From the NCBI RefSeq assembly GCF_014189855.1, contig NZ_BJFN01000002.1:310001-374000 (forward strand): 64,000 nucleotides of DNA, read 5' to 3'. The notes below the pieces were generated by a model, which saw only the letters and a program-made list of their open reading frames with translations, made no database searches and was not told the origin of the DNA. The position numbers and the translations under genes are program-made. Below, piece by piece: positions 1 through 64,000 of this stretch (its first letter is position 1; every line of letters begins with the position of its first letter). The stretch is from Buttiauxella sp. A111. GTDB taxonomy: Bacteria > Pseudomonadota > Gammaproteobacteria > Enterobacterales > Enterobacteriaceae.

Positions 1-2
1 GA

Positions 3-356
3 AACTCAATTATTTATGTGGATTTGGGTGACAAAATATTAAACTCACGAATAAACGGACTTAATTATCTTACCGACTTCTCCATTCCTCTTTCGTGTAC
101 GGGTTCACCGGCAGGCGTGAATATGTCGATTAACGGAACCGAGGCATCATTTGGTAATAAAGTATTGAAAGCCTCTAAAGACGGGCTGGGGGTTCGCTTT
201 ATCCGCAATGGTGCTTCTCAGCCTATTAATAGCTGGTTTGCAGTGGATTATCGTCAATCGGTTGCGCTTCAGGTCGCACCGGTTAGAGAGGCCGGGTCCG
301 TCATCTCCGGCGGGTATTTCAACGCAACGGCAACAGTCACGCTCCAGCTACCGTAA
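3..356 (+). CDS. Fimbrial subunit, 5'-truncated by window edge
   Basis: The reading frame is open from the left edge, so only the C-terminal ~117 residues are present; a GTG inside it is an ordinary Val codon. The product has the pilin C-terminal pattern: an alternating beta-strand sequence, a single Cys in FSIPLSCTGSP, the late segment PVREAGSVISGGYFNATATV and a hydrophobic end VTLQLP, which is typical of chaperone/usher pilin C-termini that pair with the chaperone. It is the first of at least four consecutive same-strand fimbrial genes (stop followed 12 bp later by the next ATG), so it is part of a fimbrial operon whose usher, chaperone and major subunit must lie upstream of the window. Which minor subunit it is cannot be decided. 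Confidence 0.85.
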   Translation, partial: NSIIYVDLGDKILNSRINGLNYLTDFSIPLSCTGSPAGVNMSINGTEASFGNKVLKASKDGLGVRFIRNGASQPINSWFAVDYRQSVALQVAPVREAGSVISGGYFNATATVTLQLP

Positions 357-368
357 TAAGAGGCCATG

Positions 369-851
369 ATGAGACGATTTGTATCGGTGTTTTTTTATTT
401 ATTAGTCTGTGCCACACCTTATTCAACCTTTGCGGTAACTTCTTTGGTCATCGAGGGAGCCATTATCGAAGCCGTGCCTTGCGATATTAATGACGGAAAA
501 GCCATTGATATTAATTTTGGCGATGCGGTGGCGATTAGCAAAATTGATGGCAGTCACTACGCGATGCCCTTGACGTTAAATTTTACCTGTAGCAGTGAAC
601 CCACCAGAACCATGACGGTGAAGATTCAGGCAACCGTAAGCGGATTTGACAACAGCGCGGTGCAGACGGATATCGGTGATTTAGCCATTCGTCTGACCAA
701 AAATGGCAACGGCATTGCGCTCAATACACCACTCGCCGTCAATTATCCCTCACCGCTGACCTTAATGAGTACGCCGGTAAAAAGAGCCGGAGCGAAACTG
801 CTTCCAGGGGATTTTAATGCCTTCTCAACCGCAGTGGTTGACTACCTGTAA
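369..851 (+). CDS. Minor fimbrial subunit
   Basis: 160-residue exported pilin-like protein. A hydrophobic signal peptide ends near PYSTFA, followed by a mature domain with two Cys (VPCDIN and FTCSSE) spaced as in the pilin disulfide, and a C-terminus of the form LLPGDFNAFSTAVVDYL in the position of the pilin donor/chaperone-interacting strand. Two adjacent ATGs occur (366 and 369); the Shine-Dalgarno AAGAGG at 358-363 is 5 bases from the second but only 2 from the first, so 369 is preferred. Family: minor subunits of chaperone/usher fimbriae (PapF/MrpF-like in size). Translationally close to both neighbours (12 bp and 11 bp gaps). Confidence 0.85.
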   Translation: MRRFVSVFFYLLVCATPYSTFAVTSLVIEGAIIEAVPCDINDGKAIDINFGDAVAISKIDGSHYAMPLTLNFTCSSEPTRTMTVKIQATVSGFDNSAVQTDIGDLAIRLTKNGNGIALNTPLAVNYPSPLTLMSTPVKRAGAKLLPGDFNAFSTAVVDYL

Positions 852-862
852 GGAGAGTCCGA

Positions 863-1390
863 ATGCTAAAAATAGTGACCATTCTGCTGCTGATCATCGC
901 CGGGTTAAGTGCCGTCTCCCGTGTCGGAGCGGTGAATATTACGATGCACGGCAAATTAGTGGCGGAGCCTTGTTCCATAGTGCCGGGAGATGAAAAAAAA
1001 GAAGTCTTCGTCGGCCATATTGGGCCTGCCTTTCTCTATGAGAACGTGCGCACGGCGGGCACTGATTTTGCTTTACGGCTTGAGCATTGCGATATCAGCG
1101 CCCTGGACTCGGTTTCGATCACTTTTTCCGGGCAAGAGGACACTGAATTACCGGGCCATCTGGCGCTGGATACGTTCTGCACGGCAAGAGGAGTTGCCAT
1201 TGGTTTAGAAACTCCCACAGGCAAACCGTTACCTCTGTTTAGCGAAAGCGATATATACCCTTTAGCCAATGGAACCAGTGCCATTAATCTGCGAGCGTTT
1301 GTGCGGGCCTCCAGCAGAGCCATCGCGAACCGGGAAATTAAAGCGGGGAGCATTAATGCCACCGCTACATTCATATTAAATTATAGCTAA
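863..1390 (+). CDS. Minor fimbrial subunit
   Basis: 175-residue pilin-family protein with a clear signal peptide (hydrophobic core LLLIIAGLSAV, probable cleavage after VGA). The mature part shows the pilin pattern: early Cys in AEPCSIVPGD, second Cys in LEHCDI, a third in TFCTARGVAI, and a C-terminal strand ending ATATFILNYS. A strong ribosome site AGGAGA at 851-856 overlaps the previous stop region. The context (between a minor pilin and a probable tip adhesin) suggests an adaptor subunit of the fibrillum. The exact subunit name is not assigned. Confidence 0.85.
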   Translation: MLKIVTILLLIIAGLSAVSRVGAVNITMHGKLVAEPCSIVPGDEKKEVFVGHIGPAFLYENVRTAGTDFALRLEHCDISALDSVSITFSGQEDTELPGHLALDTFCTARGVAIGLETPTGKPLPLFSESDIYPLANGTSAINLRAFVRASSRAIANREIKAGSINATATFILNYS

Positions 1391-1484
1391 TCACGATATT
1401 TAATTTATTTTCACTGGTGTTAAAAGCATTAGTTTGGATACTAGTGGTAATCAATAAAAGTGTCCTATAGATTCAGGATAAATG

Positions 1485-2321
1485 ATGAAAAACATATTGA
1501 TAAAGTTTACCTGTCTTTTCTTATTGGTATTCAGCAGTGCTGTTTTTGCAGAACTGCAAATAACGTTTGAGCCAAACCCAGACCCTTCAAGGATTAACGT
1601 TAGAGCTACGCATATCCCAACGCCAGGTGATGATGAGTGTATGTGGAAAAACTATCCTTGCTACGATGCCGGGACCAATACGGCAACGCCAGCACATTGG
1701 TTTACTAGCCCTTGCAATAATTGCTATGGCACTCCATGGGATCAGGTTCCGCCAATAAGAGGATTACCATCAGGATCGAGAATAGACCATTTTGCGATGT
1801 CTTATTTAGGTGGAATAGGACAGAGTCGGGTTATTTTTGAAGGCCTTAAGATTTCTAATGCCGGGCAGTGGTTTTGCGTAGGTGTGGCCTCAAAAGGTAA
1901 TTTCTATAGTAAAGGTGTACATAGACAATGTGGTTTAATACCGAGTGTAGTGGTTCCCCCTAAACCTACCTGCACGGTAACTCCCGGCAGCATTCAATTG
2001 AATCATAACAGCCTTACCGCAGCAGAAGCCGTCAATCATGTGGCAAGTCAGACGGTTAGGGTCAGCTGCACAGCAACAGGTTATGTGAGTATTAAGGCAA
2101 CCGATGTTGTTTACGGTAAATCAAGTTTCCAGCTCCGAGCATCAGACAAACTCTCTAATACATTAACGGTGGATGGTGTAGACGGTGCGACCGGAAAAAC
2201 GTATTCCATTGGCACCTCCGGTGTGAATGTGGTTATCGCTTCAAAACTTTATTCAGGAGGCCCGGCAATCAGCGCAGGTTCGTTTTCAGGAAATGCAGTA
2301 ATGGTATTTGAAGTGATATAA
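1485..2321 (+). CDS. Putative two-domain fimbrial tip adhesin
   Basis: 278 residues, larger than the preceding pilins. After a signal peptide (core CLFLLVFSSAVFA) comes an N-terminal domain of ~140 residues rich in Cys, His, Trp and Pro (CMWKNYPCYDAG, HWFTSPCNNCYG, WFCVGVAS, HRQCGL), then a proline linker VVVPPKPTC, then a pilin-like domain (CTVTPGSIQL...VSCTATG...) ending AVMVFEVI. This lectin-plus-pilin layout at the 3' end of a fimbrial operon is that of tip adhesins such as MrpH or PapG; an MrpH-like relationship is plausible from size and Cys/His content but is inference. Start chosen at the second ATG: AGGA (1475-1478) is 6 bases upstream of it. A 94-bp AT-rich gap separates it from the previous gene; a terminator follows. 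Confidence 0.75.
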   Translation: MKNILIKFTCLFLLVFSSAVFAELQITFEPNPDPSRINVRATHIPTPGDDECMWKNYPCYDAGTNTATPAHWFTSPCNNCYGTPWDQVPPIRGLPSGSRIDHFAMSYLGGIGQSRVIFEGLKISNAGQWFCVGVASKGNFYSKGVHRQCGLIPSVVVPPKPTCTVTPGSIQLNHNSLTAAEAVNHVASQTVRVSCTATGYVSIKATDVVYGKSSFQLRASDKLSNTLTVDGVDGATGKTYSIGTSGVNVVIASKLYSGGPAISAGSFSGNAVMVFEVI

Positions 2322-2352
2322 CAAGATATAACCCTTCTCTGTTGTAGCTTTC

Positions 2353-2381
2353 GCCAGAGTCTCCGCTCTGGCATTTTTTTC
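2353..2381 (+). terminator. Terminator of the fimbrial operon
   Basis: Perfect stem GCCAGAG (2353-2359) / CTCTGGC (2366-2372) with a 6-base loop followed by ATTTTTTT. It lies 32 bp after the adhesin stop codon, so the fimbrial transcript ends here. Confidence 0.85.
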
Positions 2382-2400
2382 TGACAATTAATTAAATATT

Positions 2401-2763
2401 ATGATGACAAAAAACCTCAAAAACATGGGTGTAGTAGCCCTGACTATATTATTGACAACTGCCTGTGTTCCTCATAAAAAAAGCCCGATACCTGCCTCAT
2501 CTGGGGAATTCTCTTCATGCGTTGCGGAAGCAACAACCTTGGTGAAAATAAATCGAGTAAAATACGAGAAAGATTACACCAACTTATCGACTATGATAAA
2601 AGCCACTAAAGACTACGCGGGTATAATTAACCATATTCAAAGCGATAACCAATCTATTATCACTCCGCTTTATCAATACAAAATTAACAATGTCTGTAAT
2701 GAGATCTCACAAAAACTACTCGCCGAAATGAAAGTGAAGGCGCTGGAGATCCAGAGCCAATAA
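2401..2763 (+). CDS. Small exported hypothetical protein, possible lipoprotein
   Basis: 120 residues, not recognised. The N-terminus has Lys residues, a hydrophobic core (GVVALTILLTT) and then Ala-Cys-Val. The Cys could be a lipidation site, but Thr at -3 makes the lipobox atypical. The mature part is short and mostly helical in composition, with two further Cys (SSCVAE, NNVCNE) that could form a disulfide. Two ATGs are adjacent (2401, 2404) and no clear ribosome site is visible. The stop is followed after one base by the next start codon, so translation of the two genes is almost certainly coupled and the products may act together in the envelope. Confidence 0.7.
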   Translation: MMTKNLKNMGVVALTILLTTACVPHKKSPIPASSGEFSSCVAEATTLVKINRVKYEKDYTNLSTMIKATKDYAGIINHIQSDNQSIITPLYQYKINNVCNEISQKLLAEMKVKALEIQSQ

Positions 2764-2764
2764 T

Positions 2765-4015
2765 ATGAATAAAAAAACGCTTATCCTTTTGCTGCAAATG
2801 TGTTTGCTGCCAGCCGCGTTAGCTAACGAGCAGCAGGATTTTTTATCTTCTGTTTCCGAACTCTCGTTGCCAACACTGGCTGGTGTTGCAGAACCGATGA
2901 AACCCATAACGGAAAAAGCCGCTAACACGCCCAAACTCCAGCGGCCAATTCAGCAGACTGTACCGCCCTCACCTCAGATCGTCAGGCTAAACAACAAGGT
3001 CGCTAATCTCAGACAAACCATCGCCAAACTCGAGTCAGATAAGAAAGAACTGACGCGGCAGTTAAAACTCAATATTGCGCCAACCCCTAAACCAATATCG
3101 CCCAATCCAGAACTGTCAGAACTGAAGCAACAATTACTGGCTGTTCAAAATGCCAATCAGACATTGAAGGAACAGATGAGCAAATCTCAAAAACAGGACA
3201 GTAGCGAGAATAAGCGTAGTCATGAATTCGCCGGGATGGTTAAAGATTTGGCTTCCGTCAGGGAGGAAAACCACAAGCTCATCGCCCAAATTCAGGAGGC
3301 TCAGGCTCATCTGGCCTCAATAGAGAAACAGAAAAGCGCCGAACTCAGCGCCCTAAAATCGTCGCTTGATAACACTCAAAAGCAAAACCATGAACTGAGC
3401 GAAAAACTGACTAAAAATGCGGCCATCTGGACAGCAGCCAGCCAGTCCGATAAGCAGTCCTGGGCATTAGGCATGTCGCTTGCCGGTAACGTGCGCAAGA
3501 CCCTTGTTCAGCTTAAAGATCTGGCAATTCCCTATAGCGAAGAAGGGCTTAAGAGAGGCATGTTAGCTGGGATAGTGATGAGCGCTCCCCCGTCACTGGC
3601 GGTGCAGGAAGATCTGCGAGAGCTGCTCAAAAATTATGATTTAGAATTACAAAAACGCAGCAAAAAGACTATTGATCTGATCAGAAAGAGCCTGGTAAAA
3701 CAGAAAATTGATAAGCAGAATTACAGTACCTTCTTTGTGCATGTCAAAAAGGGTAAGCAGGTTGAAGCGCTTGATAAGGTGCTGTTTACGCTGAAAACTG
3801 AAACGCTTGATGGACGCAAGCTTGATGATGTTAAAGACAAGCCGCTGAACCTCAACACGCCTTTACCGGACATCATTCTGGAAGCACTTGATGAGATTGG
3901 ACAAGGTGGGGGAATGACGCTGTATTGTCTGGGGGCCGATCTGTATACCGACAGCACGCTTCCCGCCGGAGTTTTCCCTTATACCGGGCTAAAATTATCT
4001 CTTAGCACCCGTTAA
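2765..4015 (+). CDS. Exported coiled-coil protein with degenerate FKBP-like domains
   Basis: 416 residues. Signal peptide MNKKTLILLLQMCLLPAALA; Pro-rich stretch ~60-75; two predicted coiled-coil blocks (~75-105 and ~118-215) rich in Lys/Glu/Gln with heptad-like Leu. Residues ~225-300 (WALGMSLAGNVRKTL ... GLKRGMLAGIV) align by eye with the N-terminal dimerisation domain of FkpA/Mip-type prolyl isomerases (E. coli FkpA: YALGVSLGRYMEQSL). Residues ~325-416 follow the FKBP fold order (TLDGRKLDD, LPDIILEALDEIGQGGGMTLYCLG, ending GLKLSLS), but conserved pocket positions are changed: Phe of the FD motif is Leu and the VIPGW Trp is absent, so isomerase activity is doubtful. It is more likely a periplasmic chaperone or scaffold. 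Translationally coupled to the small exported protein upstream. Confidence 0.7.
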   Translation: MNKKTLILLLQMCLLPAALANEQQDFLSSVSELSLPTLAGVAEPMKPITEKAANTPKLQRPIQQTVPPSPQIVRLNNKVANLRQTIAKLESDKKELTRQLKLNIAPTPKPISPNPELSELKQQLLAVQNANQTLKEQMSKSQKQDSSENKRSHEFAGMVKDLASVREENHKLIAQIQEAQAHLASIEKQKSAELSALKSSLDNTQKQNHELSEKLTKNAAIWTAASQSDKQSWALGMSLAGNVRKTLVQLKDLAIPYSEEGLKRGMLAGIVMSAPPSLAVQEDLRELLKNYDLELQKRSKKTIDLIRKSLVKQKIDKQNYSTFFVHVKKGKQVEALDKVLFTLKTETLDGRKLDDVKDKPLNLNTPLPDIILEALDEIGQGGGMTLYCLGADLYTDSTLPAGVFPYTGLKLSLSTR

Positions 4016-4027
4016 TAAATCCAACAA

Positions 4028-4055
4028 GCCAGGTGGAATAGCACTTCCTCCTGGC
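4028..4055. terminator. Hairpin between convergent genes
   Basis: GCCAGGTGGAA (4028-4038) pairs with TTCCTCCTGGC (4045-4055) around a 6-base loop, with one T-T mismatch. It sits between the convergent coiled-coil and regulator genes. No T-run follows on either strand, so the terminator role is inferred from position. Confidence 0.5.
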
Positions 4056-4064
4056 CTGGCATGA

Positions 4065-4670
4065 TTACGGTAACGATAGAAAGCTGTGTGTGAAATGGTC
4101 ATGGGAGCCAAGATAATCAAATAATCTGTCACTGAGGCTAAATATGAAGTGAAAAATGCTGGTGACGCAGGCGGCGGTTAAAACCATTTTATACTTGTGA
4201 AATAATGCACGGAGTTTGCACTTTTTGGCGGCCGCCAGCCCCAGCACCTGATGCTCTTCAGCCAGCCTGAGCGCCGGGATATCGTCATTTTCATCGGGCG
4301 CAAATTCCATCCTTCCAGCTGCGTTCTCTTGATGCACTTCCACCCGATACTCAGGGTTAAACTGATAGCCAAGCTTAGGCACCGTCACAATAATATCTTT
4401 ACCAAACCCAACGTGCTGAAAACACTTCCTGATGTGGGAGATAACCTGGTTAACACTGTTATCTGTCACCACAAATCCGTAATCTTTCCATGATTTCTCA
4501 AGCAGCGTCATTTTGTTCAAGACATTGCCACGCGACACAATCAGGCTTTCCAGACAACGAGCGGCGGGTGCTGAAAGATTCGCTGTGTTTGATGTTTCAC
4601 AGTCAACCGAAGTGAGTTTCGCAATGGTGCTGTCAAAAATAAGCGTGCTATTAATAATATACTTTGTCAT
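4065..4670 (-). CDS. ToxR/CadC-like membrane-anchored winged-helix regulator
   Basis: 201 residues. Residues ~5-110 read as an OmpR/ToxR-type winged-helix DNA-binding domain: LSAPAARCLESLIVSRG, then the recognition-helix region VVTDNSVNQVISHIRKCF and the wing IIVTVPKLGYQF, a hallmark of CadC/ToxR proteins. A charged linker follows, then one probable membrane helix (~158-178, MVLTAACVTSIFHFIFSL), leaving only ~20 residues outside the cytoplasm. There is therefore no sizeable periplasmic sensing domain, unlike CadC. It is transcribed away from the autotransporter gene across a 950-bp AT-rich gap and convergently with the FKBP-like gene; it likely regulates one of them. E. coli also has a CadC-like gene (yqeI) near this tRNA, but orthology is not established. 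Confidence 0.8.
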   Translation of the reverse strand: MTKYIINSTLIFDSTIAKLTSVDCETSNTANLSAPAARCLESLIVSRGNVLNKMTLLEKSWKDYGFVVTDNSVNQVISHIRKCFQHVGFGKDIIVTVPKLGYQFNPEYRVEVHQENAAGRMEFAPDENDDIPALRLAEEHQVLGLAAAKKCKLRALFHKYKMVLTAACVTSIFHFIFSLSDRLFDYLGSHDHFTHSFLSLP

Positions 4671-5260
4671 CGATTTTCCTGAACCTATTTACATCGCGTA
4701 CCAGAGGAAAGTAAATGTAATCTGTATCTTAACAGTCAATCAAATATGAGTTTTAGGCGTTATATCACTTGCGTGAATTCTAACATGACTCAAAATTTTG
4801 GCAATCTATCGGCCAGCATTTATTGTTTTACTGCCGATATTTTAGGTATGAAAAAGACCAATAAACCTTGCGTTGATATTTATTCAAAAAACAGTTTCAC
4901 TCTGATTCCAAAAAGATAACAAGAGCGCTAAAAATAATATTATCACGCTTATAAATATTCTATTTTACAAACTCTTAAAGCACTCACAAGGTTGACTGGT
5001 CACATTAAATTATCTAAGTCGTTGAGCGCTTTGGGACACATCAGAGACAAGGCAACGCGATCCCCCACTTTGTGCTCTTTCTCAAATTACGTTGGCGCAA
5101 TTCTTAACAGATCTCTTGAGTTCACAATCGGTAGAAACCTTCGAATGAAAGCAAATTTTCTTCATTTAACCTTATGAAAAGCTATGAAAGAAGGTTGTAT
5201 TTTGCGCAAATAATTTTCATCCAATTGAAAACAAACAAATTTAAATCAACACAGCAAAGC
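4671..5260. other. Long AT-rich intergenic region
   Basis: About 590 bp upstream of both the winged-helix regulator and the autotransporter with no convincing gene. Short open frames here (for example 4992-5177) lack a ribosome site and any recognisable sequence. The composition is AT-rich, as in silenced horizontally acquired promoters. I see no conserved element before the FNR box at 5261. Confidence 0.6.
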
Positions 5261-5274
5261 TTGATTTGAATCAA
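5261..5274. promoter_or_regulatory. Consensus FNR box
   Basis: TTGATTTGAATCAA matches the FNR consensus TTGAT-N4-ATCAA at all ten defined positions. It lies 352 bp upstream of the autotransporter start. A TATATT hexamer at 5284-5289 is a possible -10 that would put FNR at about -28 (repressing); an activating class II arrangement would need a start near 5309, where the -10 match is poor. The sign of control is therefore open. Confidence 0.6.
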
Positions 5275-5625
5275 GTAAATCACTATATTAGCCACCTGAT
5301 AACGAACGTTGATTATTAACAAATTGAAGTTTTTTCACTACATTTTTGCCGGTTGGTTTTGTTGCACAACATTGACCGGGAACGTTACCTACTGGATTAT
5401 CACAACAGCTAACGTTTATCTTCAGGGTTTGCTCCACGGAAAAGGTTGAACTATCAGGGAAAGAAAAGACGATTATTATCAGCTCTTTTCTACAGCAAGA
5501 TGCTAACGGGAAAGCGTTTTAAGTTCTCAAAACCATTCCCCACATCATTATTTTTATAACATTAAGCTCATTCATTCCGCGCAATGAACGGGTAGTTCAT
5601 ACTATATTTTTTCCCTGGAAGCATG

Positions 5626-8235
5626 ATGACTGCAAGTTTTAATCGTTTAAAGTTTCTCAATAGTTACAACCCTTCATTTTTAAATATGCTACTGGCCCTT
5701 GGAATACTTAATTTTCCGAATCAGGCTTATGCCATTTTCTATCTGGAGAATTCTCAACAAGGCGTTATTCTCGATTCGGATTCACAATATTTTGTTCAAC
5801 ACAATATTACGGTGACGTCGAATCAGGCAACGCAAAGCGCGGTGGTGATTCATGATGCACCGGTAAACTCACCCGTCGTTCTCCTCCCCCTACCCACCAC
5901 CTTTTACAATGAGGGGACAATTAACGGACCTGATGGCGGGAACAGTCTTGCTGGTATAGATTTTGCCACCTCTGGTGAGCTGCAGAACGGATACAGCGGG
6001 TCTATTAGCGGCGGCGAGCATGGCGTAAAGCTGACAAAGGGCTCACACACCCTATTTAATGATGGCCGTATTACCGCGCGAACGGGTAACGGCATTAGTA
6101 TTCTTGACAGCGTAGCCTACATAGAAAACTACCAGTTGATATCAGGCGGCAGAACGGGCATCGACGGCCATTCAGCTTCGCAGGTAGATCTTTACAACTA
6201 TGGAACCATTACCGCTATTGAGCAGCAAGCTGTGGTAGTGAATAGCAGCAGCCAGATATATAACGCCGGTACGTTATCGAGCCTGAATGCAGCAGGTATT
6301 TTATTAGAGGGCGATAACAATAATCTGGTGCTGAGCGATAACTCGCAAATCGAAGGCAACAACGGTGTGGCGATGCTTAGCACAGGTTCTGGGAACAGCC
6401 TGTTATTGAAAGGTTCGGGCCAGGAAGATGGCAGTTTCTTATCCGACACTGCAGAGCACGGCCTGGCCAACATCGTCTCTCTGGAGGCGACGAACTGGAC
6501 GCTTAGCGGTGATATCGAGGCCTATGGCACGGATAACAACGTGCTGGATGTTGAAGGCCAACTTACGCTCGCAGGAAATACCTCAATTGCAGGCGGTGGC
6601 GGTGCAACCGTCCAGAAAACGGGCGTATTAACGCTGACCCACGGCGGTTCACTGGCAGGTAACCTCGTCAATACCGGACTCGTAGAAGTCGGAGGCCAGG
6701 CGCTATCAGAAACGATGATGCCCGCTTTCACCGTCAAGGGTGACGTGAATAACGCCGGTGAGATTGCTTTCAATTCACCCCAGCTGGTTTACGGTAATAC
6801 CCTGCGCATTGAAGGGAATTACCACGGCCAGGAAAATAGCGTTCTCTCTATGCGAGGCGCACTGAATGGCGACAGCTCTGCGGTTGATAAGCTTGAGATC
6901 ACCGGGGATGTCTCCGGCTCGACTAATGTGGAAGTGACAAATATCGGCGGATCAGGTGCAAGTACCCTGGAAGGCATCAAGCTGATTTCGGTTCAGGGAC
7001 AGTCTGCTGAAAACGCATTTATCCAAAAAGGACGTATTGTTGCGGGAAGTTATGACTACCGACTCCAGCGCGGAAGTGTGAGCTCCCCGCAGGAAAACAG
7101 TTGGTATCTGAGTTCAGCTTCCGGCGTGGCGCAACCACCGTTACCAAAACCCACTCCGGTAGCGATGCCATCGGCTGCACCGCCAGTGATACCCCCTGTC
7201 TTAGCGCCAGCAACACCAGCAGCTCTTCCGATTGGTGAGTCCGGGGATAATCAGAACGGCGAACAACCGATATCCATCCCCGAGCAAGCACCACAACAAC
7301 AGCGGCAGGAAAATATTATGCGCCCGGAAGCGGGAGCCTATGCAGCGAATAACGCCATCGCGAATACGCTATTTGTGACGAGTTTGCAGGACCGCCTTCC
7401 CGCAGGCAAAGAAAACTCAGCGCTCTGGTTACGTCAGATTGGCACCCATCTGCAATCTGAGACAGGTGATCAACTGGCTAACAGCGGAAACCAGTATGTC
7501 GCGCAACTGGGGGCGGATCTTGTTCGTTTTCAGGCCGGTGAGCGTGGCGCTATTCACGTTGGCGTGATGGGCGGTTACGGGCGCAGCCACGGTAAATCGA
7601 CATCGAAAATAACGGGTTATAACGCTGACCAATCATTGAACGGTTACAGCGGTGGCCTAAGTGCAACCTGGTTTGCCGACGAAACTGAGCGCTCCGGGGC
7701 TTATAGCGACAACTGGCTGCAATATAGTTCGTTCAAAAATAGCGTCAAAGGTGACGGTCTTTCGGCTGAATCTTATGATTCGCGAGGTTTTAGCGCATCG
7801 ACAGAATGGGGTTATACCTTCAGATATTCCACTTCTGCTAACAGCGCAGTCACCTTGCAACCGCAGGCGCAGGTCGTCTGGATGGGCGTCAAAGCAGACG
7901 ATCATCAGGAAGCGAATGGCACTACGGTAAAATCCACGGGGAAAAATAACGTGGCAACGCGACTTGGTCTGCGAACGGCTTATTCAGCAAGTACCCAGGC
8001 TATCCTGAAACCTTTTGTGGAACTCAATTGGCTGCATAACAGCAGACCGTTTGGGGTTTCAATGAACGACGTGATCACCCATATAGATGGCATGAAAGAT
8101 ACGGTGGAGATGAAAACAGGGATCAGCGCTAAACTGGCCAACCATCTGGAAGGAGCCATTGAAGCCAACCTACAAAAAGGGCGCAATGGATATCAAAGTG
8201 CGGGTGGGATGCTAACTCTACGCTACGATTTCTAA
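5626..8235 (+). CDS. Autotransporter adhesin (type Va secretion)
   Basis: 869 residues. Long signal peptide of ~36 residues ending FPNQAYA. The passenger (~37-520) is built of short beta-helix repeats of the type YNYGTI, IYNAGTL, FYNEGTI and FNDGRI. A proline-rich linker follows (LPKPTPVAMPSAAPPVIPPV, around residue 506-525). The translocator starts near MRPEAGAYAANNAIANTLF with the family motif leading into LQDRLP, and ends in a C-terminal Phe (LTLRYDF), as needed for outer-membrane barrel insertion. ATGs occur at 5623 and 5626; TGGAAG at 5616-5621 gives better spacing for the second. The architecture is that of AIDA/MisL-like or pertactin-like self-associating adhesins; the ligand cannot be predicted. 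The gene ends 28 bp before the 3' end of tRNA-Gly, so it is the first accessory gene next to that integration site. Confidence 0.92.
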   Translation: MTASFNRLKFLNSYNPSFLNMLLALGILNFPNQAYAIFYLENSQQGVILDSDSQYFVQHNITVTSNQATQSAVVIHDAPVNSPVVLLPLPTTFYNEGTINGPDGGNSLAGIDFATSGELQNGYSGSISGGEHGVKLTKGSHTLFNDGRITARTGNGISILDSVAYIENYQLISGGRTGIDGHSASQVDLYNYGTITAIEQQAVVVNSSSQIYNAGTLSSLNAAGILLEGDNNNLVLSDNSQIEGNNGVAMLSTGSGNSLLLKGSGQEDGSFLSDTAEHGLANIVSLEATNWTLSGDIEAYGTDNNVLDVEGQLTLAGNTSIAGGGGATVQKTGVLTLTHGGSLAGNLVNTGLVEVGGQALSETMMPAFTVKGDVNNAGEIAFNSPQLVYGNTLRIEGNYHGQENSVLSMRGALNGDSSAVDKLEITGDVSGSTNVEVTNIGGSGASTLEGIKLISVQGQSAENAFIQKGRIVAGSYDYRLQRGSVSSPQENSWYLSSASGVAQPPLPKPTPVAMPSAAPPVIPPVLAPATPAALPIGESGDNQNGEQPISIPEQAPQQQRQENIMRPEAGAYAANNAIANTLFVTSLQDRLPAGKENSALWLRQIGTHLQSETGDQLANSGNQYVAQLGADLVRFQAGERGAIHVGVMGGYGRSHGKSTSKITGYNADQSLNGYSGGLSATWFADETERSGAYSDNWLQYSSFKNSVKGDGLSAESYDSRGFSASTEWGYTFRYSTSANSAVTLQPQAQVVWMGVKADDHQEANGTTVKSTGKNNVATRLGLRTAYSASTQAILKPFVELNWLHNSRPFGVSMNDVITHIDGMKDTVEMKTGISAKLANHLEGAIEANLQKGRNGYQSAGGMLTLRYDF

Positions 8236-8263
8236 GTTTGACGCTTTGAAGGAGAATTGATAT

Positions 8264-8337
8264 TGGAGCGGGTGAAGGGAATCGAACCCTCGTATGCAGC
8301 TTGGGAAGCTGCCGTTCTACCATTGAACTACACCCGC
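8264..8337 (-). tRNA. glyU: tRNA-Gly, anticodon CCC
   Basis: Read on the minus strand the gene begins GCGGGTGTAGTTCAATGGTA and folds into a standard cloverleaf: acceptor stem GCGGGTG, anticodon arm GCAGC-TTCCCAA-GCTGC giving anticodon CCC, T-arm with GGTTCGATTCC, and an encoded 3' CCA (TGG at 8264-8266 on the plus strand). 74 nt including CCA. Its place beside ygeR matches glyU of E. coli. The 3' end faces the accessory fimbria/autotransporter block, the usual orientation for tRNA-linked islands. Confidence 0.97.
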
Positions 8338-8503
8338 TTTGAAGTGCGTAGGCATTATAGACGTTCAGCCTGTGCTGGCAAGCGCATTTTGAATTTATGT
8401 GATGGATTATTAAGCGATTGTTTTTGCTTGATGCACCTGGCGCAGTAGCATTCAGCAAGTGCTTCGCCTACTTTCTGTTCATTACTGAATGCTCTTTCCG
8501 GAG

Positions 8504-8602
8504 CTATACGGGAATGGCGGAAATCTTTAACAGGAGATACGCCACAGCCGTCAGGAAGAACAAACACGAAATAATACCAAGAACTAATGAGTAGCTTTTC
8601 AT
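8504..8602 (-). CDS. Small single-span membrane protein (32 aa)
   Basis: A 33-codon frame starting MKSYSLVLGIIS and ending ISAIPV. Residues ~5-27 are almost wholly hydrophobic (LVLGIISCLFFLTAVAYLLL), followed by a short Lys-containing tail: the layout of enterobacterial one-helix membrane peptides. The start is preceded by GAGG with 9 bases spacing on the minus strand. It lies alone between glyU and the ygeR terminator, so it needs its own promoter in 8603-8841. I do not recognise an orthologue by name; the call rests on start signals, hydrophobicity and intact frame. Confidence 0.6.
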   Translation of the reverse strand: MKSYSLVLGIISCLFFLTAVAYLLLKISAIPV

Positions 8603-8695
8603 ATAAATCAACCTCATAGCGATAAGTGGCAATAAAATCATCCTCTTTATCTTTAAGTGATTTGAATATGATTAATAGCGCTAATTAGTTTAATT

Positions 8696-8723
8696 TTGAC
8701 AAAGCGAGAGAGGTCTTATGAAA
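8696..8723 (+). promoter_or_regulatory. Candidate promoter of a small RNA
   Basis: A perfect -35 hexamer TTGACA (8696-8701) is followed after 16 bases by TATGAA (8718-8723). No gene of normal length lies downstream on this strand before the terminator at 8842-8868. Confidence 0.4.
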
Positions 8724-8729
8724 ATATCT

Positions 8730-8868
8730 GAAAAATATCGTATTCATTCCTCTCTAATAAGCTATTTGTGATCCTTCGCCTCTATTATTCGAAGATACAA
8801 CTCATGCTGCGTGATATAGATCACAAATAATTACGCTTAATAAAAGCCAGATACAGTCTGGCTTTTAT
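8730..8868 (+). ncRNA. Candidate intergenic small RNA
   Basis: From the promoter-like TTGACA-N16-TATGAA to a strong terminator, a transcript of ~140 nt is expected. It would fold: an 11-bp perfect pairing TATTTGTGATC (8763-8773) with GATCACAAATA (8819-8829), an inner hairpin CTTCG (8774-8778) / CGAAG (8790-8794), and the terminator stem. The only open frame in it (about 17 codons from 8717) is short and its ATG overlaps the -10. This is prediction only; the 11-bp repeat could also be a protein-binding site. Confidence 0.35.
8842..8868. terminator. Bidirectional terminator after ygeR
   Basis: AAAAGCCAGA (8842-8851) pairs with TCTGGCTTTT (8857-8866) around a 5-base loop. Because both arms end in A/T runs the hairpin can stop transcription from ygeR (minus) and from the left (plus). 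It sits 5 bp from the ygeR stop. Confidence 0.9.
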
Positions 8869-8871
8869 TAA

Positions 8872-9639
8872 TTAACAGGATGGCTTACTGCCTTGCGGTG
8901 GGAGATAACGCTGAGGATCAATCGCGGTCGCACGATAGCGAATCTGGAAGTGTAAATTCACAGAGTCGGAACCGCTGCTGCCCATGGTGGCAATTTTCTG
9001 CCCTGCGGTGACTTTTTGGCTGGTGTTGACCAACGTCGTTTCATTGTGAGCGTAGGCAGTGATGTAGTCTTCGTTGTGTTTGATCATCACTAAGTTGCCA
9101 TAACCACGAAGCTGGTTGCCGACGTATACCACGGTTCCGGCGGCCGATGCGTAAATCGGTTGTCCACGTTTACCGGTAATATCGATGCCTTTATTGCCGC
9201 CATCGCTATCAGAGAACGGTACAACCACCTTGCCTGTCGTCGGCCAACGCCAGCATTTTGAGCCAACAGGAGGGGGGGCAACTTTTGCAATGCTGCTGGT
9301 CGAAGTGGAGCGTGGCTTAGAGGTTTCCGCAACGGCTGTTTTTTTCGAAGAGTTTGATGAGCCAGAGCTACTTTTGATCCGAAGTTTCTGCCCAACTTCC
9401 AGCGTATAAGGGGATGAGATGCCGTTCAGGCGCGCCAGTTCACTGACACTTGAGCCAGTCATACGCGAAATTCGATAGAGTGTGTCACCACGTTTTACGG
9501 TGTAAACAGGACCGCTGTTGTTTCCTGCGGATGCTTTTGTGGTGCTCGCTTTATTTGATGAGCAAGCGACGAGAAACAGGCTGATTAGCAGGACGATGGC
9601 ATTCGGTGCCCACTTTCTGACTGTGCTTTCCTTGCGCAA
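8872..9639 (-). CDS. ygeR: Amidase activator lipoprotein YgeR/ActS (LysM + degenerate LytM)
   Basis: 255 residues, outer-membrane lipoprotein (LFLVAC|SSN lipobox). LysM domain at ~45-90 (VYTVKRGDTLYRISRMTG), a Ser/Thr-rich linker, then a LytM/M23 domain (~128-250). The zinc site is broken: the first His is Asn (NKGIDI) and the HxH motif reads NLHFQI, so the protein is not a hydrolase. This fits the role known for E. coli YgeR (ActS), which activates periplasmic amidases such as AmiC during cell separation and envelope stress. The start is a TTG with GAGG six bases upstream. Downstream of lysS on the same strand but separated by a terminator. Confidence 0.93.
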   Translation of the reverse strand: MRKESTVRKWAPNAIVLLISLFLVACSSNKASTTKASAGNNSGPVYTVKRGDTLYRISRMTGSSVSELARLNGISSPYTLEVGQKLRIKSSSGSSNSSKKTAVAETSKPRSTSTSSIAKVAPPPVGSKCWRWPTTGKVVVPFSDSDGGNKGIDITGKRGQPIYASAAGTVVYVGNQLRGYGNLVMIKHNEDYITAYAHNETTLVNTSQKVTAGQKIATMGSSGSDSVNLHFQIRYRATAIDPQRYLPPQGSKPSC

Positions 9640-9674
9640 ACTAATCCTCTGAATACTTTAACTGAAAGGAAAAT

Positions 9675-9696
9675 ATTCCTCCCCGAAGGGAGGAAT
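9675..9696 (-). terminator. lysS terminator
   Basis: ATTCCTCCC (9675-9683) and GGGAGGAAT (9688-9696) form a 9-bp stem with a CGAA loop, followed on the minus strand by ATATTTTCCTTT. Confidence 0.75.
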
Positions 9697-9705
9697 CACA
9701 ACAAC

Positions 9706-11220
9706 TTACTTGACCGGGCGCAACGCTGGGAACAGGATGACGTCACGGATGGTGTGGCTGTTGGTGAACAGCATAACCATACGGTCGATACCAATGCCCA
9801 GACCTGCTGTTGGCGGCAAGCCATGCTCAAGCGCGGTCACGTAGTCTTCATCGAAGAACATCGCTTCATCGTCGCCAGCATCTTTAGCAGAAACCTGGTC
9901 AGCAAAACGCTGAGCCTGATCTTCTGCATCGTTCAGCTCAGAGAAGCCGTTACCGATTTCACGGCCACCGATGAAGAACTCGAAGCGGTCAGTGATTTCA
10001 GGGTTTTCGTCGTTACGACGCGCCAGTGGAGAGACTTCTGCCGGGTATTCAGTGATGAAGGTCGGCTGAATCAGATGGCTTTCTGCCACTTCTTCAAAGA
10101 TCTCTGTTACTACGCGACCCAGACCCCAGCTCTTCTCAACTTTGATGCCGATAGACGCTGCGATCTCCAGTGCTTTAGCCATATCGTCCAGATCCGCAAT
10201 ATCGGTTTCAGGACGGTATTTTTTGATAGCTTCACGCATAGTCAGTTTTGCGAACGGCTGGTCGAAGTCAAAGACCTCTTCGCCATACTTAACCTGCGCA
10301 GTCCCCAACACTTCATGTGCCAGAGTACGGAACAGAGATTCAGTCAGCTCGATCAAATCTTTGTAATCCGCGTACGCCATATAGAGTTCCATCATGGTGA
10401 ACTCTGGGTTATGACGTGGGGAAATACCTTCGTTACGGAAGTTACGGTTGATTTCGAATACGCGATCGAAGCCACCCACAACCAGACGCTTCAGATACAG
10501 TTCCGGCGCAATACGCAGGTACATATCGATGTCCAGCGCATTGTGGTGAGTGATGAACGGACGAGCAGACGCACCGCCTGGGATAACCTGCATCATTGGT
10601 GTTTCAACTTCCATAAATCCACGGCCAACCATGAAGTTACGAATGCCAGACATGATCTGGGAACGCACTTTAAAGGTGTTGCGGGATTCGTCGTTGGAAA
10701 TCAGATCCAAATAACGCTGACGGTAACGAGATTCTTGATCCTGCAGACCATGGAATTTGTCCGGCAGTGGGCGCAGAGCTTTAGTCAGCAGGCGCAGTTC
10801 AGTACAGTGAATAGAAAGCTCACCGGTTTTAGTTTTGAACAGCTTGCCACGAGCACCGAGGATATCGCCAAGGTCCCATTTTTTGAATTGATCGTTGTAG
10901 ATGCCTTCTGGCAGATCATCACGCGCAACGTAAAGCTGGATACGACCACCAACGTCTTGCAAGGTAACGAATGACGCTTTACCCATAATGCGACGAGTCA
11001 TCATACGGCCAGCAACAGCAACTTCGATGCCCAATTCTTCTAGCTCTTCGTTCTCTTTAGCACCGAAGTCTGCATGTAATTGGTCAGAGGTATGATCGCG
11101 ACGGAAATCATTTGGGAAAGCGATACCCTGCTCACGCAGGCTAGCCAGCTTCTCGCGACGGGCTTTCAGTTCATTATTTAGATCGACCGCTTCGGTACCT
11201 TGTACTTGTTGTTCAGACAT
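9706..11220 (-). CDS. lysS: Lysyl-tRNA synthetase, class II
   Basis: 504 residues, one fewer than E. coli LysS. N-terminal OB-fold anticodon-binding domain (~60-150; [16 protein letters not shown]), then the class II catalytic core with motif 2 ([20 protein letters not shown]) and motif 3 near the end ([13 protein letters not shown]). It charges tRNA-Lys in the cytoplasm. The gene starts 9 bp after the prfB stop and is co-transcribed with it, as in E. coli. The two together supply an aminoacyl-tRNA and a termination factor. Confidence 0.98.
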
Positions 11221-11229
11221 GTTGGTTCC

Positions 11230-12328
11230 TCATAACCCTGCTTTCAAACTTGCTTCGATAAATTTGTCCAGATCGCCATCCAGTACCGCCTGCGTGTTAC
11301 GGGTTTCTACACCGGTACGCAAGTCTTTGATACGGGAGTCGTCCAGTACGTAAGAACGAATCTGGCTGCCCCAGCCGATATCCGATTTGTTGTCTTCCAG
11401 CGACTGCTTCTCAGCATTCTTCTTCTGCATTTCCAGCTCGTATAACTTCGCCTTCATCTGCTTCATCGCCTGATCTTTGTTCTTATGCTGCGAACGGTCG
11501 TTCTGGCACTGGGTCACGGTGTTGGTCGGAAGGTGGGTAATACGTACCGCAGATTCTGTACGGTTAACGTGCTGACCACCGGCACCAGATGCACGGTAAA
11601 CGTCGATACGCAGATCGGCCGGGTTGATTTCGATATCAATATCGTCATCCACTTCTGGGTAAACAAAGGCCGAACTAAAGGAGGTGTGGCGACGGCCACC
11701 GGAATCGAACGGGCTCTTACGTACCAGGCGATGGACGCCAGTTTCAGTACGCAACCAGCCAAAGGCATATTCACCCTGAATTTTGATAGTTACGGACTTA
11801 ATGCCCGCCACTTCGCCTTCAGACTCTTCAATTATTTCAGTTTTGAAGCCACGCGATTCCGCCCAACGCAGATACATTCGCATGAGCATGCTGGCCCAGT
11901 CTTGCGCTTCGGTGCCGCCAGACCCTGCCTGAATATCGATATAGCAATCAGCGCTGTCGTACTCGCCGGAGAACATACGACGGAATTCTAGCTGCGCCAG
12001 TTTGGCTTCCAGCAGATCTAACTCAACAACGGCTTCGTTGAAGGTTTCTTCGTCGTCGGCTTCGATGGCTAATTCCAGCAGACCGGATACATCTTCCAGG
12101 CCTTGAGTCATTTGATCGAGTGTTTCGACAATCGCTTCCAGTGCAGAACGCTCTTTACCCAACGCTTGCGCGCGTTCAGGTTCGTTCCACACATCAGGCT
12201 GTTCCAGCTCTGCGTTTACTTCTTCCAGGCGCTCTTTCTTGGCATCGTAGTCAAAGATACCCCCTAAGAACGTCACTGCGCTCAGTGAGGTCCTGGATAC
12301 GGTTTTTTACCGGGTTAATTTCAAACAT
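11230..12328 (-). CDS. prfB: Peptide chain release factor 2 with programmed +1 frameshift
   Basis: RF2 recognises UGA and UAA and hydrolyses peptidyl-tRNA. The zero frame starts at ATG 12328 and reads 25 codons ([20 protein letters not shown]...) to an in-frame UGA at 12253-12251; the rest continues in the +1 frame from there to 11230. The shift site is complete: internal Shine-Dalgarno AGGGGG (12265-12260), then CUU UGA C. The product of ~365 residues carries the GGQ motif ([12 protein letters not shown]) and the stop-recognition SPF (RKSPFDSGG). Autoregulation: low RF2 favours shifting. This is an intact gene, not a pseudogene. Confidence 0.97.
12251..12265 (-). promoter_or_regulatory. prfB: prfB +1 frameshift signal
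   Basis: Minus strand reads AGGGGGTATCTTTGA: internal Shine-Dalgarno, 3-base spacer, slippery CUU and the UGA stop. This is the arrangement shown to give high-efficiency +1 shifting in E. coli prfB. Confidence 0.96.
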
Positions 12329-12446
12329 GGTCTGTATTATCTTATGTTGATGACAGAAGACGAAAATGCGGTCGTAAACCGGAAAGTTTACCGGAATTAC
12401 GCCGCTTTTTATAGTTTCGTAGCCATTTTATAGCCAAGTAATTGGG

Positions 12447-14180
12447 CTATATCGGCCAGATATGATCGATTAAAAGCTGCACGCTGCGATTTCCGCGAAA
12501 CTCGTTTACATCGAGCTTGAACGCCAGTTCAACTTCACGCACACCGTTATCCGGCCAGCATGCGGTATCAACGTTAAAGGCAATTCCGTCGATCAGTGGC
12601 CCACCACCGACAGGTTCAACCATCACTTTTAGATGACGCTCGCCCACCAGCCGTTGCTGTAACAAGCGGAATTTGCCGTCAAACAGCGGCTCCGGGAACA
12701 TTTGCCCCCACGGCCCGGCATCACGCAACATCTCAGCCGTTTCCAGCGTCATTTCTTGCGCGGTAATAGGCCCGTCCGACCAAATCACGCCTTGTAGCAA
12801 TGCCGGATCCAGCCAATCACCGACCAAATCGCCAAAGCGTTGACGGAATTCTTCGAACTTCGCTTCTTCGAGGGACAACCCCGCCGCCATCGCATGGCCA
12901 CCAAACTTCAGCATCAAGCCTGGATATAAAGTATCAAGCCGTTCGAGGGCATCACGCATATGCAAGCCTTGCACCGAACGACCGGAGCCTTTCAGGGTGC
13001 CGTCGCCTGCGGGTGCAAATGCAATAACCGGGCGGTTAAACCGTTCCTTGATGCGAGAAGCAAGAATACCGACGACGCCCTGATGCCATTCTGGGTGGTA
13101 CATCGCGAGGCCATACGGCAACTCATCATGACTATGCTCAAGCTGCTGGCACAGCGCCAGCGCTTCAACCTGCATGCCCTGCTCAATCTCTTTACGCGTC
13201 TGGTTTAACGCATCCAGTTCATTGGCCAGCATGCGAGCTTCACCAATGTTTTCACTGAGCAATAACGCCACGCCAACGGACATATCGTCCAGACGCCCCG
13301 CCGCATTCAGGCGCGGCCCCAAAGCAAATCCTAAGTCGCTTGCCGCCAGTTTTTGTGGGTCACGGTTGGCGACTTCAAGCAGCGCTTTAATGCCTGGACG
13401 ACATTTGCCAGCACGAATGCGGCTCAGACCTTGCCAGGTCAGGATACGATTATTGGTATCGAGCGGAACAACGTCCGCCACGGTGCCCAACGCGACCAAG
13501 TCCAGCAGTTCGGCAAGATTTGGGATCGCCAGACCCTGTTGTTCAAACCAACCGCAATCGCGCAAATGCGCACGCATCGCCAGCATCAGATAAAAAGCGA
13601 CGCCGACACCCGCGAGTGATTTAGACGGAAACTCGCAATCAGCCAGATTCGGATTGATGATGGCTTCTGCCGCAGGCAGTTCCGGCCCAGGCAAGTGGTG
13701 GTCCGTCACCACCACTGGAATGCCCAGTGCATGAGCACGCTCAACACCACTATGAGAAGAGATGCCGTTATCAACAGTCAGAATCAACTGCGCACCGCGC
13801 GCATGCGCTTGATCCACCACTTCTGGACTCAAGCCGTAACCATCTTCAAAACGGTTGGGAACGAGATAGCTGATGTTTTGGCAACCGAGGCTGCGCAACC
13901 CCAGCACGCTTAATGCGGTGCTGGTCGCGCCGTCAGCGTCAAAATCGCCCACCACGATAATGCGCAAACCTTCACGGAAAGCGTTGTGCAGTATCTCGAC
14001 GGCTTTATCCATGCCGCTGAGTTGCTGCCACGGCAGCATCCCTACCACGCCACGTTCGATCTCTTGTGCGCTGCGCACGCCTCTACTGGCATAAAGGCGC
14101 TTTAAAAGAGGATGCAGTTGCTGGGGTAACACCACGGACTCATCAACCGTACGACGGCGAAGTTGTGTTTGCTGTTTCAC
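12447..14180 (-). CDS. recJ: Single-strand-specific 5'-3' exonuclease RecJ
   Basis: 577 residues, same length as E. coli RecJ. DHH phosphoesterase core: VVGDFDADGATSTA (motif I) near residue 75 and TDHHLPGPELP (DHH) near 160, followed by a DHHA1/OB region. It degrades single-stranded DNA 5'-3' in RecF-pathway recombination and mismatch repair. It lies 7 bp downstream of dsbC and belongs to the xerD-dsbC-recJ operon; prfB follows after ~118 bp. Confidence 0.97.
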   Translation of the reverse strand: MKQQTQLRRRTVDESVVLPQQLHPLLKRLYASRGVRSAQEIERGVVGMLPWQQLSGMDKAVEILHNAFREGLRIIVVGDFDADGATSTALSVLGLRSLGCQNISYLVPNRFEDGYGLSPEVVDQAHARGAQLILTVDNGISSHSGVERAHALGIPVVVTDHHLPGPELPAAEAIINPNLADCEFPSKSLAGVGVAFYLMLAMRAHLRDCGWFEQQGLAIPNLAELLDLVALGTVADVVPLDTNNRILTWQGLSRIRAGKCRPGIKALLEVANRDPQKLAASDLGFALGPRLNAAGRLDDMSVGVALLLSENIGEARMLANELDALNQTRKEIEQGMQVEALALCQQLEHSHDELPYGLAMYHPEWHQGVVGILASRIKERFNRPVIAFAPAGDGTLKGSGRSVQGLHMRDALERLDTLYPGLMLKFGGHAMAAGLSLEEAKFEEFRQRFGDLVGDWLDPALLQGVIWSDGPITAQEMTLETAEMLRDAGPWGQMFPEPLFDGKFRLLQQRLVGERHLKVMVEPVGGGPLIDGIAFNVDTACWPDNGVREVELAFKLDVNEFRGNRSVQLLIDHIWPI

Positions 14181-14187
14181 CCGTCAA

Positions 14188-14904
14188 CTACCCGCCAATA
14201 TTCGTAAGCTGCTGGTGCGCATCCAACATTTGTTTCATCTCTTTCGGCCCCTGATAACCAGGAATCACTGTACCGTTGCTCAGTACGATCGCCGGAGTTC
14301 CCTGGATGCCAAACTGCACGCCAAGATTGTAATGGTTAGCGATATTGGTATCGCAAGTTGCCCCTGCAACGGCATCACCTTTCATGGCGGTATCGAAAGC
14401 TTTATTGCGGTCTTTCGCACACCAGATGGCCTTCATGTCGTTTTCAGTTTGGCTTTGCAGACCCTGGCGCGGGAAGGCCAGGTAACGCACGGTGATCCCA
14501 AGTGCGTTGTAGTCTTTGATCTCTTCGTGCAGCTTATGGCAATAGCCACAGGTGATATCGGTAAATACCGTAATCACATGTTTTTCTTGTGGAGCTTTAT
14601 AGACAATCATCTCTTTTTCGAGCGCGTTCAGTTTACCCACCAGCAGTTTGTTGGTGACATTAACCGGCTGCGCGCCACTGACATCGTACAGTGGCCCCTG
14701 AATAACGTGTTTCCCATCTTCCGTAACGTACAAAACACCGCTATCGGTTAATACCGTTTTCATGCCCGCCACAGGTGCAGACTGAACATCAGCATTTTGT
14801 ACGCCTAACTTAGCCAGAGACTGCTTGATTGCTGCGTCATCTGCATGAGCAAAACCGGACAGAGAAGCCGCTAAAAATGGCAGCAGCCAGAAACGCTTTT
14901 TCAT
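14188..14904 (-). CDS. dsbC: Periplasmic disulfide isomerase DsbC
   Basis: 238 residues with signal peptide (MKKRFWLLPFLAASLSGFAHA). N-terminal dimerisation domain, then a thioredoxin domain with the active site FTDITCGYCHKLHEE (CGYC) and a cis-Pro in GTPAIVLSNG; a second Cys pair (WCAKD, ATCDTN) matches the structural disulfide. It reshuffles wrong disulfides and is kept reduced by DsbD. The frame extends 8 codons further, but the ATG at 14904 has AAGGA 6 bases upstream and matches the E. coli N-terminus. Third member of the xerD operon order. Confidence 0.97.
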   Translation of the reverse strand: MKKRFWLLPFLAASLSGFAHADDAAIKQSLAKLGVQNADVQSAPVAGMKTVLTDSGVLYVTEDGKHVIQGPLYDVSGAQPVNVTNKLLVGKLNALEKEMIVYKAPQEKHVITVFTDITCGYCHKLHEEIKDYNALGITVRYLAFPRQGLQSQTENDMKAIWCAKDRNKAFDTAMKGDAVAGATCDTNIANHYNLGVQFGIQGTPAIVLSNGTVIPGYQGPKEMKQMLDAHQQLTNIGG

Positions 14905-14928
14905 GATGATTCCTTTATCTTCTACCAC

Positions 14929-15837
14929 TCACGCTCGCGGGTGGTGTTGTTGATGCAGCTGACGCAAACGTTCCGTCGCTACATGCGTATAAATTTGGGT
15001 TGTGGACAAGTCACTATGTCCAAGCAACATTTGTACGACTCGCAAATCCGCGCCATGGTTCAGTAAATGCGTGGCAAATGCGTGTCGAAGAACGTGCGGG
15101 GAAAGCTTTTCGCTATCGATGCCTGCCTGCACTGCGTAATGTTTGATGCGGTGCCAGAATGTCTGACGCGTCATTTGTTGGGCGCGATTACTAGGGAAGA
15201 CCACATCAATCGACACACCATTGAGCAACCATGGCCGCCCATGTTCGATGTAGTTTTCCAGCCAGTAAACAGCTTCTTCACCCATCGGCACCAGGCGTTC
15301 TTTATTGCCTTTACCGATGACCCGTACCACGCCCTGACGCAAGCTGACATCACTCATGGTCAGCCCCACTAACTCCGATACGCGCAGACCCGTAGCATAC
15401 AATAATTCGAGCATCGCTTTATCACGCAACTCGATGGGTTGGTCGATACAAGGTGCTTGCAACAAACGATCGACCTGCGCTTCGCTGAGATCTTTTGGCA
15501 AACGCTGCGGCAATTTTGGTGATGAAAGCATTACGCTCGGGTCGTCATCACGCAATTTTTCGCGGTAGATATACTGAAATAATCGACGAATCGCGCTCAG
15601 CATTCGTGCCGAACTTGTCGCTTTATAGCCACCTTCAAGGCGTTCAGCAAACAGCGATTGTAAATCGCTGGTTTGCACATTCAGCAAGTTCAGATCATGG
15701 CGTTCTAGCCACTCCGCGACCATTTTAAGATCCCGGCGATAGGAGTCTAACGTGTTCTGTGCCAGATTCCGCTCAAGCCAGAGCGCATCAAGAAATTGTT
15801 CTATTCGGGCCAGATCTTGTTCCGCTTCTTGTTCCAC
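14929..15837 (-). CDS. xerD: Tyrosine site-specific recombinase XerD
   Basis: 302 residues (E. coli 298). N-terminal core-binding domain and C-terminal catalytic domain with all tyrosine-recombinase residues: Arg in [10 protein letters not shown], Lys in [10 protein letters not shown], His-x-x-Arg in [10 protein letters not shown], His in LLGHSDLS and the nucleophile Tyr in TTQIYTHVA. With XerC it resolves chromosome dimers at dif. Start is GTG at 15837 with GAGG six bases upstream; this adds four residues relative to E. coli. First gene of the operon, divergent from fldB. Confidence 0.97.
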
Positions 15838-15948
15838 TACAGCCTCACTTACCTGCCCAACTTTGGCGAATTGTGTCCATTATGCATGATGCACAACGGG
15901 ATCTGGTACACTTGCGGCCTGCACGTTTTTAAAAGAGTTGTTAATACG

Positions 15949-16470
15949 ATGAACATTGGCCTTTTTTATGGCTCCAGCACTTGTTACACCGAAATGGCTG
16001 CCGAAAAAATTCGTGACATCATTGGCCCCGAACTGGTGACACTGCACAATCTTAAAGATGATGCTCCAGCCATGATGGAACAGTACGATGTGTTGATTCT
16101 CGGCATCCCGACCTGGGATTTTGGCGAATTACAGGAAGACTGGGAAGCCGTCTGGGATCAACTGGATAATCTGAATCTCGAGGGCAAACCGGTAGCGCTT
16201 TATGGCATGGGCGACCAGCTCGGCTATGGCGAATGGTTCCTTGATGCGCTCGGCATGCTGCACGATAAACTCGCCCCACGAGGCGCTCAGTTTATTGGCT
16301 ACTGGCCAACAGAAGGTTATGAATTTACTAGCCCGAAACCTGTCATCGCTGATGGGCAGTTGTTCGTTGGCCTGGCGCTTGATGAAACGAATCAGTACGA
16401 CTTAAGCGAAGAGCGAATCCAAAACTGGTGTGAGCAAATTCTCGCGGAAATGGCCGAGAAATTTGCCTGA
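15949..16470 (+). CDS. fldB: Flavodoxin 2
   Basis: 173 residues, identical in length to E. coli FldB. Starts [15 protein letters not shown]: the SSTCYTE phosphate loop binds FMN. Later FMN-contact loops are [13 protein letters not shown] and [18 protein letters not shown]. It is a low-potential electron carrier; fldB belongs to the SoxRS regulon in E. coli. An in-frame extension upstream to 15796 overlaps xerD and is not supported. Confidence 0.97.
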
Positions 16471-16477
16471 TAGTCGC

Positions 16478-16900
16478 TTAAGCTTCCCCACTCCCGCTTG
16501 CCTGTTGTTGCTGCATCAGGCGGCGTAAATCACGCCATTCGCCAATATCCATACTGTCAGCAGACAGCCATAGATGTTGGCAGCGTTTACGTCCAAGACG
16601 GCGTAAACGCAGCATCATGCCACTGCGTAAGACCCAAGGCGCACCGACAATCTCCCACTCCTGGTTTTGCCACCGCAGGTGGTAATCAGTCAGAAGTTTC
16701 ATTTCGCCCTGGCAAGCATGAATACGGCGCTGGCTACGGACGCTGTCAAAGACCACCAGCGAAAGCAGCAGCATCCAAATTAGCGTGTAGCTCATCGGCC
16801 ACGGCATTAATAGCACAAACAGCGCGATCATCCCGTGGACCAAAAGAGATATCCATTGCGCACGCCAGGAGACGCGAAGATCAGATTGCCACAGGACCAC
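16478..16900 (-). CDS. ygfX: Membrane protein YgfX (CptA-type)
   Basis: 140 residues. Two predicted membrane helices in the first half ([19 protein letters not shown] and [14 protein letters not shown]), then a basic soluble part ([20 protein letters not shown]). In E. coli YgfX (CptA) is reported as the toxin of a toxin-antitoxin-like pair acting on FtsZ/MreB, with sdhE as partner, though other work ties the operon to flavoprotein maturation. It overlaps the sdhE 3' end by 20 bp, showing translational coupling. Confidence 0.93.
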
Positions 16901-17147
16901 GTTCTTTATTCCGTGTCTGAATCAGTGTCACCATCCGTTGCAGCTCTGTATCTGCCGGTTTGCCATGATTCATTAACCAATTAAACAGGTCAGGATCATC
17001 GCTTTCCAGCAAGCGGACAAACAACTGCTTATCCTCAGTGCTTAACGAGTCATATTCATATTCGAAGAATGGCATAATCGAAATATCAAGCTCACGCATT
17101 CCCCGGCGGCACGCCCAATGAATTCGGGCTTTATTATTGATATCCAT
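16881..17147 (-). CDS. sdhE: FAD assembly factor SdhE
   Basis: 88 residues, same as E. coli. Contains the diagnostic RGxxE motif ([10 protein letters not shown]) that promotes covalent flavin attachment to SdhA and FrdA. Start at [14 protein letters not shown]; a longer frame (12 extra codons to 17183) lacks similarity. First gene of the sdhE-ygfX operon, divergent from ygfZ. Confidence 0.96.
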
Positions 17148-17318
17148 GTGCTCTTTCCTGATTCTTTGACAAAGAAGATACAAATCTTAGTGTAACGTGT
17201 TTTCTTTGCACGCATTAAATGAATGTTACCGTTTGCGCGCTTTATCGTGAGAAATTTTTATGGTGCGTTGCAGTTGCATTAACCTTGCGAGAAATCCTGT
17301 AAGTGCACAATTCACCTG
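17148..17318. other. sdhE upstream region
   Basis: 171 bp with no gene between sdhE and an ERIC element; it must contain the sdhE promoter on the minus strand. No binding site is distinct enough to name. Confidence 0.5.
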
Positions 17319-17445
17319 ATATCCAAAATAATTCGAGTTGCAGTAAGGCGGCAAATGAGCAAATCTCCAGGAGCTTACTCAAGTAAGTGACTGGGGTTAG
17401 CGAATGCAGACAACGCAACTGCAACTTGAAGTATGACGGATATAT
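17319..17445. repeat. ERIC element 1 (127 bp)
   Basis: Full-length Enterobacterial Repetitive Intergenic Consensus. Ends read ATATCC...GGATAT; the centre contains AAGTAAGTGACTGGGGTTAG, which matches the classic ERIC2 primer site but for one base. Located between divergent sdhE and ygfZ, so it is part of both 5' regions. Confidence 0.95.
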
Positions 17446-17519
17446 CAAACTGCTTGCATTGCCAAATGACTCTTTTACCATTGAGCCAATTCATATGCTC
17501 AAAACCCAGGAACATCACT

Positions 17520-18506
17520 ATGGCTTTCAATCCATTTCCTCCTCGTCAGCCAACGGCTGCAGCCCGTCTGCCGCTTACACTCATGACGCTTGATGATTGG
17601 GCACTGGCAAGCGTAACGGGCAAAGACGCAGAAACTTACCTGCAAGGTCAGGTCACGACTGATGTTGCACAACTGGCAGCAAACCAGCACACGCTCTGCG
17701 CGCATTGTGACGCGAAAGGGAAAATGTGGAGCAACCTGCGCCTGTTCCATCGCGGTGAAGGTTACGCGTTGATTGAACGCCGTAATCTGCGTGACGCACA
17801 GCTTATCGAACTCAAAAAGTATGCCGTATTTTCCAAAGTGACCATCACGCCAGATGATGAAAGTGTGCTTCTGGGTCTTGCAGGTTTCCAGGCTCGTGCG
17901 GCTCTCGCCAATGTTTTCGCGACATTGCCGGATGCGGAAAACCCAGTAGTTCAGGAAGGCGTAACTACACTGCTGTGGTTTAACCTGCCCGCAGAGCGCT
18001 TCATGCTGGTTACCGATGAAGCCACTGCGCAGGCACTGGCAGAAAAATTGCAGGGCGAAGCTCAACGTAATGACAGCCAACAATGGCTGGCTTTAGAGAT
18101 TGAAGCGGGTATTCCAGTCATTGAACCGGTTAACAGTGCGCAGTTTATTCCGCAGGCAACAAACCTTCAGGCTCTGGGTGGCATCAGCTTCAAAAAAGGC
18201 TGTTATACCGGCCAGGAAATGGTGGCACGCGCGAAGTTTCGTGGCGCGAATAAGCGTGCTCTGTGGTTCCTTGCAGGAAAAGCCAGCCGCTTACCGGAAG
18301 CAGGTGAAGATCTGGAACTGAAAATGGGTGACAACTGGCGTCGTACCGGCACCGTGCTCGCCGCAAGCCAGCTCGATGATGGCCGCGTATTAGTACAAGT
18401 CGTGATGAACAACGATTTGGAAGCCGACAGCGTGTTACGCGTGCGCGATGATAACGGCAGTCATCTTGTTATTGAGCGGTTGCCTTATTCGTTAGAAGAC
18501 GAGTAG
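17520..18506 (+). CDS. ygfZ: tRNA-modifying/Fe-S protein YgfZ
   Basis: 328 residues (E. coli 326). GcvT-like folate-binding fold with the signature KGCYTGQE (in [15 protein letters not shown], ~residue 230). It is needed for folate-dependent maintenance of certain Fe-S enzymes such as MiaB. The start at MAFNPFPP has AGGA 7 bases upstream; an upstream in-frame ATG at 17433 lies inside the ERIC element and is rejected. Single-gene unit, divergent from sdhE. Confidence 0.95.
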
Positions 18507-18541
18507 ATATCCGTTGCAAGATCGCTAACTGTACCCGGCCG

Positions 18542-18571
18542 CTCAGTCGCATAGATATCTATGCGACTGAG
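18542..18571. repeat. Perfect 30-bp palindrome
   Basis: CTCAGTCGCATAGAT followed immediately by its exact reverse complement. It lies in the 123-bp gap between the convergent ygfZ and yqfA genes. No T-run follows, so it is not a standard terminator; in RNA it would give a long hairpin with practically no loop. Confidence 0.85.
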
Positions 18572-18629
18572 GACTGAATGTCTGCTTGCAGCTGGATTAA
18601 TTAGGGTATGGCTTCGACTATCTCAGGTA

Positions 18630-19304
<675 letters not shown>

Positions 19305-19474
19305 TTAGATGGAAAATTCATCGCATCTAGCATAACTGAGAACGATTCCAGCGAACACATGTACGCTAAAATAAATATGTCCGTTGTTTGCTCTGGCCGA
19401 GTTCATGGATGGCTGAGTTGCCCCGAATTATGGCAACATGTCGCCAGCCCCTTTAAAGACTCAGGAAGAAGTAG

Positions 19475-20203
19475 ATGTTTACTCATGCGGCAGTTGCTAA
19501 TCTCAACGGACTAGAAATGATGGTCTACAACTTTGTCATTAAAAATCGTGACAAAGTAATGTATATGACTATCCGCGAGTTAGCCGATGCAGCGGGTGTG
19601 TCCACCACCACCGTACTGCGTTTCTGCCGCAAGTTGAATTGTGAAGGTTACTCTGAGTTTCGCGTGCGCTTTAAATTATATCTTGAGCAAAACGATGAAC
19701 AACTGGTTAATTTTGGCCCCAGCGAAATTATTAGTTTTTTTAAAAGCACCAACAACGAAGAGTTTGATAATTTAATTGACCAGGCAGTTGATATTATTTG
19801 TTCTTCTGAACGTATTATATTTGTTGGTGCAGGAACATCAGGTGCGTTAGCAAAATATGGTGCACGTTTCTTTTCTAATGTGGGGAAATTTAGTAACCAT
19901 ATTGATGACCCTTATTTCCCGGTCACTAATGATATGGCGAAAAATGCACTGGCCATTGTCCTTTCAGTTTCTGGTGAAACCGAAGAGATCCTGCGCTTCG
20001 CCAGCCAGTTCAGCTTGCATAACTGCAAGGTGCTCTCCATCACCAGCCACGAAAACTCAGCACTGGCAAAGCTTGCCGATTTTAATATCTCCTGGCATAT
20101 TCCCCTCACCCGCGTTGGGGGTGTTTATGACATCACCACGCAAATCCCCGTTATTTATATTTTAGAAACCATTGGTCGTAAACTGGCTAAGAAAATGGCA
20201 TAA
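19475..20203 (+). CDS. MurR/RpiR family regulator (sugar-phosphate responsive)
   Basis: 242 residues. N-terminal HTH_6 domain (~1-75; MTIRELADAAGVSTTTVLRF) and a C-terminal SIS domain (~100-235; IIFVGAGTSGALAKY and SVSGETEEILRFA) that in this family binds phosphosugars. It lies 165 bp upstream of bglA in the same orientation and replaces yqfB, which occupies this spot in E. coli. It is likely a regulator of bglA responding to a phospho-beta-glucoside or glucose-6-phosphate; inference from adjacency only. A short stem AAAACAG-GC-TGTTTT follows its stop. Confidence 0.85.
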   Translation: MFTHAAVANLNGLEMMVYNFVIKNRDKVMYMTIRELADAAGVSTTTVLRFCRKLNCEGYSEFRVRFKLYLEQNDEQLVNFGPSEIISFFKSTNNEEFDNLIDQAVDIICSSERIIFVGAGTSGALAKYGARFFSNVGKFSNHIDDPYFPVTNDMAKNALAIVLSVSGETEEILRFASQFSLHNCKVLSITSHENSALAKLADFNISWHIPLTRVGGVYDITTQIPVIYILETIGRKLAKKMA

Positions 20204-20226
20204 AAAAACAGGCTGTTTTTTACGTG

Positions 20227-20255
20227 TAACAAATCACATTAACGGTGATTTGTTA
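20227..20255. promoter_or_regulatory. Inverted repeat upstream of bglA, candidate operator
   Basis: TAACAAATCAC (20227-20237) and GTGATTTGTTA (20245-20255) are exact inverted 11-mers separated by 7 bases. Located between the RpiR-type regulator and bglA; a plausible binding site for that regulator. Confidence 0.5.
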
Positions 20256-20317
20256 TATCGTGACAATTAAATCTCATTTGTTAGACTCCAGTTCAGAGAT
20301 TATTAACTTAACGCTAA

Positions 20318-21802
<1,485 letters not shown>

Positions 21803-21811
21803 TTTTCCCAG

Positions 21812-21840
21812 GGGCACTGCGGTGCCCTTCCTCCTTTTTA
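21812..21840 (+). terminator. bglA terminator
   Basis: GGGCAC (21812-21817) pairs with GTGCCC (21822-21827) over a TGCG loop, followed by TTCCTCCTTTTT. Confidence 0.8.
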
Positions 21841-21962
21841 CCCATCATACTTCAAGCTGCATGTGCGTTGGCTGCACTCACTCACCCGAATCACTTACTA
21901 CAGTAAGCTCATCGGGATTCTTTCGCTTGCCGCCTTCCTGCAACTCGAATTATTTTGGGTAT
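21839..21962. repeat. ERIC element 2 (124 bp)
   Basis: Ends TACCCATCATACTTCAAGCT and ATTATTTTGGGTAT with the central ACTTACTACAGTAAGCT palindrome. It begins in the T-tract of the bglA terminator and ends 157 bp before the peroxidase gene. Confidence 0.93.
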
Positions 21963-22119
21963 CTGATTGGCAAAAGCTATTTAAACGATAGCCCAAACCG
22001 GCCATTTTCATTGATAGCCCGCAAGAAGCGCCCCCCTCTATTTGGTCATGATGCAACCGCTGGACAGTATGGTTTCTATTCAAACGCAAGCCGTTGATAC
22101 CTCTGACAAGGAAGCATTC

Positions 22120-23511
22120 ATGAAAAAAATAACAAAACTGGCCGGACTGGCGGTTGGCGCTGGAGTGGTCTGTTATCTGGCCCTGGCGGGCTACGTCCGC
22201 TATCACGACGCTCACCGCCCCAACACCGCGCTGGCAAAAAGCGGCCTCTCTGCTGAAAATGCTAACGTGTTGAAAATATTGCAGGATAAGGGCTGCGACT
22301 ACTGTCATACCCCTTCCGCGCAATTACCCTTTTATGCCTCTTTTCCCATCGCTAAACAGTTGATGGAATACGATATTGAGCTTGGTTATAAATCATTTAA
22401 CCTGGTGGAAGTACGGGAAAGCCTGCTTGAGGGCAAAGCGGCGCCACAAAGCGACCTCACTAAAATCGAATGGGTGATGGAGCACAAAACCATGCCGCCA
22501 GGCCGGTATAACGCGTTGCACTGGGCAGGTATCATGGATGAATCTGAGCGCAACGTTTTGCTCGACTGGGTTGAACACCAGCGCCTGAATTACTACGCCA
22601 CGCCTGATATGGCAGAAAATCGCCGTAACGAGCCGGTACAGCCGATTCCAGAATCCCTGCCGGTCGATGCGCAAAAAGTCGCGTTAGGGATGCGGCTTTA
22701 TCACGACCCACGTCTTTCAGGTGATAATTCTATTTCCTGCGCGCATTGCCACCAGTTGGGTGCCGGTGGCGTGGACGGGCGTAAGACATCTCAGGGCGTA
22801 GGCGGGGCCATCGGGCCGATTAACGCCCCAACCGTTTACAACTCCGTGTTTAATGTCGAGCAGTTCTGGGATGGACGAGCCGCCGATCTTCAGGCGCAGG
22901 CAGGAGGGCCGCCGCTTAATCCAATCGAAATGGCCTCGACATCCTGGAAACAAATCACCGATAAGCTGGAAAAAGATCCTGTCCTGATGCGCGATTTCAC
23001 CGCCGTCTATCCGCAAGGGCTGTCTGGCGCGTCGATAACCGATGCTATTGCTGAGTTCGAAAAAACACTGATTACGCCAGACTCGCCTTTCGATCAGTAT
23101 TTACGAGGGAATGACGGCGCGATAACCGCGCAGCAAAAACACGGGTATCAGCTGTTTAAAGAAAATAAATGCGCCACCTGCCACACTGGGAAAACGTTAG
23201 GGAGTCGCTCGTTTGAGCCGCTGGGGCTGAAAGAAGATTTCGGTTTTGGTACCGTCACAAGCGCAGACATCGGGCGAATGAATGTCACCAAAGAGGTGCG
23301 CGACAGGTTGCGCCAGAAAGTACCAACACTGCGCAACGTGGCACTGACCGCACCTTACTTCCATCGTGGTGACGTGGCGACGCTGGATGATGCAGTGAAA
23401 GAGATGCTGAAATACCAGGTCGGCACGACGTTACCGCAAAAAGATGTCGATGATATCGTCGCGTTCTTGCAAACGTTGAATGGGGTCTATACCCCTTATC
23501 CGATCCATTAA
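22120..23511 (+). CDS. yhjA: Tri-haem cytochrome c peroxidase (YhjA type)
   Basis: 463 residues. N-terminal signal-anchor helix (LAGLAVGAGVVCYLALAGYV) and three CxxCH haem motifs: CDYCH near 58, CAHCH near 206 and CATCH near 350. The extra N-terminal haem domain distinguishes YhjA from classic di-haem CcpA and receives electrons from quinol. It reduces H2O2 in the periplasm under oxygen limitation. Start at 22120 with AAGGAAG upstream. In E. coli yhjA is elsewhere and is controlled by FNR and OxyR; here only a weak FNR half-site (TTGAT at 22011-22015) is seen. It sits beside a two-component system and a molybdoenzyme set, suggesting an oxidative-stress locus. Confidence 0.93.
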   Translation: MKKITKLAGLAVGAGVVCYLALAGYVRYHDAHRPNTALAKSGLSAENANVLKILQDKGCDYCHTPSAQLPFYASFPIAKQLMEYDIELGYKSFNLVEVRESLLEGKAAPQSDLTKIEWVMEHKTMPPGRYNALHWAGIMDESERNVLLDWVEHQRLNYYATPDMAENRRNEPVQPIPESLPVDAQKVALGMRLYHDPRLSGDNSISCAHCHQLGAGGVDGRKTSQGVGGAIGPINAPTVYNSVFNVEQFWDGRAADLQAQAGGPPLNPIEMASTSWKQITDKLEKDPVLMRDFTAVYPQGLSGASITDAIAEFEKTLITPDSPFDQYLRGNDGAITAQQKHGYQLFKENKCATCHTGKTLGSRSFEPLGLKEDFGFGTVTSADIGRMNVTKEVRDRLRQKVPTLRNVALTAPYFHRGDVATLDDAVKEMLKYQVGTTLPQKDVDDIVAFLQTLNGVYTPYPIH

Positions 23512-23557
23512 TCTGCCCATTCGCCGAGAAAACACCGTTTCCCGGCAAACGGTGTTT

Positions 23558-25024
23558 TCATGTCGGCAACGCGAAACGGAAACAGGCCCCGGTTTCTGGT
23601 CTTTCTACCAGCGAGATATCACTGCCGTGTAACTGCAACATCTGGCGCACAATCATTAGCCCTAAACCCCCGACTCTCACATGCGACTGGTTCACAATCG
23701 AAGGGCGCACAAACAATCCCTCTTTCAGCTCTTGTGGGATCCCCGGCCCGCTATCGCTTATCTGCACCATCACTTTTTCAGCCTCTTTCCACAACCGTAC
23801 TGCAACAGTACCTTGCTCTGGCGTATGACGAATGGCGTTATCCAGCAGGTTGGTGAGTACGCGTTCAATCATCCCTAAATCGGCGTCAATCAATGGCAAG
23901 CCCGGCTGAATATCGGCCACTAATTGTAATTTCCGCGTTTGCGTCATCAGTTCGAATTTCTGAAAAACGTCCTGCAATAATTCTCCGAGGCAGAAATGTT
24001 CTTTCTGCGGTTTCACTACGCCATATTCAAGACGGGCTAATTCAAACAATGATTGTGCAAGTGTGCGGACTTTCTGGCTCTGCGCTAACGCGATTTCCAG
24101 ATAGCGTTTTTTCTCCGCGTCAGAAAGCGTAGATGACATCACGGATAAGCTTTCCAGGTAGCCATGCAGCGAGGTTAACGGCGTGCGTAAATCATGGGAG
24201 ATATTGGCAATAAACTCGCGGCGGAGTTGGTCTTGTTGCGAAAGCCGGTGCCACTGTTCCGAAATCCGTCGCGCCATCATGATCACGCCCTGGCGCAACA
24301 GGCTTATCTCATCGTGACTGTGCCCTTTTTCCAGCGGCAACTCGGCCATCGCTTTCATCTCCGTCATGCCGCCGGTTTCCAGCGCATTAACCTGATGTGA
24401 AAGCGCACGCAGCGGACGGGTAATCCAGCGAAATGCCAGCGCACCGACAACCAGCCCAAGCAATGCAACCAGGCTAATAGAGAGCAAAACGACTTTAAAC
24501 AGCGTGTTAGATTGCGCATCACTGGCTAGCACATTGTAATTTTCACCCAGCAAAATGACATACAAGTAGCCTTTAACCTGCCCGTTTTGCCGCATCGGGG
24601 CCACGCTAAACACCTTTTTGCCATCCATACTGCGCGGATCGTCACCGTAGATCGGATACTGACGATCGTTTAGCGCAGATTGGATCGGTTCCAAATCAAC
24701 GCGATGACGTTTGATATGGTCAGGCGGTGCGGCGTCACCAATGATATTGCCTTTATCATCAAGTAGATAAACCTCAACGCTTGGGTTTACCGTCATCAGA
24801 TGATCAAACAGGTTTCGCACAGAGTCATTATTCAGACCGTCTTGCCCAAGCAGCGGGTAGCTCTGGTTAATATGCTCGGCAAGAGAGCCTGAAAGTTGTT
24901 GAATCACCGCCTGGCTGTACTGGGTGCTGGTGCGAATTTGCAGCCACCCCAGCAGAGAGCAAGAAGTAATAAGCAGCAACGCAAAAACCAGAGTCAGGCG
25001 CTGTGAAAGAGAGAGTTTTCGCAT
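23558..25024 (-). CDS. Sensor histidine kinase (HAMP, HisKA, HATPase)
   Basis: 488 residues. Two membrane helices (~10-28 and ~176-198) enclose a ~145-residue periplasmic domain (PSVEVYLLDDKGNIIG, sCache/PAS-like in pattern). A HAMP linker leads to the H-box FIANISHDLRTPLTSLHGYL with the phospho-accepting His, then N-box NLLDNAIRHTP, G1 DSGPGIP and G2 GLGLMIV. It starts 3 bp after the response-regulator stop, so the pair is coupled. The genes beside it (peroxidase, cytochrome b, molybdoenzyme, Met-rich protein) suggest it senses a periplasmic oxidant. E. coli HprS, which controls msrPQ, is a functional parallel, not a proven orthologue. Confidence 0.88.
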   Translation of the reverse strand: MRKLSLSQRLTLVFALLLITSCSLLGWLQIRTSTQYSQAVIQQLSGSLAEHINQSYPLLGQDGLNNDSVRNLFDHLMTVNPSVEVYLLDDKGNIIGDAAPPDHIKRHRVDLEPIQSALNDRQYPIYGDDPRSMDGKKVFSVAPMRQNGQVKGYLYVILLGENYNVLASDAQSNTLFKVVLLSISLVALLGLVVGALAFRWITRPLRALSHQVNALETGGMTEMKAMAELPLEKGHSHDEISLLRQGVIMMARRISEQWHRLSQQDQLRREFIANISHDLRTPLTSLHGYLESLSVMSSTLSDAEKKRYLEIALAQSQKVRTLAQSLFELARLEYGVVKPQKEHFCLGELLQDVFQKFELMTQTRKLQLVADIQPGLPLIDADLGMIERVLTNLLDNAIRHTPEQGTVAVRLWKEAEKVMVQISDSGPGIPQELKEGLFVRPSIVNQSHVRVGGLGLMIVRQMLQLHGSDISLVERPETGACFRFALPT

Positions 25025-25027
25025 GGT

Positions 25028-25738
25028 TTACTCGTTTCGCGGTGCGATGAATTTATACCCTTTTCCCCACACCGTAAGAATGAATTCAGGCTCTGCGGGG
25101 TTGTCTTCAATCTTGATGCGTAACCGGTTGATGTGGGTATTAACCGTGTGTTCATAACCTTCGTGTTGATATCCCCAAACCTGATTAAGCAGGTTGAGCC
25201 GGGAAAACACCTTGCCCGGGTTTTTAGCAAAGAACCACAGCAGGTCAAACTCGCGTGGCGTCAGCTCAACGGGCTGTTGTCTGAGGCGCACATCGCGGGC
25301 CAGAGGGTCGATAGTCAACCTTTCAAACGTGAGAGTTCCCGCATCCTGCAACAGGTTCTGGCTCATCGCCTCCTGGCGGCGGAAAAGCGCTTTGACGCGA
25401 GCCACCAATTCCAGCATTGAGAAGGGTTTCGCCAGGTAATCATCGGCGCCCAGTTCCAGCCCCAAAACCCGATGAGTTTCACTGGAGCGGGCACTGATCA
25501 TGACGATCGGCGTATAACGCGTCATGGTGCGCGCATGGCGACAGATTTCCAGGCCATCGACGCCTGGCAGCATCAGATCCAGTATCAGCGCATCCCAACC
25601 GCCCTGCTTGAGCAGTTCGAGTCCCAGAGAGCCATCTGCCGCATGAACAATTTCATAGCCTTCTTCTCGCAAATGCAGCTGCAAGAGTTCAGCAATATTT
25701 TCGTCATCCTCAACAATTAATAACTTTTTGGGCTTCAT
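25028..25738 (-). CDS. OmpR-family response regulator
   Basis: 236 residues. Receiver domain with acidic pocket (LIVEDDEN), phospho-acceptor Asp in LILDLMLPGVDG, conserved Thr/Ser region MISARSS and Lys in YLAKPFSMLEL; then a winged-helix effector with LTPREFDLLWFFAKNPGKVFS and VWGKGYKFIAP. The start is ATG 25738; a GTG one codon upstream is possible, with AAGG about 8 bases ahead. Divergent from the cytochrome b gene with ~142 bp between the start codons, so it probably controls that promoter. Confidence 0.93.
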   Translation of the reverse strand: MKPKKLLIVEDDENIAELLQLHLREEGYEIVHAADGSLGLELLKQGGWDALILDLMLPGVDGLEICRHARTMTRYTPIVMISARSSETHRVLGLELGADDYLAKPFSMLELVARVKALFRRQEAMSQNLLQDAGTLTFERLTIDPLARDVRLRQQPVELTPREFDLLWFFAKNPGKVFSRLNLLNQVWGYQHEGYEHTVNTHINRLRIKIEDNPAEPEFILTVWGKGYKFIAPRNE

Positions 25739-25880
25739 CACTTCGCCTTTTATCCACCAGTTACTGGAAGTCTATACAACATTCGTCGGTCGAGTTATCA
25801 CATTTAATTTAACTTTTCGTGAGGCTTTGGAGAACAGATTTAGAGCACACTCATTTCAACGCAATAACGGATATAAAACG

Positions 25881-26492
25881 ATGGATACGCCAACGTTTCA
25901 GATTAAACCCGCCACAATCCATCCATTGTGGCTGAGGATTTGCCACTGGTTGAACGCCTTCGCCATACTCATCATGGTGACCAGCGGGTGGCGGATTTAT
26001 AACGCTTCACCGCTGTTTAATTTCAGTTTCCCAAATGAGTTAACGCTCGGTGGTTGGCTGGGCGGTGCGTTGCAGTGGCATTTTGCCGGGATGTGGCTGT
26101 TTGGTATTAACGGCGTGCTTTACCTGCTGATCAATATTTTTAGCGGCCGCCTGAAACGCAAATTTTGGCCTCTGTCGCCACGAGAGTTGATCAATGATTT
26201 TATCGCCGCGCTGCGGGGGAAACTGGCTCATAACGATCTCAGTCATTACAACACGGTACAGAAATTGGCGTATCTGTTTGTCATGATCGACGGGATCATT
26301 CTGGTTTGCTCCGGTCTTGTGGTATGGAAATCAGTACAGTTTCCGCTGTTACGGGAATTATTCGGCGGGTATGACATGGCGCGCTTCATTCATTTTTATG
26401 CCATGTCCGGGATGGTCGGATTTGTTGTCGTTCATCTCATTATGGTGGCGCTGGTTCCTCGAACTTTACTCGCTATGCTGCGTGGGCGATAA
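25881..26492 (+). CDS. Cytochrome b561/YedZ1-like membrane haem protein
   Basis: 203 residues, four predicted membrane helices with haem-ligand candidates: His in RICHWLNAF (helix 1), His in LQWHFAGMW (helix 2) and two in MARFIHFYAM and FVVVHLIMV (helix 4). This is the Ni/Fe-hydrogenase-type cytochrome b family, which passes quinol electrons to a periplasmic partner. The partner gene starts 9 bp downstream. It is not homologous to MsrQ (YedZ) in helix count but corresponds in role to YedZ1 of the Azospira mrpX locus. The start at MDTPTFQIKP was chosen because upstream codons overlap the regulator promoter. Confidence 0.88.
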   Translation: MDTPTFQIKPATIHPLWLRICHWLNAFAILIMVTSGWRIYNASPLFNFSFPNELTLGGWLGGALQWHFAGMWLFGINGVLYLLINIFSGRLKRKFWPLSPRELINDFIAALRGKLAHNDLSHYNTVQKLAYLFVMIDGIILVCSGLVVWKSVQFPLLRELFGGYDMARFIHFYAMSGMVGFVVVHLIMVALVPRTLLAMLRGR

Positions 26493-26501
26493 GGGAAAAA
26501 C

Positions 26502-27290
26502 ATGAACAATAAAAATAAGATTTTTTCTGATGCCGATAAAAACGCGATCATTCAGGATGCGACTCAGCAAATTAATAAACAGTTATCGTCTGAAGGACGT
26601 CGTCGTTTTTTAAAGCAAGGTTTAACACTCGGCGGATTAATAATGCTCACGGGCTGCGATATTAGCAGCAATGAATCGGTAGAAAATACCTTAAGTCGGA
26701 TATCACGATTTAATGACCGAATTCAGGGCTGGTTATTTAATGCCAACGACCTGGCTCCAGTTTACCCCGAAAGCATGATGACGCGTCCGTTTCCTTTTAA
26801 TGCTTTTTATAGTGAGGATGAAGCGCCCAATATAAAAGGTGACGATTATCGTCTGGAGGTTGCGGGACTGGTATCGGATAAACGCCCATGGACACTGGCG
26901 CAACTGCATCAAATGGCCCAGGTCAGCCAGGTGACACGCCATATCTGCGTGGAAGGCTGGAGTGCCATTGGCAAATGGGGCGGCGTGCCGTTTTCCCTTT
27001 TTCTAAAAGCGATCGGTGCCGATTTGAATGCCCGTTACGTTAGCTTCAAATGTGCTGATGATTACTACACCAGTATTGATATGGCAACCGCGCTGCATCC
27101 ACAAACCATTATTGCGCTGACTTACGACGGCCAAATATTGCCTCGTAAATATGGTTTCCCGATGAAGTTAAGAATGCCAACCAAATTGGGTTATAAAAAT
27201 CCAAAGCATATTTTAGTTATCGAAGTCACGAACCGCTATCCCGGAGGTTATTGGGAGGATCAGGGGTATAACTGGTTCGGCGGAAGTTAA
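26502..27290 (+). CDS. Tat-exported molybdopterin oxidoreductase (YedY1/MsrP-like)
   Basis: 262 residues of the sulfite-oxidase fold family. Twin-arginine signal GRRRFLKQGLTLGGLIML followed by LTGC|DIS: a lipobox with Asp at +2, which would make it a Tat lipoprotein held at the inner membrane beside its cytochrome. The molybdenum-ligand Cys lies in RHICVEGWSAIG (~residue 149), followed by the family pattern KWGGVPFSLFL and KYGFPMKLRMP. Related enzymes reduce methionine sulfoxide (MsrP) and YedY1 of Azospira does so for a Met-rich peptide. Substrate here is inferred from the neighbouring MXKDX gene. Requires Mo-cofactor synthesis outside the window. Confidence 0.88.
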   Translation: MNNKNKIFSDADKNAIIQDATQQINKQLSSEGRRRFLKQGLTLGGLIMLTGCDISSNESVENTLSRISRFNDRIQGWLFNANDLAPVYPESMMTRPFPFNAFYSEDEAPNIKGDDYRLEVAGLVSDKRPWTLAQLHQMAQVSQVTRHICVEGWSAIGKWGGVPFSLFLKAIGADLNARYVSFKCADDYYTSIDMATALHPQTIIALTYDGQILPRKYGFPMKLRMPTKLGYKNPKHILVIEVTNRYPGGYWEDQGYNWFGGS

Positions 27291-27292
27291 CC

Positions 27293-27418
27293 TATACCCG
27301 TCATACTTCAAGTTGCATCTTTGTTGGCTTTCCTCGCTCACCCCGGTCACTTACTTAAGTAAGCTCCAGGGGATTCACTGCGTCGCCGCCTCAATGCAAC
27401 TCGAATTATTTTTGGTAT
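27293..27418. repeat. ERIC element 3 (126 bp)
   Basis: Ends TATACCCGTCATACTTCAAG and AATTATTTTTGGTAT with central ACTTACTTAAGTAAGCTCC. It starts 3 bp after the molybdoenzyme stop and separates it from the Met-rich repeat gene, so the transcript would carry a long hairpin. A TACAAT hexamer at 27420-27425 abuts its right end. Confidence 0.95.
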
Positions 27419-27455
27419 CTACAATGTTATTAATAAAACGACGAGGAAATAAAAA

Positions 27456-27746
27456 ATGAAAAAACTCTACACTGCTCTGATGTGCTCGGCTTTATTCTTT
27501 GGTGCCGCAGGAGCAAATGCTGCCGATAATATGGCGAAAGACAATATGGCTAAAGATAATATGGGGAAAATGTCCCATGACTGTTCTAAAGACAGTATGA
27601 AAAAAGACTGTATGACTAAAGATGAAATGAAGAAAGATTCAATGTCTAAGGATCATATGTCTAAAGACGGCATGGCGAAGGACCATATGTCCAAAGATAA
27701 TATGTCCAAAGATGGTATGGCTAAAGACGAGATGGGTAAAAAATAA
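27456..27746 (+). CDS. Methionine-rich MXKDX pentapeptide-repeat periplasmic protein (MrpX-like)
   Basis: 96 residues: signal peptide ending GANA, then ~74 mature residues almost entirely of tandem five-residue units MxKDx (MAKDN, MTKDE, MKKDS, MSKDH, MSKDG). The mature part has 14 Met (about 19 percent), many Lys and Asp, and two Cys. GAGGAAAT precedes the start. MrpX in Azospira has the same repeat and acts as a sacrificial methionine pool that absorbs hypochlorite and is re-reduced by YedY1. The adjacent Tat molybdoenzyme and cytochrome b fit the same role here. Metal binding (Met/His/Asp-rich) is the alternative. Confidence 0.9.
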   Translation: MKKLYTALMCSALFFGAAGANAADNMAKDNMAKDNMGKMSHDCSKDSMKKDCMTKDEMKKDSMSKDHMSKDGMAKDHMSKDNMSKDGMAKDEMGKK

Positions 27747-27767
27747 CAGTCGCGCTGACACCAGGAT

Positions 27768-27809
27768 AATGGCCGTTCGTCTGCACTTTCAGGCGAACGG
27801 CCATTTTTT
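27768..27809. terminator. Shared terminator between mrpX-like gene and ygfF
   Basis: AATGGCCGTTCG (27768-27779) pairs with CGAACGGCCATT (27794-27805) and runs into TTTTTT. The ygfF stop codon is at its right edge, so the convergent genes share it. Confidence 0.9.
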
Positions 27810-28551
27810 ATTTGCCGCCCGCCAAGTCGAGGAAACTGCCCGTCACATACGAGGCTTTATCGCTTAGCAGCCAGACGATGGCCTGCGCGACTTCCTCAGG
27901 CTGACCACCACGCTTCATAGGTAGCAAATCTTTTACGCGATCGACTCGCCCCGCTTCCCCGCCAGATGCATGCATGTCGGTGTAAATAAAGCCTGGACGC
28001 ACGCCATTGACGCGAATGCCCTGCGCCGCCACTTCCACAGAAAGCCCGGTTGTCAGCGTATCCACCGCTCCTTTTGACGCGGCATAATCCACATATTCAC
28101 CTGGTGAACCTAAGCGCGCAGCCGCCGATGAAACGTTAACAATCGCCCCGCCTTTCCCGCCGTGGCGAATCGCCATACGTTTTACCGCTTCACGGCAACA
28201 GAGAAAGTAACCCGTAACGTTAGTGGCCATAACACGATTAATACGTTCAGCCGTGAGTTCTTCGATGGTGGATTGTTGGAACAGGATCCCGGCGTTATTG
28301 ACCAGAGCGGTAATCGGGCCGAAGGCGTTGTCGATTTCCACGAACATCGCCATCACTTGCAGTTCATCAGCAATATCCGCTTTGATGGCAATCGCCTCTC
28401 CACCGGCTCCCCGAATGGCATTCACCACTTCGTCGGCCGCAGGTTTATCGCGTTGATAGTTTACAACCACTTTGTAACCAGCCTGCGCCAGCAGTAACGA
28501 GGTTGCTTTACCAATCCCACGGCTTCCGCCGGTTACCAGAACCACGCCCAT
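27808..28551 (-). CDS. ygfF: Short-chain dehydrogenase YgfF
   Basis: 247 residues, same as E. coli YgfF. Classical SDR: nucleotide loop TGGSRGIG at the N-terminus, NNAG in VNNAGILFQ, catalytic Ser in VNVSSAAARLG and YxxxK in YVDYAASKGA. It presumably oxidises or reduces a sugar-like alcohol with NAD(P); the substrate is not known. Convergent with the mrpX-like gene and downstream of gcvP behind a terminator. Confidence 0.94.
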   Translation of the reverse strand: MGVVLVTGGSRGIGKATSLLLAQAGYKVVVNYQRDKPAADEVVNAIRGAGGEAIAIKADIADELQVMAMFVEIDNAFGPITALVNNAGILFQQSTIEELTAERINRVMATNVTGYFLCCREAVKRMAIRHGGKGGAIVNVSSAAARLGSPGEYVDYAASKGAVDTLTTGLSVEVAAQGIRVNGVRPGFIYTDMHASGGEAGRVDRVKDLLPMKRGGQPEEVAQAIVWLLSDKASYVTGSFLDLAGGK

Positions 28552-28573
28552 CTCAACCTCCTGATTAACAGAT

Positions 28574-28600
28574 AAAAAAAGGGCACCGAAGTGCCCTTAG
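28574..28600 (-). terminator. gcv operon terminator
   Basis: GGGCAC-CGAA-GTGCCC (28581-28596) with a T-run on the minus strand (AAAAAAA at 28574-28580 on plus). Read on the minus strand the loop is UUCG. It lies 26 bp after the gcvP stop. Confidence 0.92.
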
Positions 28601-28622
28601 GAAGATATCACGCAAATCTCAA

Positions 28623-31496
28623 TTACTGATATTCGCTCATCGGCACGCAAGAACAGAACAGATTACGGTCACCGAACACATCGTCAAGGCGCTTCACGGT
28701 CGGCCAGTATTTGTTGCCATGGCCTGTCGGGAACACTGCCAGTTCGCGAGTGTATGGATGTCCCCAATCAGCCACGATTTCGTCCTGTGTGTGCGGAGCA
28801 TTAACCAGCGGGTTATCTTCCAGTGGCCATTCACCACGTGCAACACGGTCGATTTCTGTGCGGATAGTCAGCATCGCATCGATAAAACGATCCAGTTCCA
28901 GTTTGCTTTCGGATTCGGTTGGTTCAACCATCAACGTACCCGCAACCGGGAACGACATGGTTGGCGCATGGAAACCGAAGTCAATCAGTCGCTTAGCGAT
29001 ATCCAGTTCACTAATACCGGTTTCTTCTTTCAGTGGGCGAATGTCGAGAATACATTCGTGCGCCACATGTCCACTACGGCCGGTATAGAGGATCGGGAAA
29101 GCCGACTTCAGGCGCGTTGCAATATAGTTAGCATTCAGGATAGCCACCTGACTTGCCTTCTTCAGCCCCTGCGCGCCCATCATTCGGATATACATCCAGC
29201 TAATTGGCAGAATGGAAGCACTACCAAACGGTGCTGCAGAAACAGCGCCCTGTTGAGTCAACATCTCTTCAATCTGCACCACGCTGTGGCCTGGCACGAA
29301 CGGAGCCAGGTGTGCTTTCACGCCGATAGGTCCCATACCTGGGCCGCCGCCGCCGTGTGGAATGCAGAAGGTTTTATGCAGGTTAAGGTGCGAAACATCC
29401 GCGCCGATGTAGCCTGGAGAGGTGATCCCCACCTGAGCGTTCATGTTCGCGCCATCCAGGTAAACCTGGCCGCCGAACTGATGAACGATCTGGCAGACTT
29501 CGCGGATCGTCTCTTCATACACACCGTGAGTTGACGGATAGGTCACCATGATGCAGGACAGTGCATCACCCGCTTGCTCAGCTTTTTCACGCAGATCGTG
29601 CAGATCAATGTTGCCTTGTTTATCACAAGCTACGACCACGACTTCCATGCCTGCCATTTGGGCGGACGCAGGGTTAGTACCGTGTGCGGAACTTGGGATC
29701 AGGCAAAGGTTACGGCTGCCTTCGTTACGGCTTTCGTGATAACGACGAATAGCCAGCAGGCCTGCGTATTCACCTTGCGCGCCAGAGTTTGGCTGCATGC
29801 AAAGCGCATCGTAACCCGTCAGTTTCACCAGCCAGTCAGAGAGTTGGGAGATCATCTGGTGATAACCTTCCGCCTGATTTGCCGGGCAGAACGGATGCAG
29901 CTCAGCGAATTCCGGCCAGGTGATAGGAATCATTTCAGCCGCAGCGTTTAACTTCATGGTGCAAGAACCCAGCGGGATCATCGCCTGGTTCAGCGCCAGA
30001 TCTTTGCGCTCAAGTGAGTGCATGTAGCGCATCATTTCGGTTTCGCTGTGGTAGCGATTAAATACCGGATGCGTCAGGAATTCGTCTTCACGCAGCATCG
30101 CTTTTGGGATCGACAGGCTATCGCCCGCCACGTTTTGGTCGAGCTTATCAATGTCCAGACCGTGGTTGTCACCCAGCAGCACGCTAAACAGTGCCTGTAC
30201 ATCTTCACGCGTGGTCGCTTCATCCAGCGTGATACCAACCGCGTTCAGAATGTCGCTGCGCAAGTTGATTTCATTCGCTTCAGCACGTGCCAGCACGGCG
30301 GCTTTATCGGTTACTTCAACACACAGGGTGTCGAACCAATGTTTGTGACGCAGCACCAAACCTTTTTGTTGCAGGCCAGCGGCCAGAACATCGGTCAAAC
30401 GATGAATGCGCCCTGCAATGCGTTTCAGGCCAGCCGGGCCGTGGAATACCGCATACAGGCTGGCAATGTTTGCCAGCAGAACCTGGGAAGTACAAATGTT
30501 GGAGTTCGCTTTTTCGCGGCGGATATGTTGCTCGCGAGTTTGCATCGCCATGCGCAGCGCAGTACGTCCCGCAGCATCGCGTGATACACCGATAATACGG
30601 CCAGGCATGGAGCGTTTGAATTCATCACGTGCGGCAAAGAATGCAGCATGTGGGCCACCGTAACCCATTGGCACGCCAAAACGCTGTGCGGAACCAAATA
30701 CGATGTCAGCACCTTGTTTGCCAGGTGCAGTTAACAGAACCAACGTCATTAAGTCAGCGGCAACACTCACGATGACCTTGCGTTGTTTCAGTTCGGTAAT
30801 CAGAGCGCTGTAGTCATGAACGTCGCCGGTGGTGCCAACTTGTTGGAGCAGCACACCAAACACATCCTGATGATCCAGCACTTTCGCGGCGTCATCGACA
30901 ATCACATCAAAGCCGAAGGTTTCAGCACGCGTGCGGACAACATCCAGCGTTTGCGGATGTACGTCAGCTGCAACAAAGAAACGGTTAGCGTTTTTCAGTT
31001 TGCTGACACGCTTTGCCATTGCCATGGCTTCTGCGGCAGCGGTCGCTTCGTCCAGCAAAGAAGCCGATGCGATATCCAGCCCCGTCAAATCCAGCGTCAC
31101 TTGTTGGAAGTTGAGCAGCGCTTCGAGACGGCCTTGTGATACTTCTGGCTGATACGGCGTGTATGCCGTGTACCAACCTGGATTTTCCAGCATATTACGC
31201 AGAATAACCGGCGGCGTTTGTACCGCGGTGTAACCCATGCCGATATACGTTTTAAAACGCTTATTACGGCTGGCAATGGTCTTTAATTCAGCCAGGGCCG
31301 CGAATTCGGTAGCAGCCTCACCCACCTGTGGTGGCTCAGCAAGCTGGATATCAGCAGGAACGATAGAGGCTATCAATTCATTCAACGAACGAGCGCCCAC
31401 TGTTTCCAGCATTTCATGTTGCTGTTGTGCGTTCGGTCCAATGTGACGGTCGACAAACGCTTCGTGATTTTCAAGCTGACGTAAAGACTGGGTCAT
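28623..31496 (-). CDS. gcvP: Glycine dehydrogenase (decarboxylating), P protein
   Basis: 957 residues, identical in length to E. coli GcvP. The PLP lysine is in [16 protein letters not shown] (~residue 710), followed by the glycine-rich loop. It decarboxylates glycine and passes aminomethyl to the lipoyl arm of GcvH. Last gene of gcvTHP; the 131-bp gap before it is unusually long and is filled by CT-rich palindromes, so its expression relative to gcvTH may be modulated. Confidence 0.98.
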
Positions 31497-31520
31497 GAGC
31501 GATGATTCCTGAGGTGTTTT

Positions 31521-31609
31521 CCCCTTCTCCCTTGAAGGGAGAGAGTCGGGGTAAGGGGGGATTCGCTAATTTTTCCCTCACCCTAACCCTCTCCCAAGGG
31601 GAGAGGGGA
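31521..31609. repeat. CT-rich bipartite inverted repeat between gcvH and gcvP
   Basis: Two divergent copies of one unit in opposite orientation: CCCCTTCTCCCTTGAAGGGA at the left and CCCTCTCCCAAGGGGAGAGG at the right. Each is itself palindromic and the two together form a ~90-bp inverted repeat. The same unit recurs at 39248-39271 and 63897-63929. Confidence 0.8.
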
Positions 31610-31627
31610 CTGATTTGGTGTCGGTTA

Positions 31628-32014
31628 TTAATCTTCTAACAGCGCTTCATATGCCGCAGCATCCAGCAAACCGTCCAGTTCAGACTCGTCGCTTGCTTTG
31701 ATTTTGAAGATCCAACCTGCGGTGTACGGCTCGCTGTTGATCAACTCTGGCGTATCGCTCAGTTCATTGTTTACAGCGATGATTTCGCCGCTGATCGGTG
31801 CATAAATGTCAGATGCCGCTTTTACAGATTCAGCCACGGCGCAATCATCGCCAGTGCTTACTGTTGCGCCAACGTCTGGCAGGTCAACAAACACCATGTC
31901 ACCCAGCAACTCTTGTGCGTGCTCGGTAATACCTACGGTGTAAGAGCCATCAGCTTCTTTACGCAGCCATTCATGTTCTTTGCTGTATTTCAATTCGTTC
32001 GGCACATTGCTCAT
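31628..32014 (-). CDS. gcvH: Glycine cleavage system H protein
   Basis: 128 residues starting [16 protein letters not shown]. The lipoylated Lys is in AESVKAASD (~residue 65). It carries the aminomethyl group between P and T proteins and L protein. It ends ...EALLED, one residue shorter than E. coli. Nine codons upstream are in frame but the conserved start and ribosome site (AGGAGA) favour 32014. 23 bp downstream of gcvT. Confidence 0.98.
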
Positions 32015-32037
32015 TGTTGTTCTCCTGATTTCGAAAT

Positions 32038-33135
32038 TCACTGCGCGACAGCTTTACCGCCGCGAACAAAAATAGGTTTAGTGACTTTTACCGGCATTTC
32101 TCGGTTACGGATTTGCACAATGGCCGTTTCGCCAATGCCCGCAGGCACGCGAGCCAAAGCAATGCTGTAACCCAATGTCGGAGAGAAAGTCCCGCTGGTG
32201 ATTACGCCTTCATGGATGTTGCCTGATGCATCGGTAAAACGAACAGGCAGCTCATTACGTAATACGCCTTTTTCCGTCATGATCAAACCAACGAGCTGGT
32301 CGGTTCCTTTCTCACGCTGGAGTTCCAGTGCTTCGCGACCAATGAAATCACGATCTTCTGGCTCCCAGGCAATGGTCCAACCCATATTCGCGGCCAGAGG
32401 AGAAATGCTCTCATCCATTTCCTGGCTATACAGGTTCATACCTGATTCCAGACGTAACGTGTCGCGCGCACCAAGACCGCAAGGTTGCACACCAATCTCG
32501 AAAAGATGCGCCCAAAACTCGGCAGCTTTTTCATTCGGCATGGCAATCTCGTAACCGGCTTCACCGGTGTAACCGGTTGTCGCAATAAACAGATCGCCCG
32601 CCTGAACACCAAAGAATGGCTTCATACCAGCAACGGCATTGCGTTGTTCTTCTGTGAAGAGCTGCGCGGCTTTTGCCTTAGCGTTTGGCCCTTGAACGGC
32701 AATCAGCGAAAGGTCATCACGCACGGTGACAGAAACAGAATACGGTTCGGCATGTTGGATAATCCAGGCCAGATCTTTCTCACGAGTGGCGGAGTTCACC
32801 ACCAGGCGGAAATAGTCTTCAGTCTGGAAATAGATAATCAGGTCATCGATAACACCGCCGGAAGCGTTGAGCATTGCGGTGTAGAGGGCTTTACCCGGCA
32901 GGGTCAGTTTGGCAACGTCGTTTGCGACTAAATAACGGAGGAATTCGCGGGTACGGCTGCCTTTAAGATCAACAATGGTCATGTGTGAAACATCAAACAT
33001 ACCGGCATCGTTGCGCACAGCATGGTGTTCGTCAATCTGCGACCCATAGTGCAATGGCATCATCCAGCCATGGAAATCCACCATTCGCGCACCGCAGAGA
33101 TTGTGCTGTTCAAACAAAGGGGTCTTTTGAGTCAT
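32038..33135 (-). CDS. gcvT: Aminomethyltransferase, T protein
   Basis: 365 residues starting [20 protein letters not shown]. Folate-binding fold with FDVSHMT, the catalytic-loop region [10 protein letters not shown] and the conserved GARDTLRLE. It transfers the methylene group to tetrahydrofolate, releasing ammonia. First gene of the operon; the 430-bp upstream region holds its promoter and a PurR box. Confidence 0.98.
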
Positions 33136-33224
33136 TTTTTCCTCTTTAACCATCTGGTTGAAAAGCGCTATTCGCTTTTCCGTTCGTCAGACGAAACCCA
33201 ACATCGCCACCGATCACGATAGCG

Positions 33225-33240
33225 ACGCAAACGTTACCTT
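33225..33240 (+). promoter_or_regulatory. PurR box at gcvT
   Basis: ACGCAAACGTTACCTT matches the PurR consensus ACGCAAACGTTTTCNT at all but a few 3' positions. gcvTHP is a known PurR target in E. coli. Confidence 0.8.
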
Positions 33241-33517
33241 TTGTCTGAACTTACCATTGAATGGGGGACTTAACCATAAGGCACAAACGGTCATGGCATT
33301 AGGTTATGACCAAAATCAGGAGCGAATGATGCAGAGTATTCGACTACAAAAATGCGATTAACTACACATAAACAAGAAGTGTTTAAGCCAGAATTTAGCG
33401 TTAGCTAACATTTACGACCATTTCAGAAACAAATTCACTACATTAGAAAAAACGTGGGATGAGAAAAAGTAATCCGAGATAGTGGGTAAGATTAGAATTT
33501 TTCAAATGAGGAAAGAG

Positions 33518-33546
33518 TTTCCCTTTTCTGTATGCGAAAAGGGAAA
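33518..33546. repeat. Inverted repeat downstream of ubiI
   Basis: TTTCCCTTTTC and GAAAAGGGAAA, 11 bp perfect with a 7-base loop, 24 bp after the ubiI stop. Possibly its terminator, although the following bases are not a clear T-run. Confidence 0.55.
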
Positions 33547-33569
33547 TGTGACGCGGTTATCAGATTAAA

Positions 33570-34772
33570 TCAGCGCAACCAATTAGGCAGGTCATGCAAA
33601 CCCATCGCCTGACGAACTAACTGCGGTTTTACACCAGGAAGGGTATCTGCCAGCTTCAGACCGATATCACGCAGCAGTTTTTTCGCGGGGTTGTTTCCGG
33701 CAAACAGGTCGCGGAACCCCTGCATGCTGGCGAGCATCATTGCCGCACTATGTTTACGGCTACGCTCGTAGCGGCGCAGGTACAAATGCTGCCCAATATC
33801 TTTACCCTGACGATGCAAACGACGGACTTCATCAATCAGTTCAGCGGCGTCCATAAAGCCCAGATTCACACCCTGCCCGGCCAACGGATGAATGGTGTGG
33901 GCGGCATCGCCAACCAGAGCCAGTCGATGTGCTGCAAAACTACGTGCATAGCGGCCTGTCAACGGGAACGTCTGGCGTTCACTTTCTACGCTGCACAAAC
34001 CCAGACGCAGATCGAATGCGACAGACAACGCCTGATTAAATTCTTCAGCACTCACCTGTTGCATACGTTCGGCTTCCAGCGGGGGAAGCGACCAGACGAT
34101 CGAGCATAAATGCGGGTCGCTTAGCGGTAAGAAAGCCAGGATACCGTCGCCATGGAAAACCTGACGGGCAACCGCCTGGTGTGGTTCAGCAGTACGAATG
34201 TTGGCCACCAGCGCATGGTGGCGATAATCCCAAAACGTCAGCGGGATATCAGCTTGATTGCGTAGCCACGAGTTCGCGCCATCAGCCCCGACAACTAAAC
34301 GCGCAGTCAACATTGCGCCATCTTTGAGCGTAATGAACGCTTCGTTTTCACCCCAGGCGACTTGTTGCAATTCGACCGGTGCCATCAGCGTGACATCACT
34401 GCACTGCTCAGCGCGTTGCCACAACGCGTGATGAATCACCGCATTTTCGACAATGTGGCCAAGGTGGCTGAAACCAAAGGATTTATCATCAAATGCTATA
34501 TGCCCGAAGCTGTCCTGATCCCACACTTCCATGCCGTGATAGCAACTCGCGCGGCTGGCGATGATTTTCGACCAGGCGCCCAGGTGGGTCAGCAATTTCT
34601 CGCTAGCGGCATTGATGGCCGAGACACGCAATGCTGGCGCAGATTCAGGTGCCAACGGTTGTGGCAGATGGTTCTCCAGTACCGCAACACGCAAACCACT
34701 CCCTTGCAGGCCACAGGCAACCGCCAGACCAACCATACCACCACCAACAATCGCCACATCAACGCTTTGCAA
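33570..34772 (-). CDS. ubiI: 2-octaprenylphenol 6-hydroxylase UbiI
   Basis: 400 residues, same as E. coli UbiI (VisC). FAD-dependent aromatic hydroxylase: dinucleotide loop AIVGGGMVGLAVACG, DG motif GADGANSWLR and the second FAD motif LVGDAAHTIHPLAGQG. It performs the C5 ring hydroxylation in ubiquinone synthesis. The start is a TTG at 34772 with AGGAGA six bases upstream, directly before the conserved QSVDVAIVGGG; longer in-frame sequence to 34850 runs into the ubiH stop and is rejected. Third gene after pepP-ubiH. Confidence 0.95.
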   Translation of the reverse strand: MQSVDVAIVGGGMVGLAVACGLQGSGLRVAVLENHLPQPLAPESAPALRVSAINAASEKLLTHLGAWSKIIASRASCYHGMEVWDQDSFGHIAFDDKSFGFSHLGHIVENAVIHHALWQRAEQCSDVTLMAPVELQQVAWGENEAFITLKDGAMLTARLVVGADGANSWLRNQADIPLTFWDYRHHALVANIRTAEPHQAVARQVFHGDGILAFLPLSDPHLCSIVWSLPPLEAERMQQVSAEEFNQALSVAFDLRLGLCSVESERQTFPLTGRYARSFAAHRLALVGDAAHTIHPLAGQGVNLGFMDAAELIDEVRRLHRQGKDIGQHLYLRRYERSRKHSAAMMLASMQGFRDLFAGNNPAKKLLRDIGLKLADTLPGVKPQLVRQAMGLHDLPNWLR

Positions 34773-34806
34773 ATTGACTCTCCTGTAAATCTTTCTGACG
34801 CATAAT

Positions 34807-35985
34807 TTAACGCGCGACCCAACCCAGCGTGCGTTGTGCCAGCACATCACGTGCCGGAGTAAGATGTTCCATCGCCATCAGTCCCAGATTACGCCCCACC
34901 ACCAGCGGAGCCCAACGGTTAGCGAACAACTGAACTAACCCATCTGTCACGCCGATGGTCGCGATTTTATCTTCACTACGGCGCTGCTGATAATCAGCCA
35001 AAACAGCATAGCTGCCAATGTCCTGAGATAATTCGTGCGCCGCCGCCAAATTTTCAGCCAGTGACATCACATCGCGTAAACCCAGGTTAAACCCCTGCCC
35101 GGCAATCGGGTGAAGGGTTTGCGCGGCATTGCCCACTAACGCAACACGGTGTGATACCGACTGCGAAGCCGTCGTCAGTGCTAATGGATAGTGCTTACGC
35201 ACACCGGCAAATGTGATTCGCCCGAGCCGCCAGCCAAACGCACGCTGCAACTCATTGCAGAACTGCTCATCGTCCCACTGGGCGATATCAGCCTGTGCGT
35301 CTTGCGGATGGCACCACACTAACGAACAACGCCCATCAGACATTGGCAACATCGCCAGCGGGCCGTGTTCGGTAAAGCGCTCAAACGCCCGCCCATTGTG
35401 GGGTTGCGAAGTAGCAACGTTGGCGATAATCGCAATCTGCCGGTAATCCTGTTGCTGCCAGGTGATACCACACTGTGTGGCAAGTGACGAACGGGAACCA
35501 TCTGCCGCTACCAGCAGTTTGCCTTCAAGAAGTTTACCGTTATCAAGCTGAACGCTGACTTTATCGGTTTCACGGGTAAAAGAAGCGACTCGCTGCGGGC
35601 AATGCAATGTCACGCCAGGTGTTTTGCGCAGCAGGGCAAATAAACGCAAACCCACATCGTGCAATTCCACTACCTGCCCCAATGCCGGGATCTGGTAATC
35701 ACTGGCATCCAGCGTAACAAACCCGGCATGGCCGCGATCGCTGACATGAACGGAAGTAATCCCGGTCGCGCAATCTTTAATAGCAGGCCACACACCAATA
35801 CGAGTTAATTGCTGGCAAGTGCCCTGGGCAATAGCGATAGCGCGGGCATCAAAACCAGGATGCGCCGCAGATTCAGGAGCTGACGCTTCAATTAAATGAA
35901 CCGGCAACTTACCGTGGGTCAAATGGGAAATCGCCAGCGCAAGCGTTGCCCCAGCCATCCCTCCACCAACAATAATCACGCTCAT
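34807..35985 (-). CDS. ubiH: 2-octaprenyl-6-methoxyphenol hydroxylase UbiH
   Basis: 392 residues, same as E. coli. FAD loop IIVGGGMAGATLALAIS, DG motif AADGSRSSLA and LVGNAAQTLHPIAGQGFNLG. C1 hydroxylation of the ubiquinone ring. Its start overlaps the pepP stop by four bases (ATGA type), so translation is coupled; ubiI follows 34 bp later. Confidence 0.97.
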   Translation of the reverse strand: MSVIIVGGGMAGATLALAISHLTHGKLPVHLIEASAPESAAHPGFDARAIAIAQGTCQQLTRIGVWPAIKDCATGITSVHVSDRGHAGFVTLDASDYQIPALGQVVELHDVGLRLFALLRKTPGVTLHCPQRVASFTRETDKVSVQLDNGKLLEGKLLVAADGSRSSLATQCGITWQQQDYRQIAIIANVATSQPHNGRAFERFTEHGPLAMLPMSDGRCSLVWCHPQDAQADIAQWDDEQFCNELQRAFGWRLGRITFAGVRKHYPLALTTASQSVSHRVALVGNAAQTLHPIAGQGFNLGLRDVMSLAENLAAAHELSQDIGSYAVLADYQQRRSEDKIATIGVTDGLVQLFANRWAPLVVGRNLGLMAMEHLTPARDVLAQRTLGWVAR

Positions 35986-37301
35986 GACTGATGCGCCGCC
36001 GCCATTAACGCTTCGATATCGTCTGCCGATTTCACGACGCTGGCGGTCAGGTTTTCGTTTCCGTTTGCGGTGATAAGAATATCGTCTTCAATACGAATCC
36101 CAATACCACGGTACTCGACAGGAACATCCGCATCAGGCGCGATGTACAAACCGGGTTCAACGGTAATCACCATGCCTGGCTCAAGTACGCGCGAACGATC
36201 CGGGCCGTAACCGCCGACGTCATGTACATCTAACCCCAACCAGTGGCTCAGACCGTGCATAAAGAACGGACGGTGAGCATTTTCCGCAATCAGCTTATCG
36301 ACTTCGCCATGGAGAATGCCGAGCTTCACCAGGCCTGTAACCATAATGCGTACTACTTGCGCGGTGACTTCCTGCATCGACGTGCCAGGGCGATAAAGGT
36401 GCAACGCAGTTTCCAGGGATTCGAGCACAATGTTGTAAATCGCCCGCTGTGGCGCGCTAAATTTGCCGCTCACCGGGAAGGTGCGGGTGATATCACCGGC
36501 ATAGCCTTTGTATTCGCAACCGGCGTCGATCAACACCAAATCACCGGCGCGCATTTGGCTCTCGTTTTCGGTGTAATGCAAAATACAGCCGTTTTCGCCG
36601 CTGCCTACGATGGTGTTGTAAGAGGGAAATCTCGCACCATGGCGGTTAAATTCATGAAGGATTTCACCTTCAATCTGATATTCAAACATCCCAGGACGGC
36701 ATTTTTCCATCGCACGGGTATGTGCCAGTGCGCTGATCTCGCCTGCACGACGCAGCGCGATGATCTCTTCTTCCGATTTAAACAGGCGCTGTTCGTGAAC
36801 CGTTGGTCGCCAGTCAGTCAGTGTTGCTGGCGCGCTAAGATTCTGGCGCGAACCACGGCGGAGTTTATCAAGAGCGGCAAAAACGAGGGTGTCGGCATAA
36901 GCGTATTCACCCTGCGCGTGATACACCACATCCAACCCGTTCAGTAATTGAGGCAGTTGTTCACCGATTTCAGAGAACGCCAGCGCGCGATCTACGCTCA
37001 GTTTTTCAGGTGCCGCTTCCTGACCAAGACGGCGGCCGAACCAGATTTCAGCGGTTTTATCGCGCAGACGGTTAAACAAAACGCTGTGATTGTGCGTTTC
37101 ATCGCTTTTAATCAACACCAGTACCGCTTCTGGCTCGTTAAAACCCGTGAAGTACCAGAAATCGCTGCTCTGGCGATACGGGTATTCGCTGTCTGCACTG
37201 CGTGTTACCTCGGGAGCAGCGAAGATGAGCGCGGCGCTTGCCGGAGCCATTTTGGCCAACAACGCCTGGCGGCGCCGGAGAAATTCGTGCTGAGTCATCA
37301 C
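35982..37301 (-). CDS. pepP: Xaa-Pro aminopeptidase P
   Basis: 439 residues (E. coli 441). N-terminal creatinase-like domain and C-terminal pita-bread metallopeptidase with ligands visible in LIDAGCEYKGYAGDITRTF (two Asp), HGLSHWLGLDVHDVG (His), TVEPGLYI (Glu) and GIRIEDD (Glu). It removes N-terminal residues preceding proline using two Mn ions. 21 bp after ygfB; first of the pepP-ubiH-ubiI set. Confidence 0.97.
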   Translation of the reverse strand: MMTQHEFLRRRQALLAKMAPASAALIFAAPEVTRSADSEYPYRQSSDFWYFTGFNEPEAVLVLIKSDETHNHSVLFNRLRDKTAEIWFGRRLGQEAAPEKLSVDRALAFSEIGEQLPQLLNGLDVVYHAQGEYAYADTLVFAALDKLRRGSRQNLSAPATLTDWRPTVHEQRLFKSEEEIIALRRAGEISALAHTRAMEKCRPGMFEYQIEGEILHEFNRHGARFPSYNTIVGSGENGCILHYTENESQMRAGDLVLIDAGCEYKGYAGDITRTFPVSGKFSAPQRAIYNIVLESLETALHLYRPGTSMQEVTAQVVRIMVTGLVKLGILHGEVDKLIAENAHRPFFMHGLSHWLGLDVHDVGGYGPDRSRVLEPGMVITVEPGLYIAPDADVPVEYRGIGIRIEDDILITANGNENLTASVVKSADDIEALMAAAHQS

Positions 37302-37322
37302 ACCTCCTGAAGTTTATGATTA

Positions 37323-37901
37323 TTAGTGCAGTGTTGGTTTCTGCACTTCTGGCGCCGTCGGGACAGGGCGAGTAAAGGTGTCATGGCACAGCAGTGCTGC
37401 AACACGCACGTACTCGACGATCTCTTCGAGCGACATTTCCAGCTCTTCTTGATCTTCGTCTTCGTCGTAGCCCAACTGCGCGATGTTACGCAAATCGTCG
37501 ATCGCTTCGCCGGTTTCGCCAGTGACTTTATCAAGCTTAGGTTGGGTCACGCCCAGGCCAAGCAAGAAGTGGTTAACCCAGCCCGCCAGCGCATCTGCAC
37601 GGTCAAACACCGATACGTCGTCACCATCTGGCAGATAAAGCTGGAACAGAAAACCGTCATCTTCCAGCGCATCGCCAGTTGCGCCGTGCATCTGGCGCAG
37701 GGTATCCGCAAGGTTTTGACCAAAGGCCAAGCCTTCGTTTGTCAGGTCATGAAGCAGCGGTTGCCAGCTGGTGTCTTTGTTGCCACCGCACAGCATTCCA
37801 CTGATTAAGCCGTGCATTTCTGAGGCCGTCAGACCTACACCTTGTTGGAGCAATAATTGGCCGACTAAGTCGTAGTCAGGCATTGTGTTCTGTATAGACA
37901 T
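37323..37901 (-). CDS. ygfB: UPF0149 family protein YgfB
   Basis: 192 residues, same as E. coli. Start at [13 protein letters not shown]. The C-terminal half ([37 protein letters not shown]) is almost identical to the E. coli protein; very acidic overall. Its Pseudomonas counterpart is reported to modulate beta-lactam resistance through AmpDh3; in enterics the role is undefined. Divergent from zapA and leading the pepP-ubiHI operon. Confidence 0.95.
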
Positions 37902-38067
37902 GCGTATTCGCCATCGTTGGCAGGGATAGTTCATGTTATGCTACCACCAGGGACCTCGAGGCACCAGAAAAGGGCTTGTATCTTCATTACGGGGTAGCTA
38001 TAGTGACGCCCCTTTCGTTACCAGGCACGGTTAACGAAGGCAGGCGAGTTAACAGCAGGAAGGTGGC

Positions 38068-38397
38068 ATGTCTGCACAACCAGTCGATATCCAAATTTTC
38101 GGTCGTTCATTGCGCGTGAATTGTCCGCCTGAACAACAGGATGCACTGAATCTTGCGGCCCAGGAGCTTGATCAGCGGTTGCAAGATTTAAAAGTTCGCA
38201 CTAGAGTCACAAATACTGAGCAGCTAGTTTTCATCGCAGCACTGAACATTTGCTATGAGCTGGCTCAGGAAAAATCGAAAACCCGTGACTACGCAGCCAA
38301 TATGGAAGAGCGTATTCGGATGTTACAGCAGACCATCGAACAAGCGTTGCTTGAGCAAGGTCGCATAACTGAAAGACAGGGTCCAAATTTTGAATAA
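38068..38397 (+). CDS. zapA: Z-ring-associated protein ZapA
   Basis: 109 residues, same as E. coli. N-terminal beta-alpha domain ([17 protein letters not shown]) that contacts FtsZ, and a C-terminal coiled coil (~70-105, [16 protein letters not shown]) for tetramerisation. It bundles FtsZ filaments at midcell. Followed 41 bp later by 6S RNA, as in E. coli. AAGGTGG precedes the ATG. Confidence 0.97.
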
Positions 38398-38438
38398 CAC
38401 TTCACAGTTACCTATGGTAGAGTGACTTTGAAGACCAA

Positions 38439-38622
38439 ATTTCTCTGAGATGTTTGCATGCGGGCCAGTCCCCTGAGCCGATATTTCATACCACAAGAAT
38501 GTGGTGCTCCAGATTCTGTGAGCATGCTCGGTCCGTCCGAGAAGCCTGATGATTCTGACGCTGCATTCACCTTGAACCAAGGGTTCAAGGGTTACAGCCT
38601 GCGGCGGCATCTCGGAGATTCC
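38439..38622 (+). ncRNA. ssrS: 6S RNA
   Basis: 184 nt from ATTTCTCTGAGATGTTTGCA to CGGAGATTCC. The two ends pair (TCTCTGAGATG with CATCTCGGAGA) and the central CCTTGAACCAAGGGTTCAAG arm is kept, forming the long open-bubble hairpin that mimics a melted promoter and sequesters sigma70 RNA polymerase in stationary phase. Position between zapA and fau as in E. coli; co-transcription with fau gives the processed form. Confidence 0.97.
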
Positions 38623-38647
38623 CTCTTTCTACCAATCAGTCATCCTT

Positions 38648-39244
38648 ATGACAAAAATTCAGTTAATTCCATCACTTCGCCAAGAAATTCGACACCATAT
38701 TCGGCAACGTCGCCGGGCGCTCACCCCAACTGAACAACAACACTTTGCTCATCTTGCAGCCGAACGAATGCTGACTTATCAGCCCGTATCCGACGCAAGT
38801 ACGGTCGCTCTGTTTTTGTCTTTTGATGGCGAACTGGACACCACTCCACTCATTCGTGCGTTGTGGCGAGCCGACAAAACCGTGTATCTACCCGTGCTTC
38901 ACCCGTTCAGTAAAGGCAATTTGCTGTTTCTACGGTATGCGGAAAACAGCCATTTAGTGATGAATCGTCTAAAAATTCTTGAGCCGAAGCTTGATGTCCG
39001 TGACGTGTTGCCACTGGATCAACTGGATGTGCTTATCACGCCGTTAGTGGCGTTCGATGAGCAAGGGCAAAGGTTAGGAATGGGTGGCGGTTTCTACGAC
39101 AGGACCTTGCAGAATTGGCAGAAGCATGGGATCTGGCCGGTTGGACTTGCACATGATTGCCAGCACGTTCCTGCATTACCCGCTGAAGAGTGGGATATCC
39201 CCTTGCCCGCGGTAGTCACACCGTCGCGGCTTTGGGAGTGGTAA
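38648..39244 (+). CDS. fau: 5-formyltetrahydrofolate cyclo-ligase
   Basis: 198 residues (E. coli YgfA/Fau 200). Signature loop RLGMGGGFYDRTLQNW near residue 140 and the N-terminal basic RQRRRALTPTEQ. It converts 5-formyl-THF to methenyl-THF with ATP, and in E. coli affects persister formation. 25 bp after ssrS, likely on the same transcript. Confidence 0.96.
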   Translation: MTKIQLIPSLRQEIRHHIRQRRRALTPTEQQHFAHLAAERMLTYQPVSDASTVALFLSFDGELDTTPLIRALWRADKTVYLPVLHPFSKGNLLFLRYAENSHLVMNRLKILEPKLDVRDVLPLDQLDVLITPLVAFDEQGQRLGMGGGFYDRTLQNWQKHGIWPVGLAHDCQHVPALPAEEWDIPLPAVVTPSRLWEW

Positions 39245-39247
39245 TCC

Positions 39248-39271
39248 CCTTCTCCCAAGCCAGGGAGAAGG
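39248..39271. repeat. CT-rich palindrome after fau
   Basis: CCTTCTCCC (39248-39256) and GGGAGAAGG (39263-39271), perfect 9-bp arms with a 6-base loop, 4 bp after the fau stop. Same family as the repeats at 31521 and 63897. Confidence 0.75.
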
Positions 39272-39298
39272 TTCACATGTCGCACAATGAGTAAAATG

Positions 39299-39922
39299 TC
39301 AGCTCCGACGTAACTGATTTAACTGCTTCGTATGCCAGTATCCTAATAATAAAACGCTCGTCAAAGCCCCCAGCAGTGCGCAGAACATATCTGATTGCGT
39401 ATCCCACGGGTCACCTTGAGTCCCCAGGAAATCATCCGCACCCTGCCCTAATCCCAGCGCCGTCCACCATTCAATCAGCTCATACATCGCGCTAATCGCC
39501 AGCGCGACGCAGCAGACCAGGAAAGCGACCATTTTGCGCCCCTGAACATAGCCCCCACGAATCAGTATTTCCCGCGCGGCGAGTGCCGGAACCAGCCCCT
39601 GGAAGTAATGCCCTAGCTTATCGTAAGGGTTGCGGCTCAGGCCAAAAAACTCCTGCACGTCAAAACCAATAGGCACTTTTGCATAGGTATACAAACCGCC
39701 AATCATCAAAATAATTGCGTGGAAGAAAATCAACGTATAAAGAAGCGGGGTCAGCGGGTAACGCGAATGGGTAGCTAAAAGCAGTGGGATAATAATGACC
39801 ACCGGCAGCACTTCCATCAACCAGGTTACCCTGTCGTGGGTATGGCTTCCCGTATAGGCAAGAATCAACAAAAGAATACCTGCGCCGAGCAGAATTAATC
39901 GATTGGAAAATTGTATGGTCAT
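39299..39922 (-). CDS. DUF2238 membrane protein (YjdF-like)
   Basis: 207 residues, about six membrane helices. Conserved family blocks GGLYTYAKVP, NPYDKLGHYFQGLVPALAARE, SAMYELIEWW and GDPWDTQSDMFCALLGA contain His, Glu and Asp facing the membrane. E. coli YjdF is a relative located elsewhere in the genome; in E. coli this gap contains the sibC RNA instead. Function unknown. Confidence 0.88.
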   Translation of the reverse strand: MTIQFSNRLILLGAGILLLILAYTGSHTHDRVTWLMEVLPVVIIIPLLLATHSRYPLTPLLYTLIFFHAIILMIGGLYTYAKVPIGFDVQEFFGLSRNPYDKLGHYFQGLVPALAAREILIRGGYVQGRKMVAFLVCCVALAISAMYELIEWWTALGLGQGADDFLGTQGDPWDTQSDMFCALLGALTSVLLLGYWHTKQLNQLRRS

Positions 39923-39977
39923 GTCATTGGCCGTGTAGCTAAAAACGCTACTATCGGATGGATATGGAGGAAATTCA

Positions 39978-40055
39978 ATGCAGGAAACACACTATCAGAG
40001 GACCCCGAATGGGGTCCTCATGCTACAAATTAGTAAAGCAGTCGAGCGCGGATAG
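39978..40055 (+). CDS. Possible 25-residue peptide overlapping the serA 3' end
   Basis: A 26-codon frame reading MQETHYQRTPNG...AVERG with a strong ribosome site GGAGG seven bases before the ATG, and a promoter-like TTGGCC-N16-TACTAT at 39927-39954. It runs through the GAGGACCCC hairpin and 26 bp into the antisense end of serA. Coding status is uncertain; it may be a leader or chance frame. Confidence 0.3.
   Translation: MQETHYQRTPNGVLMLQISKAVERG
39998..40019. terminator. Hairpin downstream of serA
   Basis: GAGGACCCC-GAAT-GGGGTCCTC, 9-bp perfect stem 11 bp after the serA stop. No T-run on the minus strand; terminator role is likely by position but not by sequence. Confidence 0.55.
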
Positions 40056-41268
40056 TGCCAGGAATCGCCTTCATCGATTTCAGCGCAGCCTCAGCAACAT
40101 CTTCTTCAGCATCTACATCAATGACCACATAACCCATTTTCGGCGTCGTTTGCAGATACTGTGCGGCGATGTTGATGCCTTGATCGGCAAAAATCTGGTT
40201 CAGCGCGGTCAAAATACCTGGGCGGTTTTCGTGAATATGCAATAAACGGCTGGTGCTTCCGCCGTGTAACGGCAGAGAAACCTCAGGGAAGTTCACCGCA
40301 GACAAGGTAGAACCGTTGTCGGAATATTTCGCCAGCTTGCCAGCCACTTCCAGGCCGATGTTTTCCTGCGCTTCCTGAGTTGAACCGCCAATGTGCGGAG
40401 TCAGGATCACGTTGTCGAACTCGCACAGTGGCGAAGTGAATGGATCGCTGTTGGTTGCAGGCTCGGTTGGGAAGACGTCGATAGCTGCACCTGCCAGATG
40501 TTTACGCGCCAGCGAATCACACAGAGCAGGAATATCTACAACCGTACCGCGTGCACAGTTAATCAGTAACGCACCCGGTTTCATCAATGCCAGTTCATTT
40601 GCACCAATCATGTTCTTGGTCGATGCGTTTTCAGGCACATGCAAACTCACCACATCGCTCATATTGAGCAAGTCAGAGAGGTGTTGAACCTGGGTTGCGT
40701 TGCCCAAAGTCAGTTTGTTCTCGATATCGTAGAAATATACGTGCATCCCCAGCGCTTCAGCCAGAATACCCAACTGAGTTCCGATATGGCCGTAGCCAAT
40801 AATGCCGAGTTTTTTACCGCGCGCTTCGTAAGAGCCAACCGCCAGCTTATTCCAGACACCACGGTGTGCTTTGGCGTTTGCTTCTGGAACGCCACGCAGC
40901 AGTAACAGCAGTTGGCCGATAACCAATTCCGCTACAGAACGCGTGTTCGAGAACGGGGCATTAAACACCGGTACGCCTCGTGTCGCGGCAGCATCCAGAT
41001 CGACCTGGTTAGTACCAATACAGAAACAGCCCACGGCCACCAGCTTTTCAGCCACTGCCAGAACATCTTCAGTTAAGTTAGTACGGGAACGCAGACCGAT
41101 GAAATGCGCATCACGGATCGACTCTTTCAGGGCATCGCTGTCCAGCGCGCCTTTATGGTATTCGATGTTGGTATAGCCTGCCGCACGTAGGTTATCCACG
41201 GCTTTCTGGTGTACGCCTTCCACCAGCAGGAATTTAATCTTGTCTTTATCCAGTGATACTTTTGCCAT
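40030..41268 (-). CDS. serA: D-3-phosphoglycerate dehydrogenase
   Basis: 412 residues (E. coli 410). NAD-binding motif LGIIGYGHIGTQLG, catalytic Arg in NCARGTVVD, Glu and His in LTPHIGGSTQEAQ, and a C-terminal ACT domain (RPGILTALNQIF) that binds serine for feedback inhibition. First step of serine synthesis. Two extra residues occur at LHGGSTSRLLHIHE compared with E. coli. A CRP-like site lies ~197 bp upstream. Confidence 0.98.
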   Translation of the reverse strand: MAKVSLDKDKIKFLLVEGVHQKAVDNLRAAGYTNIEYHKGALDSDALKESIRDAHFIGLRSRTNLTEDVLAVAEKLVAVGCFCIGTNQVDLDAAATRGVPVFNAPFSNTRSVAELVIGQLLLLLRGVPEANAKAHRGVWNKLAVGSYEARGKKLGIIGYGHIGTQLGILAEALGMHVYFYDIENKLTLGNATQVQHLSDLLNMSDVVSLHVPENASTKNMIGANELALMKPGALLINCARGTVVDIPALCDSLARKHLAGAAIDVFPTEPATNSDPFTSPLCEFDNVILTPHIGGSTQEAQENIGLEVAGKLAKYSDNGSTLSAVNFPEVSLPLHGGSTSRLLHIHENRPGILTALNQIFADQGINIAAQYLQTTPKMGYVVIDVDAEEDVAEAALKSMKAIPGTIRARLLY

Positions 41269-41464
41269 TTCCCGACCCTATTTTTAGTACTGATGTTGTG
41301 CTGTGTGATAAGACACCCTTCTGCCAAAATATCAAAAATTACGGGCGGGGCAATATAAACGATTGCGCAGTCTGCTAAGCAAAAAGGGAATAAGTGTCGG
41401 TGGGCAGCACAAAATACTGAACAGGAGAGAGAACCAGGAACGAATAACAGGCAGTTGGTAATAA

Positions 41465-41480
41465 TGTGACATATGTCACC
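41465..41480. promoter_or_regulatory. CRP site upstream of serA
   Basis: TGTGA-CATATG-TCACC: 9 of 10 CRP half-site bases, and the core GTGACATATGTCAC (41466-41479) is a perfect palindrome. serA of E. coli has a cAMP-CRP-dependent promoter as well as Lrp control. Confidence 0.7.
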
Positions 41481-41547
41481 AAATTTGCCGTTAGATTATT
41501 TTGTCTTTTTTTATGTGGTTATGGGGCGCATGAAACGCCCCACTCGA

Positions 41548-42207
41548 TCATTTCACAATGGTTTTCACGCCATCGGCAGTACCAATCAACGCAACATCAG
41601 CGCCGCGGTTAGCAAACAGCCCAACGGTCACTACGCCCGGCAAGCCGTTAATCGCATTTTCCAGCGCGATTGGCTCAACGATGCTGAGGCCGTAAACATC
41701 GAGAATGATGTTACCGTTATCCGTTACCACACCCTGACGGTATTCAGGGCGACCGCCCAGTTTAACCAGTTCACGGGCGACGCAACTGCGTGCCATTGGG
41801 ATCACTTCAACGGGTAATGGGAAATTGCCCAGGATACCCACCTGCTTGGACGCATCGGCGATACAAATAAACTTTTCCGCGACAGACGCAATGATCTTTT
41901 CGCGGGTGAGTGCTGCACCGCCGCCTTTGATCATTTGCATCTGGCCGTTGATCTCATCGGCACCATCGACATAGATCCCGAGAGTATCGACTTCGTTGAG
42001 GTCGAAAACCGTGATACCAAGGCTTTTCAGTTTGGCGGTGGAAGCGTCGGAGCTAGAAACGGCACCTTCAATCTGGTGTTTGATAGTTCCAAGAGCATCA
42101 ATAAAGTGTGCGGCGGTTGAGCCAGTACCCACACCAACGATAGTGCCTGGTTGCACGTATTGTAATGCTGCCCAGCCGACTGCTTTTTTCAGTTCATCCT
42201 GCGTCAT
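41548..42207 (-). CDS. rpiA: Ribose-5-phosphate isomerase A
   Basis: 219 residues, same as E. coli. Motifs [15 protein letters not shown] (phosphate loop), VDGADEI (catalytic Asp) and [12 protein letters not shown]. Interconverts ribose-5- and ribulose-5-phosphate. Start at [12 protein letters not shown]; 15 in-frame upstream codons are not conserved. Divergent from argP. Confidence 0.98.
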
Positions 42208-42374
42208 GGTTATTTGCCTGTGCTGTGAAAACTGACGCGCATTATAGAGCAAGCAGCCAAAAAATGTCCCACGAATGGCGCAGAACTCGGACGAACTTTG
42301 CTGATTTGGTCTGGATCAGCGGCAAATTTATGTCATAGTGCAGCCATAACAAAAATAGGAGTTAGCAAACAACA

Positions 42375-43274
42375 ATGAAACGCCCGGACTATAGAACGCT
42401 ACAGGCGTTGGATGCCGTGATTCGTGAACGAGGGTTTGAGCGCGCAGCGCAAAAACTCTGTATTACTCAATCCGCAGTCTCGCAACGAATCAAGCAACTG
42501 GAAAATATGTTCGGCCAGCCATTGTTAGTGCGCACTGTTCCCCCTCGTCCAACCGAGCAGGGGCAAAAGTTACTGGCATTATTGCGTCAGGTAGAACTGC
42601 TTGAAGAAGAGTGGTTAGGCGATGAACAAACCGGTTCTACACCGCTGTTGTTATCGCTTGCAGTCAACGCAGACAGTCTGGCAACCTGGTTGCTGCCAGC
42701 ATTAGCACCCGTTCTGGCCGACTCTCCTATTCGTCTGAACCTTCAGGTTGAAGATGAAACCCGAACTCAGGAACGTCTACGTCGCGGTGAAGTGGTCGGC
42801 GCGGTGTCCATTCAGCCACAGCCATTACCAAGTTGCCTGGTCGATAGACTGGGTGCGTTGGATTATCTTTTTGTCGGTTCGAAAGATTTTGCGGCACGTT
42901 ATTTCCCCAATGGCGTCACGCGTTCCGCATTGCTGAAAGCACCTGCCGTGGCGTTCGACCATCTCGACGACATGCACCAGGCGTTCTTGCAGCAGAATTT
43001 CGATTTGTCGCCGGGTAGCGTTCCGTGCCACATCGTTAACTCATCGGAAGCGTTTGTACAATTAGCGCGTCAGGGCACCACATGTTGCATGATCCCGCAT
43101 CTGCAAATAGAAAGAGAGCTGAAAAGCGGCGAGTTGATTGACCTGACACCAGGCCTTATGCAGCGCCGTATGTTGTATTGGCACCGCTTTGCACCAGAAA
43201 GCCGTATGATGCGTAATGTCACAGACGCGTTGCTGGATTATGGGCACAAAGTGTTGCGACAGGATGCTGAATAA
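42375..43274 (+). CDS. argP: LysR-type regulator ArgP
   Basis: 299 residues (E. coli 297). HTH at 5-60 ([22 protein letters not shown]) and a periplasmic-binding-like effector domain that senses arginine and lysine. It activates argO, which lies ~1 kb downstream here. In E. coli the scpABC-ygfI genes separate argP from yggE; they are absent here. Confidence 0.97.
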
Positions 43275-43305
43275 AAAAAGGCCGCTCATTTATAGCGACC
43301 TTTTT
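43275..43305 (+). terminator. argP terminator
   Basis: AAAAAGG-CCGCT with AGCG-ACCTTTTT, one mismatch, directly after the stop and ending in TTTTT. Confidence 0.88.
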
Positions 43306-43313
43306 GTTATGTC

Positions 43314-43342
43314 GGGTGGATAAACTTTTGCGTTATCCACCC
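43314..43342. terminator. Hairpin downstream of yggE
   Basis: GGGTGGATAA (43314-43323) pairs with TTATCCACCC (43333-43342). 14 bp after the yggE stop on the minus strand; forms with the argP terminator a shared end region. Confidence 0.6.
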
Positions 43343-43356
43343 CAGATATCGATGAT

Positions 43357-44088
43357 TTACTGTGCAGCCGGAGCCGCAGCACTTCCCAGTTCAAACACCA
43401 CATCAACCTGGTCATCAAACTGAATCGTCTGCTGATCGTAGGTATCCTGAGCTGAAACCGGCGGCGCTGCATCGGCTTTCATCATCCGTACCATCGGCGC
43501 GGGTTGATAGTTAGATACGTGATAACGCACGCTATACACCGGACCCAACTTGCTGTTAAAGCCTTCGGCTAACAGTTTCGCCTGACGGCTGGCATCGTCG
43601 ATAGCCGCTTTGCGCGCTTTATCTTTGTATTGCTCAGGGTTTGCTACGCCAAGCGATACAGAACGAATTTCGTTAAGACCCGCTTTAAGCGCGCCATCGA
43701 GTAACTCATTCATTTTGTCGAGTTTACGGAGTGTGACATCGACCTGACGCACAGCACGATAACCTTTCAGCTGTGTTTTACCGTCTTTCAGATATTCATA
43801 TTCTGGTTGGGTGCGCAGGTTGGCAGCGTTGATGTCTTTCTTCTCGACACCACTTTGCTGCAAGAAGGTCAGATACTGTGCAACGCGGTCATCAGCCTGT
43901 TTTTTAGCCGATGCTGCATCTTTAGCAGACACATTGACTTCGATAGCGAGCGTGGCAATGTCAGGAACAGCATCCACGCTTGCGGTGCCGGATGTCACGA
44001 TATGCGGACCATTTGGCAGCTCTCCGGCCCACGCCGAAAAAGAACCTAATCCCACCAAAGCGGCTAATGCCAGGGTTTTCAACTTCAC
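43357..44088 (-). CDS. yggE: Periplasmic SIMPL-domain protein YggE
   Basis: 243 residues. Signal peptide ending FSAWA|GEL, then a SIMPL (DUF541) domain: IVTSGTASVDAVPDIATLAI, VDVTLRKLDKMNELLDGAL and ARKAAIDDASRQAKLLAEGF. Implicated in oxidative-stress tolerance in E. coli; ring-forming in related proteins. Orientation and place as in E. coli. Confidence 0.95.
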   Translation of the reverse strand: MKLKTLALAALVGLGSFSAWAGELPNGPHIVTSGTASVDAVPDIATLAIEVNVSAKDAASAKKQADDRVAQYLTFLQQSGVEKKDINAANLRTQPEYEYLKDGKTQLKGYRAVRQVDVTLRKLDKMNELLDGALKAGLNEIRSVSLGVANPEQYKDKARKAAIDDASRQAKLLAEGFNSKLGPVYSVRYHVSNYQPAPMVRMMKADAAPPVSAQDTYDQQTIQFDDQVDVVFELGSAAAPAAQ

Positions 44089-44196
44089 TGTATTTCCTCC
44101 ATGCTACATTCCACTGTCATTACGCCCGCAAAATACACGGACGTCAGGCAGCAAGCTTAGCGTGTAATGGTAACTTGTCTATCAGATTAAGGCGAA

Positions 44197-44832
44197 TTAA
44201 CCCATCAGAGAGGAAATATGGCGAACACCATCGTGAGCCAGTTGTAATGCGATAAACCACATCACCAACCCGACAACCCCATTAATAATGCGCTGCGCTT
44301 TAGCTGTGCGCAGACGTGGCGCAAGCCAGGCGGCGAGCAGTGCAAGGCCATAGAACCAAAGGATCGACGCACTCACTGTCCCCAATGCAAACCAGCGTTT
44401 GGGTTCATCAGCCAATTGCCCGCCAAGACTGCCCAACACCACAAAGGTATCCAGATAAACATGCGGATTGAGCCAGGTAACGGCCAGCACTGTGGCGACA
44501 ATTTTCCAGCGCCCTTGCTTCAGAACTTCCGCTGACGCCAGTTCCACGCTACTACTCAAAGCGGTACGCAGTGCGCCCCAACCGTACCAAAGCAAAAATG
44601 CCACGCCGCCCCAGGTCACAATTGCCAGCAGCCAGGGCGACTGCATCAGCAACGCACTTCCACCAAAGATCCCACCGCAAATCAGCAGTAAGTCACTGAT
44701 TGCACAAAGCGAGGCAATCATCAGATGGTATTGGCGGCGAATTCCCTGGTTCATGACAAAAGCGTTTTGCGGCCCGAGTGGCAAAATTAATGCCGCACCT
44801 AATGTAAGACCTTGAAAAAAATAAGATAACAC
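44197..44832 (-). CDS. argO: L-arginine exporter ArgO
   Basis: 211 residues, LysE family with five or six membrane helices; family motif [19 protein letters not shown] near the N-terminus and [16 protein letters not shown] in the middle. Exports arginine and canavanine. Expected to be activated by ArgP from its upstream AT-rich region (44833-44930). Confidence 0.97.
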
Positions 44833-44935
44833 GATGATTTACTCTTCAATATTTAGCGATTTGAGAAGAGTGTAGTGGGGAAAAATTATTAGAGGAAATG
44901 GATAATTTTAATGGTTTATAAGTATTGCTAATAAA

Positions 44936-44960
44936 ACCAGGGCCAGCCGAAACTGGCCCT
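44936..44960 (-). terminator. mscS terminator
   Basis: AGGGCCAG (44939-44946) pairs with CTGGCCCT (44953-44960); minus-strand tail reads GGTTTTATT. Confidence 0.8.
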
Positions 44961-44966
44961 AAAAAA

Positions 44967-45830
44967 TCACTCTTGCGCAGGCTGTTGTTTAACACGTTTG
45001 AAATTCACATCCATCTGCGGATGTGGGATCCCAATATCGTTGGCATCCAGCGCTTTTTTGATACGTTCCAGCACATCCCAATAGACATCCTGCAAATCAG
45101 CGCTGTTGCTCCAGGCGCGCACCACAAAGTTAATGGATGACGGCCCCAGTTCATTGAGTCGTACCGTAATTTCGCGGTCTTTCAGTACACGCTCATCGCT
45201 GGTGATGATGTCGGTTAAAATCTGCTTAACCTTGTCGATATCCGAATCGTATGCCACGCCGATGATAAATTCATTACGGCGCATCGGTTCGCGGGAGAAG
45301 TTAATAATATTACCTGCGATAATTTTACCGTTTGGCACGACAACAATTTTGCCATCCAGGGTACGTAACGTGGTGGAGAAGATCTGCACATTAAGTACCG
45401 ATCCCGCAATTCCCCCGAGATCAACATATTCCCCGGCACGGAATGGACGGAAGGTGACAAGCAGTACGCCTGCCGCCAGGTTAGAGAGCGAACCTTGCAG
45501 CGCCAGGCCGATGGCCAAGCCTGCGGCACCCAGAACGGCAATGACTGACGCCGTTTGTACGCCCACGCGTCCCAATGCGGCAATTAATGTGAAGGCGATA
45601 ATGCCGTAACGCACCAGAGCAGAAAGGAAATCAGCCACAGTGGCATCAATATTACGCGCTACCATCACACGGTTGATGGCGTTGGACACGATACGAGCCA
45701 CGATCATCCCGACGATAATAATCGCAATCGCCGCCACAATGTTGACCGCATAGCTCAGCAGTAACGCCTGGTTGCGCACCAACCAGCCTCCGGCATTATT
45801 AATACTGTCTACTACGTTGAGATCTTCCAT
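44967..45830 (-). CDS. mscS: Small-conductance mechanosensitive channel MscS
   Basis: 287 residues (E. coli 286). Three membrane helices; the pore helix is the Gly/Ala-rich [21 protein letters not shown] followed by SNLAAGV; then beta and alpha/beta vestibule domains. Opens under membrane tension to relieve osmotic downshock. In E. coli fbaA is the next gene upstream; here the tdc operon intervenes. Confidence 0.98.
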
Positions 45831-45946
45831 TCACTCTACCTTGTGATTACCAAAATTCCGCGCCAGAAAGGCACATCAGAGACTTTAAAGCGTAAACAAA
45901 ACAACAGAATATGCCAACTTTGTCACAAAAATGATCATAAGAATGC

Positions 45947-45967
45947 AAAAACCCGCACAAGGCGGGC
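45947..45967 (-). terminator. tdc operon terminator
   Basis: CCCGC-ACAAG-GCGGG with an A-run on the plus strand (T-run on minus) at 45947-45951. It lies ~45 bp after the tdcE stop, so the operon ends at tdcE. Confidence 0.85.
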
Positions 45968-46009
45968 TTTACAGTGGAACACAAATTTCGTTAATTTCAG
46001 GACGAGAAA

Positions 46010-48304
46010 TTAAATCGAATGCGTGAAGGTACGCGAAATAACATCCTGCTGCTGCTCGCGCGTCAAAGCATTAAAGCGCACCGCGTAACCGGAAACACGA
46101 ATGGTTAACGTCGGATAATTTTCCGGATGTTCGATGGCATCCATCAGCATTTCACGGTTCATCACGTTCACGTTCAGATGCTGCCCACCCTCGGTTTTCA
46201 CATCGTGATGGAAATAACCATCCAGCAGACCCACCAGGTTTAATTGGCGCACCGCATCATCTCGCCCCAGTGCCGCTGGCACAATTGAGAAGGTGTAAGA
46301 GATGCCATCCTTCGCATAGCTAAACGGAAGTTTAGCCACGGAGGTTAATGACGCAACGGCACCTTTACGATCCCTTCCGTGCATAGGGTTCGCGCCAGGA
46401 GCAAATGGCGTTCCGCCACGGCGACCATCTGGTGTATTTCCGGTTTTCTGTCCATACACAACGTTTGAAGTGATCGTCAGGATCGATTGCGTCGGCACCG
46501 CGTTGCGATACGTTGGCAGCGCCTGGATCTTCTTCATAAAGCGCTCAACCAGATCGCAGGCAATGGCATCAACACGATCGTCATTATTACCGTATTGCGG
46601 GTATTCACCTTCAATCACGAAATCAACCGCCAGGCCGCTATGATCACGCACCGGTTTCACCGTGGCGTACTTAATGGCGGAAAGCGAATCCACTGCGACT
46701 GACAAACCGGCAATGCCACACGCCATGGTGCGATAAACATCCCTGTCGTGCAGCGCCATCAGCGACGCTTCGTAGCTATATTTGTCATGCATGTAGTGGA
46801 TGAGATTAAGCGCGGTCACGTATTGCGTGGCCAGCCAGTCCATAAAGTGATCCAGACTGATCATCACCTTGTCATAGTCCAGCACATCGTCCAGAAGAAT
46901 CGGCATTTTCGGCCCAACCTGGATTTTTAGCTTTTCATCCATACCGCCGTTGATGCAATACAGCAGGGTTTTTGCCAGGTTGGCACGCGCCCCAAAGAAC
47001 TGCATCTGTTTACCTATAACCATTGGGCTGACGCAGCAGGCAATGGCGTAGTCATCACTGTCAAAATCACAACGCATCAGGTCGTCGTTTTCGTACTGTA
47101 ATGACGAGGTTTCAATAGAAACTTTGGCCGCATAGACTTTGAATGGCTTCGGTAACGCCTCGGACCACAAGATAGTCAGATTAGGTTCTGGCGCAGGCCC
47201 CATGGTGTAGAGAGTGTTCAAATAACGGTACGCATTTTTGGTGACCAGCGTACGTCCATCAAGCCCCATACCGCCAATAACTTCAGTCGCCCAAATCGGG
47301 TCGCCTGAGAACAGTGAGTCAAATTCCGGTGTACGCAGGAAACGCACCATACGGATCTTCATGATGAAATGATCGACTAACTCTTGCGCCTCAAGCTCTG
47401 TCAGCAAGCCCGCTTTGAGATCGCGTTCGATATAAATATCGATAAAGGTGGTCGTGCGTCCCAATGACATCGCCCCGCCATTTTGCGATTTCACTGCGGC
47501 CAGGTAGGCAAAATAGAGCCACTGTAATGCTTCCTGTGCATTGCTCGCCGGCCGCGAAATATCAAAGCCGTAATTTGCCGCCATCTCCTGAATTTGCAGC
47601 AAGGCACGGCGATGTTCCGATAACTCCTCACGCAGGCGGATGACATCCTCAAGCTTTTCACCCCGCTCGAGCTGATTCTGTAGGTCAGCAAACTGCAATT
47701 CACGCTCCCGCACTAAATACGCGATGCCATACAGCGCCACGCGGCGATAGTCACCAATAATGCGGCCACGTCCATAACCATCAGGCAAGCCGGTCAATAC
47801 GCCTGATTTGCGGCAACGCAAAATATCCGGTGAGTAAACATCAAAGACGCCTTGATTATGAGTCTTGCGCAGCGAAGTAAACTGGTATTCGAAATCAGGA
47901 TCCATTTCACGACCATAAGCTTCAAACGAGCTTTTGATCATGTTGATGCCGCCATACGGATGTAAGGCGCGTTTCAGCGGCTTGTCGGTTTGCAATCCTA
48001 CGATTTTTTCATGTTCTTTAACGATATAACCGGGGGCATGTGCAGTAATCGTCGTGGCAATATTGGTATCGAAATCGACGGGTGCGTGGGTGGCATTTTC
48101 AATGCGAATGCCATCCATCACTTTTTCCCACAGCGCGGTGGTCGCCGGCGTAGCTCCCGCTAAGAATGATTCATCACCTTCATACGGGGTATAGTTCTGC
48201 TGAATAAAATCCCGAACATTAATGGTCTTTTTCCATTCGTCACCTGAAAATTGTTGCCAGGCATGGGAATAATTATCGTTGGTAATATCAATATCCACAT
48301 TCAT
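46010..48304 (-). CDS. tdcE: 2-ketobutyrate/pyruvate formate-lyase TdcE
   Basis: 764 residues, same as E. coli TdcE. The adjacent active-site cysteines are in [12 protein letters not shown] and the glycyl-radical loop near the C-terminus reads [11 protein letters not shown]. It splits 2-ketobutyrate (from TdcB) into propionyl-CoA and formate anaerobically; it needs an activating enzyme (PflA) encoded elsewhere. Last gene of this tdc operon; tdcF and tdcG found after it in E. coli are missing. Confidence 0.97.
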
Positions 48305-48334
48305 TACTTCATTCCTTTAAAGCACATTATTAAT

Positions 48335-48462
48335 ATATACCCGAAATAATTCGAGTTGCATTGAGGCGGCAAGTGAGTGAATCCCGCTGAGCTTACTCAA
48401 GTAAGTGATGCGGGTGAATGAACGCAGCCAACAAAGATGCAACTTGAAGTATGACGGGTATA
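48335..48462. repeat. ERIC element 4 (128 bp), tdcD-tdcE gap
   Basis: Full-length: TATACCCGAAATAATTCGAG at the left, GACGGGTATA at the right, with the core CTTACTCAAGTAAG. Its right end abuts the tdcD stop codon (48463). Confidence 0.95.
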
Positions 48463-49671
48463 TCAGGCGTATTCAGCAATATGGCACTCTCTACCTAAAT
48501 GCAGGGCATCAAGCGCTATCATTTTTTCTTCGTTAGTCGGAATTACCGCACAAACGATGGGTGAGAAGTCGCTGGAAATAACTCGCTGCCCTATTCGATT
48601 AGATTGGTTATTTCTCTCAATATCCAATTCAATACCAAAAACGCGTAAACGTTCTGCCACCAGGCGACGAATAAGTATTGAGTTCTCACCGATACCACCG
48701 GTAAAAATAACGCCATCAAAACGAGTTAACGAAGCGGCATGTGCACCTATGGTTCGGGCTATTCGATGGACAAATGTTCTAATGGCTAATTGCGCACGCA
48801 CATCTCCGTTATGCCAGGCTTTTTCCAGAGTACGTAAATCTGACGATATTCCTGAAAGCCCCAATAGCCCGGATTCTTTATTGACGACCTGTTCCAGGTC
48901 ATCCATTGATTGCTCAGTTTGACGGGCAAGCCAGGCCATTGCGCCAAAGTCCACATCACCACAACGCGTGCCCATGATCAGCCCTTCGAGCGGCGTCATC
49001 CCCATCGAGGTATCAACGCTTTCGCCATTTTGCACCGCGCAAACCGAAGCCCCATTTCCTAAGTGAGCAATCACCAACCCCGAGTTTTCTGATTCCAGGC
49101 CGGGTAACTCGCGCGCTTGCTGAGAAACATAGCGATGCGACGTGCCATGGAACCCATAACGGCGCACACCGTATTCTTCAAAGTAGCGATACGGTAAACC
49201 GTACAGATAAGCTTCAGGCTTCAGGGTCTGATGGAAACTGGTATCGAATACCGCGACCTGTGGAATACCCGGGAAGCGAAGCCGCGCTGATTCCACTCCA
49301 TGTAAATTGGCATAATTGTGTAACGGAGCCAAAGGTGAAACCTGACGAATTTGTTCTATAACCTCGTCGGTAATTAAGACTGACTCACTAAATAAAGATC
49401 CGCCGTGGGCAATACGGTGACCAACAAAAGCGACGCTATCGATTAAATTCCGAATCTCCAGTTCAGCCGCTATTGCAGATAACGCTTCTTCATAATTCTG
49501 GTGAGCCAGAATAATGGGTTCTCCATCATTGACGGTTATAAATGCCTTCTCAGTATTAATACCTTCACAAATTCCAGATAAAAGTACATCGCAAGTTTCT
49601 GCATCTAACACTGAAAATTTAACCGAAGAAGAACCAAAGTTAATCGTCAACACTACTGGGTAATCATTCAT
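48463..49671 (-). CDS. tdcD: Propionate/acetate kinase TdcD
   Basis: 402 residues, same as E. coli. ASKHA kinase: [16 protein letters not shown] at the N-terminus, [16 protein letters not shown] phosphate loop, [18 protein letters not shown] and [10 protein letters not shown]. It makes ATP and propionate from propionyl phosphate. Start at MNDYPVVL; 24 upstream codons are in frame but run into the ERIC remnant. The last codon overlaps the ERIC boundary. Confidence 0.97.
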
Positions 49672-49694
49672 TTTTAAATTCCACTCATCCTGAG

Positions 49695-49762
49695 TATATC
49701 CGTCATACTTCAAGCTGCATGTGCGTTGGCTACGTCCATGCAACTCGAATTATTTTTGATAT
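49695..49762. repeat. ERIC remnant (internal deletion, ~68 bp), tdcC-tdcD gap
   Basis: Both ERIC ends are present (ATCCGTCATACTTCAAGCTG and CAACTCGAATTATTTTTGAT) but the centre with the AAGTAAG palindrome is gone. Confidence 0.9.
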
Positions 49763-49775
49763 GAATTGTAAATAA

Positions 49776-51107
49776 CTAGAGCAGCTTGTAGACAATATTA
49801 AGAATGGTCAGCAAACCAATGACGGTGACGAAAATGTTTTCTGTTTTCCCTTTATATTTTGCCAGTGCAGGTGTTTTGCGAATGGCATACATCGGCAGCA
49901 AGCAAAGCAGTGATGCGATAATCGGTGCACCCATCGCTTCAATTAAATCGAGGATGTTCGGGTTCGCGTAAGCAACAACCCAGGTTGAACCCATGATGAA
50001 AATCATGCTGATAAGGTTGAGGCGACCACCAGAAACTTTCGTTTTATCACCTTTGTAACCGAACTTGAGGATCAGACCGTTCAGCCCTTCCAGCGTACCG
50101 AGGTAGTGGCCAAAGAAGGATTTGAAGATTGCGACTAACGCAATAATCGACGCGCCATACTCGAGCGTGGTTGCGAAGGTCGATTTTGTGCCCGTCATCG
50201 ATGAGAAGTGGTTCGCGAGGTATGAAAGCACCGGAATATTTTGTGCCTTCGCTTCAGCCATATTCTGTGGTGACAGCGTGAACAGGCAGCTGAAGGCAAA
50301 GAACATAACAACGGCAACCATCAGCATACTGGCGCGGGAGATGATTTTGGAGCATTTGTCTTCGGTGTATTCGCGGCCAAACTCACTCTCATACTCTTCA
50401 CGTTTTGAAACCACGAACGAGGAGACAATCGGTGAGAAGTTAAAGGAGAAGACCATGATGGAAATGCCCAGCCATACGGTCACCAGAATGCCATCGCTTC
50501 CGGTAAACGAAATATCGCTGAGGCTGGCTTGATCGATAACCGCAGAGTTCCAGTAAGGGATCAGGGATACGGAAATCAAGACCAGGCAGGCGATAAATGG
50601 GAACACCAGATAGCTCATGACCTTGACCATAAGATCTTTGCCAAAGTAGATAACAAAAGCCATCAACAGCAGCAGGAACAACGCCACTACACCACGGTTA
50701 AGCGGCATAAGCTGGAGCTGATTTTCCCAGAACGTCATGAACGTATTGGTTATCGTGACGCCGTAAATCCATAACAACGGGCAGATGGCGAAAAAGTACA
50801 GGAAGGTAATCACCACACCGCCAGTTTTACCAAAATGCTCCTCTACCGTTTCAGTGATATTTCCAGAGGGATTGCTGCCGGAAAGACACAGACGAGCAAG
50901 CGCACGGTGGCAGTAGAATGCTATCGGAAAGGCAAGGAACAACATGATGAGAATTGGAATTAAACCGCCATAACCTGCACGAATAGGGAAAAATAAAACC
51001 CCAGCACCGATAGCCGTTCCAAATAAACCTAATGTCCATGTGGTATCAGATTTTCGCCATTGCGATGTAACTTTTTGACCAATAACAGTGGTATCTACAT
51101 TACTCAT
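49776..51107 (-). CDS. tdcC: Threonine/serine:H+ symporter TdcC
   Basis: 443 residues, same as E. coli, 11 predicted membrane helices (hydroxy/aromatic amino acid permease family). Starts [13 protein letters not shown]; conserved [19 protein letters not shown] in helix 1. Imports threonine and serine for degradation by TdcB. Confidence 0.97.
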
Positions 51108-51130
51108 GATTAAATTCCTTAAGTAATTTT

Positions 51131-51255
51131 ATATTCTAAATAATTCGAGTTGCAGGACGGCGGCAAAGAAGATGATCCCCAGAAACTGACTAAAGTGAGT
51201 TCCTGGGATGAGCGAGAGCAGCCAACGCACATGAAACTTGAAGCATGCGAATATA
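51131..51255. repeat. ERIC element 5 (~125 bp), tdcB-tdcC gap
   Basis: Starts ATATTCTAAATAATTCGAGT and ends TTGAAGCATGCGAATATATC. More diverged than the others (core CTGACTAAAGTGAGTTCCTG). Its right end touches the tdcB stop codon. Confidence 0.92.
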
Positions 51256-52245
51256 TCAAATATCTGCTGAGCCTGTAATCTGCGAAACGCGAGAAAGGTC
51301 GATATTTCCACCAGAGATAAGGCTAACTGTTTTACGCCCTTTAATATAATGGTCTAATTTACCGCTTAATAATGCTGCAGTGGCTAATGCACCCGCACCT
51401 TCTGTGACGACTTTATTACGTTGAATTAAGGCAACCATGCTATTACGAATATCATCTTCACTGACTAAAATAATATCAGTGACCAATTTCTTGACAATTT
51501 CAAAGGTGATGCGACCAGGACGGGAGACATCACAACCATCAGCTAAAGTACCTGAAGTACGATGTGACGTTAATTCGCCTTTATAGAATGACGCCGCCAT
51601 GCCATGGACGTTTTCTGCCTGAACACCAATGATATTGATTGTCGGGTTAATGGATTTAATCGCCAACGCAATGCCTGCAATTAATCCGCCACCGCCAATG
51701 GGCACAATCACGTTGTCGACGTCGTATAAATCTTCAAGGATTTCCAGGCCAATTGTCCCCTGGCCTGCAATCACTTTTTCATCATCATACGGTGGAATAA
51801 AAATGCGCCCTTCCATTTCAACTATTTCGCTCACTTTAGCGATGGTATCGTTGAAGTTATCGCCGTGCATCACAACCTGTGCAGAGTAGTCAGATGTGGC
51901 GGCCACTTTAGATTTAGGTGCGCCATTCGGCATTACCACTTTGCCATTAATTCCCAGGATGGCACAGGATAATGAAACACCCTGCGCGTGGTTACCTGCA
52001 GAACACGCCACAACACCTTTGCTTTTTTCTTCTTCAGTTAACGAGCTGAGTTTATTAAAAGCACCACGTATTTTAAATGAGCCCGTACGCTGCATGTTTT
52101 CAAACTTTAAAAATATTTCGCCTTTGCAGCATTCGCTAAGATAATTAGAACGTGGCATTCCTGTTTTATAGATATAACCAGTCAGTCTTTTTTTTGCTTC
52201 AAGTACATCAATAATAGTGACAGGAAGTTCATAGTCGATATGCAT
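51256..52245 (-). CDS. tdcB: Catabolic threonine dehydratase TdcB
   Basis: 329 residues, same as E. coli. PLP lysine in [14 protein letters not shown], glycine-rich phosphate loop [13 protein letters not shown] and CSAGNHAQG. Deaminates threonine to 2-ketobutyrate and serine to pyruvate; AMP-activated in E. coli. The start at [10 protein letters not shown] matches E. coli; ~100 bp separate it from tdcA. Confidence 0.97.
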
Positions 52246-52346
52246 GTTGACCTCAACATTTAAAAACAAAAATAGGGGTGGTGACAATATTATTAAATTA
52301 TCACCTGAAATTATTTATAGAATTCGTTATCAACTACTGAATTAAA

Positions 52347-53285
52347 TTAAGCAACTTCAGTTAATTGATTAAATTGGAATCTGCTACGTAATGAATGTTT
52401 TTTTGCAAGCTCAACTAATGTTGCTGCTGATTGATTAATACTATAGTTTTTAGACCACACGGCAGCATAGCGAGCGATGGGTAATTTATCTTCAACGGGG
52501 ACTTTAATAAATAAGTTGGACCCGAACGGTGAAATCATGTCTCGTGGAATAACAGTCAGAAAATCGGCATTCAATACGAGATTATAAATGGTGACGACTG
52601 AATCTGTTTTAACAATGTTTTCGCTTTTAATATTATTTTTTTGTAGCGTGGTGAGAAGCTCACTGTAATATCCCATTTCCGTTTGCGGTAACACCCATTG
52701 CTCTTGAGCCAGCTCACTGAGTGTTTTCGTCCCTTGAATCGCCCGTGTTCGGTTTGCCACCAGAATAAATTCCGACTCAAACAGCGGTTCGATATGCAAA
52801 TCCTGTAGCAGCATTTCATCGCTCAATGTGCCAATGGCAAAATCCAGACGACCATCACGGATAGCAGGTAAGAAAGAGGATAATTGGGCTTCAAACATCG
52901 AAACCTGTGCCTGCGGGAAAACCTCTTTAAACTCTTTCATCATCCCTGGCAAAAAAGTAAAACCAATCAAAGAAGGGTAACCGAACGATACGTCGACCAC
53001 GCTGTTACCTACCATTCGATTCATTTCGCTACACAGGTTTGTCAGTTCACGTGTGATGGATTCTGAGTAAGTCAGTAGCACTTTTCCCGCTTCAGTTAAT
53101 ATTACACCGGTGTTTTTTCTGATGATCAGTTCTAAGCCAAAATAGGCTTCCATATCACTGATAATTTTGCTGACCGCAGGCTGAGTCAGACTAAGTTGTT
53201 TTGCAGCAGAACCAAATGAACCACTCCTCACCACTTCCTGAAAGACAAGCAACTGTTGTGTTTTAGGTAATGTATTATTGTCCAT
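52347..53285 (-). CDS. tdcA: tdc operon activator TdcA (LysR type)
   Basis: 312 residues, same as E. coli TdcA. HTH at ~12-60 (GSAAKQLSLTQPAVSKIISD) and effector domain. The ATG at 53285 (MDNNTLPKTQ) aligns with the E. coli N-terminus; a GTG four codons earlier has poorer support. First gene of the operon it activates; no tdcR-like gene is visible upstream. Confidence 0.96.
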   Translation of the reverse strand: MDNNTLPKTQQLLVFQEVVRSGSFGSAAKQLSLTQPAVSKIISDMEAYFGLELIIRKNTGVILTEAGKVLLTYSESITRELTNLCSEMNRMVGNSVVDVSFGYPSLIGFTFLPGMMKEFKEVFPQAQVSMFEAQLSSFLPAIRDGRLDFAIGTLSDEMLLQDLHIEPLFESEFILVANRTRAIQGTKTLSELAQEQWVLPQTEMGYYSELLTTLQKNNIKSENIVKTDSVVTIYNLVLNADFLTVIPRDMISPFGSNLFIKVPVEDKLPIARYAAVWSKNYSINQSAATLVELAKKHSLRSRFQFNQLTEVA

Positions 53286-53320
53286 GAAGTTCTGCACCTA
53301 ATTAATGTTCCATGCAGCAG

Positions 53321-53364
53321 ATCATAACGAATTGCACTGTAGATGTTATGTGGCTTGACTCACA
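53321..53364 (-). promoter_or_regulatory. tdcA promoter with class II CRP site
   Basis: On the minus strand a CRP site TGTGA-GTCAAG-CCACA (53364-53349; 9 of 10) is followed by a -10 TATGAT (53326-53321). With a start near 53314 the CRP centre is at about -42, the class II activation position known for E. coli tdc. Confidence 0.75.
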
Positions 53365-53754
53365 AATACTCGACTCACAGTTGCACGCAAAGCAAACAAT
53401 CAAAAAATACCATTTAAAAACATATAGTTATAAAATCACTATTTGCCTTTAACATGATGAATATCAACCTTGTGTGCCCTAATAAAATTAAGTTATGGAG
53501 ATAATTTAAACATATAAGCTTAAGTAAAGCGCTGTTTATGCTGTTTTTTACAATAGCAAGAGAAGATTTATCTTAGGCTAATTTCAATATATTAAAATAA
53601 TCTTGTTATTTTTAAAAATTAATTAATACAAAAATCATAACTGTTTATTTAAATAGTTATGTATAAGATTTGATCGATGAAATAATAAAAATTAACCCAC
53701 TGAAATATTTCAATGATAATTGTTGAGATAAAAACGATTGCCCTCTCAACATTG
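53365..53754. other. AT-rich region upstream of tdcA
   Basis: About 390 bp, strongly AT-rich, no gene on either strand. In E. coli the equivalent region binds IHF and TdcA and holds tdcR; long A/T tracts here fit IHF/H-NS binding, but no individual site is assigned. Confidence 0.55.
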
Positions 53755-53782
53755 CAAAAAAAAGCCCGCACGAGGCGGGCTT
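53755..53782 (-). terminator. fbaA terminator
   Basis: AAGCCCGC (53762-53769) and GCGGGCTT (53775-53782) with a 5-base loop and a 9-A run on the plus strand (U-run on the transcript). Confidence 0.93.
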
Positions 53783-53806
53783 GATTCAAGCATTTACTGC
53801 TTCAAA

Positions 53807-54886
53807 TTACAGAACGTCGACTGCGTTCAGTTCTTTGAAAGCCTGCTCCAGACGAGTAATCATAGAAGTCTGTGCAGAACGCAGCCATACGCGTGGATCG
53901 TAGTATTTCTTGTTCGGCTGGTCTTCACCTTTAGGGTTACCCAACTGGCCTTGCAGATAAGCTTCGTTAGCTTTGTAGTAGTTCAGAATACCTTCCCATG
54001 TAGCCCACTGGGTGTCGGTATCGATGTTCATTTTGATAACACCGTAGCTCACGGAATCTTTGATTTCTTGAGCAGTTGAACCGGAACCACCGTGGAACAC
54101 GAAGTTCAGGGAGTTGTGCGGCAGGTTGTGTTTCTTAGAAACATAGTCCTGAGAATCACGCAGGATAGTTGGGGTCAGAACCACGTTACCTGGTTTGTAA
54201 ACACCGTGTACGTTACCGAAAGAAGCAGCGATGGTGAAACGCGGGCTGATTGCATTCAGTTTGGTGTAAGCGTAATCAACGTCTTCTGGCTGAGTGTACA
54301 AAGCAGAAGCGTCCATATGGCTGTTGTCTACGCCATCTTCTTCGCCGCCGGTGCAACCCAGTTCGATTTCCAGGGTCATGCCGATTTTAGACATACGAGC
54401 CAGATATTTAGAGCTGATCTCGATGTTTTCTTCCAGAGACTCTTCAGACAGGTCAATCATGTGAGAAGAGAACAGTGGTTTGCCGGTAGCTGCGAAGTGT
54501 TTTTCACCCGCGTCTAACAGGCCATCGATCCACGGCAGCAGTTTCTTAGCGCAGTGGTCAGTGTGCAGGATGACTGGCACGTCGTAATGTTCAGCCATCT
54601 GATGAACATGGTGTGCGCCAGAGATAGCACCCAGGATTGCAGCACCCTGAGGAACGTCAGATTTAACGCCTTTACCCGCGATGAATGCAGCGCCACCGTT
54701 AGAGAACTGAACGATAACGGGTGCTTTAACTTTTGCAGCGGTTTCCAGCACGGCGTTGATAGAGTCGGTGCCTACACAGTTAACTGCTGGCAGAGCAAAG
54801 TTGTTCTCTTTTGCAATCTGGAAAACTTTCTGTACGTCATCACCAGTGATCACACCTGGTTTTACGAAATCAAAAATCTTAGACAT
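53807..54886 (-). CDS. fbaA: Fructose-bisphosphate aldolase, class II
   Basis: 359 residues, same as E. coli FbaA. Zinc ligands in VILHTDHCAKK and in the later FVFHGGSGST loop; Asp/Asn catalytic residues in MNIDTDTQWA. Cleaves fructose-1,6-bisphosphate. Downstream of pgk by ~100 bp; conserved epd-pgk-fbaA order. Confidence 0.98.
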   Translation of the reverse strand: MSKIFDFVKPGVITGDDVQKVFQIAKENNFALPAVNCVGTDSINAVLETAAKVKAPVIVQFSNGGAAFIAGKGVKSDVPQGAAILGAISGAHHVHQMAEHYDVPVILHTDHCAKKLLPWIDGLLDAGEKHFAATGKPLFSSHMIDLSEESLEENIEISSKYLARMSKIGMTLEIELGCTGGEEDGVDNSHMDASALYTQPEDVDYAYTKLNAISPRFTIAASFGNVHGVYKPGNVVLTPTILRDSQDYVSKKHNLPHNSLNFVFHGGSGSTAQEIKDSVSYGVIKMNIDTDTQWATWEGILNYYKANEAYLQGQLGNPKGEDQPNKKYYDPRVWLRSAQTSMITRLEQAFKELNAVDVL

Positions 54887-54987
54887 GTTTGTTGTCCTGT
54901 ATCATCGGCCGTTAGAAAAAACGTTTGTGCCACCTAAGACTTCATGGCGGCAAAAATTCAACGGGCAGGATAACCTGCCCGTAATCA

Positions 54988-56151
54988 TTACTTCTTAGCG
55001 CGCTCTTCGAGCATTGCTACTGCTGGCAGAACTTTGCCTTCCACGAACTCGAGGAATGCACCACCACCAGTGGAGATGTAGGAAATTTTGTCTGCAATAC
55101 CGAACAGATCGATAGCTGCCAGAGTGTCACCGCCGCCTGCGATAGAGAACGCTTCGCTGTCTGCGATGGCGTTAGCAACGATTTCAGTCCCTTTACGGAA
55201 GTTCGGGAATTCAAACACGCCAACCGGGCCGTTCCACAGAATGGTTTTTGCATTCTTCAGGATTTCAGCCAGTTGCTGTGCAGATGCATCACCGATATCC
55301 AGAATCTGCTCGTCCGCTTTCACGTCGTTTACAGATTTCAGGGTTGCCGCTGCGGACTCAGAGAACTCAGTCGCTACGCGAACATCCGCTGGAACTGGGA
55401 TGTCACAAGTGGTCAGCAGGCGTTTAGCTTCATCAACCAGGTCTGCTTCGTACAGGGATTTACCGACGTTGTGGCCTTGAGCGGCAACGAAGGTGTTCGC
55501 GATGCCACCACCAACAATCAGCTGGTCAGCGATTTTAGACAGGGAATCCAGAACGGTCAGTTTGGTAGAAACTTTAGAACCGCCAACGATAGCAACCATT
55601 GGACGAGCAGGTTCTTTCAGTGCTTTACCCAGTGCGTCTAACTCTTCAGCCAACAGTGGGCCTGCACAAGCGACGTCTGCAAATTTGCCAATACCGTGAG
55701 TAGAAGCCTGAGCACGGTGAGCAGTACCGAAAGCATCCATGACGAACACGTCGCACAGTGCGGCGTATTTTTTAGACAGGGTTTCGTCGTCTTTCTTTTC
55801 GCCTTTGTTGAAGCGAACGTTTTCCAGAACAACCAGTTCACCTGCAGAAACTTCTACGCCGTCAAGATAGTCTTTAACCAGACGTACTGGAGCAGACAAT
55901 TTGTCTTTCAGGTAGTTAACAACTGGCAGCAGAGAGAATTCTTCGTTGTACTCGCCTTCGGTCGGACGACCCAGGTGAGAAGTTACCATCACTTTTGCAC
56001 CTTGTTTCAGTGCCAGCTCGATGGTTGGCAGGGAAGCACGAATACGCGCATCGCTGGTCACTTTACCATCTTTAACTGGTACGTTCAGATCGGCACGGAT
56101 GAAAACGCGTTTACCAGCCAGATCCAGATCGGTCATCTTAATTACAGACAT
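54988..56151 (-). CDS. pgk: Phosphoglycerate kinase
   Basis: 387 residues, same as E. coli. Substrate loop [13 protein letters not shown], hinge and nucleotide loop [11 protein letters not shown], and ATP-side [10 protein letters not shown]. Start at [13 protein letters not shown]; the frame extends 5 codons further without support. 50 bp after epd. Confidence 0.98.
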
Positions 56152-56201
56152 GGTGAATCCTCTCAATTGACTCTTAAAGTTTTGCAGACACTTGATGTGC
56201 C

Positions 56202-57221
56202 TTACCTGAAACCACTTGCAGCCATGACTAACGTCGTGTCGAGCATTCGGTTAGCAAAGCCCCATTCGTTATCACACCAGACTAAAGTTTTAATCAGATG
56301 TTGCCCACTGACCCGAGTTTGCGTGCCATCAACAATGGCGCTATGCGGATCGTGGTTAAAATCAGTCGAGACCAACGGTAATTCCGTATAGTCAACTATA
56401 CCATGAAATGAATCACGTGCTGCTTTTTGCAGCAACCTGTTGACTTCATTGGCATTAACGGCATTTTTCACTGTCACGCTTAAATCGATTGCCGTGACAT
56501 TAATGGTCGGAACACGTACCGCAATCGCCTCAAATCGGTCGTTAAATTGCGGGAATATACGTGTGATACCAGCAGCAAGACGCGTATCTACAGGAATAAT
56601 GGACTGGCTGGCGGCACGGGTGCGGCGCAAGTCCGGATGATAGGCGTCGATAACCTGTTGATCATGCATGGCAGAATGGATGGTGGTCACCGTACCCCAC
56701 TCAATGCCGTAAGCATCATCAAGCAATTTGATAATGGGAATAATGCAGTTTGTGGTGCAGGAGGCATTAGAAACGATGCAATGTTCAGCAACCACACTTT
56801 CATGATTCACACCGAAAACAACGGTGGCGTCGAGGTCGTTACCGCCTGGATGAGAGAAGAGGACTTTTTTGGCACCGGCAGCCAGATGCGCTTCACCGTC
56901 TGCACGGGAACCAAACACACCGGTACAATCCAACACCACGTCCACGTCCAGCTCACGCCACGGTAAATGAGCAATTTCCGGTTCGTGCAAGATACGGATG
57001 GTGTCATCACCAACCCATAACTGGTTGCGTTCCTGACGAACGTCCCAGGCGAAACGGCCATGACTGGTGTCATACTTCAACAGATGCGCCATACCCTCAG
57101 CATCAGCCAGTTCATTGATTGCTACGACGGTTATTTCCGCACGGCGACCGGATTCGTACAAAGCACGTACCACGTTGCGCCCAATGCGACCGAAGCCATT
57201 AATTGCTATGCGTACGGTCAT
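56202..57221 (-). CDS. epd: Erythrose-4-phosphate dehydrogenase
   Basis: 339 residues, same as E. coli. GAPDH fold: NAD loop [15 protein letters not shown] and catalytic Cys in [12 protein letters not shown]. Oxidises erythrose-4-phosphate for pyridoxal phosphate synthesis. Start at [11 protein letters not shown] with AGGAGA upstream. First gene of epd-pgk-fbaA. Confidence 0.97.
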
Positions 57222-57343
57222 ATCTCTCCTGCCAGAATCCCTGTGACTAAGTGGCTGACAGAGTAATCCAGCAATCGTCTGAGGGGAATCCTCGCACTCT
57301 CGAAACTGCAATTGTTTGCTTAATTGTCGAACATTTATTCGAC

Positions 57344-57355
57344 TGAAACGCTTCA
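57344..57355. promoter_or_regulatory. Cra (FruR) operator at epd
   Basis: TGAAACGCTTCA fits the Cra consensus TGAAWCGNTTCA exactly and is extended by C/G on either side. Cra control of epd-pgk is known in E. coli. Confidence 0.88.
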
Positions 57356-57414
57356 GCCATGTTAAGCGATACAGGGAATAAATGGAACGTTACCCCATCA
57401 CAGGCGACCAATCT

Positions 57415-57430
57415 TCTGACGTACGTCACA
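57415..57430. promoter_or_regulatory. CRP site at epd
   Basis: TCTGA-CGTACG-TCACA matches CRP half-sites at 9 of 10 bases. About 200 bp upstream of the epd start and 60 bp beyond the Cra operator; epd is cAMP-CRP-activated in E. coli. Confidence 0.7.
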
Positions 57431-57550
57431 AATTTGATGGAATAAATGCAACGAATTAAAAGAGAAGGACGAATAGTAAACAGCAACCGTTTAGCTTAAC
57501 TCCGTTGCACAGAGCTTAAGTAAAATGTGATGCCTCCTCGATTGAGGATA

Positions 57551-57578
57551 AAAAAGCGCCGCCCATGGCAAGCGCTTT
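57551..57578 (-). terminator. Terminator of the TonB receptor operon
   Basis: AAAGCGC (57553-57559) pairs with GCGCTTT (57572-57578); the minus-strand tail is TTTTTTATCC. 18 bp after the receptor stop. Confidence 0.85.
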
Positions 57579-57595
57579 CCCTTATAAATCTTCAC

Positions 57596-59599
57596 TCAAA
57601 ACTCGATGCGCGCCCCAAGATTGTAACGACGCCCTTCTACCAGACCATACTCACCCCATGGGCTGATACGTTGCGGATCGGCATCGAACAGGTTGTAGAT
57701 CCCCGCCAGAAGCTGCGTGTTTTTGTTCAGGCGATAACGCGCGCCGAGATCGATCATCGTCCAGGTATCGTAATCAATATGATCGCCATTATCGCGGTTG
57801 CTGCCGCGGTAATTCGCTTTACTCCACAGATCCAGCGCTTCGGTTGCAGACCAGGTTAGCGACAGATTAGCCATATGACGCGGGAAGTCATTGAGTGCAT
57901 AGCCTTTGTTAACACCGGTTTTCTGCTCGCTGTGGTTATAGGTATAGTTTGCGTTGGCTCTCACCGTTTCGGTAACTTGCCAGTCAGCATTCAGTTCCAC
58001 ACCGTACACATCGGCTTTACCGACGTTGAAATATTGGCTGATGGAGTCGGCTTTGTAGCCGTTCATCTCACACTGATGGCTATCCGTGGTTTCACAGATA
58101 GTTTCTTCGGAAATTTTATCTTTGAATTGGGTGTAGAAGACCGTGCCGTCTAAAGCCAGTTTCTCTCCAACCCAATACAGGCCCAGTTCGGAGTTAACAC
58201 TTTTCTCAGGTTTGAGATCGTCGTTACCCACAGTCAAATAGGGGTACGGCGGTAACGAACCACGCGGCGTCACAAAGTCGGCAGATGTCTCACGCAACTC
58301 TGGTTTTTTATAACCCGCAGACACGCCCCCTTTCAGCGCCCAGGCATCCGTGATCGTCCAGTTGCCGTAAAGTTTTGGCGTAATATGCGTACCAAAGTAG
58401 TTATCGCGATCTAAACGAGCGGAAGTAGTGAGTGTAAAGTCCCCCATTTGCCAACCGTCTTCAGCAAACAACGCCCAGCCATCGCGGCTGATTTTGGTCA
58501 CGGGCGTAACGCCTGGCGCTTCTTTGCTTGATACAGCAAACTGATCGTTGAGTTCTTCACGCGTAAAGTTCGCGCCAACGGTTAATTTGTGGTTGTCGAG
58601 CGTGAAGGTCGTCTGGCTATTAGCGACATAGTTTTCGGTTTCGATATATTGGGGGGAATTACCCTCCAGTTCGTATTTTGAACGCCCTTTCTCGTAATTG
58701 ATGTAGTTGTTAGTGGTGATGGTGTCTTCAGCGTACCAGCCGCTGTGACTGAGCGTCACGGCATCCCGATCAAACGTCCACATCCACGGTGCTTCATCAC
58801 GATTCTTCTTTTGCTTTCCCGTGACAACATTCAGGTCAAATACGTTAGTTTCATTTGCCGCCAGACCCACGGTCATATCTATCGATTTACGGTCGTTTTT
58901 ACTGAAGTAGTTATCTCGTTCGTCATCACGGCGATTTAGCCAGTCAGCCGCGACACTTACACCCAACACATTTGGCACGATTGGCCCCATGGCAAACAAA
59001 TTCATCTGGTTGGTATTTCCAAATGAGCTGTCTTCCTGAATGAAGGTATTTGCTGCCAGCGCTCCGGTCCAGTCGTTTACGCCGTAGGGCTTTTTGGTAA
59101 TAACGTTAACCACACCGCCAATTGCGTCAGAGCCATAGAGCGAAGACATGGGCCCACGGATAACTTCAATACGCTCGATGGCTTCCATAGGCGGTAAAAA
59201 ATTAACTTCTGCACCAATATCCTGGCCGTACGGGCGCGACTCTCCGGTATTCTGTTTAACGCTGTTGACCATATATGCGGTATAGCTGGAGTCCATGCCG
59301 CGCATCATTATATCGCCAGACGACATATCACTTGAACCCGTACCGACATTAACGCCAGGTAAATCCTGAATGGCCTCGGCGACATTACGATTTGGCTTCT
59401 CATCAAGCTGTTTACGATCAACTACGGAAATAGTGGCTGGAGCATCTTTCTTTTGCTGAGAAAAACCCGATGCCGTAACCACCATTTGATCTTCAGATTC
59501 ACTAAGAGGTGCTGTATTTTCTTCAGCCAGCACAGGAAGCATCGTGCCTCCAGCTAGCGCGACTATCCCTGCCAATGCCAAACGCTTATTACTTCTCAT
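57596..59599 (-). CDS. TonB-dependent outer-membrane receptor (CirA-like family)
   Basis: 667 residues. Signal peptide ending LPVLA, TonB box EDQMVVTASG, plug domain (~45-165; MRGMDSSYTAYMV, IERIEVIRGPMSSLYGSDAI) and a 22-strand barrel ending in the terminal Phe of LGARIEF. The plug block RGPMSSLYGSDAIGGVVNVI closely resembles CirA/FepA-type catecholate receptors. It lies in a Fur-box-preceded operon with a YncE-like protein, so an iron-chelate ligand is likely; the specific siderophore is unknown. AGGAAAT precedes the ATG. In E. coli yncD and yncE show a similar pairing, but elsewhere and divergent. Confidence 0.92.
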   Translation of the reverse strand: MRSNKRLALAGIVALAGGTMLPVLAEENTAPLSESEDQMVVTASGFSQQKKDAPATISVVDRKQLDEKPNRNVAEAIQDLPGVNVGTGSSDMSSGDIMMRGMDSSYTAYMVNSVKQNTGESRPYGQDIGAEVNFLPPMEAIERIEVIRGPMSSLYGSDAIGGVVNVITKKPYGVNDWTGALAANTFIQEDSSFGNTNQMNLFAMGPIVPNVLGVSVAADWLNRRDDERDNYFSKNDRKSIDMTVGLAANETNVFDLNVVTGKQKKNRDEAPWMWTFDRDAVTLSHSGWYAEDTITTNNYINYEKGRSKYELEGNSPQYIETENYVANSQTTFTLDNHKLTVGANFTREELNDQFAVSSKEAPGVTPVTKISRDGWALFAEDGWQMGDFTLTTSARLDRDNYFGTHITPKLYGNWTITDAWALKGGVSAGYKKPELRETSADFVTPRGSLPPYPYLTVGNDDLKPEKSVNSELGLYWVGEKLALDGTVFYTQFKDKISEETICETTDSHQCEMNGYKADSISQYFNVGKADVYGVELNADWQVTETVRANANYTYNHSEQKTGVNKGYALNDFPRHMANLSLTWSATEALDLWSKANYRGSNRDNGDHIDYDTWTMIDLGARYRLNKNTQLLAGIYNLFDADPQRISPWGEYGLVEGRRYNLGARIEF

Positions 59600-59636
59600 T
59601 TTCTAATTTCCTGAGATATTTAAAAAAGCCTACCGA

Positions 59637-59659
59637 CCCTGTGAATTTTCATCACAGGG
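59637..59659. other. Hairpin between yncE-like and receptor genes
   Basis: CCCTGTGA (59637-59644) and TCACAGGG (59652-59659), 8-bp perfect stem with a 7-base loop in the 88-bp intercistronic gap. No T-run on the coding strand, so it more likely tunes stability or processing than terminates. Confidence 0.6.
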
Positions 59660-59687
59660 CTTTATTTTTCTTTTAATTAAATTTTAA

Positions 59688-60758
59688 TTAGATTTTGTCG
59701 AGTTCTACTTTAATAATGTAATCCGGCTTTTTGCCAATTTCTTTCTCGCCCTGCTTCACGCTGGCATAGAGAATGTGGCCATCTGGTGAAAGAGCCAGAC
59801 TATTCGGCAATGCTGCTGTCGCAATACTGGCTTTCACTTTGTAGGTTTCACTGTCGACAATACTGATCAATTGGGCATTTCGATGTGTAATATATATTTC
59901 ATTACGTGCATCGTTATACATCACTGCCAGGGAATTTATGACGTCGATGTGGTGAATGATACTCCCGTCTTTAAGCGAAACGACCAACACATTCGGTAAA
60001 TCTGGGTCGGTAATAAATGCGCGACCGTGTTTTCTATCCAGCGCGATATTTAAGAAGAAGTGTTTTTTCTGTGGTTCTACTTTTATGCGTGAAACAATTT
60101 TATTAGTGTTGGCATCAAGAACGATTAACTCTCCATTACCATTTACGCTATAAAGTCGTCCTTTTCCTTCATCAACCGCTAACCCCGTTGGATATTCACC
60201 CACATTTTCAATGTTGCCAATATGCTGTTGCTTTTGCGTATCGATAACCCAAATAATCCCTTTCTCCGTCACACCCGATACATACAATCTCTGGCGTTTT
60301 TTATCGAGCACCATTTCACGGGTGTGAACAATTTCTTTGGGATTACGGGTGTCACTCAGTTGTACAGTCTTGATCTCTTTACCGCTGCGCGTATCAATTA
60401 GCGTTACTGATCCTTCAAGAGTATTACCGATATAAAGGATATGGTTTTCTTCATCCAACACAGTGGCAAATGCCCGTCGATGGGTGTTGATATTTCCCGT
60501 CGTTTTAAGTGTTTCAGGATTTAATTTGTAGACCAGGCCATCGGTTTTATCTTTATCAAAAGAAGGGGCAGACGCTGCGAATAGAACGTTCTGCGAAGCA
60601 TCATAGGCCAGTTCGTAAACCCCGTGGCCAACAGGTGCGGCGAGTAAATCTTTTTCAGGAAGCGGTGCTGCGTTGGCGCTCAGAGAATTAATTAATAGTG
60701 CAGCGGCGAAAGCAATGAAGCCCGATTTCTTATAACCATAGAAAGTATGTCGATTCAT
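59688..60758 (-). CDS. YncE-like periplasmic beta-propeller protein
   Basis: 356 residues. Signal peptide (FIAFAAALLINSLSANA), then a seven-bladed PQQ/YVTN-type propeller: repeats such as VIDTQKQQHIGNIENVGEYP, LDANTNKIVSRIKV and IVDSETYKVKASI. Similar in length and sequence pattern to E. coli YncE, which is Fur-regulated and binds DNA in vitro, with unclear function. Upstream of the TonB receptor in the same operon; may bind the imported ligand. A Fur box lies 29 bp before the ATG. Confidence 0.88.
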   Translation of the reverse strand: MNRHTFYGYKKSGFIAFAAALLINSLSANAAPLPEKDLLAAPVGHGVYELAYDASQNVLFAASAPSFDKDKTDGLVYKLNPETLKTTGNINTHRRAFATVLDEENHILYIGNTLEGSVTLIDTRSGKEIKTVQLSDTRNPKEIVHTREMVLDKKRQRLYVSGVTEKGIIWVIDTQKQQHIGNIENVGEYPTGLAVDEGKGRLYSVNGNGELIVLDANTNKIVSRIKVEPQKKHFFLNIALDRKHGRAFITDPDLPNVLVVSLKDGSIIHHIDVINSLAVMYNDARNEIYITHRNAQLISIVDSETYKVKASIATAALPNSLALSPDGHILYASVKQGEKEIGKKPDYIIKVELDKI

Positions 60759-60786
60759 TTACTTAGATTCACATTTATTTACGAAT

Positions 60787-60805
60787 GTGAATGATAATGA
60801 TTTTC
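60787..60805. promoter_or_regulatory. Fur box upstream of the yncE-like operon
   Basis: GTGAATGATAATGATTTTC matches the 19-bp Fur consensus at 15 positions, including the unbroken AATGATAAT core. Confidence 0.85.
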
Positions 60806-60826
60806 AATTGCATTATCAACAATAGA

Positions 60827-60861
60827 TAAAAAAAGGCCAGCAATCAGTGTTTGCTGGCCTT
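60827..60861 (-). terminator. tktA terminator
   Basis: AAGGCCAGCAA (60833-60843) and TTGCTGGCCTT (60851-60861), 11-bp perfect stem with an A-run on plus (U-run on transcript). Confidence 0.93.
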
Positions 60862-60875
60862 AGTGGTATTACCTT

Positions 60876-62867
60876 TTACAGAACGGCTTTAGCCTGTTTC
60901 ACTACGTTTTCAACGGTGAAGCCAAACTCTTCGAACAGTTGTTCAGCAGGTGCTGACTCACCGAAGGTGGTCATGCCTACAACTGCGCCGTTCAGGCCAA
61001 CGTATTTGTACCAGTAGTCAGCGATGCTGGCTTCGATAGCAACACGGGCAGCAACTGCTTTCGGCAGAACCGCTTCACGGTAAGCCGCATCCTGCTTGTC
61101 GAATGCATCAGTAGACGGCATGGAAACCACACGCGCTTTGATGCCTTCAGCAGTCAGTTGATCCCACGCGGCAACAGCCAGTTCAACTTCAGAACCGGTC
61201 GCAATCAGGAGAAGCTCTGGCTGACCTGCACAATCTTTCAGGATGTATGCGCCACGAGCGATATCCGCCAGTTGCTGCTCAGTACGATCCTGCTGTGCCA
61301 GGTTCTGACGCGAGAAGATCAGAGCGGTTGGGCCGTCATGACGTTCTACTGCGTATTTCCACGCAACCGCAGATTCAACCTGGTCACATGGGCGCCATGT
61401 GCTCATGTTTGGTGTAACGCGCAGGGCAGCAAGCTGTTCAACAGGCTGGTGAGTTGGGCCATCTTCGCCCAGACCAATAGAGTCGTGGGTGTAAACCATC
61501 ACCTGGCGTTGCTTCATCAATGCTGCCATACGCACCGCGTTACGGGCATATTCAACAAACATCAGGAAGGTAGAGGTGTACGGCAGGAAACCACCGTGCA
61601 GCGCGATACCGTTAGCAATCGCCGTCATACCGAATTCACGTACACCGTAATGGATGTAGTTACCGGCCAGTTCTTCATTGATGGCTTTAGAACCAGACCA
61701 GATAGTCAGGTTAGAAGGCGCAAGGTCAGCGGAGCCGCCGAGGAATTCTGGCAGCAAATGGCCGAATGCTTCGATGGTGTTCTGAGACGCTTTACGGCTG
61801 GCGATTTTTGCCGGGTTAGCTTGCAGGTTCTTGATGAACTCTTGCGCTTTCGCAGCGAACTCAGCAGGCATATCGCCTTTCATACGACGGGTAAATTCTG
61901 CCGCTTCCTGTGGGAAGGCTTTTGCGTAAGCGGCGAACTTCTCGTTCCATGCCGCTTCTTTAGCCTGGCCTGCTTCACGCGCATCCCACTGAGCATAAAT
62001 GTCCTGCGGGATTTCGAATGGCGCGTGTTTCCAGCCCAGCGCTTCACGAGTCAGAGCAATCTCTGCATCACCCAGCGGTGCGCCGTGGGAATCGTGTGTA
62101 CCGGCTTTGTTTGGAGAACCGAAACCGATGATGGTTTTGCACATCAGTAGTGAAGGTTTGTCGGTAACCGCTTTGGCTTCTTCAACTGCGCGTTTGATTG
62201 CATCAGCATCGTGGCCGTCAACGCCGCGTACGACATGCCAGCCGTAAGCTTCGAAACGTTTAGCCGTATCGTCTGTGAACCAGCCTTCAACGTGGCCGTC
62301 GATAGAGATACCGTTGTCATCATAGAAAGCAACCAGTTTACCCAGACCCAGCGTACCCGCCAGAGAGCAAACTTCATGGGAAATGCCTTCCATCATGCAG
62401 CCATCACCCAGGAATGCCCAGGTGAAGTGGTCAACAATATCGTGGCCAGGACGGTTGAACTGTGCCGCCATGGTGCGTTCTGCAATTGCCATACCGACTG
62501 CGTTCGCAACACCCTGACCCAGTGGGCCAGTGGTGGTTTCTACACCTGCGGTGTAGCCCACTTCCGGGTGACCCGGAGTTTTGGAATGCAGCTGACGGAA
62601 GTTTTTCAGTTCTTCAATCGGCAGGTCATAACCTGTGAGGTGCAACAGGCTGTAAATCAGCATTGAACCATGGCCGTTAGAAAGAACGAAACGGTCGCGG
62701 TCAGCCCATGCAGGGTTCTGCGGGTTATGGTTCAGGAAATCGCGCCACAGGACTTCGGCAATGTCGGCCATACCCATAGGGGCACCCGGGTGACCGGATT
62801 TGGCTTTTTGTACTGCGTCCATGCTGAGTGCACGAATAGCATTGGCAAGCTCTTTACGAGAGGACAT
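60876..62867 (-). CDS. tktA: Transketolase A
   Basis: 663 residues, same as E. coli TktA. TPP motif begins [12 protein letters not shown] and ends YDDNGIS; the pyrimidine-domain Glu is in [12 protein letters not shown]. Transfers two-carbon units in the pentose-phosphate pathway, supplying erythrose-4-phosphate, the substrate of epd nearby. Divergent from loiP. Confidence 0.98.
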
Positions 62868-63132
62868 TTTGACTCCAGATCGGATGGTTGAAGGTCAGGC
62901 CTTGACTACTATGCGTTATGGGCTACGCCCAAAAAATTGCCATCAATGTACCGCAAGCCGTGTGCCATGTACATGGAGCATCCTTTTGTCCGGTTAAGAA
63001 ATCTCTGGAACCTGCTCGCAAGTTGCGCAAGTTGCTGCGCGAGTCTGGCTAACTTCTTTATACTAAAGAGACTGGCCCGTTTTCTGTGGCTAAATCATTT
63101 CTGAGCAGTTGTCATTTATTAAGGATATTGGC
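62868..63132. promoter_or_regulatory. tktA-loiP divergent promoter region
   Basis: 265 bp with no gene. A TATACT hexamer at 63059-63064 is a likely -10 for loiP; no strong -35 or operator is evident. Confidence 0.45.
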
Positions 63133-63891
63133 ATGAAGATGCGCCCAATTTTACTGAGCCTGAGCGTTGCTGCCCTACTGAGCGGTTGCCAGAATATGGA
63201 TTCCAATGGCCTGCTGGCTTCCGGTGCGGAAGCATTTCAGGCGTACACACTAAGTGATGCTCAAGTCAAAGCGCTGAGCGATAAATCCTGTGCCGAGCTG
63301 GACAGCAAAGCTTCTATCGCCCCAGCCAGCAGCGAGTATGCGCAACGCCTGAACAAAATAGCCTCAGCACTGGGCGACAACATCAACGGCATGCCGGTGA
63401 ACTACAAGGTTTACGTCACCAAAGATGTGAATGCCTTTGCGATGGCCAACGGCTGTATTCGTGTATACAGCGGCCTGATGGACATGATGAACGATAACGA
63501 AGTCGAAGCGGTTATCGGCCACGAAATGGGTCACGTCGCACTGGGTCACGTGAAGAAAGGGATGCAAGTGGCGCTAGGCACTAATGCGGCGCGTGTTGCA
63601 GCAGCTTCAGCGGGAGGTGTGGTGGGCAGTTTGTCACAGTCTCAGCTTGGCGATTTAGGTGAAAAACTGGTGAATGCACAGTTCTCCCAGCGCCAGGAGT
63701 CTGAAGCCGATGACTACTCGTATGATTTGTTGAAAAAACGTGGGATTAACCCAATTGGTCTGGCAACCAGCTTTGAGAAATTAGCCAAAGAGGAAGGGGG
63801 CCGCCAAAGCTCAATGCTCGACGACCACCCGGCTTCTGCTGAACGTGCGCAACATATTCGCGACCGTATGGCAGCAGATGGGCTGAAATAA
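63133..63891 (+). CDS. loiP: Outer-membrane M48 metalloprotease LoiP
   Basis: 252 residues, same as E. coli LoiP (YggG). Lipoprotein signal with lipobox LLSGC, zinc motif VIGHEMGHVALGH (~residue 140) and third ligand Glu in ESEADDYSYD. Heat/osmotic-stress-linked protease that cleaves Phe-Phe sites and interacts with Era and BepA in E. coli. Start at 63133 with AAGGA eight bases upstream; the eight in-frame codons before it are not conserved. Confidence 0.96.
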   Translation: MKMRPILLSLSVAALLSGCQNMDSNGLLASGAEAFQAYTLSDAQVKALSDKSCAELDSKASIAPASSEYAQRLNKIASALGDNINGMPVNYKVYVTKDVNAFAMANGCIRVYSGLMDMMNDNEVEAVIGHEMGHVALGHVKKGMQVALGTNAARVAAASAGGVVGSLSQSQLGDLGEKLVNAQFSQRQESEADDYSYDLLKKRGINPIGLATSFEKLAKEEGGRQSSMLDDHPASAERAQHIRDRMAADGLK

Positions 63892-63896
63892 CCATA

Positions 63897-63929
63897 CCCT
63901 CACCCCAACCCTCTCCCTCAGGGAGAGGG
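63897..63929. repeat. CT-rich palindrome between loiP and speB
   Basis: CCCTCACCCCAACCCTCTCC followed by CTCAGGGAGAGGG; CCCTCTCCC and GGGAGAGGG are perfect arms. Third member of the repeat family at 31521 and 39248, between two convergent genes. Confidence 0.8.
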
Positions 63930-63955
63930 TGCAAAACAAGGATGCCGTAGCTCGA

Positions 63956-64000
63956 TTACTCGCCTTTTTTAGCAGCCTGAATGTACAGCATTTCCAGCGC
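63956..64000 (-). CDS. speB: Agmatinase, C-terminal end (partial)
   Basis: Only 14 codons and the stop are in the window: ALEMLYIQAAKKGE. This matches the C-terminus of SpeB as I recall it and speB is the next gene after loiP in E. coli. Agmatinase makes putrescine from agmatine. Truncated by the window edge. Confidence 0.85.
   Translation of the reverse strand, partial: ALEMLYIQAAKKGE

Follow-up and report, generated by a model that had tools for sequence, protein, structure and literature searches.

Gene content and organization of the locus

The window, i.e., the whole stretch of 64,000 nucleotides of Buttiauxella sp. A111 DNA that was analysed, carries six genes between bglA and ygfF, and all six are open frames whose domains agree with what an earlier, sequence-only reading had placed there (Table 1). 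The repeat that separates the last two genes, which we take to be ERIC-like, is identical in 101 of 127 alignment columns to a copy at about 21839-21964; it is an insertion into the operon and no functional part of the module.

Table 1. Genes and other features of the bglA-ygfF interval, numbered by position in the window
Feature	Position	Strand	Remarks
bglA	ORF to 21802		left flank
YhjA/Ccp-type tri-haem peroxidase	22120-23511	+	CCP_MauG and Haem_bd, three CxxCH; neighbour, outside the module
Sensor histidine kinase, OrhK orthologue	23558-25024	-	HisKA/HATPase
OmpR-family response regulator, OrhR orthologue	25028-25738	-
OrhR-type operator	25798-25822	+	TCACATTTAATTTAACTTTTCGTGA, TCACA-N15-CGTGA; divergent promoter region
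Cytochrome b561-type membrane subunit, c3566 orthologue	25881-26492	+	PF01292
Sulfite-oxidase-fold molybdoenzyme, c3567 orthologue	26502-27290	+	Oxidored_molyb, twin-arginine signal
ERIC-like repeat	27295-27420	+	between the molybdoenzyme and MXKDX genes
Secreted Met-rich MXKDX repeat protein, c3568/MrpX type	27456-27746	+	TIGR02953
ygfF	27808-28551		right flank

Conservation of the locus was followed through 33 clade-1 loci, which comprise the window, a second copy in the same genome and those of 31 further genomes from the family. The kinase and regulator genes and the divergent cytochrome-molybdoenzyme-MXKDX genes are contiguous in 29 of the 33, and the module lies between bglA and ygfF in seven. 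The peroxidase gene stands beside the module at just two of the 33 loci. The conserved unit is five of the six genes, which is smaller than the island that had been proposed from the sequence alone. The second copy of the core in the window's genome (L034) is without the two-component system, and the operator is absent from the upstream sequence inspected.

The MXKDX protein scores 90.8 bits on TIGR02953 (cut-off 41) and contains 16 Met, 14 of them past the signal, the number earlier given for the periplasmic peptide, as well as two Cys in the repeat region. The molybdoenzyme is a PF00174 domain protein whose best PDB folds are 1xdq and 1xdy (E. coli MsrP); in the alignments of these folds its identity to MsrP is no more than 22-26%. 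Its invariant Cys149, presumably the Mo ligand, aligns with the Cys in the CVEAWS segment of 1xdq, and it is predicted to be a Tat lipoprotein (RRRFLKQGLTLGGLIMLTGC, with Asp at +2). The cytochrome matches PF01292 only, with no match to MsrQ, and six of its His recur in 137 or more of the 139 rows aligned. The kinase has a periplasmic PAS/PDC-like sensor domain at about residues 31-176 (24497-24934), for which a fold search returned weak PAS/PDC-like matches only (best E 1e-3). Met77 of this domain is present in every one of the 69 rows aligned (with some genomes represented twice), and no conserved Cys was found in the domain among the same rows.

Relationship to described systems

The sequence-only reading had taken the configuration to be undescribed. 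It is the configuration of OrhK/OrhR-c3566-c3567-c3568 of uropathogenic E. coli CFT073, whose regulator binds and activates the operon promoter (PMC8550376), so that what is new here is the comparative evidence for function. The two loci have the same five genes in the same order and divergent layout, with a Met-rich product from the third gene of the operon, and similar operators. Identities to CFT073 are 47% for the kinase (50% to the p666 copy), 66.5% for the regulator and 61% for the molybdoenzyme. The window regulator falls with CFT073 OrhR in a clade of 26 rows (support 100/99) that leaves all 20 control regulators outside, in a tree whose bootstrap convergence of 0.989 was just short of the 0.99 wanted. 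Because of these identities, this clade and the recurrence of the operator (see below), the window module is, by sequence comparison, an orthologue of the CFT073 system. The window copy differs in lying between bglA and ygfF, in the absence of haemolysin genes downstream, in the ERIC-like repeat ahead of the MXKDX gene, and in having an open cytochrome gene, whereas RefSeq marks that of CFT073 as frameshifted in both assemblies.

In E. coli the system responds to tert-butyl hydroperoxide and macrophage oxidants, peroxide induction proceeding via the regulator, and peroxide phenotypes are described for kinase, regulator, cytochrome and molybdoenzyme mutants; the section consulted gives none for the Met-rich peptide alone and no test with HOCl (PMC8550376). 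The same source ties the system to one pathotype, and its naming of the enzyme as a methionine sulfoxide reductase rests on identities of 23-28% to MsrQ and MsrP.

Two other groups of systems, MrpX-YedY1-YedZ1 of Azospira suillum under SigF/NrsF (PMC4623255, PMC8315932) and bcrXQP of Brucella under BcrS/AbcS (PMC8315932), likewise combine, by description, an MXKDX peptide, a sulfite-oxidase-fold molybdoenzyme and a haem-containing membrane partner, and they differ in being controlled by an ECF sigma and anti-sigma factor where the window has a two-component system. The likeness to the Azospira type that had been recognised earlier is borne out by two loci (L119 and L122) at which a cytochrome-molybdoenzyme-MetX core, 61-68% identical to that of the window, lies beside a SigF-like ECF sigma factor and NrsF. 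Positions 20001-30000 of the window gave no match to NrsF, and the pairing of ECF sigma with NrsF was not found there.

With MsrPQ of E. coli, which is served by the HprSR two-component system (PMC10151825), the window module shares the sulfite-oxidase fold, a predicted Cys ligand, Tat export, a haem membrane partner and the mode of control. The molybdoenzyme nevertheless belongs to another subfamily, reaching 82.1 bits on the NCBIfam MsrP model (cut-off 207), on which the genuine MsrP of L249 scores 498.8; cytochrome b561 takes the place of MsrQ; and the regulator stays below the HprR cut-off (162.9 bits vs 353). The predicted lipoprotein anchor is a further difference from MsrP and hints at how the enzyme is kept near its cytochrome. 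A very long branch separates the enzyme from MsrP in a tree whose backbone lacks resolution, with stars on 7 of its 35 inner branches, and for this reason we claim no history of transfer. The window's genome also carries its own MsrP- and MsrQ-like genes.

The operator

The window operator departs by a single base, in its second arm, from the inverted repeat TCACA-N15-TGTGA reported upstream of the c3566-c3568 operon (PMC8550376), and its place and spacing are as in CFT073. The motif TCACN4WWTTTAAN6GTGA occurs upstream of the cytochrome gene at 38 of 40 named loci with an adjacent regulator and 34 of 40 without one, as compared to 0/1110 and 0/1140 control windows; for the looser TCAC-N17-GTGA the corresponding counts are 39/40 and 34/40, with 8/1110 and 4/1140 in the controls. 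Among enterobacterial intergenic regions, 4 of 29 deviate from the TTTAA form and all 29 retain TCAC-N17-GTGA; one locus, L164, is without the operator. A search of the window's genome for the 27-base motif with up to three mismatches gave no site besides the one in the window. A looser motif with up to one mismatch gave 10 forward and 8 reverse matches (reversed control, 6 and 4), numbers on which, together with the single strict site, a wider regulon in this genome was rejected; one of these matches, a further exact one at C3:432784, was judged to be chance.

OrhR orthologues and methionine sulfoxide reductase genes

In a number of genomes, mostly Pseudomonas, the core lies apart from the regulator. 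Of 28 such genomes searched, 25 (8/8 and 17/20 in two sets) encode an OrhR orthologue of 69-73% identity elsewhere, and the operator is present at the cytochrome gene in 23 of these 25 and in none of the three without OrhR. Of these 25 orthologues, 24 adjoin genes for methionine sulfoxide reductases, with MsrA plus MsrB in 23 cases and MsrPQ in one, and the remaining orthologue is beside neither; the corresponding figure for control regulators is 0/20. The neighbouring MsrA/MsrB and MsrPQ, in the examples tested, score above the cut-offs for families of peptide or protein methionine sulfoxide reductases, and the operator is present both at the cytochrome gene and at the OrhR/Msr locus in most of these genomes. 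The MsrB/DsbD-like/MsrA operons of periplasmic type in Pseudomonas, which adjoin OrhR orthologues and have the same operator, differ from the window's system in being thiol-based, with no molybdenum, and were not found beside the window module. Six Achromobacter loci have OrhR, the core and MsrB/MsrA all together. In Edwardsiella (L248/L200) the regulator is without Msr neighbours and without the operator.

Since most of the cases with regulator and core apart come from Pseudomonas, the counts are not independent of one another, and since just five of 38 regulators at 52-58% identity are flanked by Msr genes, the claim is restricted to the OrhR clade. Within it, the neighbours constitute independent evidence for methionine sulfoxide reductase function in several bacterial groups, predict a testable regulon and suggest the purpose of the switch in the window. 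Together with the recurring operator, they suggest that OrhKR regulates periplasmic methionine-sulfoxide repair in general; no report of an OrhR-MsrAB link was found in the open-access collection searched, in which most subscription papers are missing. It is likely, in our estimation, that OrhKR serves at heart as a master switch for this repair, conserved widely among Enterobacterales, Pseudomonas and Burkholderiales, and not as a virulence regulator of uropathogens. Repair systems with no relation to one another would then answer to one operator (a molybdoenzyme anchored as a lipoprotein, together with a sacrificial Met-rich peptide; MsrB/DsbD-like/MsrA of periplasmic type; MsrPQ in at least one genome). 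At least two other regulators would have taken over the cytochrome-molybdoenzyme-MetX cassette (SigF/NrsF and a CopR-type system, the latter with cytochrome and molybdoenzyme beside a different partner protein), as would plasmids, and the E. coli haemolysin link would be a late addition.

Proposed function and alternatives

We consider it probable that the locus is a chromosomal OrhKR-type module for periplasmic methionine-sulfoxide repair and that the peroxidase is an accidental neighbour. With its PAS/PDC-like domain the kinase would detect either an oxidant in the periplasm or the damage done by one. The phosphorylated regulator, judging from CFT073 and from the conservation of the operator, would bind TCACA-N15-CGTGA in the divergent promoter and activate the cytochrome, molybdoenzyme and MXKDX genes. 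The many Met side chains of the secreted peptide, by analogy with MrpX, may be sacrificed to take up oxidants. Following Tat export, the molybdoenzyme, which is predicted to be tethered to the inner membrane beside cytochrome b561, would receive electrons from quinol through the cytochrome and repair oxidised methionine both in the peptide and elsewhere among periplasmic proteins; the comparison itself shows the fold, the motifs and the co-conservation. In this much, the oxidant defence by Met-rich peptide and molybdoenzyme/cytochrome under a dedicated two-component system that the sequence-only reading had predicted is supported.

Metal defence of the envelope is an improbable alternative, in which the MXKDX peptide, with its Met, His and Cys, would bind Cu(I) or Ag(I) and the cytochrome-molybdoenzyme pair would reduce something linked to metal stress. 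The number of Cys after the signal in 37 MXKDX proteins, which is exactly two in 26, none in 11 and never one, would suit it, as would a second clade of the cytochrome-molybdoenzyme pair, which in L067 faces a regulator of the cztR_silR_copR heavy-metal family (330 bits, cut-off 279). The window regulator, however, is outside that family (173.9 bits), its orthologues keep the company of Msr genes described above, no metal exporter was recognised by eye beside them in eight loci listed gene by gene, and the published inducer is peroxide (PMC8550376).

Very improbable is one island with the tri-haem peroxidase, the two-component system, the molybdoenzyme and the MXKDX protein working jointly against H2O2 and reactive chlorine, the form in which H2O2 reduction had earlier been joined to the system. 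The peroxidase is of the YhjA/Ccp type in its domains, its three CxxCH and a near full-length match to a solved relative (9qdt_A, E 1.4e-211, residues 46-460), and it lies directly beside the module both in the window and in G188, a genome of another genus, where it is 79% identical and at the same site. Against the island are the rarity of the peroxidase at clade-1 loci, the failure to find it at E <= 1e-50 in five of eight searched genomes (G019, G165, G065, G071 and G192, two of them of the window's own genus), its place away from the module in G168, and the lack of an OrhR-type operator in the 319 bases upstream, and on these grounds it was rejected as a member of the module. The best FNR-like site in that upstream region has two mismatches, was matched in 124 of 1000 shuffles and was dropped.

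Just as improbable is a different substrate for the molybdoenzyme, either some other S- or N-oxide or else an oxyanion (free methionine sulfoxide, chlorate, chlorite), with the MXKDX peptide only scavenging. The distance from MsrP and the different cytochrome family would permit this reading, and the use of the same regulator and operator elsewhere for MsrA/MsrB and MsrPQ argues against it.

In a class-wide search, MXKDX proteins were matched in 15 of 369 genomes and scored above the cut-off in three, the window's own genome included.

Relationship to the published OrhK/OrhR system

In Gu et al. 2021 (PMC8550376), the OrhK/OrhR system (C3564/C3565) of CFT073 activates c3566-c3568 upon exposure to tert-butyl hydroperoxide and within macrophages, and c3568 is termed an MrpX homologue. 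That paper also reports binding of OrhR to the promoter region and, upstream of the -35 box, the inverted repeat TCACA-N15-TGTGA. The window module consists of a sensor kinase and a response regulator divergent from a core of cytochrome b561-type, molybdoenzyme (sulfite-oxidase fold) and Met-rich MXKDX (MetX) genes. Compared with a CFT073 region taken without the haemolysin genes, its kinase is 47% identical, its regulator 66.5% and its molybdoenzyme 61%. The p666 copy, which comes from an ETEC plasmid, gives 50%, 67% and 64%, with 64% for the cytochrome. A tree of 88 response regulators unites the window regulator and OrhR in one 26-row clade (support 100/99) that holds none of the 20 control regulators. 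TCAC-N17-GTGA is present in 29/29 regulator-cytochrome intergenic regions (TTTAA form in 25/29), inside a conserved block with which the CFT073 and p666 blocks align. From these identities, the regulator clade and the shared operator block, the window module is an orthologue of the system described in PMC8550376, and the claim of the sequence-only reading to an undescribed configuration falls. A review, PMC12846084, also concerns this system, and a search of open-access literature on OrhK/OrhR/C3564, MXKDX/MrpX and related terms found, in the text available, no further account. RefSeq flags c3566, the cytochrome b gene at the OrhKR locus of CFT073, as frameshifted in both assemblies of that strain. 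PMC8550376 nevertheless gives this gene a phenotype, and elsewhere it occurs intact.

Gene content, module membership and spread

All six genes assigned to the island from sequence alone are confirmed in place in the window genome (4.89 Mb, 37 contigs), and the closest named relatives of the molybdoenzyme among the matches listed are those of Buttiauxella izardii (94%), B. brennerae (93%) and B. noackiae (91%), on which basis the genome is taken to be from a Buttiauxella.

Features of the window and of related loci
Feature	Position	Family or remark
tRNA gene	8267-8337	
ERIC-like repeat	near 17390	match to repeat core
ERIC-like repeat A	21839-21964	
Tri-haem peroxidase	22120-23511	three CxxCH motifs
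Operator	25798-25822	OrhR-type inverted repeat
Cytochrome		PF01292
Molybdoenzyme		PF00174
ERIC-like repeat B	27295-27420	
Met-rich MXKDX peptide	27456-27746	TIGR02953
6S RNA	38439-38622	
ERIC-like repeat	near 48408	match to repeat core
CFT073 c3566	L096:2430-3028	flagged frameshifted
Second core copy, window genome	G000:C9 ~14235-16076 (L034:8536-10377)	
Clade-2 example	L067:5474-9717	
Distant core	L120:5588-10030	TIGR02953, 44.9 bits
Met-rich frame beside regulator/kinase pair	L124:6226-9900	

The window's family was sampled with 246 genomes, in which 58 strong molybdoenzyme relatives were listed outside the window; all were fetched, together with two MsrP loci. The cytochrome, molybdoenzyme and MXKDX genes are consecutive in all 33 loci of the window molybdoenzyme's clade (clade 1, window included), and kinase and regulator diverge from them in 29. 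The peroxidase, whose residues 46-460 match 9qdt, a solved structure named "probable cytochrome c peroxidase", stands at the module in only two of the 33; at E <= 1e-50 it was not found in five of eight genomes searched and lay away from the module in one. The proposed link to the peroxidase is not upheld: this gene is a neighbour of the module, not a component. ERIC-like repeats A and B, identical at 101 of 127 aligned columns, flank the peroxidase-to-molybdoenzyme stretch, and repeat B splits the MXKDX gene off from its operon.

The module travels. The regulator-cytochrome-molybdoenzyme stretch is matched, in part or whole, in 351 of 5426 E. coli genomes (69 over at least 80% of the stretch); 289 of the matching places are chromosomal and 75 are plasmid-borne. 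Of 72,556 plasmids, 89 carry a regulator match at E below 1e-80; Escherichia accounts for 53 of these 89, and one of the 89 is less than 60% identical.

Regulator neighbourhoods and function

Among the 80 listed of at least 80 named core loci from a scan of genome contigs, the regulator gene adjoins the core in 40 (39 also with a kinase match) and is not adjacent in 40, of which 34 are Pseudomonas. TCACN4WWTTTAAN6GTGA lies upstream of the cytochrome gene in 38/40 adjacent and 34/40 non-adjacent loci, against 0/1110 and 0/1140 control windows of 450 bases; the looser TCAC-N17-GTGA gives 39/40 and 34/40, against 8/1110 and 4/1140. The regulator was sought in 28 of the non-adjacent genomes, as sets of 8 and 20, and 25 encode an OrhR orthologue (69-73%) elsewhere, the next-best regulators in the first 8 being 37-44% identical. 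The cytochrome operator is present in 23 of these 25 genomes and absent in three that lack the regulator (L181, L184, L211), and TCAC-N17-GTGA also occurs next to the trans regulator (17/17 in the second set, 6/8 in the first).

MsrB and MsrA genes adjoin the trans orthologue in 23 of 25 cases, which are not independent events because most are Pseudomonas, and a DsbD-like thioredoxin fusion was detected in 16 of the 23. The orthologue adjoins genuine msrPQ in one Citrobacter, and in Edwardsiella neither MsrA/MsrB nor msrPQ stands beside it (the Msr assignments were checked with family models in one example per neighbour type). None of 20 control regulators (37-43%) from the first 8 genomes has an Msr neighbour. 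A class-wide sample of 369 genomes gave strong regulator matches in 62 besides the window's; among the 40 fetched, mostly the best ranked, two at 65-68% adjoin MsrA-DsbD-like-MsrB, and those at 52-58% have Msr genes nearby in 5/38. Six Achromobacter loci (L178, L183, L185, L194, L212, L213) hold OrhR, cytochrome-molybdoenzyme-MetX and MsrB-MsrA in a single cluster. Pseudomonas, Achromobacter, the family of L267/L268 and Citrobacter are the separate cases of this association. The proposal of oxidant defence is upheld, and these neighbourhoods sharpen it to methionine-sulfoxide repair as the probable function of the module. Gene content, orthology, operator and neighbourhoods are established here from sequence; the inducer, the electron path, the substrate and the anchoring of the molybdoenzyme are inferred.

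Molybdoenzyme, sensor and Met-rich peptide

The window molybdoenzyme scores under the MsrP cut-off (82.1 vs 207), and the closest solved folds to its model (mean pLDDT 74) are E. coli MsrP. Of 113 clade-1 frames, a set in which some genomes count twice, 111 have a twin-arginine motif with a lipobox behind it; the two exceptions are one locus fetched twice, with LTGC kept and RC in place of RR. The lipobox Cys is most often followed by Asp (63 frames), otherwise by Asn (31), Ser/Thr (16) or Phe (1). Asp at +2 retains enterobacterial lipoproteins in the inner membrane, and together these signals predict a membrane-tethered molybdoenzyme, unlike MsrP, which is soluble.

For the sensor domain of the kinase, the predicted structure (pLDDT 81) is PAS/PDC-like, with E 1e-3 for the best match in the PDB. 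Met77 is invariant in 69/69 kinase rows (67 fetched, 60 of them distinct, plus CFT073 and p666) and Cys is absent from the sensor part in 55, a pattern consistent with a possible Met-based sensor. Following the signal peptide, the window MXKDX protein and 36 relatives carry two Cys (26/37) or none (11/37), never one.

Other regulators and other versions of the core

At L119 and L122 a core (cytochrome 61-64%, molybdoenzyme 66-68%, plus a Met-rich frame) adjoins an ECF sigma factor and NrsF (PF06532, 236 bits in L119), the arrangement reported for Azospira (PMC4623255) and similar to that of Brucella (PMC8315932). A second clade (25 loci, L066-L090, 54-62%) has cytochrome and molybdoenzyme without MXKDX. 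Its pairs stand behind a protein of about 208 residues. Eight loci were listed gene by gene, seven of them clade-2 loci and the eighth L091, which is more distant; in at least six, the protein before the pair ends in GTVPPM or a similar sequence, and regulator and kinase frames lie opposite in at least five. In L067 the preceding protein has a weak DUF5666 match, and the regulator belongs to the cztR_silR_copR family (CopR/SilR). This is a parallel arrangement.

A second core copy in the window genome, its molybdoenzyme 74% identical to the window's, has neither an adjacent two-component system nor, in the upstream sequence inspected, the operator; its MXKDX gene stands between an ERIC-like repeat and a small frame that looks periplasmic and is presumably DUF1471-like. 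In another family of the class, L120 holds a distant version with a Met-rich peptide (cytochrome 28%, molybdoenzyme 34%), divergent from an OmpR-type regulator outside the OrhR clade and near a frame that we take to be katG-like. Met-rich frames also stand beside regulator/kinase pairs (regulator 53-56%) lacking a molybdoenzyme at L124, L125, L289 and L296, with MsrB near all four and MsrA near L124, L289 and L296; these may be one more variant of this design.
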